Below are positions 1-64,000 of a stretch of DNA of 64,000 bases, in pieces. Each line of letters begins with the position of its first letter. The first letter of the stretch is position 1. The notes under the pieces are model-generated. The model did no database searches, was not told where the DNA came from, and saw only the letters and a list, made by a program, of their open reading frames with translations. Source of the stretch: Polytrichum commune (lineage: Eukaryota > Streptophyta > Polytrichopsida > Polytrichales > Polytrichaceae); NCBI GenBank assembly GCA_950295325.1, contig OX485809.1, positions 39,029,081 through 39,093,080 of the forward strand, read 5' to 3'. The translations under genes were made by a program, and so were the position numbers.

Positions 1-1153
1 TTACACACACTGCTTCCCCTAACCTTGCTTGGCAATGCCAGCAGACGAGATTGGGTGCCTGCACTCAGTCACCTATGAATCAAAACCTCTTTGATGAAAA
101 CATGTCTGAGTGCAACATTACTCAAGAAACTGCTAACATGATTACCAGAGACCGATCAACTTCCTCACATCCAAACAGGCCCTAAAAGAGCTTTGTAGGG
201 TGCAGAATTGAGATGCTGAAGTGCACTTCTTAATAATGTGCTGCCAATACACCAAGGAGTAGTCCCTCGAAGCTGATATCAGTGGTGAAAACCGAATGCT
301 TGGGACTGCTTAAAGCATACAAATCTGACATAAAAAGAATTTCCTTGTGGATCCCAAATTTGATAGAGAGGATAGAACAAGGATTCCAATGATGACAGAA
401 GATGCACTGAAACTCTGCAGACTGCACAAACACCACATCCAGTGTGATGCCTCAGCTCACAACCGCGTTCATTGGTGCAATAAACTTGGGAGTTTTTGGC
501 AATCTTCTATACATTACTTTTACCGGCACCCTGTTGATGCACCTTTTGTCAACAGGCAGAGTGCTTCTCTCCTAAGCCCGAACCAAAGTCCGTGTCGTTA
601 CTAGGCTCCATCGACAGGAACCCCAAAGGAATTTTATGCTTTGGATTTAACGATTGCAAGCCCTCAAGTCCGCGAAACCGAGGGTTATCGATGACATCCT
701 TCCCTAAGAAAAGGTGACAGTGGCGCACGGATCTCTGCTGGCTCTTCCTTCGTCTGAGCGAGAATTGAGACAGGAAATAATACACACCTGAATCCACTTG
801 CCTTGCACCTCATCAAGCTGAAAGAAATTCTTCAGGTCCACCCCGAGGTGTCTATTAATGCAAAACCGACAGAACCATCGCCGCCTTCGCTCCCCTTTGG
901 TGTTGGAGTGCCCGGCGCAATCGGGCGCTGGGCAAATGAACAATCCGCCGAACTGCCTGGTCGAGTTTTTCACTTTGCGCGAGATCCAGTCGCGAGGCCA
1001 TCCCTCCCCTCGCTCCAGCTGTTTCGCTGCTTCCGCGGGCGTCGTCGTATGATGATGCGTGCACCAATGGCACGCAGCCCTAAGCTCCAAGTTCAATTTC
1101 TCCCACAAATCGTGGTCTATTAAGAACGACGGAGTCCGCGACGACTCGTCCAT
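1..1153 (-). CDS. Zinc-finger module gene, left copy (partial; exon 1 788..1153, exon 2 <1..58)
   Basis: Seen: exon 1 begins at ATG 1153 and encodes 122 residues, ending at a CAG|gtgtgt donor (exon edge 788). Exon 2 follows a tgcag acceptor (edge 58) and runs off the window after about 19 codons. The protein has Cys pairs CHWC (residues 28-31), CPAPDC (74-79), CRFC (95-98) and CWHC (128-131). It is identical to the right-hand copy as far as visible; the three base differences in the shared coding part are all synonymous. The order of Cys pairs and the PDC...FC..C..R..G spacing resemble the zf-4CXXC_R1 (CDCA7-type) zinc finger; that assignment is an inference. A TTG-initiated extension upstream to 1216 is open but not needed. 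The next exons lie outside the window, so whether this copy also continues into a peptidase is unknown. Confidence 0.75.
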
Positions 1154-2070
1154 TTCAACCCCCTCCCCTCTTCCTTTTCCTCCCGACCCTTCAAACAACA
1201 ACCTCGCACAATCCAACCTGCGTCTTCCTATTATTATTCACCTTACACATTTGCATTGTCCACCCCAATCGCAGATCTTGTAGGGTTGCGCACATTTGGG
1301 CTCAGCTTAATCCCCCGCCATCATGGACCATGAATATGCGCTTATTGTATCCATGGGCATAATTTAAACAGCTCGAATGTCCACAGCTGCAGCTATACAC
1401 AACATCAACCCCCCTTCATTCTTGTGCACACGAATGCATACATCTCCGAACTTGCAGAAATTCTAGAAACCACTCACTTATTTATTCTTCACGTTCCACA
1501 TTAATCCTCATTGTCATCCAACCGACGACCGTTGCAATTTCCCACAACACAGGCCACAATATTCCTCACTGGCAACATCAGAGCCCCCGCATAAGAAATT
1601 CCGCACTTCCCATTCGACTACGAGGATGGCCCATCAACCGCGACCAAAGCGCTCGCAATTCCAGCCCCCGCACCAACACCGCCCAGCGAGAACGCCACAC
1701 TAAGCCCAGAAGTCACCTCAATGGGAAGCGCGCATCCCATCCTCGCGAGCGACACCACCCCGATTGCGTCCGCTACTCCCTCTGCCCCCGCAACAGTACG
1801 CGCCATGGCCAAAACCCACTTACCTCTGCACCCGCCAAGAACACAAAGCACCCGCGCTACCCACCCTGCGGACCTCAACACCCTCAGCACCCAAAAAACT
1901 CAGACACAACCCCGCCTCCCATCACAAAACATCAACAACCCCCCATCAACACACCCCGAACCCACCCGCGATCTTGCACTGCCGACATGCGCGAAAACAC
2001 AGACCGTGTTTGGGCCACAGTGCACAGAACGAGGCGAGGGAGGGCTCGTTCGGGAGCTTACAGCACGTGA
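1154..2070. promoter_or_regulatory. GC-rich 5' flank of the left zinc-finger copy
   Basis: This CpG- and C-rich stretch lies upstream of the exon 1 ATG and matches 22458..23360. Bases up to 1440 are identical to the right copy; beyond that the two drift apart, with indels after about 1890. It probably holds the 5' leader and promoter. No clear TATA box was found. A minus-strand frame (about 1618..1890) stays open in both copies, but its amino acids differ at many positions, so I do not call it coding. Confidence 0.5.
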
Positions 2071-2186
2071 GAATCAGAATTCGGGGGCGTGGCGCGAGGT
2101 GGAGGTGGAGATGGAGTCGGGAGGGTGGTTTGAGTCGATTCCGTTCGGCCGGAGCGTGGAAAACTCGACGGGCTTGTGTGTTGGTG

Positions 2187-2340
2187 TGTTATGATGTCCT
2201 TGAGTAGGTAGCCGCAACAAACAAGGGCAGGAAGCCGCCGTGGTACCTACTCACCCACCCCGCATGGGAAGGGCCCCAACATTGTGTCTGGTAGGTAGGA
2301 TTTGCCCCCCCCCCCCCCCCCCTTCCCTTTACTACACTCT
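2187..2340. repeat. Dispersed repeat with C18 tract
   Basis: The segment containing TCCTTGAGTAGGTA and ACAAACAAGGGCA matches 25708..25784 plus 26196..26250. The second site carries an inserted element and this one does not, so it resembles an empty site. A run of 18 C lies at 2305..2322. Confidence 0.6.
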
Positions 2341-2388
2341 CCTTGTGTGTTTAGTGTTTGTCATATGTATGGTGTTTTAGGTCACTTC

Positions 2389-2528
2389 ATAACATTATTC
2401 AGATCCATAACATTGTTCTCTGGGACTGACAATATCCTACGAAATATATTCTAGAATATTCCGCACGTTCGGTGTGAGTGTGGGGAATATTCTGTTGAAT
2501 ATTGTCGGTCCCACAGGACATTGTTATG
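2389..2528. mobile_element. Hairpin element, family E, copy 1
   Basis: The two arms carry ACATTGTTCTCTGGGACTGA and its complement (TCGGTCCCACAGGACATTGT), with AATATTCC words between them. It matches 55890..56057. The outer part of the right arm is missing. Confidence 0.7.
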
Positions 2529-2669
2529 TTTTTTAATGACACTTCCTATGAAATGCTTTTACAAATATTGTCATCCCAACTTACTTTCAGTTCATCCAAA
2601 TGTCAGTTATCGGGAACAAAAGTTGGGTATGAGTTGCTTCTGAGCAAATTTGTGATGGATGAGATATTG

Positions 2670-3399
2670 GAGAGCTTGGATGGTTGGCCAACTAGCATCG
2701 CCTAGCTAAATTTCAAGGGTCCCTATTTGTCACTTAGCTTTAGCTCGAGAGGTTCACCAAACCTATGATTCTTATTTAGCTTTAGCAAGCTAACTTTTCC
2801 AGAACTCTCATTTTCACTCAGCTTCAACTAGCTAAAAAAATTGTGTGACATCAATATTCGTTCTAAACCAAAGAGAATTCCATTCAAACAAATATGTGAT
2901 TGGTTGTATTGCTCTCAGCTGGCTTTGTATTGTCGTGTTGTTGCACAAGGAAATTGAAAAGGCTTAAAACGAGTACATATAGTCGGCTTCCTCACTATCG
3001 ACTAGCACTTGTGATAGATTATCATCTTCATCGTCGTCATCATCATCATCATCAATATCATCATCTTCTTCAATTTCATTATCATCGGAATCATCAATGG
3101 CATATGGCAATTCAAGTTGAGATGGAATCAAGGTGTTCCAAATCGAAGATTCTGCACCATTGTTGTATTATTAGGAATCAAGCTCTTGTTCATTTTCAAT
3201 AACATCGTGACTTCAACGAGTCCGACTATGTTTCGTGTATATTACAAATTCCGACTAGTTATTAGCTAACTTCAACTAGCCAACTTTCCTCGCCCGGATT
3301 ATGACACTTAGCTATTCTTTTGAGGCACCGAATTTTTGTGTAGCTTTAGCTAGTCAAAGCTAAATAGCTACCCACTTAGTCAGTTGTCCAAAGTCTAAA
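2670..3399. mobile_element. AGCT-rich inserted element
   Basis: About 730 bases are rich in TTAGCTTTAGCTAG-like words near both ends. ATATTG stands on both sides (2664..2669 and 3400..3405), which may be a target duplication. A run of CATCATCAT-type triplets occurs inside (about 3020..3090). Superfamily unknown. Confidence 0.5.
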
Positions 3400-3679
3400 A
3401 TATTGTCACGGATGATTGAAACTTGAATGAACAACTACTTGGTAAGTGACAATCATTGCAACAATGTAAAATCTATGATGCCCAAAATGAATTTACAAGG
3501 AACGACAAGAGAATGCTAGGTTATTGTTGAGTGTTGGTCACATTATACCGGGGTTTACGATTAGTATTGAGGAAGACGATTAGAATCGGTGACACTAAAT
3601 GCATTTTTTAGTGTACTCTCACTCTCTTGTTTACCCACTCGTTTATTACATGTGAATTGCAACAATGAACTGGGAGAAT

Positions 3680-3915
3680 TGACCGCTAGTCACCGATATA
3701 CCGGTTGAGTTTGAGAACTAACCGATTGAAGCTCAATCCTTCATGAAAAGTACCAATTGTTCTAGAGGAATTTAGAGGGTTTATACCTCAAATTCACAAA
3801 GAGCTGCCGAATGATGTCGACTTGTAACACGTTGGACTTGGAAACACGAGGATTTTGATCCATTATGTTTCAAAAATCTCCTCGGACTCAAAATTGAAAC
3901 TAGGTTGGTTCTTCC
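3680..3915. repeat. Half copy of foldback family I
   Basis: Words such as ACCGGTTGAGTTTGAGAA, TCTAGAGGAATTTA and ATACCTCAAAT match one arm of the element at 40324..40778. It is diverged and lacks the opposite arm. Confidence 0.6.
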
Positions 3916-3951
3916 TAGTTTTTTTATTTAAACATATCGGTGTGGGGATCG

Positions 3952-4123
3952 TAACATTATTAAGCATTGTGCGTTTGTTGATGTGGGCCTTGAGAATATA
4001 ACCATGTGTTGCCCCAACTCAGTGCAAGGAGTCTTAATTTGAATCTCCTTGTACTAAGTTGGGCATCCCATGGTTATATTCTCAGGGCCCACATCAACGA
4101 ACGCACATTGCTTAATAATGTTA
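3952..4123. mobile_element. Hairpin element, family F, copy 1
   Basis: This is a near-perfect inverted repeat with two arms of about 80 bases. The left arm starts TAACATTATTAAGCATTGTG, and the right arm is its complement with few mismatches. The outermost bases resemble those of family E, so the same transposase may have moved both. Confidence 0.8.
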
Positions 4124-4275
4124 TGATGGGTACCCGATCTCAAGTCGGATCAAATGATGGGATATATGTAAAGGGGAATGCCTTATGTGGAGGGATTTCC
4201 CATAAATGAAGGGACCTTACAATTTTGGAAAGTCTTACACAAAGGTCTTCTCTTGGTTAAGACACCAAAGAGGTT

Positions 4276-4519
4276 GGCCGGGGATTCGTGGCACTCACTA
4301 AAAATCATCTGTGTGGATGAAAAAAACACAAGACTCATCTAAATGGCTATTTTTGGGCAATTTGATTCCGGAAATAGAGTCAAAGGCCCCGAATTAGTCT
4401 AGTGACGTCACATTCGAATGAATCGGCCCTCAACCCCATAGGGGGGCTTTTTTAATTGGAGCCACTTCATCCACGATATCTTGGATGGATGATTTTTAGT
4501 GAGTGCCACGAATCCCCAA
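4276..4519. mobile_element. MULE-like MITE with intact 11-bp target duplication
   Basis: The ends are inverted repeats of about 32 bases containing GGGGATTCGTGGCACTCACT. The element is flanked by an exact direct repeat CCAAAGAGGTT (4265..4275 and 4520..4530). Target repeats of 9-11 bp are known for Mutator-like elements. There is no coding capacity, and the clean ends suggest a fairly recent insertion. Confidence 0.85.
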
Positions 4520-4642
4520 CCAAAGAGGTTCATGTGCAACACCACATTTAATACCCTCATCCTCTACATCGCCATGCCCTCTTGTTGACACTGTAAAATC
4601 TTCCCAAGTAATTATTTTAAGTGGGAAGTGTTGCGGAGTATA

Positions 4643-4784
4643 CCGTAGAGGGCTCTCTATTCCAATACAAAATAATCATTTTCCCCTCAAATTTTGCCCA
4701 CATTTCATGCTCACATTCGTCATAGTCCACTCGTATCCTCACATGGAAACTACGTGAAGACGAAATAGGGAGCCCTCTACAGCT
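4643..4784. repeat. Short inverted-repeat element
   Basis: The ends GTAGAGGGCTCTCTATT and, inverted, AATAGGGAGCCCTCTAC enclose about 105 bases. This looks like a small MITE; no target repeat was seen. Confidence 0.55.
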
Positions 4785-4916
4785 GGACGTATTTAAGTGA
4801 ATATGGTATTTTGGTTGCTTCAATTCTTTGGGTGGATCCATCGAGACACTTATGATACACCTAATATTTATGCAAGAGATTTGAATCTTTAGTGATTACT
4901 TGAAAGTTATGCTTCT

Positions 4917-5236
4917 AGAATATATATATATATATATTTGTGTGTGTGTGTGTGTGTATTTGTTGATGTTAAATCTATATAAATAAATGTTGACATATTA
5001 AGAATACAATTAAAAAAACTACTATAATACTATCATAATCAAGTGTGCACACTCTATCACAAGATCTTATCATACAATCCTATCATGAGATCCTCTAACA
5101 TAATTCATCATGTTAAAAAATATGGATATGGACTTAATCCAATTTTACTCAAATATCATATGTATGTGAGAGATTCTTATGAAAATGATACGTAATGGGG
5201 ACTGTGAGAATATATATATATATATATATATATATT
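4917..5236. repeat. TA/TG microsatellites in AT-rich DNA
   Basis: A (TA)n then (TG)n run lies at about 4919..4958, and a longer (TA)n run at 5213..5236. I see no gene between 4785 and 5636. Confidence 0.8.
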
Positions 5237-5636
5237 CTTTCATAAACTTACATTACACATCTTTGATCTAAGTTTGAATGGCATTAGTGTGGTTATGGGC
5301 ACCCTAGACATGGGTTGGGTACCCAATCCCATGTTTAGTCGTAATTCCCATATGAGATATTATGTCGGAGTTATTTTTTGAAGTTGGATGTGTGGTGAGA
5401 GTTGCAATAAAACAAGAATGAGTTTCAAGTAAAACCAACAACCATTGATCTAATCTTGATTCGCAGAAAGGATGGTTTCAATAGAAGACTTTGACACACC
5501 CCGTGGAGACTCTGCAGTGAACTTAGTTGCCCAAAGCCAAAACAATGTTCAAATGGATGGTCTAATGGCACTTGATTTCCATTGGGCGTTTGGGCCACCC
5601 AATCATAGTAAGAGTATTTGGGTGAACTGGGTATTT

Positions 5637-5803
5637 TCAAAACATTGTTAAGGAGTGTACATTTGTTTTGTGAGCGCTGGAAATATAACCATGGGATGCA
5701 CAAACCTTATGCAAGAAGACTCAATTTTAGACTGAGCTCCTAGCATTCCATAGTTATGTTTTCATGGCTCACATAACAAACGCCCACTACTTAATAATGT
5801 TAT
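5637..5803. mobile_element. Hairpin element, family F, copy 2
   Basis: The arms match 3952..4123 in order, with shared ATATAACCATG and TTAATAATGTTAT, but are more diverged, so this copy is older. Confidence 0.7.
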
Positions 5804-6439
5804 ATTCATTCAACCAACCATGTGGGAACCTAAAACACAAATGCTTGGGGCCATCAAGTGTGGACCAGTTGTCACTCCCATCCAAAGTGTTTGCCTTCAA
5901 GGTCCTTGTAATTCTCATGATGTCCATGTTGGAATGATATGTAGAGTTAGAACAACTTGAAGATGAAGCAACACGATGAATATTCATTCTGGTGGAAGCA
6001 TCATAGTCATCTTTTCATCTTCTTGAATTGCGAAGGTTGAGGTGCACACATCTAGTTAGATGATTGAAGCTTGGAATTATTCCTTAACATTTTTCAACAA
6101 CCTTGTGTTGCTCGTGTCCTATTACGAGGTTCACATGTCTTCACTTCTCAACATCGGATGTTGAAATATGAGATTCATCCTTTGCATTATTTAAACACAA
6201 GAATGAGTAATTCCATGATCCACATAAGATGTTGTAGTTGATGGTGAATGTCTTGTATAAATAAAAAGATGAAGGGGAGGGGCATGTTCTTACCTAGGAC
6301 TATTTTAAATGTGCTATGTATCAAACTATATGGTATTTTTGAAAAGCAACTTGAGGTTGGATTATCATCACATCCTCATTATAGCCTTATAATAATTAAT
6401 TGGATTGAATACATAACAAACATTTAAAGTCTTATTTTT
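5804..6439. other. No gene recognised
   Basis: AT-rich sequence with only short open frames on either strand. I see no recognisable domain, repeat end or splice pattern. Confidence 0.5.
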
Positions 6440-8204
6440 TAGTGTTGGGGTGGGCTTGGTGGGTGCTATAATCTTTGGTGTTTATATTGATGACATTACT
6501 AGAGAGGAATATCAATGCCGTACAACCAACCATACAAACCTAACTCCAAAACACCTTAATCTTTGACCATACATGTTCCTACATCACGTCCATCACCATA
6601 GAATGACTCCAATATATGGCTCTAGGAATGACACTTAGAAAACACACGTAATCCACTTCTCATCACTCTCCACCCACCACAACAAAACTTCAAATTCAAA
6701 CTAGTATTGTTGTTATTATTGATATACCATCATGTTAACCACCACAATAACTAACCACCTTACCGAATCCTTCCACATCACACATTCATATTTCTCATCC
6801 CCACTTACATGCCCACTCCCCTCAAACGATACACTCGCCACACCAAAGAGACATCATAATTGGCTCACAAGGCCAAGCACTATTGTTTAAAAAACACCAA
6901 GATATTCACATCATTGCTACCCTTTGAATAGCCATCTATACCCACCTGCCGCACAATGGCCACCATACTAACCAACCTGAAACTACCCTCCCCACAATCA
7001 TATTCATACATAAATTGGATACTCCACCCATACACCACACATTTGCCCCACAACTACAACTTATTCCCTAGAAACCCCATAAAATAAACATATCAACCCA
7101 TAACCCATCCACCATTATTGAACAATACAAAGTTAGCATCTCGAACAAATGGAAAAAAACTCCCCAATTGCCAAACTCCCATTAGACACACCACCTCAAG
7201 CAACAACCCCACCAATCTCACATAGCTTATGCACACGACACCCCTCAAATACAACCCCTTACAAAGCATCTACACAAACGGCTCCTTCATCCCACCAGAG
7301 GGTAATGAAAATGAAAACCTAGCAAGCTCAAGGTACACAACCTAATCAAAAACCTCCAAATAGCAAAAAGACTCTTAGGTTTCCAAAACATATTATGAGT
7401 GGAACTATATGCCATATGGCTAGCCCTTGCCAACACCCGAGACACCCCTCATGACATACACATTTTTATGGACAACCTCGACAACATATATCTCATAAAC
7501 AACCACATCTGATGCCTAAGCACCTAACATAACCACCCGGACAAACTCCTCATCGCATCCTGTAGGAAACTACATTACTTGGTTCCAACACAATATCACC
7601 ATACAAAAATTTGTGATCATACAAGATTCTACTCGATATACTAGCAAATACCAGTGCCCTCAGAGGCCTTATTTCCCCAATACCACGTGTCCATGTCACC
7701 CACACCTTCCCATACCAGCTAGCCAAACCACCATCATGAATAAACCTTACCAACATAAACCTACAATCCTTCATCCAAAAAGTACATACAAGATTTTCAA
7801 TAGTAGCCGCCCAAAAATTCCAATATGCTAGAAAAATGGCTAAACAATGACCAATTAGACCAAAAACTATCAAACTACATCTTGAAAACCCAACACACCA
7901 CATTCACTCAAATAACATAAACGTTAAAATCCCAATACACCCAATACATGGGAAACTGCCAATAAAATATGCTTTGGCCCCGAATTTACACAAACCCCAA
8001 TTGCACACTATGCCACAAAATCGACAAAGATAGATGGCCACACCTACTCTCCATATGCAAGAACTAAGTCCTAAAATGATTTAGAATAACCAAACATAAT
8101 GCCATCGTCCACCAACTAACCAACCTACTCAAATCATGCACACAAACACGACACTTGACACTCACAAACATGGACACCAGTATCAACTCACCCTAAGACA
8201 ACAC

Positions 8205-8235
<31 letters not shown>

Positions 8236-8660
8236 ACACGGATCCTTAGTTGCATATGTAACACCTTGAAGTGTACATGCTTAGCCAAACAAAGACCGGA
8301 CATCATACATGGAAGGAGCCACCCTCACACAATCCCAACCATTCATTCCAAACCCCAAACCTCTCCATACAAACCATCGAATTTACGTACACTCATGATA
8401 GATTCATCAACCAAGCCATTGAAACCAAACAAGATAAATATCACCTATAAATAGCCACCATTGAAGCAAATGAGTGGACAATTGATCCCTTAAAAGTCAT
8501 AATTGGCAGGGTAAGGGACGCTACACATAACATTAGGATAGAATCACTTGAAATCCTACACATTCAAGAAAATTATGAAGTATTTACACCAAATAGCCAC
8601 AAAATAGTTCACATACCTAGTCTTACATAAACAAAAATTGGACAACAAACAAAAACATGT
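6440..8660 (+). pseudogene. Decayed LINE, 3' part of ORF2 with RNase H region
   Basis: Plus-strand frames across a strongly C/A-rich stretch read like the end of a plant LINE ORF2. At about 7400..7560 a frame resembling an RNase H domain reads ELYAIWLALANTRDT followed by HIFMDNLDNIYLINN. Downstream come a CxxC-type tail (about 8000..8090, WPHLLSICKN) and TCLAKQRPDIIHG (about 8275..8310). Many stops and frame changes break the coding, so it is dead. The reverse transcriptase part upstream is only weakly visible, so the 5' limit is approximate. A C18 tract followed by (CA)10 (8204..8240) interrupts it. Confidence 0.6.
8204..8240. repeat. C18 tract followed by (CA)n
   Basis: Eighteen C in a row run directly into about ten CA units. 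It lies inside the decayed LINE. Confidence 0.95.
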
Positions 8661-10387
8661 GCTACACCCCTAGGGTAGACCCATTTACACAATCATATTT
8701 TATTAAAGATGGCCCACCCATGGACAAGTAGGCAATAACCCAATGTTGTACTAAGGATGGTCCAATGGGCTGAGGTTCATTATGCATAATGGCAAATTGT
8801 CTACATGTGATGGCATGTATGAGTAAACTAAAAGGACAAGATCGAGAGATGATGTTGAGTAATTTAAGGGGTTCAAGTTGAGTGGAGAGGTCCAAGAAGT
8901 TAATCTCATCCCCGAAATTGAAACCATAATGTATGGTGTATGATGTAAAAAACCATAATCACAATTTCATTGACCTTCTTGTGGATTTGCTATTAATTAT
9001 AATATGATAGACCATGTTGAGGGTCTCAAATGCCAAAAGCATTTGTTACATGCACTTCTAAAGTAGTGGGTAGACTTGTGGCAACAATAGTGTGGTGTAG
9101 TACGATTTGCTTTATTGTGGGCCTATATGGGCCTTATGTGGTCACTCTACTTAATTGACAATATATTAGGTGGTATACAACAAGGAGGACAAGGTTTGTT
9201 GTAAAAAAAACGACAATAATTTTTATTTTATTTTTAAATACGTATTCCAATAAGGTTATGCTTTATGCTCAAATATATAAATGAATTGTTATAGGTTCGA
9301 TAATCAACACAAATAAAGAGGACCAATATCACTTTGAAAAGAAAAGAAAAGAATATTCACTTTTACCTCTTACAACTTTTGCATCCCAACTCCAATTCTA
9401 AAACTTAAAGTGACAATCTCTGTGATTCACATTGAATTTCTAGCCAAATGAGAGAATTTACAATCCAACCCAACAACCAAGTTTGTTGACGGAGTTGGAA
9501 GCGCCCATAATGAAGCCTCATAAACCTTGAAGCAGAAAAGAAAAGAAAAATAACGCCCGTAGCCAGATACCGGCGTGACTGAGAGCCCATTGGCCTATTG
9601 TTGATCACGTTACCGTGATGCACCTATAGGCGTGTGCCTCTTGCAAGGAGGGCTCTTTTGGTGTATCCTATAAGTTTTTCACTTTTCTTAAGGGGGGGGG
9701 GGGGGGGGACATGTGGTTGTTTGTTTTCAAGTTTCCTTTTGTTTAGGATGAGGTATGTGAGGTATTTGAAACCTTGAAGCACATATACAGTGAAGCATGC
9801 TTGTTGAGATATTGAGACCTCATAAATCTCAACAACTTACAAGATGGTTCAATTATAGAAACATGTCGTATGCCAAGGTCAAAATTACATGATGGAATTG
9901 GGATGCATCTGTTTAGATAATACGAAAGACAAATTACTGATTACAAAACAATGAACATCATGGTTCATGTGCAGAAAACAAACACAGTTGGGAAGGCTTA
10001 CGTATTCAACAAACATGCACTTTCAATAATTATAACTAAATCAAGAGAGGTCCGATGTTCAATCTGATTTGTGTTGATGCTTCATAATTTTTTTGTCGAT
10101 GTAACACAAGCTTTATTATGTGGATCTAATCAGTAGAAGTTGGAGAACACACCCACATACCTTACTTGTGTGTCGATCAACTTGAAAAATGTTTGAATGT
10201 AGAAAAGCAATGGCTATGTTATGGAACTTTTGAAGATCGAAAACCTCTTGATATGTTAAACCCATAACTTGAGAATGTAACATGTTGACACATTGAGACC
10301 ACGCCTCTGTTTTGTCGCCTTATGAAGGTGAATGGTATGTTGACAAGGATGGCCTTTTGAAACTAATCATAAAATACATAGGAACAT
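8661..10387. other. Repeat debris without genes; G17 tract
   Basis: A run of 17 G lies at 9692..9708. About 9340..9425 matches 42890..43015 (shared TTCACTTTxACxTCTxACA pattern), and TTTAGGATGAGGTATGTGAG near 9746 recurs near 47034. No open frame here resembles a known protein. Confidence 0.6.
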
Positions 10388-10487
10388 GTACATAACATTA
10401 TTCATATACACACGCTTGTTTTGTGGGACTATGAGTAGTCCAAGTAGTATTCCCAGATATTCCCCATATTCAGAATAATGTTATGTA
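10388..10487. mobile_element. Hairpin element, family E, short copy
   Basis: The ends GTACATAACATTATTC and, inverted, GAATAATGTTATGTAC enclose TTTTGTGGGACTA and ATTCCC words typical of family E. It is internally shortened. Confidence 0.7.
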
Positions 10488-11114
10488 CCTTATGTGCTCA
10501 ATCTCCTTGAATGGACACCTAAGTACGTTTGGGTGATACGTATATGACAAGGCTTGTATTCAGAAAGTGGACACTAAAAAGAACGTGCGTGACAATGAGA
10601 TTGGACTATGCAATTTCAAATATAAAAATCATTATGGCCTCAATAGTGAACACAATTGGAGTGGCTATGTGATCGTTACAAAAGGAAGGAGATTCTTCAT
10701 AATTTGCATGTTAATGTCAAAGCTGTTATCTCCAAAAATAGTTGCTTTGGTTTCCCACATAATTCATGATTGTTAACAAGATGAAGCAACTCTCAAGTCA
10801 AAACCAACAGACATCAATGTATGTCAAATTGAAACTTTAGATTTTCTTTTCATGGAAGATTATGTAACATATATATTAGAAATGTGCAATTGTTGATTGA
10901 TGCCTTATTGTTTCACCTTCAAGTATAACATTTACCTCTCAAGAATAAACCATGATCTTCATTTTAAATAACAATTTTCCTAAATTTTTGCTAGTGTCAA
11001 TTTTTGCCACTAGCATATATTGGGTGTTCCTTCATTTTTTTAGTTGTTCTAACTCTCTATATATAAATTAATCTTTAAACGGACACCACAAGGATGAGAG
11101 GGGCCTCAAAGATT
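10488..11114. other. No gene; dispersed repeat fragment
   Basis: CAATGAGATTGGACT (about 10591) recurs near 42697 with similar flanks. Otherwise this is AT-rich with no supported feature. Confidence 0.5.
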
Positions 11115-11338
11115 ACTACACTAGAATATGGCATTTAGTGTCACCAATTCTAATTGTCTTGCTCGATACAAATTGCAAACCGCGGTACAGTGTCACCAAC
11201 ACTAAATGCTAACCCAACATTATTTGTCAATCCTTGTATATTTTCTTAGGGGGACCATAATTTTACCGTGTTGCAATGATTGTCACTTACCAAGTGATTT
11301 TTCATCCAAATTTCAATCATCCATGACTATAATTCATC
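11115..11338. mobile_element. CACTAAAT-end element (family B), partial copy
   Basis: It starts ACTACACTAGAATATGGCAT and contains TTTAGTGTCACCAATTCTAA, a CCGCGG site and TTTCAATCATCCATGA. These match the right half of 61001..61386 in inverted order. The far end is missing. Confidence 0.65.
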
Positions 11339-11559
11339 ACAACTTGCTGACAAGAGAAGGCAGGGTTTCGGCCAATGGATGAACTCATCCATCATCTACA
11401 ACTATATTTGTTCACTTATGCATAAGAAGTGTCATCCGAAACATTACCATAGTGACATCAAATACCATTTGACACTAAATATCATATTTAGTGTACCTTA
11501 TTTTCAAAGACAAACACATGTAACCCACCATCTATATAACGACCACAACACAATCCATT

Positions 11560-11775
11560 GGTGCCCATGGGTAGGTAAGGTTCGTAAAGTAGGTACAAGG
11601 GCCGGTCTCATAGGAAGAGGATTTCTTGGGGAAGGGGGGGGGGGGGGAGTAATTTGCCAACAATTGACTTAGATCAATATTTCTTTTTCTTTTTCTTATA
11701 TATATATAGAGAGAGCATCCTTGATCAAAGTTGCAAACTGAAATGGACACCCAATGCATGTTGCATTGACAAAGT
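11560..11775. repeat. Poly-G / GA repeat family, copy 1
   Basis: A G14 tract (11634..11647) is followed by GCCAACAATTGACTTAGATC, a TA/GA run and TTGATCAAAGTTGCAAACTG. The same order recurs at 12220..12375 and, weaker, at 45790..45990. Confidence 0.65.
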
Positions 11776-11860
11776 TTACTACATCCTATCAAACGAGGTC
11801 TCTTTAAGATTTTAACGTTGAGCTCCCAATTCAAGGTCTTGAGAAACATACACCAAAAAG

Positions 11861-12158
11861 ATGATATTTAGTGTTTGATTAAATCTAGTGTTGTTACCAC
11901 CCTACTCTGCTCAACACTGATTTTCAATCCCTTGACAATTAGTGTTAGACTTAAATGTGCTACCCTACTACCGCTTCCCTTCCTACGAAGCATGGATTTC
12001 ATTGGACTTGCGATTATTTCATATCCTCAAGTCAAACATGCAACTTCCACATACTACTACAGCTGATACATAGTTTGAGTTTACATTTAATGTTACTTAC
12101 TCTCATAGGGTTATTGACATTTAGTGTACACATTCGTATTCAGTGTATCAAACACTAA
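11861..12158. mobile_element. CACTAAAT-end element (family C), copy 1
   Basis: It matches 60668..60956 in inverted orientation over its whole length, including GTTACCACCCTACT and TTGACAATTAGTGTTAGAC. Both ends carry ACTAAA-type words. No coding content. Confidence 0.75.
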
Positions 12159-12199
12159 AGAACTTGTTTAGTGCAGTGGTCACCTACGTGACTCGTGAA

Positions 12200-12580
12200 G
12201 AATGATGAACAATGGCAGGAATGGGTAATGTGCCAACAATGGACTTAAGATCGATCTTCCGATTTTCCCAGTTTCCTCTTTGAGAGAGAAAGAGAGAGAG
12301 AGCGATGACACCAGGTACGAATGAGAGACACTCCACTCTTGATCAAAGTTGCAAACTCAAATGTGCAGCCGACGCATGTTACGGTGGTTACCTCACATGT
12401 GTGATTAAGGTTTGGGAATTGATGAGTGGTGGGTTGCAATTGAGAAGGTTGAGGTGGTAGGTACGTAAGTACATGATCGATTGTGCATCGAGTGAGGAAG
12501 AAGGCAAATATTATGTTGCATGCAAGCAAGGAGGAGGAGGAGGAGGAGGAGGAGAGGGGGGGGGGGGGGGGTTGGGGTTA
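12200..12580. repeat. Poly-G / GA repeat family, copy 2, with GGA and G16 tracts
   Basis: The words GCCAACAATGGACTTAAGATC, a GAGAGA run and TTGATCAAAGTTGCAAACTC match 11650..11760. Near the right edge, about eight GGA units (12529..12553) lead into 16 G (12556..12571). Confidence 0.65.
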
Positions 12581-13074
12581 GGTAGGCGTGTGAATGTTGG
12601 GAGGGTTGGTGTTGGGTAGGTAGGAAAGTGGGTTGGCTGGTACGTAGTTGTTGTAGGCTAGTAGGTACACCACCCTCCCCTTCTTCACCTTCCTTGAATA
12701 TTCTTCGTCAAGGTAGGTATGCGGACACTTCCCAACTTCACATGTACTTTTGGCCGTTGGATGGGATCGTCTGCTTAGGCATTGTGAATCACGAAGATTG
12801 TCGTTTCGAGTGTCGAATTTGGAGTGGAGACGCAAAACCTATAAAGAGTTTCAGAGTGAAGATCGTTTCCTCTTTTTAAGGTGTCGCATAGACGATCGTG
12901 TTAAGTACTGAGCCTAGACTAGACGAACTTGTTTTTGTTAGCTTCAGCGGTTTTGCGTAAGTGGAGTATATGTGTGATATTGGAGTGGGTTTTTACAAGT
13001 TTGAAAATTGATATCACGGCGTCTAACAAAAACAAACACAATTCATTTTCAAGTTATGAAATTATTGTAAATGA
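12581..13074. other. No gene recognised
   Basis: Moderately GC-rich sequence. Frames of about 85 codons are open on both strands around 12578..12879, but neither resembles a known protein and no splice pattern supports them. Confidence 0.45.
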
Positions 13075-13356
13075 TTCAAAGGCAAGATTCTCTCCCAACC
13101 CATATTTCACATCGTAGGTCAACTTATTTTCGATAATTGGGAGACAAAACTTGAGTACCATTAGTGCCCTTTTCAAGGAACCCAAATCCGTGCCCTTTCT
13201 AACTTACTTTTTGCATCACACCAAACGGGATGGCTACATGATACGTGATTCTTCATGACTTGTTCCCATCACGTTAGATAATGACAGCTACATGCTTGGA
13301 ACTTCATAGCTTTAGGGGACTCTATGTATTAAGATTTGGGGGGGGGGGGGGGGGGG
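13075..13356. repeat. Dispersed repeat ending in G19
   Basis: About 265 bases match 45535..45800 at roughly three quarters identity (shared CAAGGAACCCAAA, TTTAGGGGA, CTATGTA). In both places a poly-G run follows at the same point: G19 here at 13338..13356 and G10 at 45790. Confidence 0.75.
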
Positions 13357-15323
13357 AGAAGAAGGGGTTATAAAAAATGCATATGCCTACTCTACATTGA
13401 CATGTGCAATTAGGTTGCCCAATACTAATATATGACCATTCCATAATATACTTGAATTACCATAGTTAAGTTTTGTATGCCAACTACCACCACATATGGA
13501 GATGAGTCAAATTGGACATGCTTTTACATAATGCTGGAGTTCTTGAGACATGGATGACTAAAGCACCTCGTTCAGAAAATTTGGAAGTTTGGACGCACAA
13601 CATACTATGCAATTTTATCATATGTTGAAACCTTGGGCATGATGAGCGTGTGCATTGCTTGGATATGATTGTTTGAAGACAAGTTGGAGGTGTCGTGCAA
13701 TATTTTATGTACATATTGCAATGTCATGTACTATTTGATCCATGGAATTTCCACATTTTGTGGAGAATTGTTTATTCACATAAAATTCTCAATATCAGGC
13801 AAGCTTTGGAAGGCTTGCTTCTTCTTTATAACACTTCTGCTGCAATCTAAATACGTTGAGCGTCAAGATTTCTTCAAGCCAGACTCCTATCTCTAGAAAT
13901 GCTCACCTCACATACTGGGTTGAAGTTGCCTTCACATGTGAATAACATGCTCTCAAGAGATATTCCAGCTCCCACATAAATATCACCTGTTCTTGGACAA
14001 GAAGAAAGACAACATTTCGATTTTAAAATGATTAGTTGTGACAAGTGGATGGATGATAAAAATTCATGATGGATCTGCTTAAAATTTGATTTATTTTGGC
14101 AAGTTCCAAGTGCTGGACCAACACAAATAGATGCACTGAGCACATATTATATTAAAATTTCAAGTATGTATAACTTCAAAGGTCCAAAGTGCTGACCAAT
14201 CTCAGAAGCTATTCTGTATCTACATTCCAGCTATTGAAAGGCCGTGGATAATTAAGGCCTGCAATGTCTGCTGTACCACCTGCTTTATGTGAAGACATGA
14301 AGATCTATGGGCCTTAAACGGATAATTTTGTTCCAACTAGCCCAACTCTCCTAGGATATCAAACAAGATATTATTTCATGATCAATAGCAGATCCAAACT
14401 GAGGCGTAGACATTTTTCTCATAATGTTGATACTCACGTGAATATCTTACTCATTATCTTTCTATGTTGCTAATCATATTTGATGATCAAATGCCCGAAT
14501 CTGATGACTACAAATTGAACTTACAATAGTAAATAACTTTTGCTTCTTTATGGCATTGTTCAGAGATCCACATATAACACATACCACTAAACATAGGTGT
14601 ACGATTAAGTTAAGTAACTTCAGTATTCCCAGTTACCTCAGTAACTAATTTATGTGAAGATAATATTTAAAAGTCACTGGAATAGATCGCATACTAGGTT
14701 ACAACATCAAGATCCTATTAAGTAGCACTAGAAAGGGCTTTCCAAGTTTTTCATCAAAAAATTCCATTAGAATGTCAACAAACAAGCCCTTCCACAAAAG
14801 ACCCTGTAGTTATGTAGGAAGTATGCATATGTGCAAAATCAGATTCCAACAGTGGAACTCTATCAGGAATTTGCAGTCCAAATTCTTACATGTAGCTTTA
14901 AATTTTCACATGAGGTTCTCTATTGATAATTTCACCTGCATGAATTCCAGCACCTACTATAAAGGAGAGTGTCCGTTTACAAGGGATTCTCAACTGAGTG
15001 CTCTCCTCATTTCTGTGACTGGGTAGACTACTTCAACATATGAGACTACCCTTTGAAGAAGTGCTGAATGATGTACTGCTACCAACTGGATAACTTAATC
15101 TCTTTCAAAGGTAGAAGAAAATTAAAAAAAAAAATGTGGCTTGCCCAGTCTCACAGAAAAAGCCACTGCAATTTGAATAAGAATTGGTATCCACTATGTG
15201 TCATGGTCATCCTCCCTGCAAATCCGACACATCAGTCAATAGCAAAACCCCAAATGAGCAAAAGCTTTGAGCACGCACCCTCATGCAGAGGGGAAAATGC
15301 TATGATGTGCTTCATACAAAGCA
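13357..15323. other. Downstream flank of the M18 gene; no gene called
   Basis: Nothing here is assignable. A minus-strand frame at 13874..14143 has an acceptor-like CAG in front of VGAGISLESML, but no matching exon or family was recognised. The 3' UTR and poly(A) signal of the M18 gene probably lie just below 15324. Confidence 0.4.
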
Positions 15324-18300
15324 CTAAACATCCACCCTCAGTTGCTCATCAATAGACGTGAAATGCTGAAAAAATGCCCTGAAATGGCGGAATGCTATGT
15401 CGATGTCGTCAGTGCTGCACATTTCTCGCACACTGCACAAGAATTAAATGCAAATTTAGAACCTAACAGATTCTAAAGCATGAAACTTTCTTGACCACTT
15501 CATGAGAACAGCAGCCCCTCAAGAGCAAAGCTCCTGTGAAGATTGATTGCTGTCAGATAATTTAGAGAGTTCAAAGTATATACTACATTTTCATACAGAC
15601 TACGTCCTTCATAACGATCACATACAGTTACATTTCTGTCTCAAATGTTTTTACTTCAGTTGATGACTTTAAAATTTCCAAATTGCCTACATAGTGATCT
15701 ATGTTGTGATCTGCTTCAATCCTTGAGATCAGTAAACAGGCAGGTCAGTGAGCAACCTGTGCATTGAAAGCTGGGGCAAGCCACAGTCAACAAGCCGGAT
15801 TCCATATCCTGCAGCTAATATTGAACTAACAGTTGAGCAGCAGCCTGTGTCCCTTGTCACTGCAAAATGCTGCATCAATGCACAGAACAATCTCTGGTCA
15901 TTAGAAGGTCATGCGAGACTGCAACTGATATTAGATGCAAATGGGTCCATTATGCAAAACTATAATCAACTTCCAATTCCAACTGCCACCAGTCATAAAC
16001 TAATGCATAATAGTTAAGTACCTGTGTTGGGATACCACTTCGTTTTGCCACTTCTCGAAAGAGAAAAGATGTAACAATGTCAGTAGCGTTGTTGTGAACA
16101 CCATCATGTCTGAGGACAAGCCCGTCATGAAGTCTGGGAAGATGCAAAGTATCCTCTTGCCCCGGTGGGCATGCTTGCGTAGGGTGCATAGCATCTGCCA
16201 TGTCAGCTGATACTGCACATGTAGCCAATCACATATTGATATTCAAGTGTTGATATTATCATTGGTCACTTCCTACCATTGACCATGTTCCCACAGAAAT
16301 GTACCAAAGCAAAAGTACTACACAGGAGCTGTATGATACACAACCCTCTAGTCTTGGTCTCAGTTCTCAAAGAAATCACTGCCCACTTGCAAACTAGCAT
16401 AGATGAGGAGCACATGGCACAGTACACAGAAGATGTGCAAAAGTACAAAATGTAAACCAACACCTATTGCAGTCTGTTTGATAAACTAAAAATGTAGACG
16501 TTACTGCCATTTTGATAGTTAAAATTACAAGTAGTCCAGGATTGAGGGAGAGTGGATAATCCAAAAGCATACAAACCTTAAACAAAGAGGATTAACAATT
16601 TGGAATTTAAGACATTGACAGCCACAAACTTCCTGCAGCTCGGTTATCCTAAAGCTTAGAATGAAAACCTCTTTAATACTACACACACATCAACTTTACG
16701 ATCCAGAATCACCACAACAACTCTCATAATGTCAAGGTTTTGAGTTCATTGTACTTTGAAGTTGATAGTGCATTGTGTATCGTATACAGTATATGAAGCA
16801 ACTCTCAAGCACAACCCAACAGTTGACCTCCAGTAAGTGGTCAATTGACATCAAAAGTCATTGATAATGGCCCACGAGCAGTACAGCCCTGTTTGTAGGA
16901 CCAGAAACTGGGAACAAGAAACTAACCTCATCACAAATAAGGTGTAAACTCTTTGATACAATGTAGAAAATTGGGAAAACAGTTGCTTTCACTTACCAAT
17001 AAAAGATCTTCGAATGGCCCTCTCAACAACCCCTTCACTATCTGAACCGCGAGCCAGCCACCTAGCAATGCGTGTCATGCCCTGCAACATCGTCTGTGGT
17101 CCTGCCGCTTGTGCTGAATCAGGGCCCCCTACCTGCACCCGTCATAATAATGATTTCAGAACAACTGAATCCCCAATTAGAGGTGCAGACCATAGACAAA
17201 TACTAACAAAAATGCAAATAAGCTTCTCAAGCACAAACATTTAAGAACCACCATACCTCACCATTATCGAATAGGGCAACCATATGGATACAGCTTTCCT
17301 CCACCAGGGAGGACGCCTCTGAGCACGTGTCCAATAATGCCCACAATGCACAGAAGGTTGGGGCTAGATTGTCCAACCTCCCAGAGAACACAAAATCATC
17401 ACGAGCACCACCAACACAGCCTGGTTGTGTGTCATATAAACTTAGCTCAAAATCTGCAATCTCACTAACGTCGCACTTCAACTCCTCTGCTAACACCTGT
17501 CAGCCATTGCCCCAACCATTCCCTGCTGTAAGCCATAACTGACATATCATGCAACAATCCTGATTAATTCAACAACCACAAAAACATTGTGGGTGCTTGT
17601 GATAACACAAATGATTTCCACTTCCACCAAGTCAAAACCAACAGAAAGTTTACAAGATTTAGTAGGAAAAGGGCCCACAAGGATACCTTCTTCATCCACA
17701 AGACCACAAATGAAGAACCCATCCCAATCCTTCAATTCTATGTCATTGTTTGATGATACACAGCAACAAACATTGCCTGCCATGGAGTGATTGACAGGAC
17801 CCGGTGTTGACTCACAACACTGACACCATGAATCAAAAAGAGACCTCACCCTTTCAGTTTTTTTCTTGATCTTTGAGCTGATAACAAATAGAAAAATTAG
17901 GGCCAGTTCACACGGGGTCCCTAGTCCCAAGTCCCAAGTCACTTGAGGTCAATCTGTGAAATCTTAGCCACTGAGAGCATGAAAGTTGGGACTTACCACT
18001 TCACACGGGTCCCAAGTCCTAAGTCCCAAGTATGACATGGATTATCCACATGGGAACACTTTTTGGAGGTGAGGCTCGGGACTTGTGTTGAGAGTCAGGC
18101 GAGCAAAAAGCTAGACCCAAACTCTCAACACAAGTCCTGTGAATATTTTTGCACAAAATAATCAAGATCCGACTTTGATTATAATTAGCCATATTTTAAT
18201 GGTATCTTGAGGCTCAAGAGTTGGGATTTGCTCACATGAGTGGGACTTGGGACTTGGGAACCCTTTTGAACCGACCCTTAGTCCAATGGCTGGTGAGAAC

Positions 18301-20414
18301 CATAGTCCATGTGACAGGCTTACGCCTCTTTCTGTGCAGCACTCCAGCACTTTGAGATAGGACTACCAACTCTCTGTCTGTCCTGATCACATGTGTGTCA
18401 AAAGACAGCAATTCGAGAACTGAAAGATGCAAGTTCAAATGTGCTCCTCACCTGGAGCAAAAGTGGGTGATGAGCAACCACATTTTGAGAGTAGACATGA
18501 GGTTGATCATTGTGCTCCATAGGCAATGGAGACTCAGAGTCATATGCCACAGCAAGTTCAGACTCTATCTGCATAGCCAGAATTGGTGCCAGGAGTACAT
18601 CCACATCGCTCTTGGCACCCCCATCAGAAACTGGCACTCTGCAAGACACTGCTACTGAGTCATGGGAATCCACTAGAATGATGCACATAATATGAACAAC
18701 TTCAGAAACACATAAGTTGAAGCAGCCTAATTCGGTTACTCGTCTTAATCGGTTACAACACCTACATTTGAGTGTTGTGTGGTTAGGTGTGATTCTAAGA
18801 TCGAACAACCCAAAAGCATGTTTTTTCCTTCCAAAGAGATTGGACTACATGCTCAAAGTTCGTTAACTTTTCAAAGTTCAATGGTCAAAATAATTATTGG
18901 GACTTATATACAGATTTAAGAAGAAAATTTTCACTTTGACAATTAGCAAGATTATCTTATGAGCTTCAAAAATTTCAAGGAAAATGGCTACGGCCTCAAT
19001 TTGGATTTGCAAATCTTGCCATACTAGTGTTTAATATCCTAGGATAAGTGGGCTAATCACAAAAACGTAACTATTTAGGACCCCTGTACCTTATACCACC
19101 ACAACCTACTACATACATATAGATCATTTCAGTTGTGATGTCAATGATGCCCACCTATCTAGAGATTTTGCCAATGTAGGAATGCGGAGTATGGGTCGCC
19201 TCACCCTCACCAGCTCATGGACAAGCTCACCATCTTTTCTTCGCAGCACAACCCGCCCTGCCACACTCAAATCCCTATCATACCACGTTTGCCATTGCCC
19301 TGTCGCATATGTTTGAACTCGTAGGTGCAAAAATCCTCCTTTTGAGGAATTGGACACTGCTTTCAATTTGGGGCAAGGGCTGTCTGTATGGGCTGCCACC
19401 ACATGGAAACCGTTTCCAGGCTTGTATCTACACAGGCCAACCATAACCCTTAAATGAGGTGAAATACAATAACAGGGAGGGAATGAACAATTCTCAATTA
19501 CAGATCACTTAGAAAATCATCCCTTCAGGCTTGGTGGAACAAGCCCACTACTTCCAGGCTAGGTGGAATTGGCTCCTTGTAAGCAGCAATCAATATTGCA
19601 CTATCAAAGTGATTCCATGAAAAATATTGTAGATTGACCCCCAAAAAGTCCTGATGCCTAAACCTGAAAAAGTGTCACAGTATCCTTAAAATTAAATAAA
19701 TGGGCAGATTGAAGAGAATCCTTACTTGTGACCAACTGCAAAAGCAAATATAGAAGACATGTTGCGTGTGAAGAAGTATCGTCCCCCTGGCAGCAATGCC
19801 CACTCTTCACATTCGCTCAACTGTTGAAATCCTGTTCTCAGCAAATGCCTCCTTGCCTCCGCTACTCATCCGGGGTTCTCTATGTCAGTCTTCATCCATG
19901 GATTGAGGCACAGATGAGAATTGAAGACGACTTGCACAAAATCAGAGTATTTGCAGCACATATACACCTAATTGTGGAAAATCTTTAGCAGAAACATTTC
20001 ATCTGCAATATCATTAAGTTCAAGAATGACAGATGTGTATTTCCAAATTTTAGTTCAAGGGCATCAAATACTACTCATTTTCCATTGTCTCTAGAGTCTT
20101 TTAAAAGCTAGACTATCTACTTAATTTGCAGAGTGTATTATTCTAAATGGCACTTGCACACATTTCAAACACTCGCTGATCGATAGTTGAGGCCAGATAT
20201 ACAAAGTACAATGCTCTTAGAGCCAACGGGATAAATCAATGTCTGCTTGTTTGAATTAGCTGTGGCACTTATTTGAACTCAAAGCACTATATACATTTAT
20301 AAACAAGTCAAACTTACCAGTAGCATGAAATGGTGTGCATGCATTGTTCAAAAACTCAAGTAAGCAAGGCACCACTATAGAACGCGATTCCCGAGAAAGA
20401 AGAACCTGCAACAT
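15324..20414 (-). CDS. M18 aspartyl-aminopeptidase-like protein, probable pseudoenzyme (9 exons)
   Basis: Exons (minus): 20405..20318, 19864..19726, 19427..19155, 18638..18452, 17496..17257, 17132..16997, 16212..16022, 15869..15757, 15432..15324; stop TAG at 15326..15324. All junctions are GT-AG and phases fit throughout, giving 491 codons. Family signatures: RYFFTRNMSS, VVAAHTDSPCPKLK, WYDRDLSVAGR, SLYDTQPGCVGG, FSGRLDNLA, SADMADAMHP, TSFLFREVAK, VDCGLPQLSMHS, STDDIDIAFRHF. M18 enzymes are dodecameric zinc peptidases that remove N-terminal Asp/Glu. Kept: His of AAHTDSP, Asp of GRLDNL, second Glu of the DNEEVGS motif, Asp of SADM, His of SMHS. Changed: DNEEVGS is DNGEVGG (catalytic-base Glu to Gly), WHTWFD is WQTWYD, and CGSTIGP is CCSTVSS. 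Metal may bind, but normal catalysis is doubtful. The start is uncertain: an ATG at 20414, in frame 9 bases above the first acceptor, or splicing from the upstream zinc-finger exons. The open frame across nine exons argues against a dead gene. Confidence 0.9.
17899..18280. mobile_element. TTCACAC-end MITE in an M18 intron
   Basis: It lies in the intron between the fourth and fifth M18 exons. The left end AGGGCCAGTTCACACGGGGT and inverted right end AAGGGTCGGTTCAAAAGGGT are followed in both arms by CCCAAGTCCCAAGTC. It is a close relative of 23474..23831. No clear target repeat. Confidence 0.75.
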
Positions 20415-20933
20415 TCACATCCCGTCATTTCTTAAGAAACTTAACATTAAATACATTGGCACCATATCACTTCAAGGAAACTCAATACTCAATAACGACT
20501 TCAAAGAGTGTGTTATTTCTCAAGCCATTGATATTGCCCTTCACAAGCAAGTCAAAAGTTCTCAAAAGTAACATAGTGTATTCACAATCCTCTTTTCCAC
20601 ACACAACCCACATAAAATTCCACTGATCATAAAGGCAAGTTCCATTGTGAGATAGACAAGGTACACGACCATCCTGATTGGATAACACTATGCAAGACAA
20701 GCTCTGAGTGGAGAAACTTAGACCCCTGTCCCCAGAGGTTCAACAACTGACTTATGCCAGGGACACTGAAACCTATGTGTCTGCACTACAACTTATCAGC
20801 CATTAGCTCCTTCAAAAGGATAACCTACCCTAGGAAAGGGTAATGTGATTCCATAAAATACAACCCTGAATTGATTTGTGAGCATGGCAGTATTATTCTG
20901 TATGAGCAATAAGAATTTGAAAAGAGAACGTAC

Positions 20934-22457
20934 CTTCTCTGAAAATATTGAACTTGAAGGTGGCGGTTGCTGCGGTTGCTGCTGTTGCAGAGGACCTATA
21001 TATCGAAGATCCGAAACTGGAGAAGCATGCAGTGGAAGTCTCATCCGCACAGGATTTTCACCAACCCCAAAGTTATTATCATCCATACTGTCATTTGCTG
21101 GGCCACCTCTACCTTCACTTGATACACCATCATAATCACCTTCCCCGGCCGCAGCTAGAACTGCAGCAGCTCCAATGGCATTCGAAACACCTGATGAGCC
21201 CAACAATGCTCGTGTAGGTGGCATAGGACTTTCTTTCACTCTCTTAGCTGCTCTCTTTGTATTCTTCTGTGGGCAATTTACACACACTGCTTCCCCTAGC
21301 CTTGCTTGGCAATGCCAGCAGACGAGATTGGGTGCCTGCACTCAGTCACATATGAATCAAAACCTCATCAATGAAAAAATATCTGAGCGCAACATTACTC
21401 AAGAAATTGCTGACATGATTACAAGAGACCGATCAACTTCCTCACATCCAAACAAAGCCCTAAAAGAGCTCAGTACGGTACAGAATTCAGATGCCAGAAT
21501 GTACTCCTAAAAAATGCCCTGCAAATTAATGAAGGAGCAGTCCCTCACAGCTGACATCAGTGGTCAAAACCAAATGCTTGGGACTCGTCAACGCACACAA
21601 ATGTAAAACGAAAAGCATTCCCTTGTGGATCCCAAATTTGAAAGAGAAGATCGTACAAGAGATCCCAATGACGACAGAAGATACCTTGACTCTCTGCACA
21701 CTACACATAAAAATAGCACACCCAGTGTGATGGCTCAATTCACAACCGTGACCATTGCTGCACCCATTTCTTTTTTTGGGTGATGTTCTATATATTACTT
21801 TTGTCAGCACCCAACGCCCGCAGGACTGTTGATGTACCCTTTTGTCAAAATGCAGGCTGTTCCTCTCCTAAACCCAAATTAAAAATCCACGTCCTTACTA
21901 TGCAGGCTCTATTGACAGAAATTCCGAAAGATTGTTATGCTTTGGATTTAACGATTGCAAGCCCTCAGGTCCGCGGAACCGAGGGTTGTCGATGACAACA
22001 TCATTCCCTAAGAAAAGGTGACAGTTGCAAATGGATATCTGCTGGCTCTTCCTTCATCAGGCCGAGAATTGAGACAGGAAATAACACACACCTGAATCCA
22101 CTTGCCTTGCACCTCATCGAGCTGAAAGAAATTCTTCAGGTCCACCCCGAGGTGTCTATTGATGCAAAACCGACAGAACCATCGCCGCCTTCGCTCCCCT
22201 TTGGTGTTGGAGTGCCCGGCGCAATCGGGCGCTGGGCAAATGAACAATCCGCCGAACTGCCTGGTCGAGTTTTTCACTTTGCGCGAGATCCAGTCGCGAG
22301 GCCATCCCTCCCCTCGCTCCAGCTGTTTCGCTGCTTCCGCGGGCGTCGTCGTATGATGATGCGTGCACCAATGGCACGCAGCCCTAAGCTCCAAGTTCAA
22401 TTTCTCCCACAAATCGTGGTCTATTAAGAACGACGGAGTCCGCGACGACTCGTCCAT
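20934..22457 (-). CDS. Zinc-finger module (exons 22457..22092 and 21335..20934), possibly the N-terminus of the M18 protein
   Basis: Exon 1 starts at ATG 22457 (122 codons, phase-0 donor CAG|gtgtgt). Exon 2 starts after a tgcag acceptor (134 codons, phase-0 donor AAG|gtacgt). Ten Cys fall in five pairs: CHWC 28-31, CPAPDC 74-79, CRFC 95-98, CWHC 128-131, CVNC 140-143. This resembles zf-4CXXC_R1 (CDCA7-like) fingers, which bind DNA or chromatin; the match is inferred from Cys spacing only. A basic run (KNTKRAAKRVK, 146-156) looks like a nuclear signal, and a Q/P/S-rich tail (about 237-252) ends the module. There is no stop before the donor, so coding must continue downstream. The next recognisable coding exon on this strand is the first M18 exon at 20405, also phase 0. 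A fused product would have about 747 residues. An unseen terminal exon in 20406..20933 is the alternative. Confidence 0.7.
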
Positions 22458-23360
22458 TTCAACCCCCTCCCCTCTTCCTTTTCCTCCCGACCCTTCAAAC
22501 AACAACCTCGCACAATCCAACCTGCGTCTTCCTATTATTATTCACCTTACACATTTGCATTGTCCACCCCAATCGCAGATCTTGTAGGGTTGCGCACATT
22601 TGGGCTCAGCTTAATCCCCCGCCATCATGGACCATGAATATGCGCTTATTGTATCCATGGGCATAATTTAAACAGCTCGAATGTCCACAGCTGCAGCTAT
22701 ACACAACATCAACCCCCCTTCATTCTTGTGCACACGAATGCATATATCTCCGAACTCGCAGCAATTCTAGAAACCACTCACTTATTTATTCTTCATGTTC
22801 CGCATTAATCCTCATTGTCATCCAACCGACGACCGTTGCGATTGCCCACGATACAGGCCACAATATTCCTCGCTGGCAACATCAGAAGCCCCGCATAAGA
22901 AATTCCGCACTTCCCATTCGACTACGAGGATGGCCCATCAACCGCGACCGAAGCGCTCGCAATTCCAGCCCCCGCACCAACACCGCCCAGCGAGCACGCC
23001 ACACGAAGCCCAGAAGTCCCCGCGATGGGAAGCGCGCATCCCATCCTCGCGAGCGCCACCACTCCGATTGCGTCCGCTACTCCCTCTGCCCCCGCAACAA
23101 TATGCGCCATGGCCAAAACCCGCTTGCTTTGCACCCGCCAAGAACACAAAGCACCCGCGTTACCCCACCCTGCGGGCCTCAACGCCCTCGACACTCACAA
23201 GCGAATGCACACAGCGAATGACACAACCCACGGGCAACAACGTCATCGACAAACATCGAGGAGCGGCGATGTTGCGGGGTGCTCAAATCTGGCGTCTTTC
23301 TGCCACAAGAGCCCCGAGCGAGGAGAACTAAGGCGCGTTCGGGAGCTTAGGGTGTCACTC
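21278..23360. repeat. Right copy of the ~2.07 kb segmental duplication (left copy 1..2070)
   Basis: Offset 21304 aligns 788..1441 with 22092..22745 without gaps. Bases 858..1440 and 22162..22744 are identical (583 of 583 by eye). The intron (59..787 versus 21336..22091) and the distal 5' flank show roughly ten per cent differences with indels. The true left limit is outside the window. Confidence 0.9.
22458..23360. promoter_or_regulatory. GC-rich 5' flank of the right zinc-finger copy
   Basis: Likely promoter and leader of the minus-strand locus, matching 1154..2070. A plus-strand frame of 178 codons (22795..23331) is open here because the strand is C-rich. It is not kept in the other copy and I do not call it a gene. 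Confidence 0.5.
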
Positions 23361-23473
23361 TCACCTATGCTTCCCGCGGCACCCACTTAACTGGTGGGGT
23401 TTCCACCATTCTAGTGTGACCACACTATTTTAGACTTGGGGATTCCCACTACTAATAAGGGTGGGTTTGCACT

Positions 23474-23831
23474 AAGGGGCGCTTCACATAGGGTCCTAAT
23501 AAGTCCCAGGTCATTTGAGGTCAATCTGTGCAATCTTAGCCGTTGAGAGCATGGAAGTTGGGACTTACCACTTTACACAAGGTCCCAAGTCCTAGGTTCC
23601 CAGTATGACATGGATGCCTACATGGCAACACTTTTTGGAGGAGAGGCTCGGAACTTGTGTTGAGAGTTGGGTTGAGCAAAAAGCTAGACCCAACTTTCCA
23701 CAAAAGTCTCGCGATCTTTTTTTGCATAAAATGTGACTTTAAAAAATATTTGAATGGATTCTTGAGGCTCAAAAGTTGCGACCTTGCCTCCATGTTGGGA
23801 CTTGGGATCCCATGTGAACCAGCCCAAAGGT
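23474..23831. mobile_element. TTCACAC-end MITE, relative of the intron copy
   Basis: The ends AAGGGGCGCTTCACATAGGG and inverted CCTTTGGGCTGGTTCACATG are followed by GGGACTTGG/CCAAGTCC words in each arm. The interior aligns with 17899..18280 (shared CAACACTTTTTGGAGG, AAAAAGCTAGACCCAA). Confidence 0.75.
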
Positions 23832-25784
23832 CCAAGGCCAAAGAAACTCCAAAGTTGAGCAAACCTTTTGGTCTGGAGCAAAATTTTGGACAAAAGGAGT
23901 TTACACTGAGGTTTGGGTTCAAGGTATGAAGAATCAAAGTGGTGCTAAATGTGGCATCGCTTTCATGTTAAATCCCATTGATCCCCCACTAAAGAAAAAC
24001 ACTCCACGCATTTTGAAAAACCAAATTTCAAGCTTGAGTCCAATTTTGAGTCCAAAAAGTAAGGTTCATTGAGAGGTGTTTTGAACCCCAAGTTTCTTAG
24101 ACCCGAACCTTTATGTATACTTACCTTAGGATATGTTGTCATGGAAAAGTGGGAACAAAAAACCAATGTCATGTCTTTCCACCTCCTCTACCTCGTACCA
24201 TAAGATGTTTCCATGTTCATATTTTTAATGCCGAACTATACATTCCATGTGGGATTTGAGTGCACCTCAAGAAATTTTAATTTGTCTTGTGGTAAAAGTT
24301 GAGTGAGGAAGCAATCTACGGCAACATGGGATTTAGAAATTAGAACGCCAAGGGTTAAGCTATGAACCACCTCGACATACAATATCTACTTGGAGGAGGT
24401 GGTACCCGCACGCTCTCGTTGTTTTGTCCATGCTTTTGAATGAAAAAAACTTAGTTAGGAGCATGTGTGATTCCATTTCCATCGAGAAGCGGAAATGGAA
24501 TGTTGATGTCATTGAAAATCTCTAGCACATATGTTTTCTTGTCTTTTTCTTTTCTAAATAGTTCCTCCACCTTGTAACATGGATCTTACATTGCGGAGTA
24601 CATTGCATACTTGAAAAAGGTCATAGCAAGGTGACATTAGCAATCCATTCTTGCTTCTCAATGGAGTCACACCATTAGATTGAACCTTATTGAAACGGTG
24701 GTGTCATTGATCGAATCTCTTTTGCGTGTCCAATTGTAGCAACAATGGATGGATTTTTCTACCCATTCCACTTATATGGATTTCACAAAATATAAAGTGG
24801 AAGGTTTATATGCCAACTTCCTTAAATATGCTCACTAGTCGGACATGGCGGTACTGAAGTAGCAACTGCATTATGTCTTCCCTCTCAACGTTAACCCTTA
24901 TGAGGGTGGGTATACATTAGGATTTTAATCCCAAACGATCCTTTAAGAACCTTTACTTATGGATTTGACATTGAACCTAAGCCTAAAGATTGGATCCTCA
25001 AACGAGAAGGAATATATTCCTATGTTGGGACCAACAAATTATGTGTGGAAAAGTGGTGCCACATTACCACCTCCGTTTCTTTGGTATTTTGGGTTCAAAC
25101 CTTGGTGAAAGCTCCTCGGACCAAACTTCGCATAGGTCACTTGATTTTGAGAGTTTCTTTTGTCTTGGATATGACAGAGTCCCATTTGGTTGATGAGAAG
25201 TTTATGTTTACCTTAATGGCTTCAAGGTAGGCTATACCTTCTGAATATGTATTTGGCACCACGTGGAGATGACTTCATGGATATGACTCTTAAACATTTC
25301 ATTATGTTTTTAAATAACATTGAAATCCTTTGCCATTTCATAACTATGCTGAGTAGATACATGATGATCTCATTCCAAAGAAAGACGTTGCGATTACAAA
25401 ACTCGTTTAATTGATAGTCACTTGTTGCAAAGTTAATATTACACAACACAAGTGCTCCTCATAAAAGGGGCATCCTAGGATTAAAGACTAATTGTGCTCA
25501 TGTGATGCATGGTCCCATGGAACGCCATTGAGGAGTTGTGAAATGTTGTTTTCTTCAACCACTTCAAGCATATTTAAATGAATGGGTGGATGGAAGACAT
25601 GGAAACACACCCTTACAATAGGCGAGAAGCAAAATTTGGCACTAGGTGCAAATGGAATTCGGAGGGTCCCTTGGCCGGAGCTTTGAGACTTGATGACGTT
25701 TGTGTGTAAGTATGTGGGTGTCCTTGAGTAGGTATCCACAACAACAAACAAGGGCATGAAGTCACCATGGTACCTACGTAACGA
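23832..25784. other. Unclassified sequence, no gene called
   Basis: Frames are short and interrupted. The stretch 24990..25230 reads like degraded coding DNA but I recognise no family. The right part (25488..25784) includes the dispersed repeat also seen at 2187..2340. Confidence 0.45.
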
Positions 25785-26195
25785 CACGGGTAGATCACTC
25801 CATTGTCAAGTTGAACACCACGTGCGACCAAAAAAAATCTTCTTTTGGTAAGTTGCACCACCAAAATGGGTCAAAATTTTATCAATTTTTTTTCATGAGT
25901 AGATATACACAGTACCTATGACATAGTTAAAAGTGGTAACTAAATTTGATTATTTGTTTTTTTTCATAAAACATACCATTTCTAACTAGAATGACACAGA
26001 ATTGAACTAAAAAAATTACTAAAAAAAATAAAGATGACTAAAAATTTCAAAAAAGTATACAAAAGATACTATCAATGGTTATGTATATGTAGAAAAAATA
26101 TCATAAATTTTAAATTTATATATGGCATGTAATATAGGGGTAGCAAACTTTGTCCGCACGTGGTGTCAACTTGACAATGAAGTGACCTCCCCGTG
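25785..26195. mobile_element. hAT-like MITE (family J) with 8-bp target duplication
   Basis: The ends are CACGGGTAGATCACTCCATT and, inverted, CACGGGGAGGTCACTTCATT; both continue with GTCAAGTTGA. An exact CGTAACGA flanks it (25777..25784 and 26196..26203). Eight-base target repeats are typical of hAT elements. There is no coding content, and the interior is very AT-rich. A second copy runs off the window at 63796. Confidence 0.85.
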
Positions 26196-26203
26196 CGTAA
26201 CGA

Positions 26204-26429
26204 CCCCCACCATGGTAGGTAGAATTCTCCCCCACCTCCTTTTACTTCAATTCAATGCTCATTTTTGTTACCACCGTGGTTGATGTTCACGCTACATTGA
26301 CAATGCGAGTTAGTCTCAACCATAGGACTGATTACGTAATAATATTACATACTTATTAAATCAACTGTGTGGATTGTTAAAACGGCCATAAAGATGTGTT
26401 GCGTTGTTACATGGCCTATCATTATTTAT
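26204..26429. other. No gene recognised
   Basis: Continuation of the dispersed repeat up to about 26250, then unassigned AT-rich DNA. Confidence 0.5.
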
Positions 26430-26860
26430 TTATTGGCTCTGTTTGTAGGACAGAGGCTATGCATCAACTTCTTTGTTTCAAGAGCAAATTTCCTAACCAC
26501 TTAGCGTTCACACTTGGACGTTACTTGTTCTTGTTATTTTTGGTCCACTTTATTTAATGTGGATGTTAACTATAATTATATATGTATATGTATATATAGA
26601 ACTATAATTGCTCCCTAAAATGCATTGAAAGAAATCTAGTTAACTATAGTTATTTCGGCAGTTTTTGATTATTTATTCTAAAAATTTCGGGTGATATCAA
26701 AATCCTTGACCTGCATTTGAGAAGAAGGTGCACAAAATCCAAGAAAGGTTTGGTATAGTAAATAGCCATGGATTGGCATGAGCAAAGTGGACAACTATAA
26801 TTGTAGTCTTTCTTAGTAAAGGACAGAGCCTCACGGTTCTACCGTTTTCTTGTTTTTATC
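26430..26860 (+). repeat. Dispersed repeat K, plus orientation
   Basis: It aligns end to end with the complement of 49240..49655. Shared words include TTTCAAGAGCAAATTTCCTA, ATGTGGATGTTAACTAT and GCCATGGATTGGCATGAGCA. By eye about five sixths of bases agree. The class of element is unknown. Confidence 0.8.
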
Positions 26861-27303
26861 GCACACATGAAGAGGAGTAGGGTATTAGCTTTGGGTTAGA
26901 ATTAACAAACTCAGCCAACTTGGACGACAAGTCAAAGCCTAGTCAACACCTTTACATATTGACTTTGGTTGTTTTAACTAGTGTGGGGTCAGTTTAACAA
27001 ATCCCCTAATGTTATCTTCTTATCCATTTCTTAGTACCTTATAGTTACACCCTCACAATTGTCAGCACACTGCAATGTTAATGGTAATTCCTCACGCCAG
27101 GTCCTTAAGTTCATAACCAACTAACATACCAACCCCCATTTCCTTGCATTTCGTGGTGCTTCAACAATTGGGGTTTTCCGGTCTCTTCCGGTTTAGAAAA
27201 AGAAAAAAAGAAGCATTTCCTTAATTACTTGTTCAGACGTCGTGAAAGCCAACTCGGAAAGAACAACGTATTCTCCATTGGGACCTCAATGCCCATGAGA
27301 GCT
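26861..27303. other. No gene recognised
   Basis: AT-rich unassigned sequence with no open frame above about 60 codons that looks real. Confidence 0.5.
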
Positions 27304-28398
27304 CAGGGCCACTTCACACACGAGACTGAGAGCCCGTGACCATTACACTTCAAGCACTCTCATTGGTGGGAAAGGCGGAGCCGGTCCAAGTTCGTTTCAC
27401 ACTATGCTTGAGGGACCAACGGAGTATGTGAATGCAAGATGGATGTAAAGTCTTCTACATGGACTCCTACATGGCATCGAATGGATCATGTTTCATGCTC
27501 ACTTGACTACTTTCAAAAACCATCTCTTGGAGGTAGGCCCAAGGGCCACTTACACACAAGGTTGAAGGCCCATGACCATGGCATTGTAAGAGTTCTTGTT
27601 GGTTGAAAAGGCGGACACCGTTCAAGTTCACTTCACACTAGGAGGTGAAGGTCTAAAGGCCCAAAGAAAAGTTTGTGGATGAAAAGTCTACATGCAGTCC
27701 TACATGGCAAGTTGTGAATAAGGGTGCATGGTCTACCGGAATTTGCGTCAAGCCCACCTCCTGACGCAAATTCTGGTAGACTATGATTTTTTTTTTAAAA
27801 CTCCCAGCATAACAAATTTCAGGACCAATTATAGGGCGGATTCCATAACATATTCCAAGATAGATTCCAAGACAAACAAACACCACCAAGTAATTCTCTT
27901 AAATTGATAGAGTTTGAGACATATTATATTAAACCAAATCCTTCCCTTTTTCCCGCCAACAGAATATGCAATGGTCCTGCAACATGGTCCATTCTCACTT
28001 CACACTATGCTTGAGGGCCCGTAACTACATAAAACGGCTTTCCCAACACCCATGGTACGGCCTTTGGATGAGAGTCAAGGGTCCTCACCATTACAAGGTC
28101 ACGGCTCTTGGCTCATGTGTGAAGTAGCCCTAACATAAAACCAAGAGACCATGACACTCCAAATGCTCATAACCGTTGCTTTATTCTATTTTAACATATG
28201 TGAGGGCCCGCATGAGTAGAAATTCACTGAAATAACATTTGGTTAAAGGACCGGTCACATATGACTTCACACTACACTTGAGGGTCCGTGACCACACTAC
28301 ATGATTTTGGAGGTGTGTTGGGACGGCCTCTGGACACTTTCTTTTGCGCTCTCACAATTTCATGGTCACAACTCTTGGCTTGTGTGCAAAGTGGCCCT
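27304..28398. mobile_element. TTCACAC-end element, split by a related element
   Basis: The outer parts 27304..27537 and 28130..28398 align in order with the complement of the uninterrupted copy at 49998..50489. The break falls inside the word GAGGTAGGCC...AACACAAAA. Confidence 0.7.
27538..28129. mobile_element. TTCACAC-end element inserted into its relative
   Basis: It starts AAGGGCCACTTACACACAAG and ends GCTCATGTGTGAAGTAGCCCT. It is closest to 43978..44468. Inside is a 24-base hairpin, TGGTCTACCGGAATTTGCGTCA with its complement, at 27732..27784. Confidence 0.7.
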
Positions 28399-30148
28399 CA
28401 ATGTCACCAACCACAAAAAAATTAAAAAATTAAAAAATTAAAAATAAAAATCAAACAAACAAACAAACACAATACAAACAAAAACTCATGGACAACAATG
28501 CCACATGCCAATGGCAAACCAGTTATAAGCCTCCCCAACCTCTTTGGTTTGTTGGTTATTCTACAATGGCTGCTTTGCATAGATTATATAGGCCCAAAAA
28601 TTGTCATTAAAATGTTTTCATTCTCCATAGAACCATGAAACCCTAAAACTCAATCATCTTAACCTTTAGTTTGTTCTTTACAACAATATTATTTTAAGGT
28701 ACATTGTCTTCTCTATATTTGGTTTCGGAGAGGGTTTTCAAATAGTACTAGGGTTGGTAATTTGGGTCATAGGTTGTACTTTGTGTAAGATAGGTATGGA
28801 GGTTGAACTTTATTCTACATCAAATAAAATTTAAACAAATGACAAGTGTTGTCTAAATTAAGTTAAGGTATAGTGTTGAGTGTTTATATGTTTTCTTTAC
28901 ACCTGCTCTAATTAGACAACTTGATGTTCTAAACCCTAGAAATGATTCAATAAATGGATAAATTAATATGAAAATGAATGTAGATTGAGCCTTGCCATGA
29001 TCTTGAGGCTATAGTCCAGGCTATTGTAAAAATATAATTTGATTTCCTTTGTACATGGTTTCTTAGGGACAATCGTTAGGTGACATGTGATTACAACAAA
29101 GGTTGCATGTCACTTCATGTTAAATTAAATCTAGTTATATCGACATTCTATTGTAGACTAGGGCTACACGTTTATGCATACAACTTTGAACAAAAGTTGT
29201 GAGAATCATGCACCTAGTTTTGGATTCAATGGAAGGAACCTATTGAATATGAGAACATAAAGGCATAATACAATATCATATAATATGAAAAAAAACAATT
29301 TAATATGAAAACAATATCAATTGATTATTTGAATGATATTTTGGACTTATTGTTGAAGTTGTCAACTCCTTGCATTGTCGAGGGCTTATATATGTTTGTG
29401 ATAAATGACATGTGACAATACATAACTTCTAGGACTTCATAGATGAGCATTTCACTGTAATGAAAATTTTATAGGGAACTTGATGTCAAAGTGTTTGTTA
29501 AACTACAATTAAACATGTTAGTCATCCAAGTTGCCATGCACATCTAGTGACGATAATATCTCAATTGGTGAAAACCTGAAGGGAGAATTTTGAACCATTG
29601 ATGTTGGTCCTTAAAACAAAACTATTAAAGATGCCACATGTGTGAGGAGTGTCATGGAAATTGACACGTAAAAAGGAGGGTTGTGCAACACAATTTGAAT
29701 TACACCACTTTGTGGGACCCAACCATGTAGGCTTCACAAAGTTGGAAAGTTTGATGAGCATCCACAAATCACCATGATTTATTCGAGAATGATTAAAGTG
29801 GTCTCATGTGCATGTGAAAAATGATTGATGTGGACCGTTTGTTAGTATGAATTGTGAATTATGATCCCATCGTAGTCATGTTGTTTTTAAGGAAGTACTT
29901 GAAGGATGTTTGAATTATTTATAAACTATGATGTTGACAAATGATCCCCCAACAATGCTCAATCCAATTATAGTTGGCGCAAGTGGCTTATGATAGTGGA
30001 TATTGCATGAGGAGTTGTTTGATCCACCATTCTAAATACAAGTAACTTCTTTCAAGAATTTGTATTGCTCTTCACACGTTCCCATTGTAAATGCAATTGT
30101 CACATCCACAACCATCCCTGATTGGAAAGTGTGTATTGGTAAGGTTTC
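28399..30148. other. AT-rich, no gene recognised
   Basis: It begins with an AAAAATT / CAAA microsatellite (28410..28470). I see only short frames, and no repeat ends or splice pattern that I can support. Confidence 0.5.
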
Positions 30149-33100
30149 TCAAAGAAGTAAAGTAGATCCGGACCACTCATTGCTATTACGTGCACTGCCA
30201 TTCTTGCATAAATAATCACATAATTCATTTGGGCATTCAAGATATCTAGAACGACTTGATTCTTTGAACGACAATCCAAAATCATTTTGAATATTGGTTG
30301 TTTTCGTCAAGCACCATGCTTGTCCATCATAAATATTGTCCATGCCATCCATCCCTAGTCCAAATGCATGTGGAACTCCATTGGGCAACAAAAAAATAGC
30401 ACCTCCTTTGAATGAAGTTGGCAAATACTTTACTTTGCATATTTCAATATTGCCAAACTCTATAGATGCAAGAGTCAACTTAGTTTTGCACATTTTGTTT
30501 GTTTCAATGCATTAACAACATTCAAACCCAATGATGACGACACGCGATACAAAAGGGAGCATTGTGATGATGCATGTGATGCTTCATATTGTTCAATGTT
30601 TCATTGTCATTCATTATATGTGAGTTGGTATTTAATTATTTGAAAGTCACAAATTTTGACTATTTTGGTCATGGTCTTGTAGTTGAAGCATGTAGTAGGC
30701 ATTCAATATTTGAGCATGGGCATATTTGATATGGTCCAAGAACATCAACTGAAGATCTATTCTTTGTACCAAATTATGTTGAAAAGTGGCAAATTCATCT
30801 ATGGACGAAAGGCTTTCATATTGCGTATAGGGTTTAAATCCTATTCAATAAGTCATCCAAACTCGAGGAGTATGTTGGTGGCAAGATTTCCATCGAGCGT
30901 GTTATATTCAAGTACTTATCATTGTGCCCAATTTATTATCATTTTTGTTTATGGAATATTGTTACTAACACAAAATTCAATGTAATTTACTGTATTTGTG
31001 TGGATGTCTTAAGGCACGCGAAAAAGCAGTTCCTCGCTAATAATTCAATTATGATGAATGATCTCCCTTTGTGCTTTCCAGCTTGGACTGCAAAAGGTGA
31101 ATTGTGCATGTTCACTCATGCACAATTAAGGACATGAGAAAATGCTACTTTGCTAAATTACACGTGGTTTTGTCAGTGCCCGTATGTCAAGATGTGGAGG
31201 GGACGAATGAAAAAACAGAAGTTGGCATTGTCTTAGGTGAGGATGAGAATCAAGATATGGGTGATGTCACTGAGGTTCTACTAGTGCCAATAGAGAAAGG
31301 TGGGAAATGGGGCCATTCACGGTTGGGGTACTACTTTTGGGACAAAGGACTTAAGGACTTTGTCGCATTGATCTTGGTTTTTGTCATGATTTACTAATAT
31401 TTGATCAATAAATTTTACATAAATAAGTAGATAGTTCATAAGCTTTATCAAGAAATATTTTTATTATTATTTAATAATCACCCGAAACCCTAAACCCTAG
31501 GCCACATCAGTGGCATTTTTTGGCTATTTAGGTGTGCATTGGTGGTCAATTATTTCATGTTATGTATCTTGGTACCTTGGTAAAAGTGTCATGTGTCCAT
31601 TCATATAAATTTTTTTATCCAATTCTCATACTAGACGTTCCTTTTACGTGTGGCCGTGAGTATATGTATATTTGGACATGTTTGGTGCCACATGTAAAGT
31701 TGGGCAATTGCTATTCAATACATATTTGGTTCTATTGGTACACACTTGAACGATGAGTGTGAGGAAATTTTTTGGGATCGTTTTGATTGATTCTTGTTGT
31801 CCTTTATTCCTTGATCCTAAGGTGAACAATTAAGACAACACTCCTAAATGTCCTTTAAGGAATCAAAAGGATATCTTAGATGACCCTATTCCTTCTAAAT
31901 TAACTTTGTCAGTGTACTCGATATGGAGTATGAAATGTAGGTATGATCCAAAATATGCTTCACAATACAAATCTAAGCATACCAAGCATGTGAAGTTATC
32001 CAAAAAAGTCCGTTTTCCGTTAGACAGCCAAAAGTAGTACCCCAACCGTGAATAGCCCCAAATGCAAATGTAGTTCCAAAGTGGTTGTCATCGAAACCCA
32101 TGAGAAACTTGAGTCCACATTGCCTTTGAAGAGGCCATTTTTTGACCCTTCCAACGTACATGCATCCAAATCGATCGCTCCTCATGTTTCACATTAGCAT
32201 TCACAACAAAAAGCACAAGAACTAAGTGTAGGTACTAGGGTTGTTTCTTCATCTTCATTAGGTTTACAACATGTTTTCATTATGGAAAATAATACATTAA
32301 TTGCTTTGATTTTGGATAACATCGTTGTTCAACAACCTATTATAGTGGACATGTTGGAGTTTTTGAAAAAGACGATATATGTATTTTTATTGTAATCCAC
32401 TGTCATTGTTTCATACGATTCACATAAAGATGTAATCTAATATTGTGGGTGTTGTTTTGTTATATATGTCCTTAGGTGGTTGTAAGTTTCACCTTATGAT
32501 TCCAAACCTTTCGAAAGGGATACCCGTTCCCAATTTCTTTTTACCTCTTAACATCATTTTGGAGTGGGACGCACACTAAGCTTCTCACATTTAGTCCCTT
32601 TTTGAATTCATTAATGCTTACCTTCATGAGGATATTTGCATGCTTGTATTCTTACCCATAATACATGAAGTTAAGCATGATGTAATGAATATTGCAAAAA
32701 CTTATGATTTTGTTATTACAAAGGATTGGTGGGACATCAACAAATTATCCTTATGCTACGGAGTTGACAAGACACTTACAGTTTGTGATAAAAACATTCT
32801 TGTACATTTTTCCTTATTAAAATATTTATTGTGTATTTAGTTCAACCTTATATTGATACATTTCAACTAGATTTTTTATTTGTAGACTTGACAATTTTGT
32901 ATTTTAGTTTTTGTTCACAAGGCAAGATCATCGACTCATTATGTGTTTCGTAAGTTTGAGGGTGTGCCGGAGGTGGATGTTACCACCGACATATTCTTTA
33001 ATCTAATCAATTTTCATACTCAACTTATGAACAAAGAGGTCCTTTGGAGAAGTGGTCGGGAGAGAGATTTGAAAATGTTGCAAGTTTTTATCAAAGCATT

Positions 33101-33420
33101 AACTAAACTTGGAGTTGTAGTTCTTGATGCCTATGCATTCACATGTGATTATAGACCTCAATGCCAATCATCGACATTTGATTGCTTTTATCTATGGTTT
33201 TGTATTTCATGATAAATTTCTATGTTGTATCCATGTGTTTCCATTCACACATGTAAGCGTAGTGGTCGTTACCTCATGACTTTGGAAGGCAATTTGGCCA
33301 TATTCGATACCATCTTATCTCCATTATGTAAGAAACTTCCTCTCTGAATACAATGAAATGTACTTCAAACTACATCCTTCGCAAATGAAGATGAACCTAT
33401 TCAAAAGGTTGCAAAGCATT
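30149..33420. mobile_element. Old unclassified element remnants on both strands
   Basis: Several degraded coding blocks lie close together. A minus-strand frame (30149..30493) has ECPNELCDYLCKNGSARNSN, a Cys-rich repeat-associated style of sequence. Minus 31973..32185 contains FGAIHGWGTTFG, and the same amino-acid word is encoded on the plus strand at about 31311..31341. Plus 32640..32840 and 32943..33330 hold the methyltransferase-like blocks described separately. It looks old and broken in many places. I cannot name the family or give true ends. Confidence 0.4.
32610..33330 (+). pseudogene. Possible beta-class amino-methyltransferase-like remnant
   Basis: The plus-strand frame at 32640..32840 (HEVKHDVMNIAKTYDFVITK then DWW) is followed at 32943..33212 by RSGRERDLKMLQVFIKAL and VVVLDAYAFT. 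Further on, GRYLMTLEGNLAIFDTIL appears at about 33262..33315. The blocks resemble the order of beta-class DNA N4/N6 methylases: catalytic part first, then a VLDxxAGTG-like SAM loop, then GRxxxxLExxxxxF. The DPPY motif itself is not recognisable. Weak similarity judged by eye; it is a remnant. Confidence 0.35.
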
Positions 33421-33589
33421 CTTGAATAAATAAATAAATTTGGTTATCATATTATATCTACATTTTGTAATATTGCATATGGTTACAATATCAAAATACT
33501 TTATATTTCTACTTCATGTGAACATAATCGTGAGCTAGTTGCAATCACCATCCAACTTAATGGTGTTTCTTCCACATATAGAGAATGTG

Positions 33590-34263
33590 GCGCGTGTTAT
33601 GGCGGTTACATTGATAATGGTCACTCGTTGAAACCCTGGTTGTCACGTGGCATGGTGTCAAGGACCAAGCCGCGTATTGGTTGATTAGTCATATAGGCTA
33701 ATTAGTCTTCTTATTTAGTTTTTAGGTCAATTGGTATATTATCTTAACCCTCAGGGTGGTTACCCAAGGTAAGAGAGTTGTTTCAGAGTAGTTTTGCCTC
33801 ATGGGGCCTTGCCACATCGTGGAAGGTTTCTATCCCCTTGTTGTGGGACCCACGTAGGTTTGGGCTTGGAAGGGCTAAGGCATGGCAGTTCCCTCGGCTT
33901 GGCTTTCTTGCCAAGTTGAGTCCTACAATTGTGTGAAAGAGACAGAGGGTTCATGTTGTAGGGTTTCTTCAAGCGCGTTTGATTGTCATCTGAGTAAAGC
34001 TTATGAATTGTCTTTCTTATCTTTCTATAATCTTAGATTCTTCAAGTGTGGAGTGAGAGATGCACGTGAAATGAGTGACTATAGAGTTGCGTATGAATAT
34101 TAAGAGAGGTTGTGCCTCTTTCATTATCTTATCTTATATTCATTCATCTTTCATTGAAAGTGTGTTAGTGACACTCTTATATTTGTTTAATCACATATTT
34201 TATAATTATGTTTTTTTGTACAATGTGTTATTTATAGCGATGTGCATTTCCACGACATGGTAA
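33590..34263 (+). mobile_element. Possible solo LTR fossil
   Basis: The stretch has the look of a plant LTR: GC-richer first part, a leader-like region with GTGAAAGAGACAGAGGG, then a pyrimidine-rich tail. No partner LTR, internal domain or target repeat was found. Weak call; ends are approximate. Confidence 0.25.
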
Positions 34264-36224
34264 TTGGTTTGGTTGGCATATATGGATGACGAGGCAAATA
34301 ATGTTAATGAAAATGATAGTGAAAATGAATAGCATCATGATTAGTCTGAGACATTATGATTGTTTTGTGTGGATTTGTTTTCAAGTTATGTCTTTTTATG
34401 AATAAACCACAATCAATGGACTTGGTTTTGTGTGCCAATATCATCTTCCCCTACCATTATTTAATTGGACATATTACTCAAGTCCAAGCCCCAAATTTAC
34501 ATACATGATGTCATTTTCTACCTTTAAACATGTTGGCAATTGTTATTAAATCCCATTGTGCAATACTCTAACAATCACGACAATAGAATTTCAAATGCAT
34601 ATGAAATTGATTGGTAAATGGAATAACCATCTAGATTATCCATACTCGTGTACATGGTCCATCTTTTTATGGTTGAGAAATCATGACAATAGGAAACATG
34701 TGACCCTAATACCATCTTAATTGTATTCACTACTGTTCATATGTCACTACTCAACTCTCAATATTCATGGCTTGTATGATAGAATTCCCCACTAGCGAAT
34801 ACTACATACATATCTTTTGTCTACCTTTAATTATCTCAATAGCAAAAGTTTACACTTGTTACATTGATATTTTAGTCTTTTGGAAGTTCAAGTTAAACTA
34901 CAATCATACTTCCACTCTTGTGAATAACAAGGATGACATCACATAATTATAAATACAAGTATCCAACTATTATGTAAATGAGGATGGTTGAGGAAAGCTT
35001 CTATAGAATGAATGGGGATAATGAGACAACGTTGGTTTTTACTTTTATATACATACTTCTACATTTTTTTGTTATTTTATGACTTTTAAAAATCATGCAC
35101 ATGATTGCATGGGTCATAATAGTCTCTCTCTCTCACTACATACATACATACATATACACACACACAAGTATGTGCATATATATATATATATAAGTTTCCA
35201 ACTATTCACTTTAATAATCCATATACATTTATGTATACATTTATTGACATTCTATAATCTCAATTTTCAAAAAGAAAAAGCAAGTAGACCATGGATCCAT
35301 ATATTCTTTTCCACTACTGTGATTTCTTTGATTTGCTTTGTTATAATTTAATGTTATTACATCCTCAATATCCAACAAATCCATGTTTTCTTTAGCACTT
35401 AAAGTTTATTTCTTTGAAAATTCCGTTCTCTCTTACATATCATTTGCGTGTTATATTTTCATATGTTCTTCATACTTATTCTTAAAATCTCATCTTTTTC
35501 ATATATCATATTTTGAAGCTTTCTCTTCATGTGCTTTTAGAATACACGACTACATTGCCTTCCACAATTTAGAAGGAGTTAGCTTTCCTCAATCCCTAAA
35601 TCCCCAAGCACCATTCTCTTCAAAATTGGCCTTAAATCATTGTCTATAAGAGAATTAATTTAGGATTCGATTTGAATGTGCTTTTTTAGCATCCGATTGT
35701 ATGGATTTGACATCAATCTTTGTATGAGCTATCCAAAAATCATCAACCACCCACATGGCAATGTGAATGAGAAACTAGTACATATGTGGGTATAATGGCT
35801 TGGGTAGATGATTGAAAACAAACTTTAACCCTATGGACATCATCAAATGGATGACAAGACAAGACCCAATTGGGATGAATATTTTGTTGTGAACCTTTGA
35901 GGCTTGAATATGCTAGGTTTGCACCAAATGTGATTTTTTGAGAGCCCTTGCAATGTGCAGTACTCCGTTTAACATCCAATCTTACATATTGTTTTTAAGT
36001 AACTTCAAAAACTCCAACTACTAATCCCAATAGTAGATATCTGAAACATAAAATAAACTAAATCCTCGCAATTTTTCATAGCTTTCCAAGTGTATTTGGG
36101 GTTAAGAAGTGTATTTTCTCTTACGAAGAGTGAATGTTCTCACTATCTAGATGCCCCCCCCCCCCCCAAGCATTACTCTACTCAAGTATGTATTGATGCA
36201 AATACATCATGAATTGTGCACATG
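34264..36224. other. AT-rich, no gene recognised
   Basis: Contains a CT/CATA/CA/TA microsatellite cluster at 35122..35192 and a C14 tract at 36154..36167. Frames such as 35079..35351 are low-complexity. Confidence 0.5.
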
Positions 36225-36642
36225 TAATGTGGTCATTACATTACTATACTCAAGTGCAATGTGAAGTCACACGTGACTGAATCCTCAATCAAATGTTATT
36301 TCAATGAATTTCTATTCATGCGGGCCCTCATGCATGATAAAGTAGAGTAAACCAATGGTTGGGAACGTTCGGAGTGCCATGGTCTCCCAATGGTTTTGTG
36401 TTAGGCCTACCTCCAAGAAGTGGGTTTTGAAAATAATCCAAGTGACCATGAAACATGATCCATTCGAAGCCATGTAGGAATCCATGTAGACTTTACATCC
36501 ATCTTGCATTCACATACTCCGTTGGTTGGTCCCTCAAGCGTAGTGTGAAGTGAACTTGGACCGGATCCGCCTTTTCCACCAATGAGAGTGCTTGAAGTGT
36601 AATGGTCACGGGCTCTCAGCCTCGTGTGTGAAGTGGCCCTTA
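36225..36642. mobile_element. TTCACAC-end element, left-truncated
   Basis: It ends CTCGTGTGTGAAGTGGCCCTTA and aligns with 50085..50489. The left end is missing. It sits directly upstream of the BFN-domain gene. Confidence 0.7.
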
Positions 36643-37097
36643 CTGGGCTTCATCACTCTAATAATGGTTGTAGCCAGTGCTCCTCTGCTAAAAGTTTGAA
36701 ATGGCAATACTGTAGTGCCGCCACGTGGCGTTCGCTCAAGTTTTGAAAAGGAGGTGAACACATCGGGCAAAGGGAACTGCGCAGTTCACGGTAAGGAGCT
36801 TGGCAACGGCGCAGTTCCAAGCACGGTTGAGGAGCACCACCTTCCCCACTCAGCAAGAGAGAGAAGGTGAAAGAAGGAGCAGCAGCAGCAGAATGGGCAT
36901 GGCATGCCAAACCCCAGCACCATAGCCACACCTCATGCAGCCACAGCGCTTCGGCACGCCCATTGCTGAGCTCATTTGAAGGCTCCTTCTGCTGCGGCTG
37001 CAACTGCAACGGCGAGGTGGTAAGACGTGAAACGGGAGTGGCGGGAGGTTCAGCGGTGGCGGGTTGATTGAGTTGGAGTGGAATAGGGTTTGGTTTG
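36643..37097 (+). promoter_or_regulatory. 5' flank and leader of the BFN gene, with a possible short uORF
   Basis: GC-rich stretch between the truncated element and the start ATG. An AGAGAGA/GCAGCAGCA stretch looks like leader sequence. A ten-codon ATG frame (36893..36925, MGMACQTPAP) would be a uORF if transcription starts above it. The start site cannot be read from sequence. Confidence 0.45.
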
Positions 37098-38093
37098 ATG
37101 GAGGCTGTGCAGGCTGTGGGGTATGGGAAGGGGCATCATCTTATTCCGACGAATTCTGTATTCTGTGCTCCTGTCCGATCTGCAACTGCGAGGTGCCATG
37201 GGTTGCAGGGGAGGTTTTCGCAGGTTTCTGCCAAAGTGGCTGTGAATCTTGTGGGGTTGGGGTTCAATTTGAGTGTTAAGAAGGGGCTCACAAATTGCGG
37301 GTCATGGAGGAAGAAGGTTCATCATGTATCTGCTTCTTATGAGAGCTCGAGTGGGGGAGGGAACAGCCATGTGGAAGATGGTGATAACGGGACGGTTGAG
37401 TATCTGGAAGCCCAGGTTATGGATGCTGTGAGCATGGTCCCGTTGCAAGGGAAGTTACTCATGACGTTCGGGAATGGGAAGGAGATGGAGGTAGATCACA
37501 TCAACCCTGCCAAAGGCCGCTTACTGTACAAGTCCAGCACGCCGACTATCTTCTTGAAAGTCACAGATGGGTCGAACCTTATGCTGCCAATTGTGGTGGG
37601 AGAGACAGCGGTGAACATGCTGATGAAAGCTCTCCACGATGATGACAACGGTAGGCCAAATTTTTACCACCTCATGCGAGACTTGGTGGGCTCATTGCAA
37701 TATGAGGCCAGAATGGTAAGGATCACTGAGAGGGTTGTGGACACATACTACTCTCGAATTTATATTGCGAAGCCAGGGGAGGCGGAGGGCTTCAGTTTGG
37801 ATGCGAGGCCATCAGATGCAATCAACTTCGCAGTGAGATGCAAGGCACCCATTTATGTGAATAGTACAATCATTAGATCAGACGCTGTCCGACCAGTGAC
37901 CGAGACAGAATTCTCAAGAAGGGTGGATCTGACTACTTCAAGGAAGAGAAGCCCTCTCCAGATTGCCACATCCACTGATGAGTTGACCATGTTGATCAAG
38001 ATGCAGGTTGCCATCACCGAGGAGCGCTATTTTGATGCCGCTCACTGGCGAGACGAACTAATGAAGCTACGCTCAAAGCGGCGCCTCATATAG
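37098..38093 (+). CDS. BBD: Bifunctional nuclease (BFN/DUF151 + UVR domain) protein
   Basis: 331 residues in one uninterrupted frame. The start is ATG 37098 (MEAVQAVGYG); the frame is open upstream to 37068 but without ATG. The N-terminal ~90 residues are Ser/basic-rich, as in plant homologues, and could be a targeting region. The BFN domain spans about 112-256, with LPIVVGETAVNMLM, VRITERVVDTYYSRIYI and the hallmark LDARPSDAINFAVRCKAPIY. A C-terminal UVR-type helix pair follows (about 304-328, AITEERYFDAAHWRDELMKL). Arabidopsis and rice BBD proteins with this layout have RNase/DNase activity and act in basal defence; the same role here is inferred. The absence of introns is unusual, as I recall the angiosperm genes being split, and could mean a retrocopy or intron loss. 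Length and motifs look complete, so it is probably functional. Confidence 0.92.
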   Translation: MEAVQAVGYGKGHHLIPTNSVFCAPVRSATARCHGLQGRFSQVSAKVAVNLVGLGFNLSVKKGLTNCGSWRKKVHHVSASYESSSGGGNSHVEDGDNGTVEYLEAQVMDAVSMVPLQGKLLMTFGNGKEMEVDHINPAKGRLLYKSSTPTIFLKVTDGSNLMLPIVVGETAVNMLMKALHDDDNGRPNFYHLMRDLVGSLQYEARMVRITERVVDTYYSRIYIAKPGEAEGFSLDARPSDAINFAVRCKAPIYVNSTIIRSDAVRPVTETEFSRRVDLTTSRKRSPLQIATSTDELTMLIKMQVAITEERYFDAAHWRDELMKLRSKRRLI

Positions 38094-38500
38094 AATGCAT
38101 GCTGGGTTTGAGATTGGGGATGTGTGTCCATGTGGTAACCCATGTGGTAACTTATGTGGCAGTTTTCCAAATTTTTACATCTCGAAGTGGAGGAAGCTCG
38201 TTGTGAAGTGTATGATAACAGGTACTTAGGCAAAAGAAAGGAAGGAAAGAATAGCTTGTGATATAAAATCTCTATTCTCATTTCCTACTGAAGTGGACGT
38301 TTAGCAACGCTACGTTTATATTCAGGTGCGTCGTGACGGAGTTGCCTTGGGGCAGATAGATACTGGCCCGGTTTATTGCAATTTATTGCAGTTTGTACAT
38401 TTTTGTCTCTGGTGGGCAACATCCTTGTAAGTGAACATATGTGTATAAATGAAGAATCAGTAGTGACAATTTACAACATCTGTGTACGAGTGTTCAAAGA
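38094..38500 (+). other. Likely 3' UTR of the BFN gene
   Basis: Non-coding sequence just after the stop. I could not fix the poly(A) site. No A-rich tail or direct repeat marking a retrocopy end was obvious. Confidence 0.4.
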
Positions 38501-39285
38501 TGCGGAGATTTTGTCTTAAATGGGGCGAGTTTACTTTGCTTATAGTTCTTGGACAGTGGATCGATGTTTGGGCATTCGAAGGAGAGGTCAAATGGCAAAT
38601 TCTGTGACCTAAAAAATTGATGTGGAACTGATTCTCGATGAGGTAACATCTCTACTCATTGTAAAGAAATGTAATCCCTTTCCAAATTTAGACAGCCTGC
38701 TTCTGCAATCTGGACTAGAGCACACACTCTGATTTCTGAGGACACAACGAGATCTGCACGTGTTTTCCAGAACTGATGGATCCGAGTGTGGGAACTTGTC
38801 CTTACCAAGCAAGTTGACAACTGTAACTTGCATCTTTGTAGTGACTGTGTATGCAATATACACGATATCTCTTCAAGTGGTAAGTTTAAAACGGATACCT
38901 ATTCCTTGATCGTGTGTGACCCTTGCATAGCATCAGATCCTCTGTAACTGATACTTGAATACACCGAATTTGCTCAATTAGAAGTTGTGGGATCTGAATC
39001 TAGCATCCAGGATTATTATTGAGATGTGAAGTTTCTGAGAACATGTTTGGTTTGCAAACCAGCCCTTATCCACCACACCTTACAGATTGTTTGGGAGGTG
39101 AACATTGCTCACTGCCAGTATGAATTGATGCCCAGTTCGACCTGACAGAAGGTGGCTATCATGAATCTGAATGCATTAAGTCATGTCTTTTCATTTCTAT
39201 GAAGCACACGAGTTGCCCCTCCATGATGTCAATGCATATCAGTGATCAACAGGCCTGTCAAATTCAATGGTAATGTAGATGACTC
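38501..39285. other. No gene recognised
   Basis: Mixed-composition sequence. A minus frame at 38609..38863 is open for 84 codons but resembles nothing known. Confidence 0.45.
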
Positions 39286-40010
39286 CTTTGACCAGCAGGC
39301 AGCCGAGGTGACTCGGCAGATCGCTTATTGAATGGCCACAACACTGGGAGAGGTTGCATCTTTATTGGGGTTTGTATCCAATGAAGTGAACGGGTGAAAT
39401 TGTAGTACATTATATCTACATCGTTTATGGATTTAGTTACACATTGCTACAACATTTTATTGTCAGTGTCAAGTTTTACAAAGTAAAAATGTTAATGTTT
39501 TATAGTGTCCAAACAACCAATTTGGTCTTTGTTGGTAAAGAAATGAGATTTATATTAAAAAGATTTAGCAATATGTAACTCTGGTGAGTAAGTGACACTA
39601 AATATCATTAATGGTGTAGTGAGGTTACCTTGAGTAGGACGAAAAATCCTTACTAATAATAGTTTATTTTGAAAAGAGATGAGTTTTTTCTCATCAAGAG
39701 GAATTCTGGATGCTACCAAGGAGTGGCAATTGGTCCAAGTGTGGGCATGATATTACTTCCTTGCATCATTGGAGGATAATAGCATGTCCACACCAGGACC
39801 AACGATTGGCTCACAATAGTAGGAGAGTTGCCATCTTGATAAGAGTTTATGTCTTGTACGTAGTGAAGTGAACTGGTGACATTGCTGTACATTACATCCA
39901 ACGAGATTATTGTGAATCGGGTTAAGGGAAAAAAAATCCTTACTGCGAGCAATAAATTTTGGAAGGAGGTGAACTTCTCATGTCAAGAGGACTCTTGATG
40001 TCAGGGGAGA
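39286..40010. repeat. Diverged tandem pair split by a MITE
   Basis: About 39290..39402 plus 39623..39720 match 39790..40010 in order (shared GAAGTGAAC, GTACATTA, AATCCTTACT, CAAGAGGA). The first unit carries the family A element at 39403..39622; the second does not. Confidence 0.6.
39403..39622. mobile_element. CACTAAAT-end MITE (family A), copy 1
   Basis: It shares ATAGTGTCCAAACAACCAAT (interior) and AAGTGACACTAAATATCATT (end) with 54117..54338, in inverted orientation. Confidence 0.7.
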
Positions 40011-40323
40011 GAAAAAGAAAATCCTTTCATATACAAGCGTCATACCTCTCATTCATTCGACATCAAAGCTTGGAAAAAGTATGCAACCCATATGTTACTT
40101 TTTGAAATTGATTAAACATTGAATTGACTTTAAAGACCTCATGTTACTCTATTCAAGGGCATTTGAAATGAATAAGCAACAAACCTATAGGGAGATCGAG
40201 TTTTTATGTTGGATGGATGAGAGGTACAATGCTTGTATATGACATCTCTCTCTCTCTCTCTCTCCAACTGGCCCTAGTTTGGGCATGCTATCAAGTAAGT
40301 GACAGTAGTAGAAGGCAGGGCTC
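40011..40323. other. No gene; CT microsatellite
   Basis: (CT)n at about 40245..40264. Nothing else supported. Confidence 0.6.
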
Positions 40324-40778
40324 GGGGAGAACCGGTGGTTAGTTACAGATGAACTGGTTGGGTTTGAGAAATAATAGTCGGTTGAAGTCTGAGACTTTAG
40401 GAGAGAAGTACCGATCATTTTAGAGGAACCTATACAATATACCTCAAAGGAATGAAGCAAACCCGGAGGATGTCAACATGTAACCGGTTGGATTTAAGTT
40501 AGGATCACAAGGATCTTGACCAACTAAGCCCTAAAACTTCCCGGCAATGATCGGGGAGATTTTTGGGCATACTAATCGGTGGAGATCCTAGTGTTTGCAA
40601 GTCCAACCGGTTTACATGTTGACATTCCTCGGTTTTCCTTTATGAGATTGGGGTATATACATATATTCTATCTAAAATTCCTCTAAAACGATCCGTAATT
40701 TTCGTGCAGTCTCGAACTTCAACCGGTTATTTCTCAAACTTCACCGGTTCATCTGTAACCAACCGCCGGTTCTCCCCC
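40324..40778. mobile_element. Long-arm foldback element (family I)
   Basis: The two arms are each about 200 bases, and nearly the whole element pairs with itself. Left end GGGGAGAACCGGTGGTTAGT; right end inverted GGGGGAGAACCGGCGGTTGG. CCGGTT motifs recur along both arms. Single-arm relatives lie at 3680..3915 and 59283..59510. Confidence 0.8.
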
Positions 40779-41100
40779 GTCATAGCTTCCCGGGCACCGG
40801 TAGAAGGCTGTTACATATATATATATCTATATATATATATGAATGTTTGGGATCGAAGAAGATCGATTGATGCTGAGTCAGCGGAGCTTTATTCCTTGCT
40901 GCATGCATTCCTTATCCGCCCAAATATGTGTTGGACCCATGCTGCTGGACAGGTGTGAGTATTGTTGCGGTTTGTTATGTGGATTCGGATAAATTGGACC
41001 ACTTTTTCTATATTTGAGTCTAGCTCTGGATTCTGGAATATCTGCTGCATGTCACAAATTTCTTTCCATGTGTGTGTGTGTGTGCGTGTTTGTGTGTGTG
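40779..41100. other. No gene; TA and TG microsatellites
   Basis: A TA-rich run lies at 40814..40841 and (TG)n at 41069..41100, directly against the next element. A plus frame through here is low-complexity. Confidence 0.6.
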
Positions 41101-41464
41101 AGGGCCGGTTCACACTATGCCCAAGTCGAGAGGAGAAGCGTCACTTTTCTAGACCAAACTATGTCGAGAGGAGAAGCCTTTGGGTTGAAAAAGTATATTA
41201 AAATAATCCACGGCTAAAAATGTTCAGCCTCTCGACGGAAGTCTGAGTTGAGCATTTTGCTCGACCCAAACTTGGCTCGAGAGGCCGAACTCTTGGCGCC
41301 ATAACTTCCTAAAAGTGCTGCCACCTAGGCTCTTTTGGAGGTGACGTCCTTTGGACTTCGGCCTCTAGTGTGAAGGCCGAGAGGACGGACTTTGGACATT
41401 TATGCATTTTCATTGGTTGAAACGCTTCTCCTCTCGAAGTTTGGCCATAGTGTGAACCGGCCCT
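41101..41464. mobile_element. TTCACAC-end MITE with ~40-bp ends
   Basis: Left end AGGGCCGGTTCACACTATGC, right end inverted AGGGCCGGTTCACACTATGG. Both continue into CGAGAGGAGAAGCG. One of the best-kept members of its family. Confidence 0.85.
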
Positions 41465-41874
41465 GAGTTTGCAAGTGCTTTTCTTACGAAACGGAATAGT
41501 AAGGTGAATGACCACTGGGAATAGGCAGTGTGTGTTTTTGACATAGTTTTTGCAAGTTTTTGATGTTTGGCACGCAAAAACTCGCACAAAAATAAAATGC
41601 ACGTCGACTAACACGCACGATTTCGATTATGACATGTAGTGTGACTTGTGAGAGGGAGGAAATCACACGTCACTTGACACTTTTACAAATTGAAATGGTA
41701 CGTATTACTAGGCGTGTGACATTGAGGTGACATTTTAGACAAGAAAAATAAAATGTAGATGTCAATTGACATTCTTTTTCGTTTCTAAGAACGTCACGTG
41801 ACACTTTGGATTTGAAGTTGAACGTCAAATAAACGTGTCAAACATACACAGTGATTGTAGGTGTATTAGAATTA
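41465..41874. other. No gene recognised
   Basis: Repeated CACGTGACACTT-like and GTGTGACATT words suggest an old repeat. No frame is supported. Confidence 0.45.
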
Positions 41875-42122
41875 GTACACTAGATATTGCATTCAGTGTC
41901 ACTTACTATTGGAAATTACGCAATAGTATATGTATGTATTGCATACATACATACATATCATATCATATCATATTTTACCAACAAAATGTTAAATTGGTTG
42001 TTTTTGACATTATAAAACATTGACAACCCTACTTGGGGAAAACAATTCATCACTAGTAAAAACATATATAGCGTTGTGTAACTCCAAATAGTAAGTGGCA
42101 CTAAATCTCGTATCTAATGTAC
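41875..42122. mobile_element. CACTAAAT-end MITE (family A), copy 2
   Basis: The ends GTACACTAGATATTGCATTC and inverted GTACATTAGATACGAGATTT continue as AGTGTCACTTACTAT / AGTGCCACTTACTAT in the two arms. A CATA microsatellite (41941..41970) lies inside. Confidence 0.8.
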
Positions 42123-43201
42123 AATGTTCTTTGCCCATGAAGAGTAGAACGTTTTTTATGTGGACACAAAATGGCTCACTGTAAGAGTGTGGTCCAAAAG
42201 GGATGTTGTGATGTGCCGGATGCAATGATTGGTTGGATAGGTCATCTTCCACGTGACTTGGGATCACTTTTAGGTGCCATTGAGCTAACTATTTTCTATG
42301 AATTCATATGTAAAGTAGGATATTTTGATGCTCAAATTAGGGAGACTCTACTATACAAGTAGGGGGGTTGACTTACTTGCCTCTTTGGAAAAATATAACT
42401 AATCAATGTCATGGAATAAAAGTATGAAACAACTTGCATTCCTCATCATATCCTATACTCCATCTCTAAATAACTATTGCAACACTTTGGAGCCACTTGT
42501 TTTGGGTGAGTCAACTTATTTTATTCATTTTTTGGTTTTGTTTACCTTATATTTAAGTGGTATTTGGTATCGGGTTGTTGGCATTACGAACGGACACTCT
42601 ATTCACGCCGGCCCCTAAAAGGGACCAAAGTTTCTATCTATCTATCTGGTATTTGGTTTCAGTTTACAAGGGACACCAACAAAGACATGTGTTACAATGA
42701 GATTGGACTGTGCACTCATCATATGCTAAGCATTTAGGTTTAAGGGTTATCGCATATTGGGAGAGACATTCATGTTGTTCTCCCTCTTGAGCCTTGCTTG
42801 GCCTAGGGCAACTAGGTGTCATTGTGGTGTATTATACTACTCCATGGAAAAATGTCCAATAAGTTCATTCAAAATTTGTAAAATGATAGAATTGGGGGAC
42901 GCCTATTCCATCACTAAAAGAGAAAAAAGAATGTTCACTTTGACTTCTAACATTTGTATCTCAACTCCACTTTTGAAATTGAGAATGGCTAATTCGTGAG
43001 ATTCACATTTGGTAACAAGATGTGACAATTCCCAATCTGAATGAGACAATTTCATGGAATGTGGTGTGAAAATTTGAAGTCAAATGCTTGTAGATCGTCT
43101 TAAATGAGGCCAAAGAGAATTTAGTATCTTGTATTTATAAAAATAACAATGTTGATTAATATGAGTTTGTGTCCTTTTGAGGGCAATTTTGTACTCAATC
43201 T
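42123..43201. other. Repeat debris, no gene recognised
   Basis: About 42660..42740 and 42890..43015 resemble 10550..10610 and 9340..9425. A (CTAT)n stretch lies at 42635..42648. Short frames only. Confidence 0.5.
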
Positions 43202-43802
43202 AAGGGCCACTTCACACCATGGCCAAAGGTCGAAAGTCCGTCGATTTCCACCAATCAAATTGCAAGAAACCAAGAATTTGGCCTCTCGATCCTCCACACT
43301 AGAGGCCAAAGTCCAAAGTCCAAAGGCCGTTGCTCTCCAAAATGCCTACATGGCAATACTTTTTGACCAAGGTGACGAACTCTTGAAGGAAGTTTGGGTC
43401 AAATAGGAATGAAACAAAACTATGGTCGAGAGGTTGTCGCTTTTCTTTCATTTCTTTTTTAAAAAAAAAAAACTGACAAGATATTAGCCGTTAGATTGGA
43501 GGGGTTGTTTTGGGCAAGGAATAAAGTGGGATGCCCTTTCCTTAGGTATGAGTTTGGACTTTGGGCTTGGCCTTTGGAGGCTTCACACTATGGCCGTCCA
43601 AGTTGAGAGGCCGTGGGAGTTCATGGCCAAAGGTTTGGACTTTGAGCTTGGCCTTTGGAAGCTTCACATTATGCCCGGTTGAAGGCTCCAATTCATATAT
43701 TTTATTGGCTATTTTTAGCCCATTTTTGTGGACTCTCAACAAAGTTTGGCCATTCAATCCCACGGCCTCTCGACTTGGACGGCCATAGTGCGACGCGGCC
43801 CT
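43202..43802. mobile_element. TTCACAC-end element, ~600 bp
   Basis: Left AAGGGCCACTTCACACCATG; right inverted TAGGGCCGCGTCGCACTATG. Inside, GGCTTCACACTATGGCCG (about 43579) repeats an end-like sequence, so it may be a compound of two copies. Confidence 0.7.
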
Positions 43803-43977
43803 AAGGGACACTATAAAAAAAACTTAGGCAAGAGTGTGACCATCAAAGTTCATAAATATTTTGTTGGTGGATAAAACAAAGCGGTTCCAAGTAAAGAATA
43901 TGTGCTTGTAGTCTCTTGGAGATTTTCCAAGATCATTGCAACTGTGTCCTTGAGGTAAGTTAAGCATGATACAAACC

Positions 43978-44468
43978 AAAGGGCCACTTTACACTAGAGC
44001 TTGTCAATGGCCCTTGACCCTTGATATACAAAGTATGTGATTGGGTGAGTTCTCTGAGACGGTCCAAGTTCACTTTACACTAGACCTTGAAGGCCCGAGG
44101 GAGCAGAGAAATTCGAATGAATGAAACTTTTACAAGATGTCCTACGCGACAGCAAATGGATAATGTTTCATGGTCTACCGGATATTGTGTTAGACTCTTC
44201 ATCATGAAGGGGTGGATTAAACGCAAAACTAGACACTATGACAAGCAATCCAATTACCATTGGCTTTTAGAAATACCATCTTGCCATGGTGGAGACCTGA
44301 AACCAAACAAACGTTGTGATCCCTCCATGGTCCACTCTCACTTTACTTTACACTACGTTATACAATTGAGGGGCCATCAATTTCCAAATTGTATTTCTAT
44401 TTCTTACGGTACGACCTTTGGGATGATTTTCAAGGTCATGGCTCTTGGCATGTGTCTAAAGCGGCCTT
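43978..44468. mobile_element. TTCACAC-end element, full-length relative of 27538..28129
   Basis: It starts AAAGGGCCACTTTACACTAG and ends inverted TAAGGCCGCTTTAGACACAT. Shared interior words include TGGTCTACCGGA and GACCTTGAAGG. Confidence 0.7.
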
Positions 44469-44574
44469 AATAACCCATTACGTATATTCGACATCATCGT
44501 CCTTTAGGACGTGTTAACAAATGCCTTACAAACAAACACTCTATTCACTCTACCTTCCCTAGGGACCATAGCTC

Positions 44575-44599
44575 TTCTTCTTCTTCTTCTTCTTCTTCG
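44575..44599. repeat. (TTC)n microsatellite
   Basis: Eight TTC units in a row. Confidence 0.95.
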
Positions 44600-44627
44600 A
44601 CATCTCACCGTGTAGACATATCTCACA

Positions 44628-45039
44628 CTAAGGTAGGGGTGGCAATTTCCGTGCGGGTCCTAAAGTCGACCCCTATGCCGGAAGCACCTATCTAGGTGCT
44701 TTTACCTAGGTTTACAAAAGCACCTATCAAGGTGCTTTTACCGTTCACAGCGCTGCCAACATTTCATTGGCTGCCAGCGGTCGGTTTAATGCTGCCAACA
44801 GTCAGTTTTAGAAATCCACCCTGTGGATATACCATGTACCCTATGTGCGAGTGTTGGTCACTCTACAAGGTTTCCTTTAAAAATTTGTAGAAAATCATAA
44901 ACATGCTGAATTTTTTTGATTTTTTCATAGTTGCTCTTGCACCAGCTTTGCGGAGCGCTCAAAATTTTTAAAAAAATAGTTTCAGCATCCCAACTAGGCA
45001 CATCTGAAATGTGGACGGAAATTGCCACCCCTACCTTAG
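44628..45039. mobile_element. CTAAGGTAGGGG-end MITE (family H), copy 1
   Basis: Perfect inverted ends of 25 bases starting CTAAGGTAGGGGTGGCAATT. The interior has two GCTGCCA(G/A)C...GTC direct repeats (44767..44805). It is almost the same as 60038..60426, so both look young. No coding content of its own. Confidence 0.85.
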
Positions 45040-45534
45040 TACCTATAGGAAAGCAATGGAAGGCTTGTGATTTTGAGGACATGACCATGAATGGGCTTCA
45101 ATTTGTCTCGTGTGTGACATGCCATGAGAAAAGGCTAAAGTCAAATGTTTCAGTCCGAATCTATTTAGAACAATGTTTGGGTATTTTGTTTGTCTCGGGG
45201 GGAGTGTTGAATGTGCTAAAGCTCATACAATGGTTTCATATAGTGGTCACCATATCTGGGAGACCAAGTCCTTTTTGGACTCCTTGGGGCAAGCCATCCC
45301 TCAACACCTCACACCACCTTCCATCTACGATTTTTTTTCATCCGAATGCAAAAGTCCCCAACACTTACAATGTTTTTGAATGTGGCCTTGGATAGACTTG
45401 ATATATACAAGGTAGACAGACCCATTTCAGTTACCTATAAACTATAAACAATTTTGCGTAGTGTTTCAAATAGAAAAAAACACGAAAATTCATGATTTAT
45501 TTTCCAGTTTTGAAATTTTCGTAACTTTTCAAAA
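45040..45534. other. No gene recognised
   Basis: A plus frame (44931..45395) is open through part of this stretch, but it begins inside the family H element and resembles nothing known. Confidence 0.5.
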
Positions 45535-45872
45535 GGCAAGATTCTTTCCCAACCCATATTCACAACATAGGTCGATCTAATTCTTGTAATTGGGAGAACA
45601 AAACCTTAAGCACAATCAGTGGCCTTTTCAAGGAACCCAAACATTTGTTTTTTTAGCTTGCTTTTTCCATCACACCAAATGTGACGGCGACACATGTGAG
45701 TTCTTCATGGTTTTTTTCAATGAAGTTAGAAAATGATGGCTACGTGTGTGGAACTTCATGTCTTTAGGGGATTCTATGTACTAAGATGAGGGGGGGGGGT
45801 GTATTGAAAATGGATTTGTCTATCATAATTGTTAACTTGTTGAGAACACAAACATGATTGAAGAGCTTATTT

Positions 45873-45925
<53 letters not shown>

Positions 45926-45990
45926 ACCCTTGATCATCGTCGCAAGCTCATAAGTGAACCCAAAACATGCTAACATAGCATGGGTATGGG
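45535..45990. repeat. Poly-G / GA dispersed repeat, copy 3
   Basis: The left part matches 13075..13340. After G10 (45790..45799) come about 22 GA units (45879..45922) and CTTGATCATCGTCGCAAGCTC, as in the copies at 11.6 and 12.3 kb. This copy joins the two halves seen apart elsewhere. Confidence 0.75.
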
Positions 45991-47289
45991 ACAAATTATA
46001 TTGCCTCGTGTTGGAAGTGGTCCCTTTGGTAGCTAGGCTAAGAGGGGGTCTAGGAGAGGTGGTTTGGTGGTCCATAAATGTCACTTTTTAGTGAAGGAAT
46101 ATGAGACACGGGAGTGACACATATTGACATGATTGAGCTTTTTCCCACTTTAGAACAATGGATGGATGGAGGAGAAGGTGGTAGAGTGATGGTGTCACCT
46201 TGGGTTTGTGTTTCTTATGGTGTAGGGAATTACTAGGTGCAAAGGATGTCTAGAGTTCAAAACCTCCATATGCTGACTTTGAGCCAGATCTAAGCAAAAA
46301 TAAGCAATTCCATGCCAATACTTGTGAACTGATCATTGCGTGAAGAGAAATTGCACTTGTAGGCGTGTTAAACATCTTGGAAAACTTCCAAAACAAAAGT
46401 GCATACATATGCAAAATTACGGAGAGTCTAAAAAACAAATCTTAAACTTTCAAACATATATGCAATCTACATAAATGCGCAAAGTTGTCTGAAGAAATGA
46501 GCCTTGTACTATTTATTGGGGGGGGGGGGTTATTAATGTTGGATTGTTAGGTGAGAATCGTCACAAACTGAACCTTATTGCGGGTGATAGTCTCGTATAA
46601 AATGAAGGTCCCCCCTTTGTGTAACACTGCCTAGTTGAGAAAATAGAACCTAAGTTAGCCATTATGATTGGGCAAAGTTGGTGCTCTTCTTAGAGAGTTC
46701 TTACATTCTTCTTACAACGCCAATATGATTGGCCAACATGGTGTTCTTTTGTACTTAATGCCACATATGATTAGATGTTTTCAATAATGACTTACTTAAT
46801 AACACCATTGCACTCACTTTGTTGATGGTTTAAAGATGAAAAATAGTTGTCGCCAAAAGGATAACGTTACTTTTAGGCAGTACTACCATAAGAGTCCCCT
46901 TCTAACATGACATGATGTATCGCCTACCTTCCAAGTAGATGGGCTCCACGGAAATGTCATGTTAGTGATAAGTCAAAATTTTCCATGGGGTTGGGAGATC
47001 TAACTTTTGTTTACTATATAGTTCATGTTTGTTTAGGATGAGGTATGTGAGGTACTTGATGGCTATTTGGTGTGTCGCTTTGATTGAATTTTAGACTATT
47101 GATGTGGGGATTTCGAGAGCCTTTAATTGATTCATATGAGCGTGTATTGATTGTCTTACGACAATAATGATGACTATGAGAGGGTTGAATTTGGACATTT
47201 GGGCTTTAATTGCTTCTTCTAGTAGGCAAAGATGGAAGATATCTTAAGAGGGAGTGGCGCCTGCCCGGAGAGTGGTGAAAGAACCACAT
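45991..47289. other. No gene; G12 tract
   Basis: G12 at 46518..46529. TTTAGGATGAGGTATGTGAG (about 47034) recurs near 9746. No supported coding frame. Confidence 0.5.
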
Positions 47290-49080
47290 TCTACCCCAAC
47301 ATGGCGAAGAACATGCCAATGCGGGATTTTTGGACAATCCTTTGAATATGCGCGAAGCATTGACATTCAAAGATGCAAGTAGGTGGGAGGCTGCAATGCA
47401 AGAGGAGTATGACTCGCTATGACCAACAATATGTGGGAATTGACCAACCTTCCAAAGGATCACATGAGTGTAGGATGTACCAATAATGATGCATCGGGTA
47501 AAATTCTTAGATATAAGGTGCAATTAGTAACAAAAGAATATTCTCAAGTGGCCGGGGTGAATTTCAAAAAGATCTTTGCCCATGTGGCCAAATTTATTAG
47601 CATTAAATTCATTCTTGCAATAGGAGTGGCCATGGATTTTGAGATCCACCACATGGACGTAAAAACAACATTTTTGAATGAAGTATTGGAGGTGGAGATT
47701 GACACGAATTAACTGGAGGGTTTCATACAAGAGGGGAAAAGACACCTTGTGTGGAAATTCAAGAAAGTTTTGTATGGGATCAAGCAATTGCCGAGGGCAT
47801 GGTACCACCGTATCGACTTGTTCTTCACCAACAAGGGCTTTTATAGAGCCAAACAAATCATATGTTGTATGTCAAACAAACGGGTGAGTATTTGTTGGTG
47901 ACAATCCTCTACGTGGATGATTTGATCATATTGGCAAGCAATGTAACCCAATTGAAGTTGCTCAAATCATAATTTGAGGAAGAATTTGAGATGAGTGATT
48001 TTGGACAATTGTATTTTTGCCTAGAAGTGGAATTTGAGAGGAATATAGAAGCCCATACCATCATCATGAACCAAAATAACTACATTAAGGAGGGCCTCAA
48101 GCGTTTCAATATGGAAGAATGCAAACCAGTTGAAACTTTGTTCGATATGAATTCAAAATTGTTAAAACTTTTGGATGAAGAATTTGGGAATATGCAAAGG
48201 GAAATGGAAGGTGTTCTATACAAGGTCGGGGTTGGATCTCTCATGTATGCAATGGTGGCCACAAGGGCCGATATTACATTTGTGGTGAGTACAGTGAGCC
48301 AATTCATGTCGAAAGCTGGTCCACCGCATTAGATGGCCATAAAACACATTACGAGGTATTTGAATGGTACTTTAGACTTTGAATTATGCCTCGGAGGTAA
48401 GAATATTGCCTTGAGAGGATTTTGCGATGCAGATTGGGCAAGAGATACAAACGACCGGTGATGACCCTAAACCCTAAACCCTACACTGTCACTAGCTATT
48501 GCACGAAGAAAGCAGTTTGACTTAGATAACTTTTGGCGGATGTGGAATACGTGCAAGAAAGACTAAAATTCACCATGTGTGACAATCTATGATGCATAAC
48601 ACTTGCAAAAAATCCCACACACCATTCTCACACCAAACATCACTTCATTAGAGAGAAACTAGAAAACCAAGAGATATGTTTGAAGTATTGTCCAATGGAA
48701 AATATGATAGTAGACGTGCTTAACAAACTACTTGCAAAGGATAGGCATCAAGCATTAACAAGGGCAATGGGTTTAGAAGCCTTTGACTACTCGCAAAGTG
48801 GGAGTGTAGAAGGTAGAGCATTAGATTGCTTGTAGTCAATAAGAATGCAATGGAAGAGGCAAGAAAAAAATAAGGTTAGAATAAGGCTACAATGGTAGTC
48901 CGAAGAGGGATAAGAATTGTCCCATATTATTTGTACGAACCAATGAAAAGAAGAAAAACAATTAAAAAACAAAACAAGGAGAGCATGAGTTCATCTCACT
49001 CCAAACATTGTTCATATGCCTTTGTGTATGTGTATATGTGTGCAATCTTATCTCTAGTTCTCTCGATATCCAATACCCAC
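47290..49080 (+). mobile_element. Ty1/copia LTR retrotransposon fossil (RT-RNase H part)
   Basis: Plus-strand blocks in the order of copia pol: WEAAMQEEYDSL-like start, IHHMDVKTTFLNEV, YGIKQLPRAWY, LYVDDLI-type region, then an RNase H block with CDADWARDTN. A purine-rich stretch at about 48794..48803 precedes a likely 3' LTR beginning TGTAGAAGG. Its end near 49080 is a guess. The gag, protease and integrase parts and the 5' LTR were not found, so it is 5'-truncated. Several breaks interrupt the coding part; it is an old fossil. Confidence 0.8.
48465..48483. repeat. Interstitial telomere-like repeat
   Basis: CCCTAAACCCTAAACCCTA, i.e. about 2.7 units of the plant telomere repeat, lies within the copia fossil. 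Confidence 0.85.
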
Positions 49081-49239
49081 ATTGTAGAGTAAAGTGGTAG
49101 GAAGGAAAATTATGTTTGGTGCGAGAGGATGTGAGAAAATAGTCACCAATGGGGTGGATTTAGAATTCATGCACCGATCAAGCACAACCACCATAAAGAC
49201 CAAAAACCACAAAGTAATATTTTGAAGTTGATCTTTAAC
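49081..49239. other. Unassigned flank
   Basis: Short stretch between the copia fossil and repeat K. Nothing recognised. Confidence 0.5.
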
Positions 49240-49655
49240 AAGAAAACGGTAGAACCGTGAGGCTCTATCCTTGACTATGAAAGACTATAATTGTAGCTGT
49301 CCACTTTGCTCATGCCAATCCATGGCTATTTACTATACCAAACCTTTCTTGGATTTTGTGCACCTTCTTCTCAAATGCGGGCCAAGGATTGAAGCTACTC
49401 ATTTATCACCCGAAAATTTTAAAATAAATAATCAAGAATTGCTGAAATAACTATAGTTAACTACATTTATTTTAATGCATTTTAGGGAGAACATATATAT
49501 ATATATAATAGTTAACATCCACATTAAATAAAGTGGACCAAATATAACAAGAACAAGTATAACATCCAAGTGTGAACATTGTGTGGTTAGGAAATTTGCT
49601 CTTGAAACGAAGAAGTTGATGCATAGTCTCTGCCCTACAGACAAAGCCAATAAAT
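49240..49655 (-). repeat. Dispersed repeat K, minus orientation
   Basis: Complement of 26430..26860 over its full length, including AGAACCGTGAGGCTC and a (TA)n stretch at the same internal point. Confidence 0.8.
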
Positions 49656-49997
49656 TGAAGCCAACAACCTTCCAAGTTTGACCCACCCCATCACCAATTG
49701 AGAAACATAGATTTCTTACATGCATGACATTGACCAATTGCAGACCTTGTGCACATGATGGACACATCGTGCAATTGTTTTCAAGATATAGAGAAATCAT
49801 TAGTGCAATTGCACATGTCATTAATGTTCTACTAAACCAAACACTTTAATCATTAGTTTACCTCTCTCTCTCCACATCCAACTATGTTGATTATCCTAAT
49901 TATCAAAAGATCTATGAAGCACTATTTATCTCAACACTATTCATTCATATCAACACTAAAGGTATTGATTCAAATTCCTTGGTTCAAATTCACAATT
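49656..49997. other. No gene recognised
   Basis: AT-rich. A minus frame (49432..49821) spans repeat K and this stretch, but it has no recognisable domain. Confidence 0.5.
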
Positions 49998-50489
49998 GCT
50001 AAGGGCCACTTCACACACGAGCCAAGAGCCGTGACCATGAAATTGTGAGAAAGGCCATCCCAAGATACCTTCAAAATCATGTAGTGTGGTCATAGATCCT
50101 CAAGTGTAGAGTGAAGTCACATGTGATCAAGCCCTCAACCAAATGCTATTTCAATGAAGATCTATTCATGTGGTTCATCACACATGATAGAATAGAGTAA
50201 TTCAATGGTTGTGAGCATTCGGAGCGCCATGGTCTCCTGATTTTGTGTTAGGCCTACCTCAAAGAGGTGGTTTTTTGAAAAATAGTCCAAGTGACCATGA
50301 AACATGATCCATTTGATGTCATGTAGGAATCCATGTAGAGTTTACATCCATCTTGCATTTACATACTATGTTGGTCCCTCAAGCAGAGTGTGAATTAAAC
50401 TTGGACAACTCCACCTTTTCCACCAATGAGAGTGCTTGAAGTACAAAGGTCACAGGCTCTCGGTCTCGTGTGTGAAGTGACCCTAACTT
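49998..50489. mobile_element. TTCACAC-end element, uninterrupted reference copy
   Basis: Ends AAGGGCCACTTCACACACGA and inverted TAGGGTCACTTCACACACGA, about 490 bases. The flanks CAATTGCT and AACTTGCT agree at six of eight bases and may be a decayed target repeat. The interior matches 36225..36642 and the outer parts of 27304..28398. Confidence 0.8.
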
Positions 50490-50699
50490 GCTCAAACTTC
50501 TAATGCTCAAATCCATCAGCTGGAGGTGTCCACATTAGCATCATATACCTTACATAATTCCTTATGAGCTTGCGTGAAGACTGAGCAATTGAAATTTGGT
50601 CTGTCCATTTACACCAAAGTTAAGTTACTTTCAAAAGACTTAATTTTTATTATTAAAAACTAATATTAAATAGTATCAACACTTTACTTTAATAAGCAG

Positions 50700-52134
50700 G
50701 GCACCTGGCATCCCGGAAGTGTGAACAACAGGCAAGGGGTGCTCCTCACCTTTTCTAACGAATGTCATCCATATTCCTATCTACATCCACTTCCACATCC
50801 ATGCCTTCTTCCGCGAACCCTAGAGCTCACCATTTCACCGACTTGCGACCTCGCTAACTTAGCTATCACAGATCTGTGCGGGCACACATACCCTTGCATT
50901 TTGGCTCCATCGCCAGGCTTACCTGTCCCAACGGCTGCAAGTTTAGCACTTTTCGCGGTGTTTTTAATTGAGTTTTGAGCGATTTTGGTCCAGTTTTGGT
51001 GCCGATCCGAGTCAGGTGAGTTCTTATTTTTCTGAGATCGTTTTTGTGTCTTCGCTTCCATGTTCGCCACATGTGTGTGAGTTAGGAATGGATTGGGTTA
51101 TGCTATAATAAGTCTCTTATGTGAGAGAAGTTCTCCTGAGTGACTGCTGTTAGTAGAGTGGTTGAATATGAATGTTGCTTCCTGTTGTGCTGATCTTTTT
51201 TTCCACTGAGTCTGATACGATCGTGACCTATTGGTATGAAGAGGATTCCTGAGTGCATCTTTCTTTCCCATTATGCTCGAGTCTTTTCCGATGCACTGTG
51301 ATTTGCGCGCTATCTTGGAAGAATTTTGAACAGTAAGAGAATGAAAGAGAACACCGAGAGACAAAGTTAAGTATCGATCTCGCAATTACAGAGAAAACAG
51401 ATATCGTTGATGAAGTTGTGATTCCTTTCGCAACCGAGAGGATTTAGCGACGTAGTAGTACCTAAGGGGAACCATGAGATGGATCTTGAAACAGGCTGGG
51501 GTTGGGTGAATGTTCAATACATCAAGATCGAGAATAGGTGCGATGGGAGTTATAACAAATTGGACTAGTGTCACTGAGCTGTGGCTTTTGTGAAGTTATC
51601 GGAATCTCTTATGTGTTTAGATTACTGCAGATTCGGTACTTTGGTGCCGAAATACAAGTATTTTGAGGTGACACGTTGACTTTCGTAATGACAAATAACA
51701 CGTGTCAATTCACTCAAAATTTGAAATCATTTGTGTCGAACCTGCTTATTGTCTATGGGTGGTTTAACTTTTATAAGTGGGTGACAAGTTGAGCAACATG
51801 TGTATGATATTGAATCCTGTATACCGCAATTCAGAGTTACGAAGGAGGAGGCGGAGACGAGTATATGACAGGCACAACAGAGAGTCCGCCTATGGATGTT
51901 GCCGAGGAAGCATGTCAGCAGCATAATTCCAAAGAAGAATTAGACCGCAACGAATCCGTGAGGGCCCGGGTTCTTGCCATCTCACAGATTGAACCCGTGG
52001 GAGAGGCCTTGCTTCTGGACGCTGTCAAGGTGGTGGAGCCAGCTGCTCAACCATCAGAGCTGGATGACGGTGAAGATGAAGTTCGCCGCAAGCTGATGTC
52101 GATTTCATATGTGGATACTGAGTTACTAACATAG
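50700..52134 (+). CDS. Small protein of unknown function (89 aa) with a 5'-leader intron
   Basis: The coding exon is 51865..52134, ATG to TAG, in a GC-richer island. The acidic-rich protein holds two similar motifs, VRARVLAIS (32-40) and VRRKLMSIS (73-81), about 40 residues apart. An upstream exon ends at a strong donor GTCAG|gtgagt (51015/51016), and an acceptor ATTCAG|AGTTACG sits at 51834/51835, so an 819-base leader intron fits well. The upstream exon's start (about 50700) is a guess. It includes ATGs that would be uORFs if transcribed. No signal peptide or membrane segment. I do not recognise the family, although short plant proteins with R-x-K-L-x-S-I-S motifs exist. Coding status rests on composition, splice signals and motif symmetry. 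Confidence 0.6.
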
Positions 52135-53330
52135 TAACTTCCAATGGTCTATCTTGAGTTTTCTCTTGATGGTGCTTACCATCAATTGAGCAATACAATA
52201 GCGGGGTGTTGATTATGATGAAGGATATGAAGGGCCTTTCCTTGATCTTCGTACAGCTTACAAATTTCTGGGGAAGTATCTCTGTGGAACAAGTTCAATT
52301 CATATGTTGAAAGTACTTGGTTTGATGTAAAGAGAGTGTCAAGTAGGTTTGAAATCTGTAAAATGTGCAATTTAAATATGGAAATATATTGGTTTTAATG
52401 GAACAAACCAGATTCTCATGGGCACAAATGTATTGGGAACTTTTCCTTGCAAGGCGTTTATATCAATGGATGGGATTAAGAAGGTACAGGTGCACCGTGA
52501 TTTCTCTGTTTGTTGCCATGGGAGGAATTGTGCATCACATGAATATTTCTTTCTATAACTGATCCTTTCTTAACTAGTATCACTGAAGCCCTCTTCCTCC
52601 CTACTGAAGTCTATACTATGGCAGAATCGACGTACGGAATCTCCTACTACAGCTATTTTTCTGCAGCATATCATGCTTGTCATCTCTATGATTTATGCGG
52701 TTTGTGATATTTTTGGAATTGTTTTTATACTTTGAGTAGACTTGTTTGGAAGTTTGAAATTCAGCAACTTCAAACCTGTTGTCATGGCCCTGGAGATCCA
52801 GACCCATGCGCATGAACTTTACAGAAGCAAACATGTAATGGGACAAGACTATTTGCATGAAGTTACATCTGTACTGCATTCTGAGGTTAATTTACAAGGG
52901 ATTCAGTCCTTATATGAAAAGTGTGCTCTTTTCTTCTATTTTTCTTTGCTGAAATTCACAAAATTGTCACAAATTCATAAAAGTTATTGGCATCAATACG
53001 AGTGTGCAACATCAATTAAGAATTATTCATCAGGCTTTTTGTGAACCAGAACCATTTTAAGGACTTTCGAAGGGAGACAAGTTTGTGTGATAGAGGTTTA
53101 TATCTTAAACCCCAATGTCCTATGTGACCATAATATGGTTGTGAGCAATTTACTCTAACCCCTTTGACACTACATTAAATATACCAATTAGTGAGGGTGG
53201 TTACTAATTCAAGTCACACACACAATCTAGTCAAATCTCAAAGTTACCAAAGGTTGAAGTTGCTATCAAATGACTGAATTAATGACTATGATAAATTTTA
53301 TGCTCCTTTACCAAATATTCAAGAAAATTA
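52135..53330. other. 3' flank of the small gene; no further gene called
   Basis: The first few hundred bases may be 3' UTR. Frames around 52365..53044 are short and unrecognised. Confidence 0.45.
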
Positions 53331-53445
53331 ATGCGTGCTTGTGATTAATGTGCGCCACATGCTTGTCGATGAATAGTGCCAAGTGCTGATACTTTCATGC
53401 CAAGTGCTGGTACTTTAAGTGAATAATGCCAAGTGTTGAGATACA
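53331..53445. repeat. Short direct repeats
   Basis: TGCCAAGTGCTGATACTTT, TGCCAAGTGCTGGTACTTT and TGCCAAGTGTTGAGATAC follow each other within about 75 bases. Confidence 0.7.
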
Positions 53446-54116
53446 ATGCTTCCTAGTCTTAAATCTAAGATCTTTTGGTGGCACAAATTCATGGTATAAA
53501 GGAATTTTAGTATCATCACTAATTTTCCATCCTCATCAATTTCCCACTCAATAATTGGTATATTTAGTGTAATTTGTTTGGTTTCTTGATTGTTTCAACT
53601 ATTCCCCTTGTTCATGTTCAAGTTTGCTATGTTTTGCCTCGTGGATGATTTTGATTCAATAGAGTTAGCTATTTCTGGATATGGGAGTGTGCTCTCAACT
53701 ACTTTATAGTAGAATTGGTCCATGAACCAAAACTTGACATATGTTACCTCTATAGTTCAGGGGCAACATATCATAAACATGTTTTGTGTCGATCCCTATG
53801 TGCAAATGATTCTCAATTGATCTGAAAATTCCCATGACACTAAATGGAACATATTCTAAACATTTATAGGTGGAATTTTTAGTTGGACATGTGTTGGTGG
53901 GAGTAAATCCATATAGAAGGTGTCCAATTGTAGCACTACTCCCTCAAATTGCAAAGCTTCCCCCAAAATCACAAAATAAATGTCTCAAGATTTGTGAGCT
54001 GATTTCTAGGTGTATTTCCCTCTTTTGAATGAGGGTAACATTTTGACATTTGGACATGATTTGAAAAAAAAAACTAACCCTAATTTAATTTCTAAACTGT
54101 TGCCCCTCAAGACCAC
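53446..54116. other. No gene recognised
   Basis: AT-rich, short frames only. Confidence 0.5.
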
Positions 54117-54338
54117 TCCACATTAATGGTATTTAGTGTCACTTATTATTTGAAGTTACGTTTTGCTATAACTTTTTACTATGGAACTCATTGGTTACCA
54201 AAAAAGGTCAAAATGGTTGTTTGGACACTATATAACAATAACATCTTGCTTGGTAAGAATTTACATTACCAATGAAATGTTATAGCAATGCGTAATACCA
54301 TATAATAAGTGACACTATATATCATGAATGGTGTATTG
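54117..54338. mobile_element. CACTAAAT-end MITE (family A), copy 3
   Basis: Arms with ATTTAGTGTCACTTATTAT and inverted ATATAGTGTCACTTATTAT; both continue to a GCTATAAC word. The interior GGTTGTTTGGACACTATATA matches copies 1 and 2. Confidence 0.8.
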
Positions 54339-55667
54339 ACATTTCTATTGTAATCTCCTACATAATAAAACTTCAACGTTTATAATTTTTATTGTTAGTA
54401 GTCACTCTTAACCTGCAAACATCTATATGATTAGACTTATCAAAAGAGCTTTAGATCTTTAGATACGGTCGCTGAAATTGAGGTCGGGAAGTTAGACGTG
54501 GTCAAGGGTCCAAGTTTTCTCTTGGATTGTAAGATGGGTGACTTGTAAAGCCAATTTCCCACCAAAAGAAATGGTTGGAAATGACTTAAAGATAACATCC
54601 ATACATTTGGAAGTTATATGTATACATTTTATTTGAGCCTTGTGATATGGAGGAACCACAACCAACACTTTTACTTATTCCAACTGTATGAATATGGTTC
54701 CTTATAGCAACTCTATAATTACTTCATGAGGTACACATGTATCATAATTTTGATTTAAGAAAAAGGAAATATTTCATATTTAATTCAAATCCATTTATGT
54801 AAAATTGGATGTGTAAAGTAGCCTATATTTAGCACGCCATGTTACAAGGATCAAGAAAACGTACAACATTTTAAGACAATAGGGACCAAATGCCCTCTAT
54901 ATAGAGATCAAAACTAACACTAATGTATTTGTATGTATTGAAAGACTTCTACAACAAGATGCATATTACTCACATAAAAGGACTTCAACACATTCTAAGA
55001 CTCGAACTTAGGTTAGAAATAAATCAAGAAGCCTAACCAAGCATCAAACATTGTGAAGTAAGTTCCCTCTTTACTACATTGTGTACCGCAAGGCTGCGGT
55101 ATCACACACAACCAAAACCTACATAGGCAACACCCTGTCATACACTCCTAGGCAAGAGCTCAAGACACACACCAAAACCCAACTACTCACCTTCCTGTGC
55201 GTACTTAAAGGGTACCAAGGAGAGAGATGAAATCATTACTTGAAGAGGAAGGCAACTATCACAGTCCTTTCAAACGAGAGCATGAAGAGTAAGAGTGAGA
55301 TGGCGATCTCATTACTTGGACATCCTAATTGACAAGTTCTAGTCAGCAAAGTGATGACTTGGACAAACCCTAAACAATAGTATGTATGCAAATTTTAAAT
55401 CCAATTCTCAATCAATACATATATGTTGAGCTAATTGAAAAAGTGCAATAGATAGATTGCTTGAATGAAGCTAAGGCCCAAGTTATAATCTAGAAATACA
55501 TGTTGTTTGTGAAAACCAAAAAACTTTCCACATAGCTCCGTGTGGAGGATTAAATCCAAACCTCCATCCACGATTCCCATCCACATCAAGAGAAGTCAAG
55601 ACTCACATCAATATTAACAAATTCACATCCATGATCATACTTGCATTGATTATCCCAAATAGCGTGT
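54339..55667. other. No gene recognised
   Basis: AT-rich unassigned DNA. I see no frame above 60 codons that looks coding. Confidence 0.5.
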
Positions 55668-55845
55668 GTTACTATTCAGTGGTTACATAGTGCAATAATG
55701 TCTTACTCAGGAGTTCAATTTTTACAAACGAAAGTTCAATAGGGTGTTTGTACACTATAGAACATGAACGACTTTGCTTGGTAAACTATTACTTTCTTAT
55801 CAAATAATTATAGCACATAGTCACGTAGAAATATTTACTTGTATG
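55668..55845. mobile_element. Family A relative, copy 4
   Basis: Shares AATGTCTTACTCAGGA, GAAAGTTCAA and GACTTTGCTTGGTA with 61430..61620 and, more weakly, the centre of 54117..54338. The ends are eroded. Confidence 0.55.
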
Positions 55846-55889
55846 ACTCAGTTGGGACTTGTATAACATCCCAACTCCAAATGCCCTTG

Positions 55890-56057
55890 CATAGCATTAT
55901 TCAAATCCATAACAATGTTTTGTGGGACTGACAATATTCCACAAAATATTCCTTGATATTCCCCACATTCAATCTGAATGTGAGAAATATCGAAAAATAT
56001 TATGTGGAATACTATCAGTCCCACAAAACATGGTTATGGATTTGAATAACGTTATGT
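55890..56057. mobile_element. Hairpin element, family E, best copy
   Basis: Almost the whole 168 bases form one inverted repeat. The left arm holds TTCAAATCCATAACAATGTT and TTGTGGGACTGACAATATTC; the right arm is the complement with few changes. Confidence 0.85.
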
Positions 56058-59000
56058 GAGTCTAAATTGTTTGTTAATCTCTGAGTCCAATCTCTTCTCA
56101 TCTTGCTCATCAACTCCAACTCCATTGGAAGACATGTTCAATAAATTAAAGCTGGGTTATTTTGTGTGACAACATCTGATCTTCGTCCTCTTAATTGAAA
56201 TGCCAAAGCCAAAATAATTCCTCTTGGACTCGGTACCAACAGTGAATTAAAAACATCAAACACATCACAACTTTTGCACAAAATTGCACAAACCGCTCCG
56301 GCTTCTTTCCCATCTTCTATAATTCTCATAGTCACCAAACTAGATGTTTATTAATTCCCTCACATGGGGTTAATCCTTCACACCTATGTAGATGGAGCAT
56401 TCTTGTGGCCCTTTTAGGAAATTCATGGATAGTTGGTTTCCTTGGAAAGAATCTTCTTCTTCTTCATCTTCTTTCATTTATTTATTTATAATTTCAAGAA
56501 AGCCGAAATGGAGACAAGCATTGGAGTGATAAATCCACACATGGATGGAAATTGAACTTTTGCATCCATATATTTATATTTTCATCCAATATTGTTTACT
56601 TAATGAAAATTTTATGATTTTAAAGAATGATTTCAATGATTTTATCTATGAAAAAAAGAATATGTGCTATTTATTTAAAAAAATTAAAATCTGGTTTTTT
56701 TTTGTGTCCGAACAAATAGGGATGTTTGAAAGTGTTACAAGTGGTTGACACTAGCTAGGGACAAGTTTTTTTTGTGTTTGGAAAGTTCTTGAGTCCTTTC
56801 TTCTGGGGTTTGCATGCCCTGTTTTGTTGAGCTCTACTTGGATGTCATTCAGTTTTAGTATGACCTTTTGACCCGCAACGGAGGCCATGTCTACCAAACC
56901 AATTTTGTCAACTCAAGTACAATGACTGGGAGACCTCCTGATGTAAGCTTCACTCCTTCAAACTTCTAGGACCCTAGTGTATGACATGTGCATCGAGAGA
57001 CCTCTTGGTCCAATGTCTGAAAATAAGATGCGGAGGATTTAAATTGTATCCTACACTAAATAGAACACTCGATCATGCGTCATGCGTCCATTAGATTTCC
57101 TCCAATCTTAGATAGAATCATTATCCTAGTATTCTTATTTTTTGTTGTGAATCCTTGACCTTGATACCTATTTTGTCATCAACACATGCTAAGTAGAAGA
57201 ATTTCATCATTAATGTCTCTCATTCTAAATGTCGCCGATCCTCTACCATTCTTGTCCCTCCAAAAGCATAAAAAAAAAGTAACAAATTAAAATCAAAGAT
57301 AAGTACTCGTATTTCTTCAAAGCACTCAAAATCATTTTTTAGTATTTATTACATGCAACTGCATTCTCTGGAGTGGGTACACCTAAAATTTCTAGACCTA
57401 TGAATTGGATTTTGCATAATACTTCTTTTGAGGTTTCTTGTAGCATACCAAAAAGCTTCAAATTTTTAAGCTTCGAGAGGTCTCCCAATATTGTCGGAAG
57501 CATCAATATAGGGGTGACACCTTCATTGGAGTAGTGGTTCAAACACATAATTATAATGCGTAGTTTCTACGAAGGTGATAGAATATGACTATATTTAGGT
57601 CACCTTTGAGAATTGCATTTATGCCACGTGTTTGGACTTGACAAACAATATTTAAGTACTCGATGTAGAAGTGGATGACGACCATGATTGTAAGATAGAA
57701 TTGAGAATTTGAGAGATTTCTTAAAAAAATAGTTTTGGTGTAAGAAACCCCCTATCACAATTCCCTAAAAATTGTCCTAAAGCTTTGTCAAATATCCCTT
57801 CTGTAGGCTTATTTGGACTCCCTTTGACTTCTTTTGAAAACGGTTATACCCAACCTCTTCTTCTTTCCCAGAAATGTCTTCTATATTCCTTCGTTGCGGC
57901 TCTATCTTCTTTAGCTCTACCGTTAGTTGCTTTACTTACGGATGCAGATTGAGAATGACACCTCTCAAGGGCAAATTTCAGTTTGATTAACCTTCCTCTA
58001 GCGTGTGGCCTTTACAAAATAACATTTAAAATTCTATCGCGGTTGAATATAAAGGATTTTGATCTATGAAATCAAGTAGCAATGGTTGAGCATTGATATA
58101 TGGTTTCCCATAAATAAACTTATGTTCAGTCCTAAAAACTTCCCTCCATTCCAAACACCAAATCCTTGTGGGACAATTGGTGTGGTTGTGTGCTTTAATC
58201 TACTAGAATTCATCCTATATTAATGTTACACATTCAACATTTGCTCTTCACATGTCTTAAATTTCTTGTGCACCATAGGATCCTTCCCTCATTGCCTTCC
58301 TTGGTTTGTTTCAAAATTGTCTTAATTTCTCTCAAACTTCACTTTCTAAGAGTTGGTAGAGTAAGCTTGCACAATAATCCACATTCGACTATGGACATAT
58401 TCTCATTTCCATCAAAAAGCAATACATACATGCTTGACACAATATTCTTGTCAACAATTTCAAGTCGGGAATCACTCCCTTCAACAATTGTTCTAGCTCT
58501 CAACTTCAAACCCTCTAAGAAGAAGTATGATAGTTGAAAGATAAAAAATAAAAACAAAACCTTGCAGGTAGCTACTCTACTGAGGGAGGCAAGTCTATAG
58601 TATTTACTCTACACTCAAATGTGATCTAAAGAAAACATGTATTTTTTTTGCCTCCGCTATCTCCTTAAGGTGAGGTGGGGGAGAATATAGTGGCTCCTAG
58701 GCCCATGATTATAATTCTAATTGCCTAATTCCGTCCATAGTACACTATTTTCACTTATATAAGTACAATCTTCATCAATATAGTACTACAATGCTTATAG
58801 TGAAATTATTAGCCTAAATTTTTGGCTCACATAGGCCCCTCTTTTATTCTTTTGTGTTCTTGCAAAAGCTTCAAGTTTGGACTAACTTCTACCATGCTTG
58901 CTTGAAAAAAACTCCCCAATTTCTCGTATTGATGTGGAGTCCATAATCTTCTTCAAACCTAGGCTCCGTAGTTTCTTCCCATGGCAGTTGATCATTGTTA

Positions 59001-59282
59001 TAAGATTGGTTTTGCAATGCCCTAGGCTAGCTATTATCTTTGCTCGTGTGTGTGGCCGAAACCATTATCTCAGAGCTCCCGAGACTCACAGAGCTCCATG
59101 TTTGGAACCCCAAGCATGTTAGGAGGGCTCCGGAGATTTACACGACTTTTGTGGATGGAGCCATTCCCCCAACCTTCCAATTGATGTTGGGTTTTTGATG
59201 CATTCGCTTGGGTACCACAAAACTAATGGCAAAGGGCTTGACGTTGAATGCGTCAAGGCGCCCTTCTCCTTCATACCTATGA
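56058..59282. other. AT-rich, no gene recognised
   Basis: Frames stay below about 105 codons and none is recognised. 58223..58537 is open on both strands and low-complexity. No repeat ends were identified, so this is one of the emptiest parts of the window. Confidence 0.45.
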
Positions 59283-59510
59283 TCGGGGAGAACCGGCAGT
59301 TAGTTACCGATGAACCGGTTGAGTTTGAGAAATAACCACCGGTTGAAGTGCAAGACTTTGGGAGGATTACCGATCACTTTAGAGGAATTTATGGAATATA
59401 CCTCAAATCGATATAGAGAAACCCAAGGGTGTCAACACGTAACCGGTTGGACTTGCAAACACTCATATCTCAACCGATTATGCCCAAAAATCTCCCCGAT
59501 CACCGCTTCA
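59283..59510. repeat. Half copy of foldback family I
   Basis: Matches the left arm of 40324..40778 (GGGGAGAACCGGCAGTTAGT, TTTAGAGGAATTTATGGAAT, CACGTAACCGGTTGGACTTG). The opposite arm is absent. Confidence 0.75.
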
Positions 59511-60037
59511 CACCCAACGACAGCTTTCGTAAGTCACAAGAGATGTCACGAGTTTAAAGCTATGGTTGCAACCAAGACTTGCTGTTCAATCATAGTTGGT
59601 GGCACGCTCACAATCTTGTAGTTCATCTGTGGCATCATCTTATTCATACAGCTGCCATACCAGTGGGACCAATGTCCCAGCCAGCCAATCCGCCCGGTTC
59701 GGAGCCCCCTGCAGTAGGCAGTGGCTAACCAGGGAGCATGAGACAAATTCCCAAAACCGCTCCAGTTGGTTGGCTGCAAGGCACCCCTCCCTTGCAGCTA
59801 GCTAGCCGGAGCACATGTCCGTTAGCTCCAGTGTTGAACTAAAACCAACAACAAATTCCAACTTCTAAGTTGGTCGCTAGAGCAGTGACTGGTGCCCTGC
59901 CATGCCAAGCCAGCCCAACCGAATGTCTCCATGGCTAGGACCACCGACTAGCTAGCCCAACCAGACTCGGTGTGGCATGGCTTTTAATATGGCCATAACA
60001 CATGGTCGGCTACCCTCCGTGATTGCAAAACTGCTCT
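59511..60037. other. No gene recognised; GC-richer stretch
   Basis: Contains repeated GCTAGCTAGCC and CCAGCCAGCCAA words. The frames at 59546..59805 overlap each other on both strands and match nothing known. Confidence 0.45.
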
Positions 60038-60426
60038 GTAAGGTAGGGGTGGCAATTTCCGTGCGGGTCCTAAAGTCGACCCTTGTGTCGGAAGCACCTT
60101 TTAGGTGCTTTTACTTGGGTTTACAAAAGCACCTATCAAGGTGGTTTTACCGATCACAGCGCTGCTAGCATTTCATTGGCTGCCAGCGGTCGGTTTTAGA
60201 AATCCACCTTGTGGATATACCACGTACCCTATGTGCGAGTGTTGGTCACTCTACAAGGTTTCCTTTAAAAATTTGTAGGAAATCATAAACATGCTAGAAA
60301 ATTTTGATTTTTTCATAGTTGCTCTTGCACCAGCTTTGCGGAGCGCTCAAAATTTATAAAAAAATAGTTTCAGCATCCCAACTAGGCACATCTGAAATTT
60401 GGACGGAAATTGCCACCCCTACCTTA
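60038..60426. mobile_element. CTAAGGTAGGGG-end MITE (family H), copy 2
   Basis: The same perfect ends as 44628..45039 and nearly the same interior, but one of the two internal GCTGCCA...GTC direct repeats is missing (a 21-base deletion between repeats). Confidence 0.85.
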
Positions 60427-60667
60427 GCAGCTCAGTGGTTTGTAGAATAATTGACACAATGGTAGGGATCGTGTGAGCTTATTTGCACGCTACGAGGTAA
60501 GAAGGGGGGTTGATGACGTCGCTTGGAAACTACGGACTCTATTTAACAAAGGTGTGAATATTACAATGAGGCATTTTAAATACGCTCTACCAAACCTAAC
60601 AACTATGTTGTCAGGGAGTTGTTGGTTTCTTGTGATCAAGGCTATATTAAAAAGGATGTTTTGTGTT

Positions 60668-60956
60668 TGATGCACTAAATACAAATGCATACACTAAATG
60701 TCAATAACCCTATGAAAGTAAGTAACATTAAATGTAAACTCAAATACTAAATATTAACTATAGTAATATGTGAAAGTTACATGTTTAAATTTAATATTAC
60801 TAAGGGATATGAAATCCATGTTTCACAAGAAGGGAGGTGACAGTTGAGAAGGTAGCGGCACATTTTTGTCTAACACTAATTGTCAAGGAATTGAAAATTA
60901 GTGTTGAGCAAGGTAGGGTGGTAACAACATTAAATATAATCAAACACTAAATATCA
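60668..60956. mobile_element. CACTAAAT-end element (family C), copy 2
   Basis: Inverted full-length match of 11861..12158. Confidence 0.75.
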
Positions 60957-61000
60957 TTTCTTTTGTAATGCTTTGGGGATCTTACTTACTCAAGTTGGTC

Positions 61001-61386
61001 CACTAAATATTGTATTTAGTGTCACATGGCATCTTATGTCACTGCGGTAACTTTTTAGTGACTTTCTATGAATGAATTTACAAATATTGTCATCCCAACT
61101 TACTTTCAGATCATCCGAATGTGAATTCTTGAAACTAAGTTTGGTATAATTTGCATCCAACAAATGTGTGATGAAACATTGGCATGGATGATTGAAATTT
61201 GGATGAAAAATCATTTAGAAAGGTGACAACACTTGCAACACTGTAAATCTATAATGCCCAAATTTTTTTACAAGGAATGACAAAGAATGTTAGGGTAACA
61301 TTAGTATTGGTGACACTAAACCGCGGTTCCCAATCAGTATTGAGCAAGACAGTTAGAATTGGTGACACTATATATCAAATTTAGTG
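61001..61386. mobile_element. CACTAAAT-end element (family B), full-length
   Basis: Left end CACTAAATATTGTATTTAGT, right end inverted CACTAAATTTGATATATAGT; both then read GTCAC. It serves as the uninterrupted reference for the copies at 2.3-3.6, 11.1 and 63.5 kb. Confidence 0.8.
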
Positions 61387-61429
61387 TAGTTTTCCAAGGT
61401 TTTTCAAAGCTTTTCCAAGTGTTCTGTGG

Positions 61430-61620
61430 GTGTTCCTATTATGAGTAATATAGTACAATAACGTCTTACTTAGGATTTCAATCCTCACTAATGAAAGTTC
61501 AACAGGTTTTTGGATAGTAAAAACCATAAATGACTTTGCTTGGTAGAATATTACATTTGTTACATTCTCATTAAATAACTATAGCATAGCGTAATTTTAA
61601 ATAATAACACTTTAGGGGGT
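61430..61620. mobile_element. Family A relative, copy 5
   Basis: Aligns with 55668..55845. The end GTAATTTTAAATAATAACACTTTAG resembles the family end with a changed core. Confidence 0.55.
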
Positions 61621-63514
61621 GGACTCTACACTGGAAACCTAAATGACATGCGTGGGTTATCATGAAATTAAACCCCTTGTATACGAGAAGTTTATATATT
61701 TATTATAAAAAATTGTATACGTACTAATGGCAAGATAGAAAATGGATTCATGCCATACTAAGCTTTTCAAATTAATGTGTTAAATGCCTTCTGCAGTTAA
61801 GGTTTTAGCTAGGGCTCAAGTTAGCCCGAAGAAAACAACCCAGGGACTAGGTCTCAAGGAAGATTAAGATAGTGTCTATAAGGATTAATGTCACATTGGA
61901 TTAATGTTCTAATAACAATCTAGGTCTCTGACTCCTTCATTTCCTCTTTCTTAGGCTTAATTTCCACTCTTATGGTTCATTGATGCTTTGAGTTGTGGGT
62001 GGGTTTGTCCTATCAGACAACTCCTATCACTCTAGTTTCATGCTTTCTAATTCCATCGTGAAGCTCAAAAGCTTTGGCAATAGTCTTCCAAAGGATTTTC
62101 ATTTTATTGGGGTTAGTACCTTTTTGCTTCCATAAAACAATAATGCAATGCCATCAATCTTAATTCAAACGATTTCATTCAACACAATGGTTTAATTCGT
62201 TATTTTCCTTATATTAATATTTATTTATGTACTTATCTCATTCATGAACCATCACACATAGCATCTTGGTCCACAATCTCTGCACAATTCAAGATAAAAC
62301 AAACATACATGGCTATATTATGTATTAGCATAAAGCTTTAATCAACCAAATGTTAATAATGTCAGCTACGATAAGCAATGTTAATCATTAATTGCTTAAT
62401 TCATCATTTCAACCTCAAGTGACAAATTCACATACTAATCCATTATGACTGCTACATTCTCGACCCATACTTCTCTCACATCTAGGATTAGCACGTCCCT
62501 GTTCTCATCATCAAACTGCACTTATCTCCACTTTGATAGCATTTTCTCTCTCTCTCGGCCACTCACTCACACTGAGCCTAACTAATTCTTGGTGTCCTCA
62601 TCTCCCCCTCGCTGGTGATAGTCCTTCTCGCTCTCTCGCTAACCTCCCCTCTCGCAGGTGGCTAACTTCCTCAACTAGCTATGGTCTTTCTCTGGTTTTC
62701 AGTGTCAAGGTCGCACCTCAACCCTCTGGCCTTCTCTCTCTCTTAGCTTTGCTCTTGAGTGGAGGTTCTTAGCCTTGCTGGCTTTGGGCGATATCAATTA
62801 GGTTAGCCTTTCAGCATTACACTTAGTTATCCACTCTCTGGGTAGGGACTCAATTTGGCTATAGTTAGAGTGTTTCATCACCACTCAATGCTCCTTCACG
62901 CTAGTTCACTCAGTCTCTCACCAATCTCAAACATTCACGTTTCAATTTCCTTCTCATTACTGTATCTTTTCTTACTGTGAATAATATTGTTTGCTCTCAG
63001 ACACTCAATCTCTGGGCCTCCCACTCATATTGTGGCTCCAATCTCTCTCGTCAATCTGCTCAAGGCATGCATTCTTTCCACAAAAGACAGTTGCTCTCAC
63101 TCACATACATCATCAAAAAATCAAAATGTCTTAAAACTCTTTTTTTATGACCTTACTCCTCTCTGCGGCAATAATCTCTTATCCTACGACTCTCTGAGAT
63201 GGTTGTAACTCCTTCCTACGTCACTGGGTCGCTAAAACCGCTATTGAGATACTTTCATCTAATTATAGCCCAACATTTTCATCTATTCTTCAAAAAGCTT
63301 GGTTCAAAAAGACTTGTTTCAGACCATAGCCCAAAAATCTGCTCTACACCTCCACTACATATGCATAGAATAAAAATCATGATTTAAATGGGCTTTTATT
63401 ACATAAAAAATCCAATACTTCACAATTTAGTATTCCTACAACCTAAAATAAGAACAAACTAAACTAAATATTCCTATTTAGTACCATATGGTATTTTATT
63501 TCACTTTGATTGTG
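61621..63514. other. No gene; CT-rich stretch
   Basis: 62520..62760 is CT-rich (CTCTCTCTC, CTCACTCACTC), so the plus frame at 62533..62772 is a composition effect. The rest is unassigned. Confidence 0.5.
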
Positions 63515-63795
63515 GGGACTTTCCTAATGACATTTCTTATGAATATATGAGGAGTGTTCAGCCTCAAATAATCACAAATGAGTTTGCAAGTAACGTCATC
63601 CCAACTCTATAAGTGTAATAAATTTTGCGTCCTAACAATGCCATGATAAAACATTGTCATGGATGATTGAAATTTGAATGAAAAATCACATAGTAAGTGA
63701 CAGTATTACAACATTGTAAAGCTATAAAGCCCAAATGCTTTGACAACGATTGACAAATAATGTTAGGTTCATAGTTATTGTTAGTGACACTACAT
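63515..63795. mobile_element. CACTAAAT-end element (family B), split copy
   Basis: Shares GGATGATTGAAATTTGAATG and GTGACAC with 61001..61386. Its right end is cut by the family J element that follows. Confidence 0.65.
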
Positions 63796-64000
63796 CACGG
63801 GGAGGTCACTCCATTGTCAAGTTGAAAACCACGTGCGAACAAAGTTTGCTACCCCTATATTATATGCCATAGATAATTTTAAAAATTATGATATTTTTTC
63901 TATATATACATATCCATTGATTATATCTTTTTTTAATTTTTAGTCATCTCTATTTTTTCTAGTAATTTTTTTAGTTCAATTCTAGGTAGAAACGGTATGT
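63796..64000. mobile_element. hAT-like MITE (family J), partial at window edge
   Basis: Starts CACGGGGAGGTCACTCCATT and then follows the complement of 25785..26195. It runs off the window. Confidence 0.8.

What the first reader, a model, noticed from the sequence alone, without database searches (positions are those of the whole stretch)
15324..20414. M18 aspartyl aminopeptidase that keeps its metal ligands but has lost the catalytic base
Nine exons join in phase into a full-length M18 protein. The five aligned zinc ligands (His, Asp, Glu, Asp, His) are all present, but the general-base Glu in DNEEVGS is Gly (DNGEVGG). The His of WHTWFD and the CGSTIGP loop are also changed. Selective loss of catalytic residues in an otherwise open gene suggests a pseudoenzyme with a new role, such as scaffold, substrate capture or partner of an active M18 dodecamer.
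Basis: partly seen in the sequence, partly recalled or inferred. Interest (0 to 1): 0.7.

Follow-up and report, generated by a model that had tools for sequence, protein, structure and literature searches.

The report
Maintained dead aminopeptidase with Cys-rich head
A plant gene pair descended from an ordinary peptide-trimming enzyme appears to have lost the parts that do the cutting, kept the metal-binding parts, acquired a cysteine-rich front end, and been preserved by natural selection, so it probably does a non-cutting job that is still unknown.

Summary
The window carries a full-length, frame-open M18 gene (DAP2-type aspartyl aminopeptidase) with all five zinc ligands but Gly for catalytic Glu301 (human DNPEP numbering). 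It is one of a tandem pair; sister A has Ala there. The codons are GGT and GCT against GAA in the intact paralogue, so Glu was probably lost before the duplication. His170, His349 and Tyr381 are also replaced in both copies; the His of WHTWFD is not catalytic (Ser in human).

A against B gives omega 0.11-0.12 at dS about 0.7: not a decaying pseudogene. Change was concentrated before the duplication (38 conserved positions changed in both copies, 8 in the intact paralogue alone, p 9e-6). Two M18 genes with intact sites lie elsewhere.

Genome searches found it only at A and B; no Pfam family passes cut-off. Predicted proteins: 746 and 743 aa.

Best reading: a maintained, non-hydrolytic, probably zinc-loaded pseudo-aminopeptidase with an N-terminal module. 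Ligand, partner, location and expression are untested.

The parts
22092..22457 (-). Predicted coding exon 1 (copy B): Cys/His-rich module, 122 aa, MDESS...KWIQ, donor gtgtgt
   Evidence: Open in both copies; protein identical in A and B, 2 synonymous differences in 366 nt; only two matches found in the genome; no Pfam family at E<=1
20934..21335 (-). Predicted coding exon 2 (copy B): CWHC...CVNC motif, basic KNTKRAAKRVK stretch, low-complexity linker, 134 aa
   Evidence: A/B omega 0.19 (GY94, LRT against omega=1 37.5) to 0.25 (NG86), in-phase length difference; only two matches found in the genome; DZR at E 0.12, below cut-off, in B only
20318..20405 (-). M18 exon 1, joins exon 2 in phase 0
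19726..19861 (-). M18 exon 2
19155..19427 (-). M18 exon 3: zinc ligand H94 kept; WQTWYD; swapped-loop His170 replaced by Ser (codon 19165..19163)
18452..18638 (-). M18 exon 4, variable part of the dimerization domain
17257..17496 (-). M18 exon 5: D264 and E302 kept; general base E301 replaced by Gly (codon GGT, 17262..17260)
16997..17132 (-). M18 exon 6
16022..16212 (-). M18 exon 7: D346 kept; H349 to Asp (codon 16195..16193), K374 to Arg, Y381 to Asn
15757..15869 (-). M18 exon 8: CCSTVSS in place of CGSTIGP; H440 kept near the exon end
15324..15432 (-). M18 exon 9 and stop codon (15326..15324)
788..1153 (-). Predicted coding exon 1 of tandem sister copy A; its exon 2 begins at window position 58 and the rest of A lies left of the window, stop at C7:39021940

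Best explanation
A DAP2-type M18 aspartyl aminopeptidase gene was duplicated. One copy lost its catalytic groups (Glu301 base, swapped-loop His170, substrate contacts His349 and Tyr381) while keeping the five-ligand zinc site and the domain over its full length, carries a Cys-rich N-terminal module where the intact paralogue has a transit-peptide-like leader, and was then duplicated again in tandem. Both copies are kept by purifying selection. Shown here: open gene models, residue losses, loss shared by both copies, constraint between the copies, paralogues with intact sites. Inferred: it does not hydrolyse peptides; it still binds zinc and forms M18-type dimers or dodecamers; it works outside the plastid as a binding or scaffold protein (chaperone-like holdase, or carrier of the Cys-rich module), perhaps using the remodelled pocket to hold a peptide end without cutting it.
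For: Open spliced frame in A and B. Ligands 5 of 5 kept; of five catalytic or substrate residues none is kept in both copies (E301 A/G, H170 V/S, H349 D/D, Y381 N/N lost in both; K374 lost only in B), against 112 of 146 other positions invariant in human, S. pombe, C4 and C6 (Fisher p 9.4e-4). In hDNPEP the H170F mutant has no activity and Glu301 is proposed to activate the water (PMC3472314, part 2 of 4 of the text). omega 0.11-0.12, LRT against omega=1 204.6. Codons GCT/GGT against GAA. Change on the stem 38 against 8, p 9e-6, then 6 and 7 in A or B alone; stem length 0.5 against 0.066, 0.078 and 0.081 for the C4, A and B tips. 8 of 8 M18 introns shared with C4. Precedent: AtDAP1 is both peptidase and chaperone, and a peptidase-inactive tomato LAP-A mutant is chaperone-enhanced (PMC5638241, section 28).
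Against: No RNA or protein evidence and no assay: a dizinc site could retain some activity. The M18 domain was not folded. The 5' exons are joined by phase and A/B conservation only, and A needs a GC donor; exon 1 differs by two synonymous changes only, so selection on it is not measurable. Binding, scaffold and location claims have no direct evidence; AtDAP2, the nearer relative by my assignment, showed chaperone activity in only one of three assays (PMC5638241). Keeping 5 of 5 ligands is not by itself unusual when 112 of 146 other invariant positions are kept. The Fisher test counts K374 as lost although A keeps it. K374 and Y381 also vary in another solved fungal M18 (5jm6: Cys and Met). 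The 27 positions lost in both copies are identical between A and B in 21 (78%), below the 86% of the whole domain. dS to C4 is saturated, so no omega for the stem could be had. The C4 model rests on exons I joined by hand.
Confidence: 0.6

Rival explanations
1. Regulatory (poison) subunit: the protein co-assembles with an active M18 (DAP1 from C6, or DAP2 from C4) and, lacking Glu301 and the trans-acting His170, has a dead site of its own and also disables its dimer partner's.
For: His170 acts in trans in hDNPEP (PMC3472314), so the double loss would disable both sites of a mixed dimer. The dimerization domain stays constrained (omega 0.13). C. elegans PID-5, an aminopeptidase-like protein judged inactive with an extra domain, binds active APP-1 (PMC7849312, passages).
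Against: The swapped loop itself has diverged (I169, H170, N176, F179, N182 lost in both copies). C4 has a transit-peptide-like start by eye and A/B do not, so compartments may differ. 62% (C4) and 53% (C6) identity. Interfaces not modelled.
Confidence: 0.2
2. Still an enzyme with altered specificity or mechanism: the dizinc site hydrolyses another substrate without Glu301.
For: All five ligands kept; much of the pocket is changed to the same residues in both copies (21 of 27 positions).
Against: Base and swapped-loop His are both lost and replaced by different residues in A and B; no acidic residue takes position 301. H170F alone abolishes hDNPEP activity.
Confidence: 0.13
3. Decaying pseudogene or assembly artefact.
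For: Catalytic residues lost; no expression evidence.
Against: omega 0.11-0.12 at dS about 0.7, LRT 204.6; no stop or frameshift in either model; two diverged copies, whose M18 introns give no hit when compared on their own (0 of 8 pairs at E<=1e-3; an exon-anchored hit does run across the short intron 5).
Confidence: 0.04

Closest known systems
Plant DAP2 (AtDAP2, At5g04710) and its presumed intact relative here on C4
   Same: M18 domain; all 8 internal M18 introns of A/B shared with C4; 62% identity to C4; five ligands
   Different: Lost E301, H170, H349, Y381; Cys-rich head instead of a transit-peptide-like leader; long stem branch. Not compared with AtDAP2 itself: no plant sequences were held
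Moss PpDAP2b1/PpDAP2b2 (PMC5638241: abstract, sections 16, 17, 25, 28 and passages seen; tables not held)
   Same: A second moss DAP2 group with a further pair of 87% identity (A/B here 86%)
C. elegans PID-5 (PMC7849312, passages)
   Same: Lineage-restricted, probably inactive aminopeptidase domain joined to another domain
   Different: X-prolyl aminopeptidase type, eTudor domain, zinc ligands not conserved; here the ligands are kept
Drosophila S-LAPs (PMC3078892, abstract and section list)
   Same: Aminopeptidase duplicates whose largest group is inferred to have lost activity; a results section on purifying selection
   Different: M17 family, testis/sperm; no fusion mentioned in the abstract

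Membership tests
M18 peptidase family (Pfam PF02127) | Full-length match to the family profile | tested here: met
   E 6.6e-117, profile 1-432 of 432
M18 peptidase family (Pfam PF02127) | H.D.E.D.H metal-ligand signature | tested here: met
   5 of 5 in A and B
Active aspartyl aminopeptidase (DNPEP/DAP) | General base Glu301 | tested here: not met
   Gly in B, Ala in A
Active aspartyl aminopeptidase (DNPEP/DAP) | Swapped-loop His170 | tested here: not met
   Ser in B, Val in A
Active aspartyl aminopeptidase (DNPEP/DAP) | Acid-specificity pocket Lys374, His349, Tyr381 | tested here: not met
   B: Arg, Asp, Asn; A: Lys, Asp, Asn
Active aspartyl aminopeptidase (DNPEP/DAP) | NCBIfam equivalog NF002759 cut-off | tested here: not met
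   B 346.9 bits against cut-off 356; C4 509.8 (A and C6 not run). The library serves prokaryote annotation, so this weighs little
Active aspartyl aminopeptidase (DNPEP/DAP) | Hydrolysis of Asp/Glu substrates; dodecamer | not testable with these tools
   No assay; the M18 domain was not folded
DAP2 lineage | Intron positions and tree place with DAP2 and not DAP1 | tested here: met
   8 of 8 introns shared with C4 against 5 with C6; C4+A+B supported 100/98 on a 7-row tree. That C4 is DAP2 and C6 DAP1 is inferred from exon numbers given for Arabidopsis (9 and 11), not from plant sequences
Maintained pseudoenzyme | Catalytic residues lost, gene under purifying selection | tested here: met
Maintained pseudoenzyme | Absence of catalysis shown by assay | not testable with these tools
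   needs recombinant protein
Known zinc-finger family (N-terminal head) | Match to a known domain family or solved structure | tested here: not met
   No Pfam family at E<=1 for the whole head; DZR E 0.12 under cut-off for exon 2 of B alone; PDB sequences E>=0.76; NCBIfam only FliZ E 0.12, under cut-off; fold model of exon 1 poor, pLDDT 57.8, no match at E<=0.001

The most novel reading that the evidence does not exclude
The dead site has become a reader: the two zinc ions still hold a peptide N-terminus, and the acid-preferring pocket has been remodelled into a more negative one (residues 340-385, with the insert there: net charge -5 in both copies against -1, +1, +2 and +2 in C4, C6, human and S. 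pombe, His not counted), so it would bind a different, perhaps basic, N-terminus without cutting it and present it through the Cys-rich head: an N-terminal-residue recognition protein made from an aminopeptidase.
Probability: 0.1. Interest if true: 0.85.

Novelty: new variant of a known kind. Interest (0 to 1): 0.55.

Why it matters
Inactive aminopeptidases kept for other jobs are reported in other families. For M18, none was seen in the rows listed by seven paper searches, and a 2024 review of metallopeptidase pseudopeptidases does not contain the term M18; the library lacks most subscription papers, and MEROPS may list inactive M18 homologues (recalled). Here nature appears to have separated metal binding and fold (kept) from catalysis (removed) in a plant family where one member is both peptidase and chaperone. 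It makes the question 'is chaperoning by plant DAPs independent of catalysis?' testable with a naturally altered member.

Tried and rejected
Sequencing error or splice restoring Glu: rejected, since diverged copy A lacks Glu too (GCT) and the codon lies inside the exon. Pseudogene: rejected by omega. His of WHTWFD as catalytic: rejected, Ser in human. ATG at 20414 as the conserved start: rejected for A (no ATG there), not excluded as an alternative start in B. Identity of the Cys-rich head: Pfam, NCBIfam, PDB sequence, single-sequence AlphaFold model of exon 1 and Foldseek, prokaryote genomes (39 pattern matches, none a relative) gave nothing convincing. The megablast against phages, and the DNA pattern (badly composed; one match on C3, not looked at), led nowhere. 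Lineage: the best PDB match of this genome's PsaD is 9vfj (698 residues, three stretches), then 8htu, 7ksq and 6l35; that the last three are from the moss Physcomitrium is recalled, so 'moss-like' is an inference. Orthologues in other plants could not be sought: the genome tool says G000 has no relatives there and the other collections hold prokaryotes, viruses and plasmids (and metagenomes, for which no scan was allowed).

Rows dropped before counts: the alignment had seven rows; the 5jm6 row (CT) was left out of the invariant-position count, and of the 18 PDB sequences only three were used, those whose alignment was printed and that are not bovine near-copies of the human one.
Full report
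What is there. The window is C7:39029081-39093080 of a 408 Mb genome. A search of that genome with the Pfam M18 model gives 21 exon matches, which fall into four loci: C4 (5), C6 (6), and two in tandem on C7 (5 and 5) about 21 kb apart. The tool calls its counts lower bounds. I built spliced models for all four with a protein-to-DNA aligner, using as guide the C4 protein that I had joined by hand from exon translations. None has a frameshift or internal stop. The finding is copy B (window 22457..15324, minus). Copy A begins inside the window (exon 1 at 1153..788) and runs out of it to the left.

Gene structure. Two more exons lie upstream and join in phase 0: exon 1 (122 aa) and exon 2 (134 aa in B, 130 in A). 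Together with the M18 part they make predicted proteins of 746 aa (B) and 743 aa (A). Support for the fusion: both junctions keep phase in both copies; exon 2 is under purifying selection (omega 0.19 by GY94, LRT 37.5; 0.25 by NG86); copy A has no ATG in its first M18 exon or in the open frame just before it; and blastn at E<=1e-5 finds no A/B similarity between exon 2 and the M18 part, so no conserved alternative first exon is seen. Weak points: A needs a GC donor after exon 2, exon 1 is too alike in A and B to measure selection, and there is no RNA. The head has ten cysteines, mostly as CxxC pairs, followed by a basic stretch. Pfam, NCBIfam, PDB and prokaryote searches gave no convincing match, and a single-sequence fold model of exon 1 was too poor to use (pLDDT 57.8). 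In this genome only these two loci were found.

The active site. Numbering by human DNPEP was checked by eleven residues falling on the expected letters. Metal ligands H94, D264, E302, D346 and H440 are kept in both copies. The general base E301 is Gly in B and Ala in A. H170, which reaches into the neighbouring subunit's site and whose change to Phe abolishes activity (PMC3472314, parts 1-3 of 4 read), is Ser and Val. H349 is Asp in both; Y381 is Asn in both; K374 is Arg in B and Lys in A. Of 156 positions invariant in human, S. pombe, C4 and C6, 117 are kept in both copies, 27 lost in both and 12 lost in one. None of the five catalytic or substrate residues is kept in both copies, against 112 of 146 others (Fisher p 9.4e-4; K374, kept in A, counts here as lost). 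A further fungal M18 in the alignment (5jm6) was left out of that count; it has Cys and Met at 374 and 381. C4 and C6 carry the expected residue at all of these positions.

Selection and history. A and B are 86% identical in protein over the M18 part (410 of 477). NG86 gives dN 0.081, dS 0.728, omega 0.111; GY94 gives omega 0.119 with LRT against omega=1 of 204.6. By region (NG86) omega is 0.072 for the first proteolytic stretch, 0.134 for the dimerization domain and 0.111 for the second proteolytic stretch. Against C4 synonymous change is saturated, so the stem's omega is unknown. The Glu301 codon is GAA in C4, GCT in A and GGT in B; the shared third base T suggests an ancestor already without Glu, though two separate losses are not excluded. 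Among 229 gap-free positions where C6 equals human, 38 changed in both A and B but not C4, 8 in C4 alone (p 9e-6), and 6 and 7 in A or B alone. A 7-row tree puts A+B with C4 (100/98), with a stem of 0.5 and tips of 0.066 (C4), 0.078 (A) and 0.081 (B). So change was concentrated before the tandem duplication and then slowed. All eight internal M18 introns of A and B are at C4 positions, five of eight at C6 positions. By exon number and the description of Arabidopsis genes (PMC5638241, section 17) C4 resembles DAP2 and C6 resembles DAP1.

Mechanism. Shown: a maintained gene pair that lacks the catalytic base and the trans-acting His but keeps the zinc ligands. Inferred: no peptide hydrolysis, zinc binding, M18-type assembly, a location outside the plastid (the C4 start looks like a transit peptide by eye and that of A/B does not; no predictor was run), and a binding or scaffold role. 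AtDAP1 is a peptidase and a chaperone, and a peptidase-inactive mutant of another aminopeptidase, tomato LAP-A, is chaperone-enhanced (PMC5638241, section 28); a naturally inactive DAP doing the chaperone part is the simplest reading. AtDAP2, the nearer relative by my assignment, showed chaperone activity in only one of three assays (same section), which weakens this. A poison-subunit role is the main rival, because His170 works in trans. The pocket region has become more acidic in both copies (net charge -5 over residues 340-385 against -1 to +2 in C4, C6, human and S. pombe). Of the 27 positions lost in both copies, 21 carry the same residue in A and B; that is a directed-looking change, but at 78% it is no more conserved than the domain as a whole (86%), and positions 170 and 301 themselves differ between A and B.

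Known and new. Probably inactive aminopeptidases with other roles are reported: C. elegans PID-5 (PMC7849312, passages) and Drosophila S-LAPs (PMC3078892, abstract and section list). For M18 I saw none in the rows listed by seven searches of the held open-access library (20, 20, 12, 12, 12, 12 and 40 rows of 1,235, 350, 1,909, 6,281, 107, 35 and 58 papers); I opened only a few of those papers. A 2024 review of metallopeptidase pseudopeptidases does not contain the term M18 (passage search), and four further papers checked by passages describe no inactive M18. A moss has a second DAP2 group with a young pair of 87% identity, and a clubmoss also has two DAP2 paralogues (PMC5638241); whether that is this lineage could not be tested. 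I rate it a new variant of a known kind.

Limits. No transcripts, no orthologues from other species, no assay and no structure of the M18 domain. 'Land plant, moss-like' rests on PsaD similarity and recall.

Noticed in passing
window 20983..23201 against -294..1897 (copy A 5' region): The 5' region of the two copies is far more alike than the M18 part: 98.7-100% per block over 22158..22757, upstream DNA included, fading on both sides. Exon 1 has 2 synonymous differences in about 78 sites against 156 in 335 in the M18 part (Fisher p 6e-16). This looks like gene conversion of the head and the DNA before it.
   Followed up: partly
window 18720..19093 and copy A introns 3, 6 and 7: A repeat of about 340 bases (68-74% identity between the two genes) sits in M18 intron 3 of B and in introns 3 (opposite orientation), 6 and 7 of A: apparently separate insertions of one repeat family.
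   Followed up: no
window 17900..18287 and 23476..23836: Two stretches 77% alike, one in an M18 intron of B and one upstream of the gene.
   Followed up: no
window 37068..38093 (+): Open frame of 341 aa with a bifunctional nuclease (BFN) domain, E 1.9e-22.
   Followed up: no
G000:C4:24687934-24688858: The PsaD match of this genome falls in two pieces about 520 bases apart, as if split by an intron.
   Followed up: no
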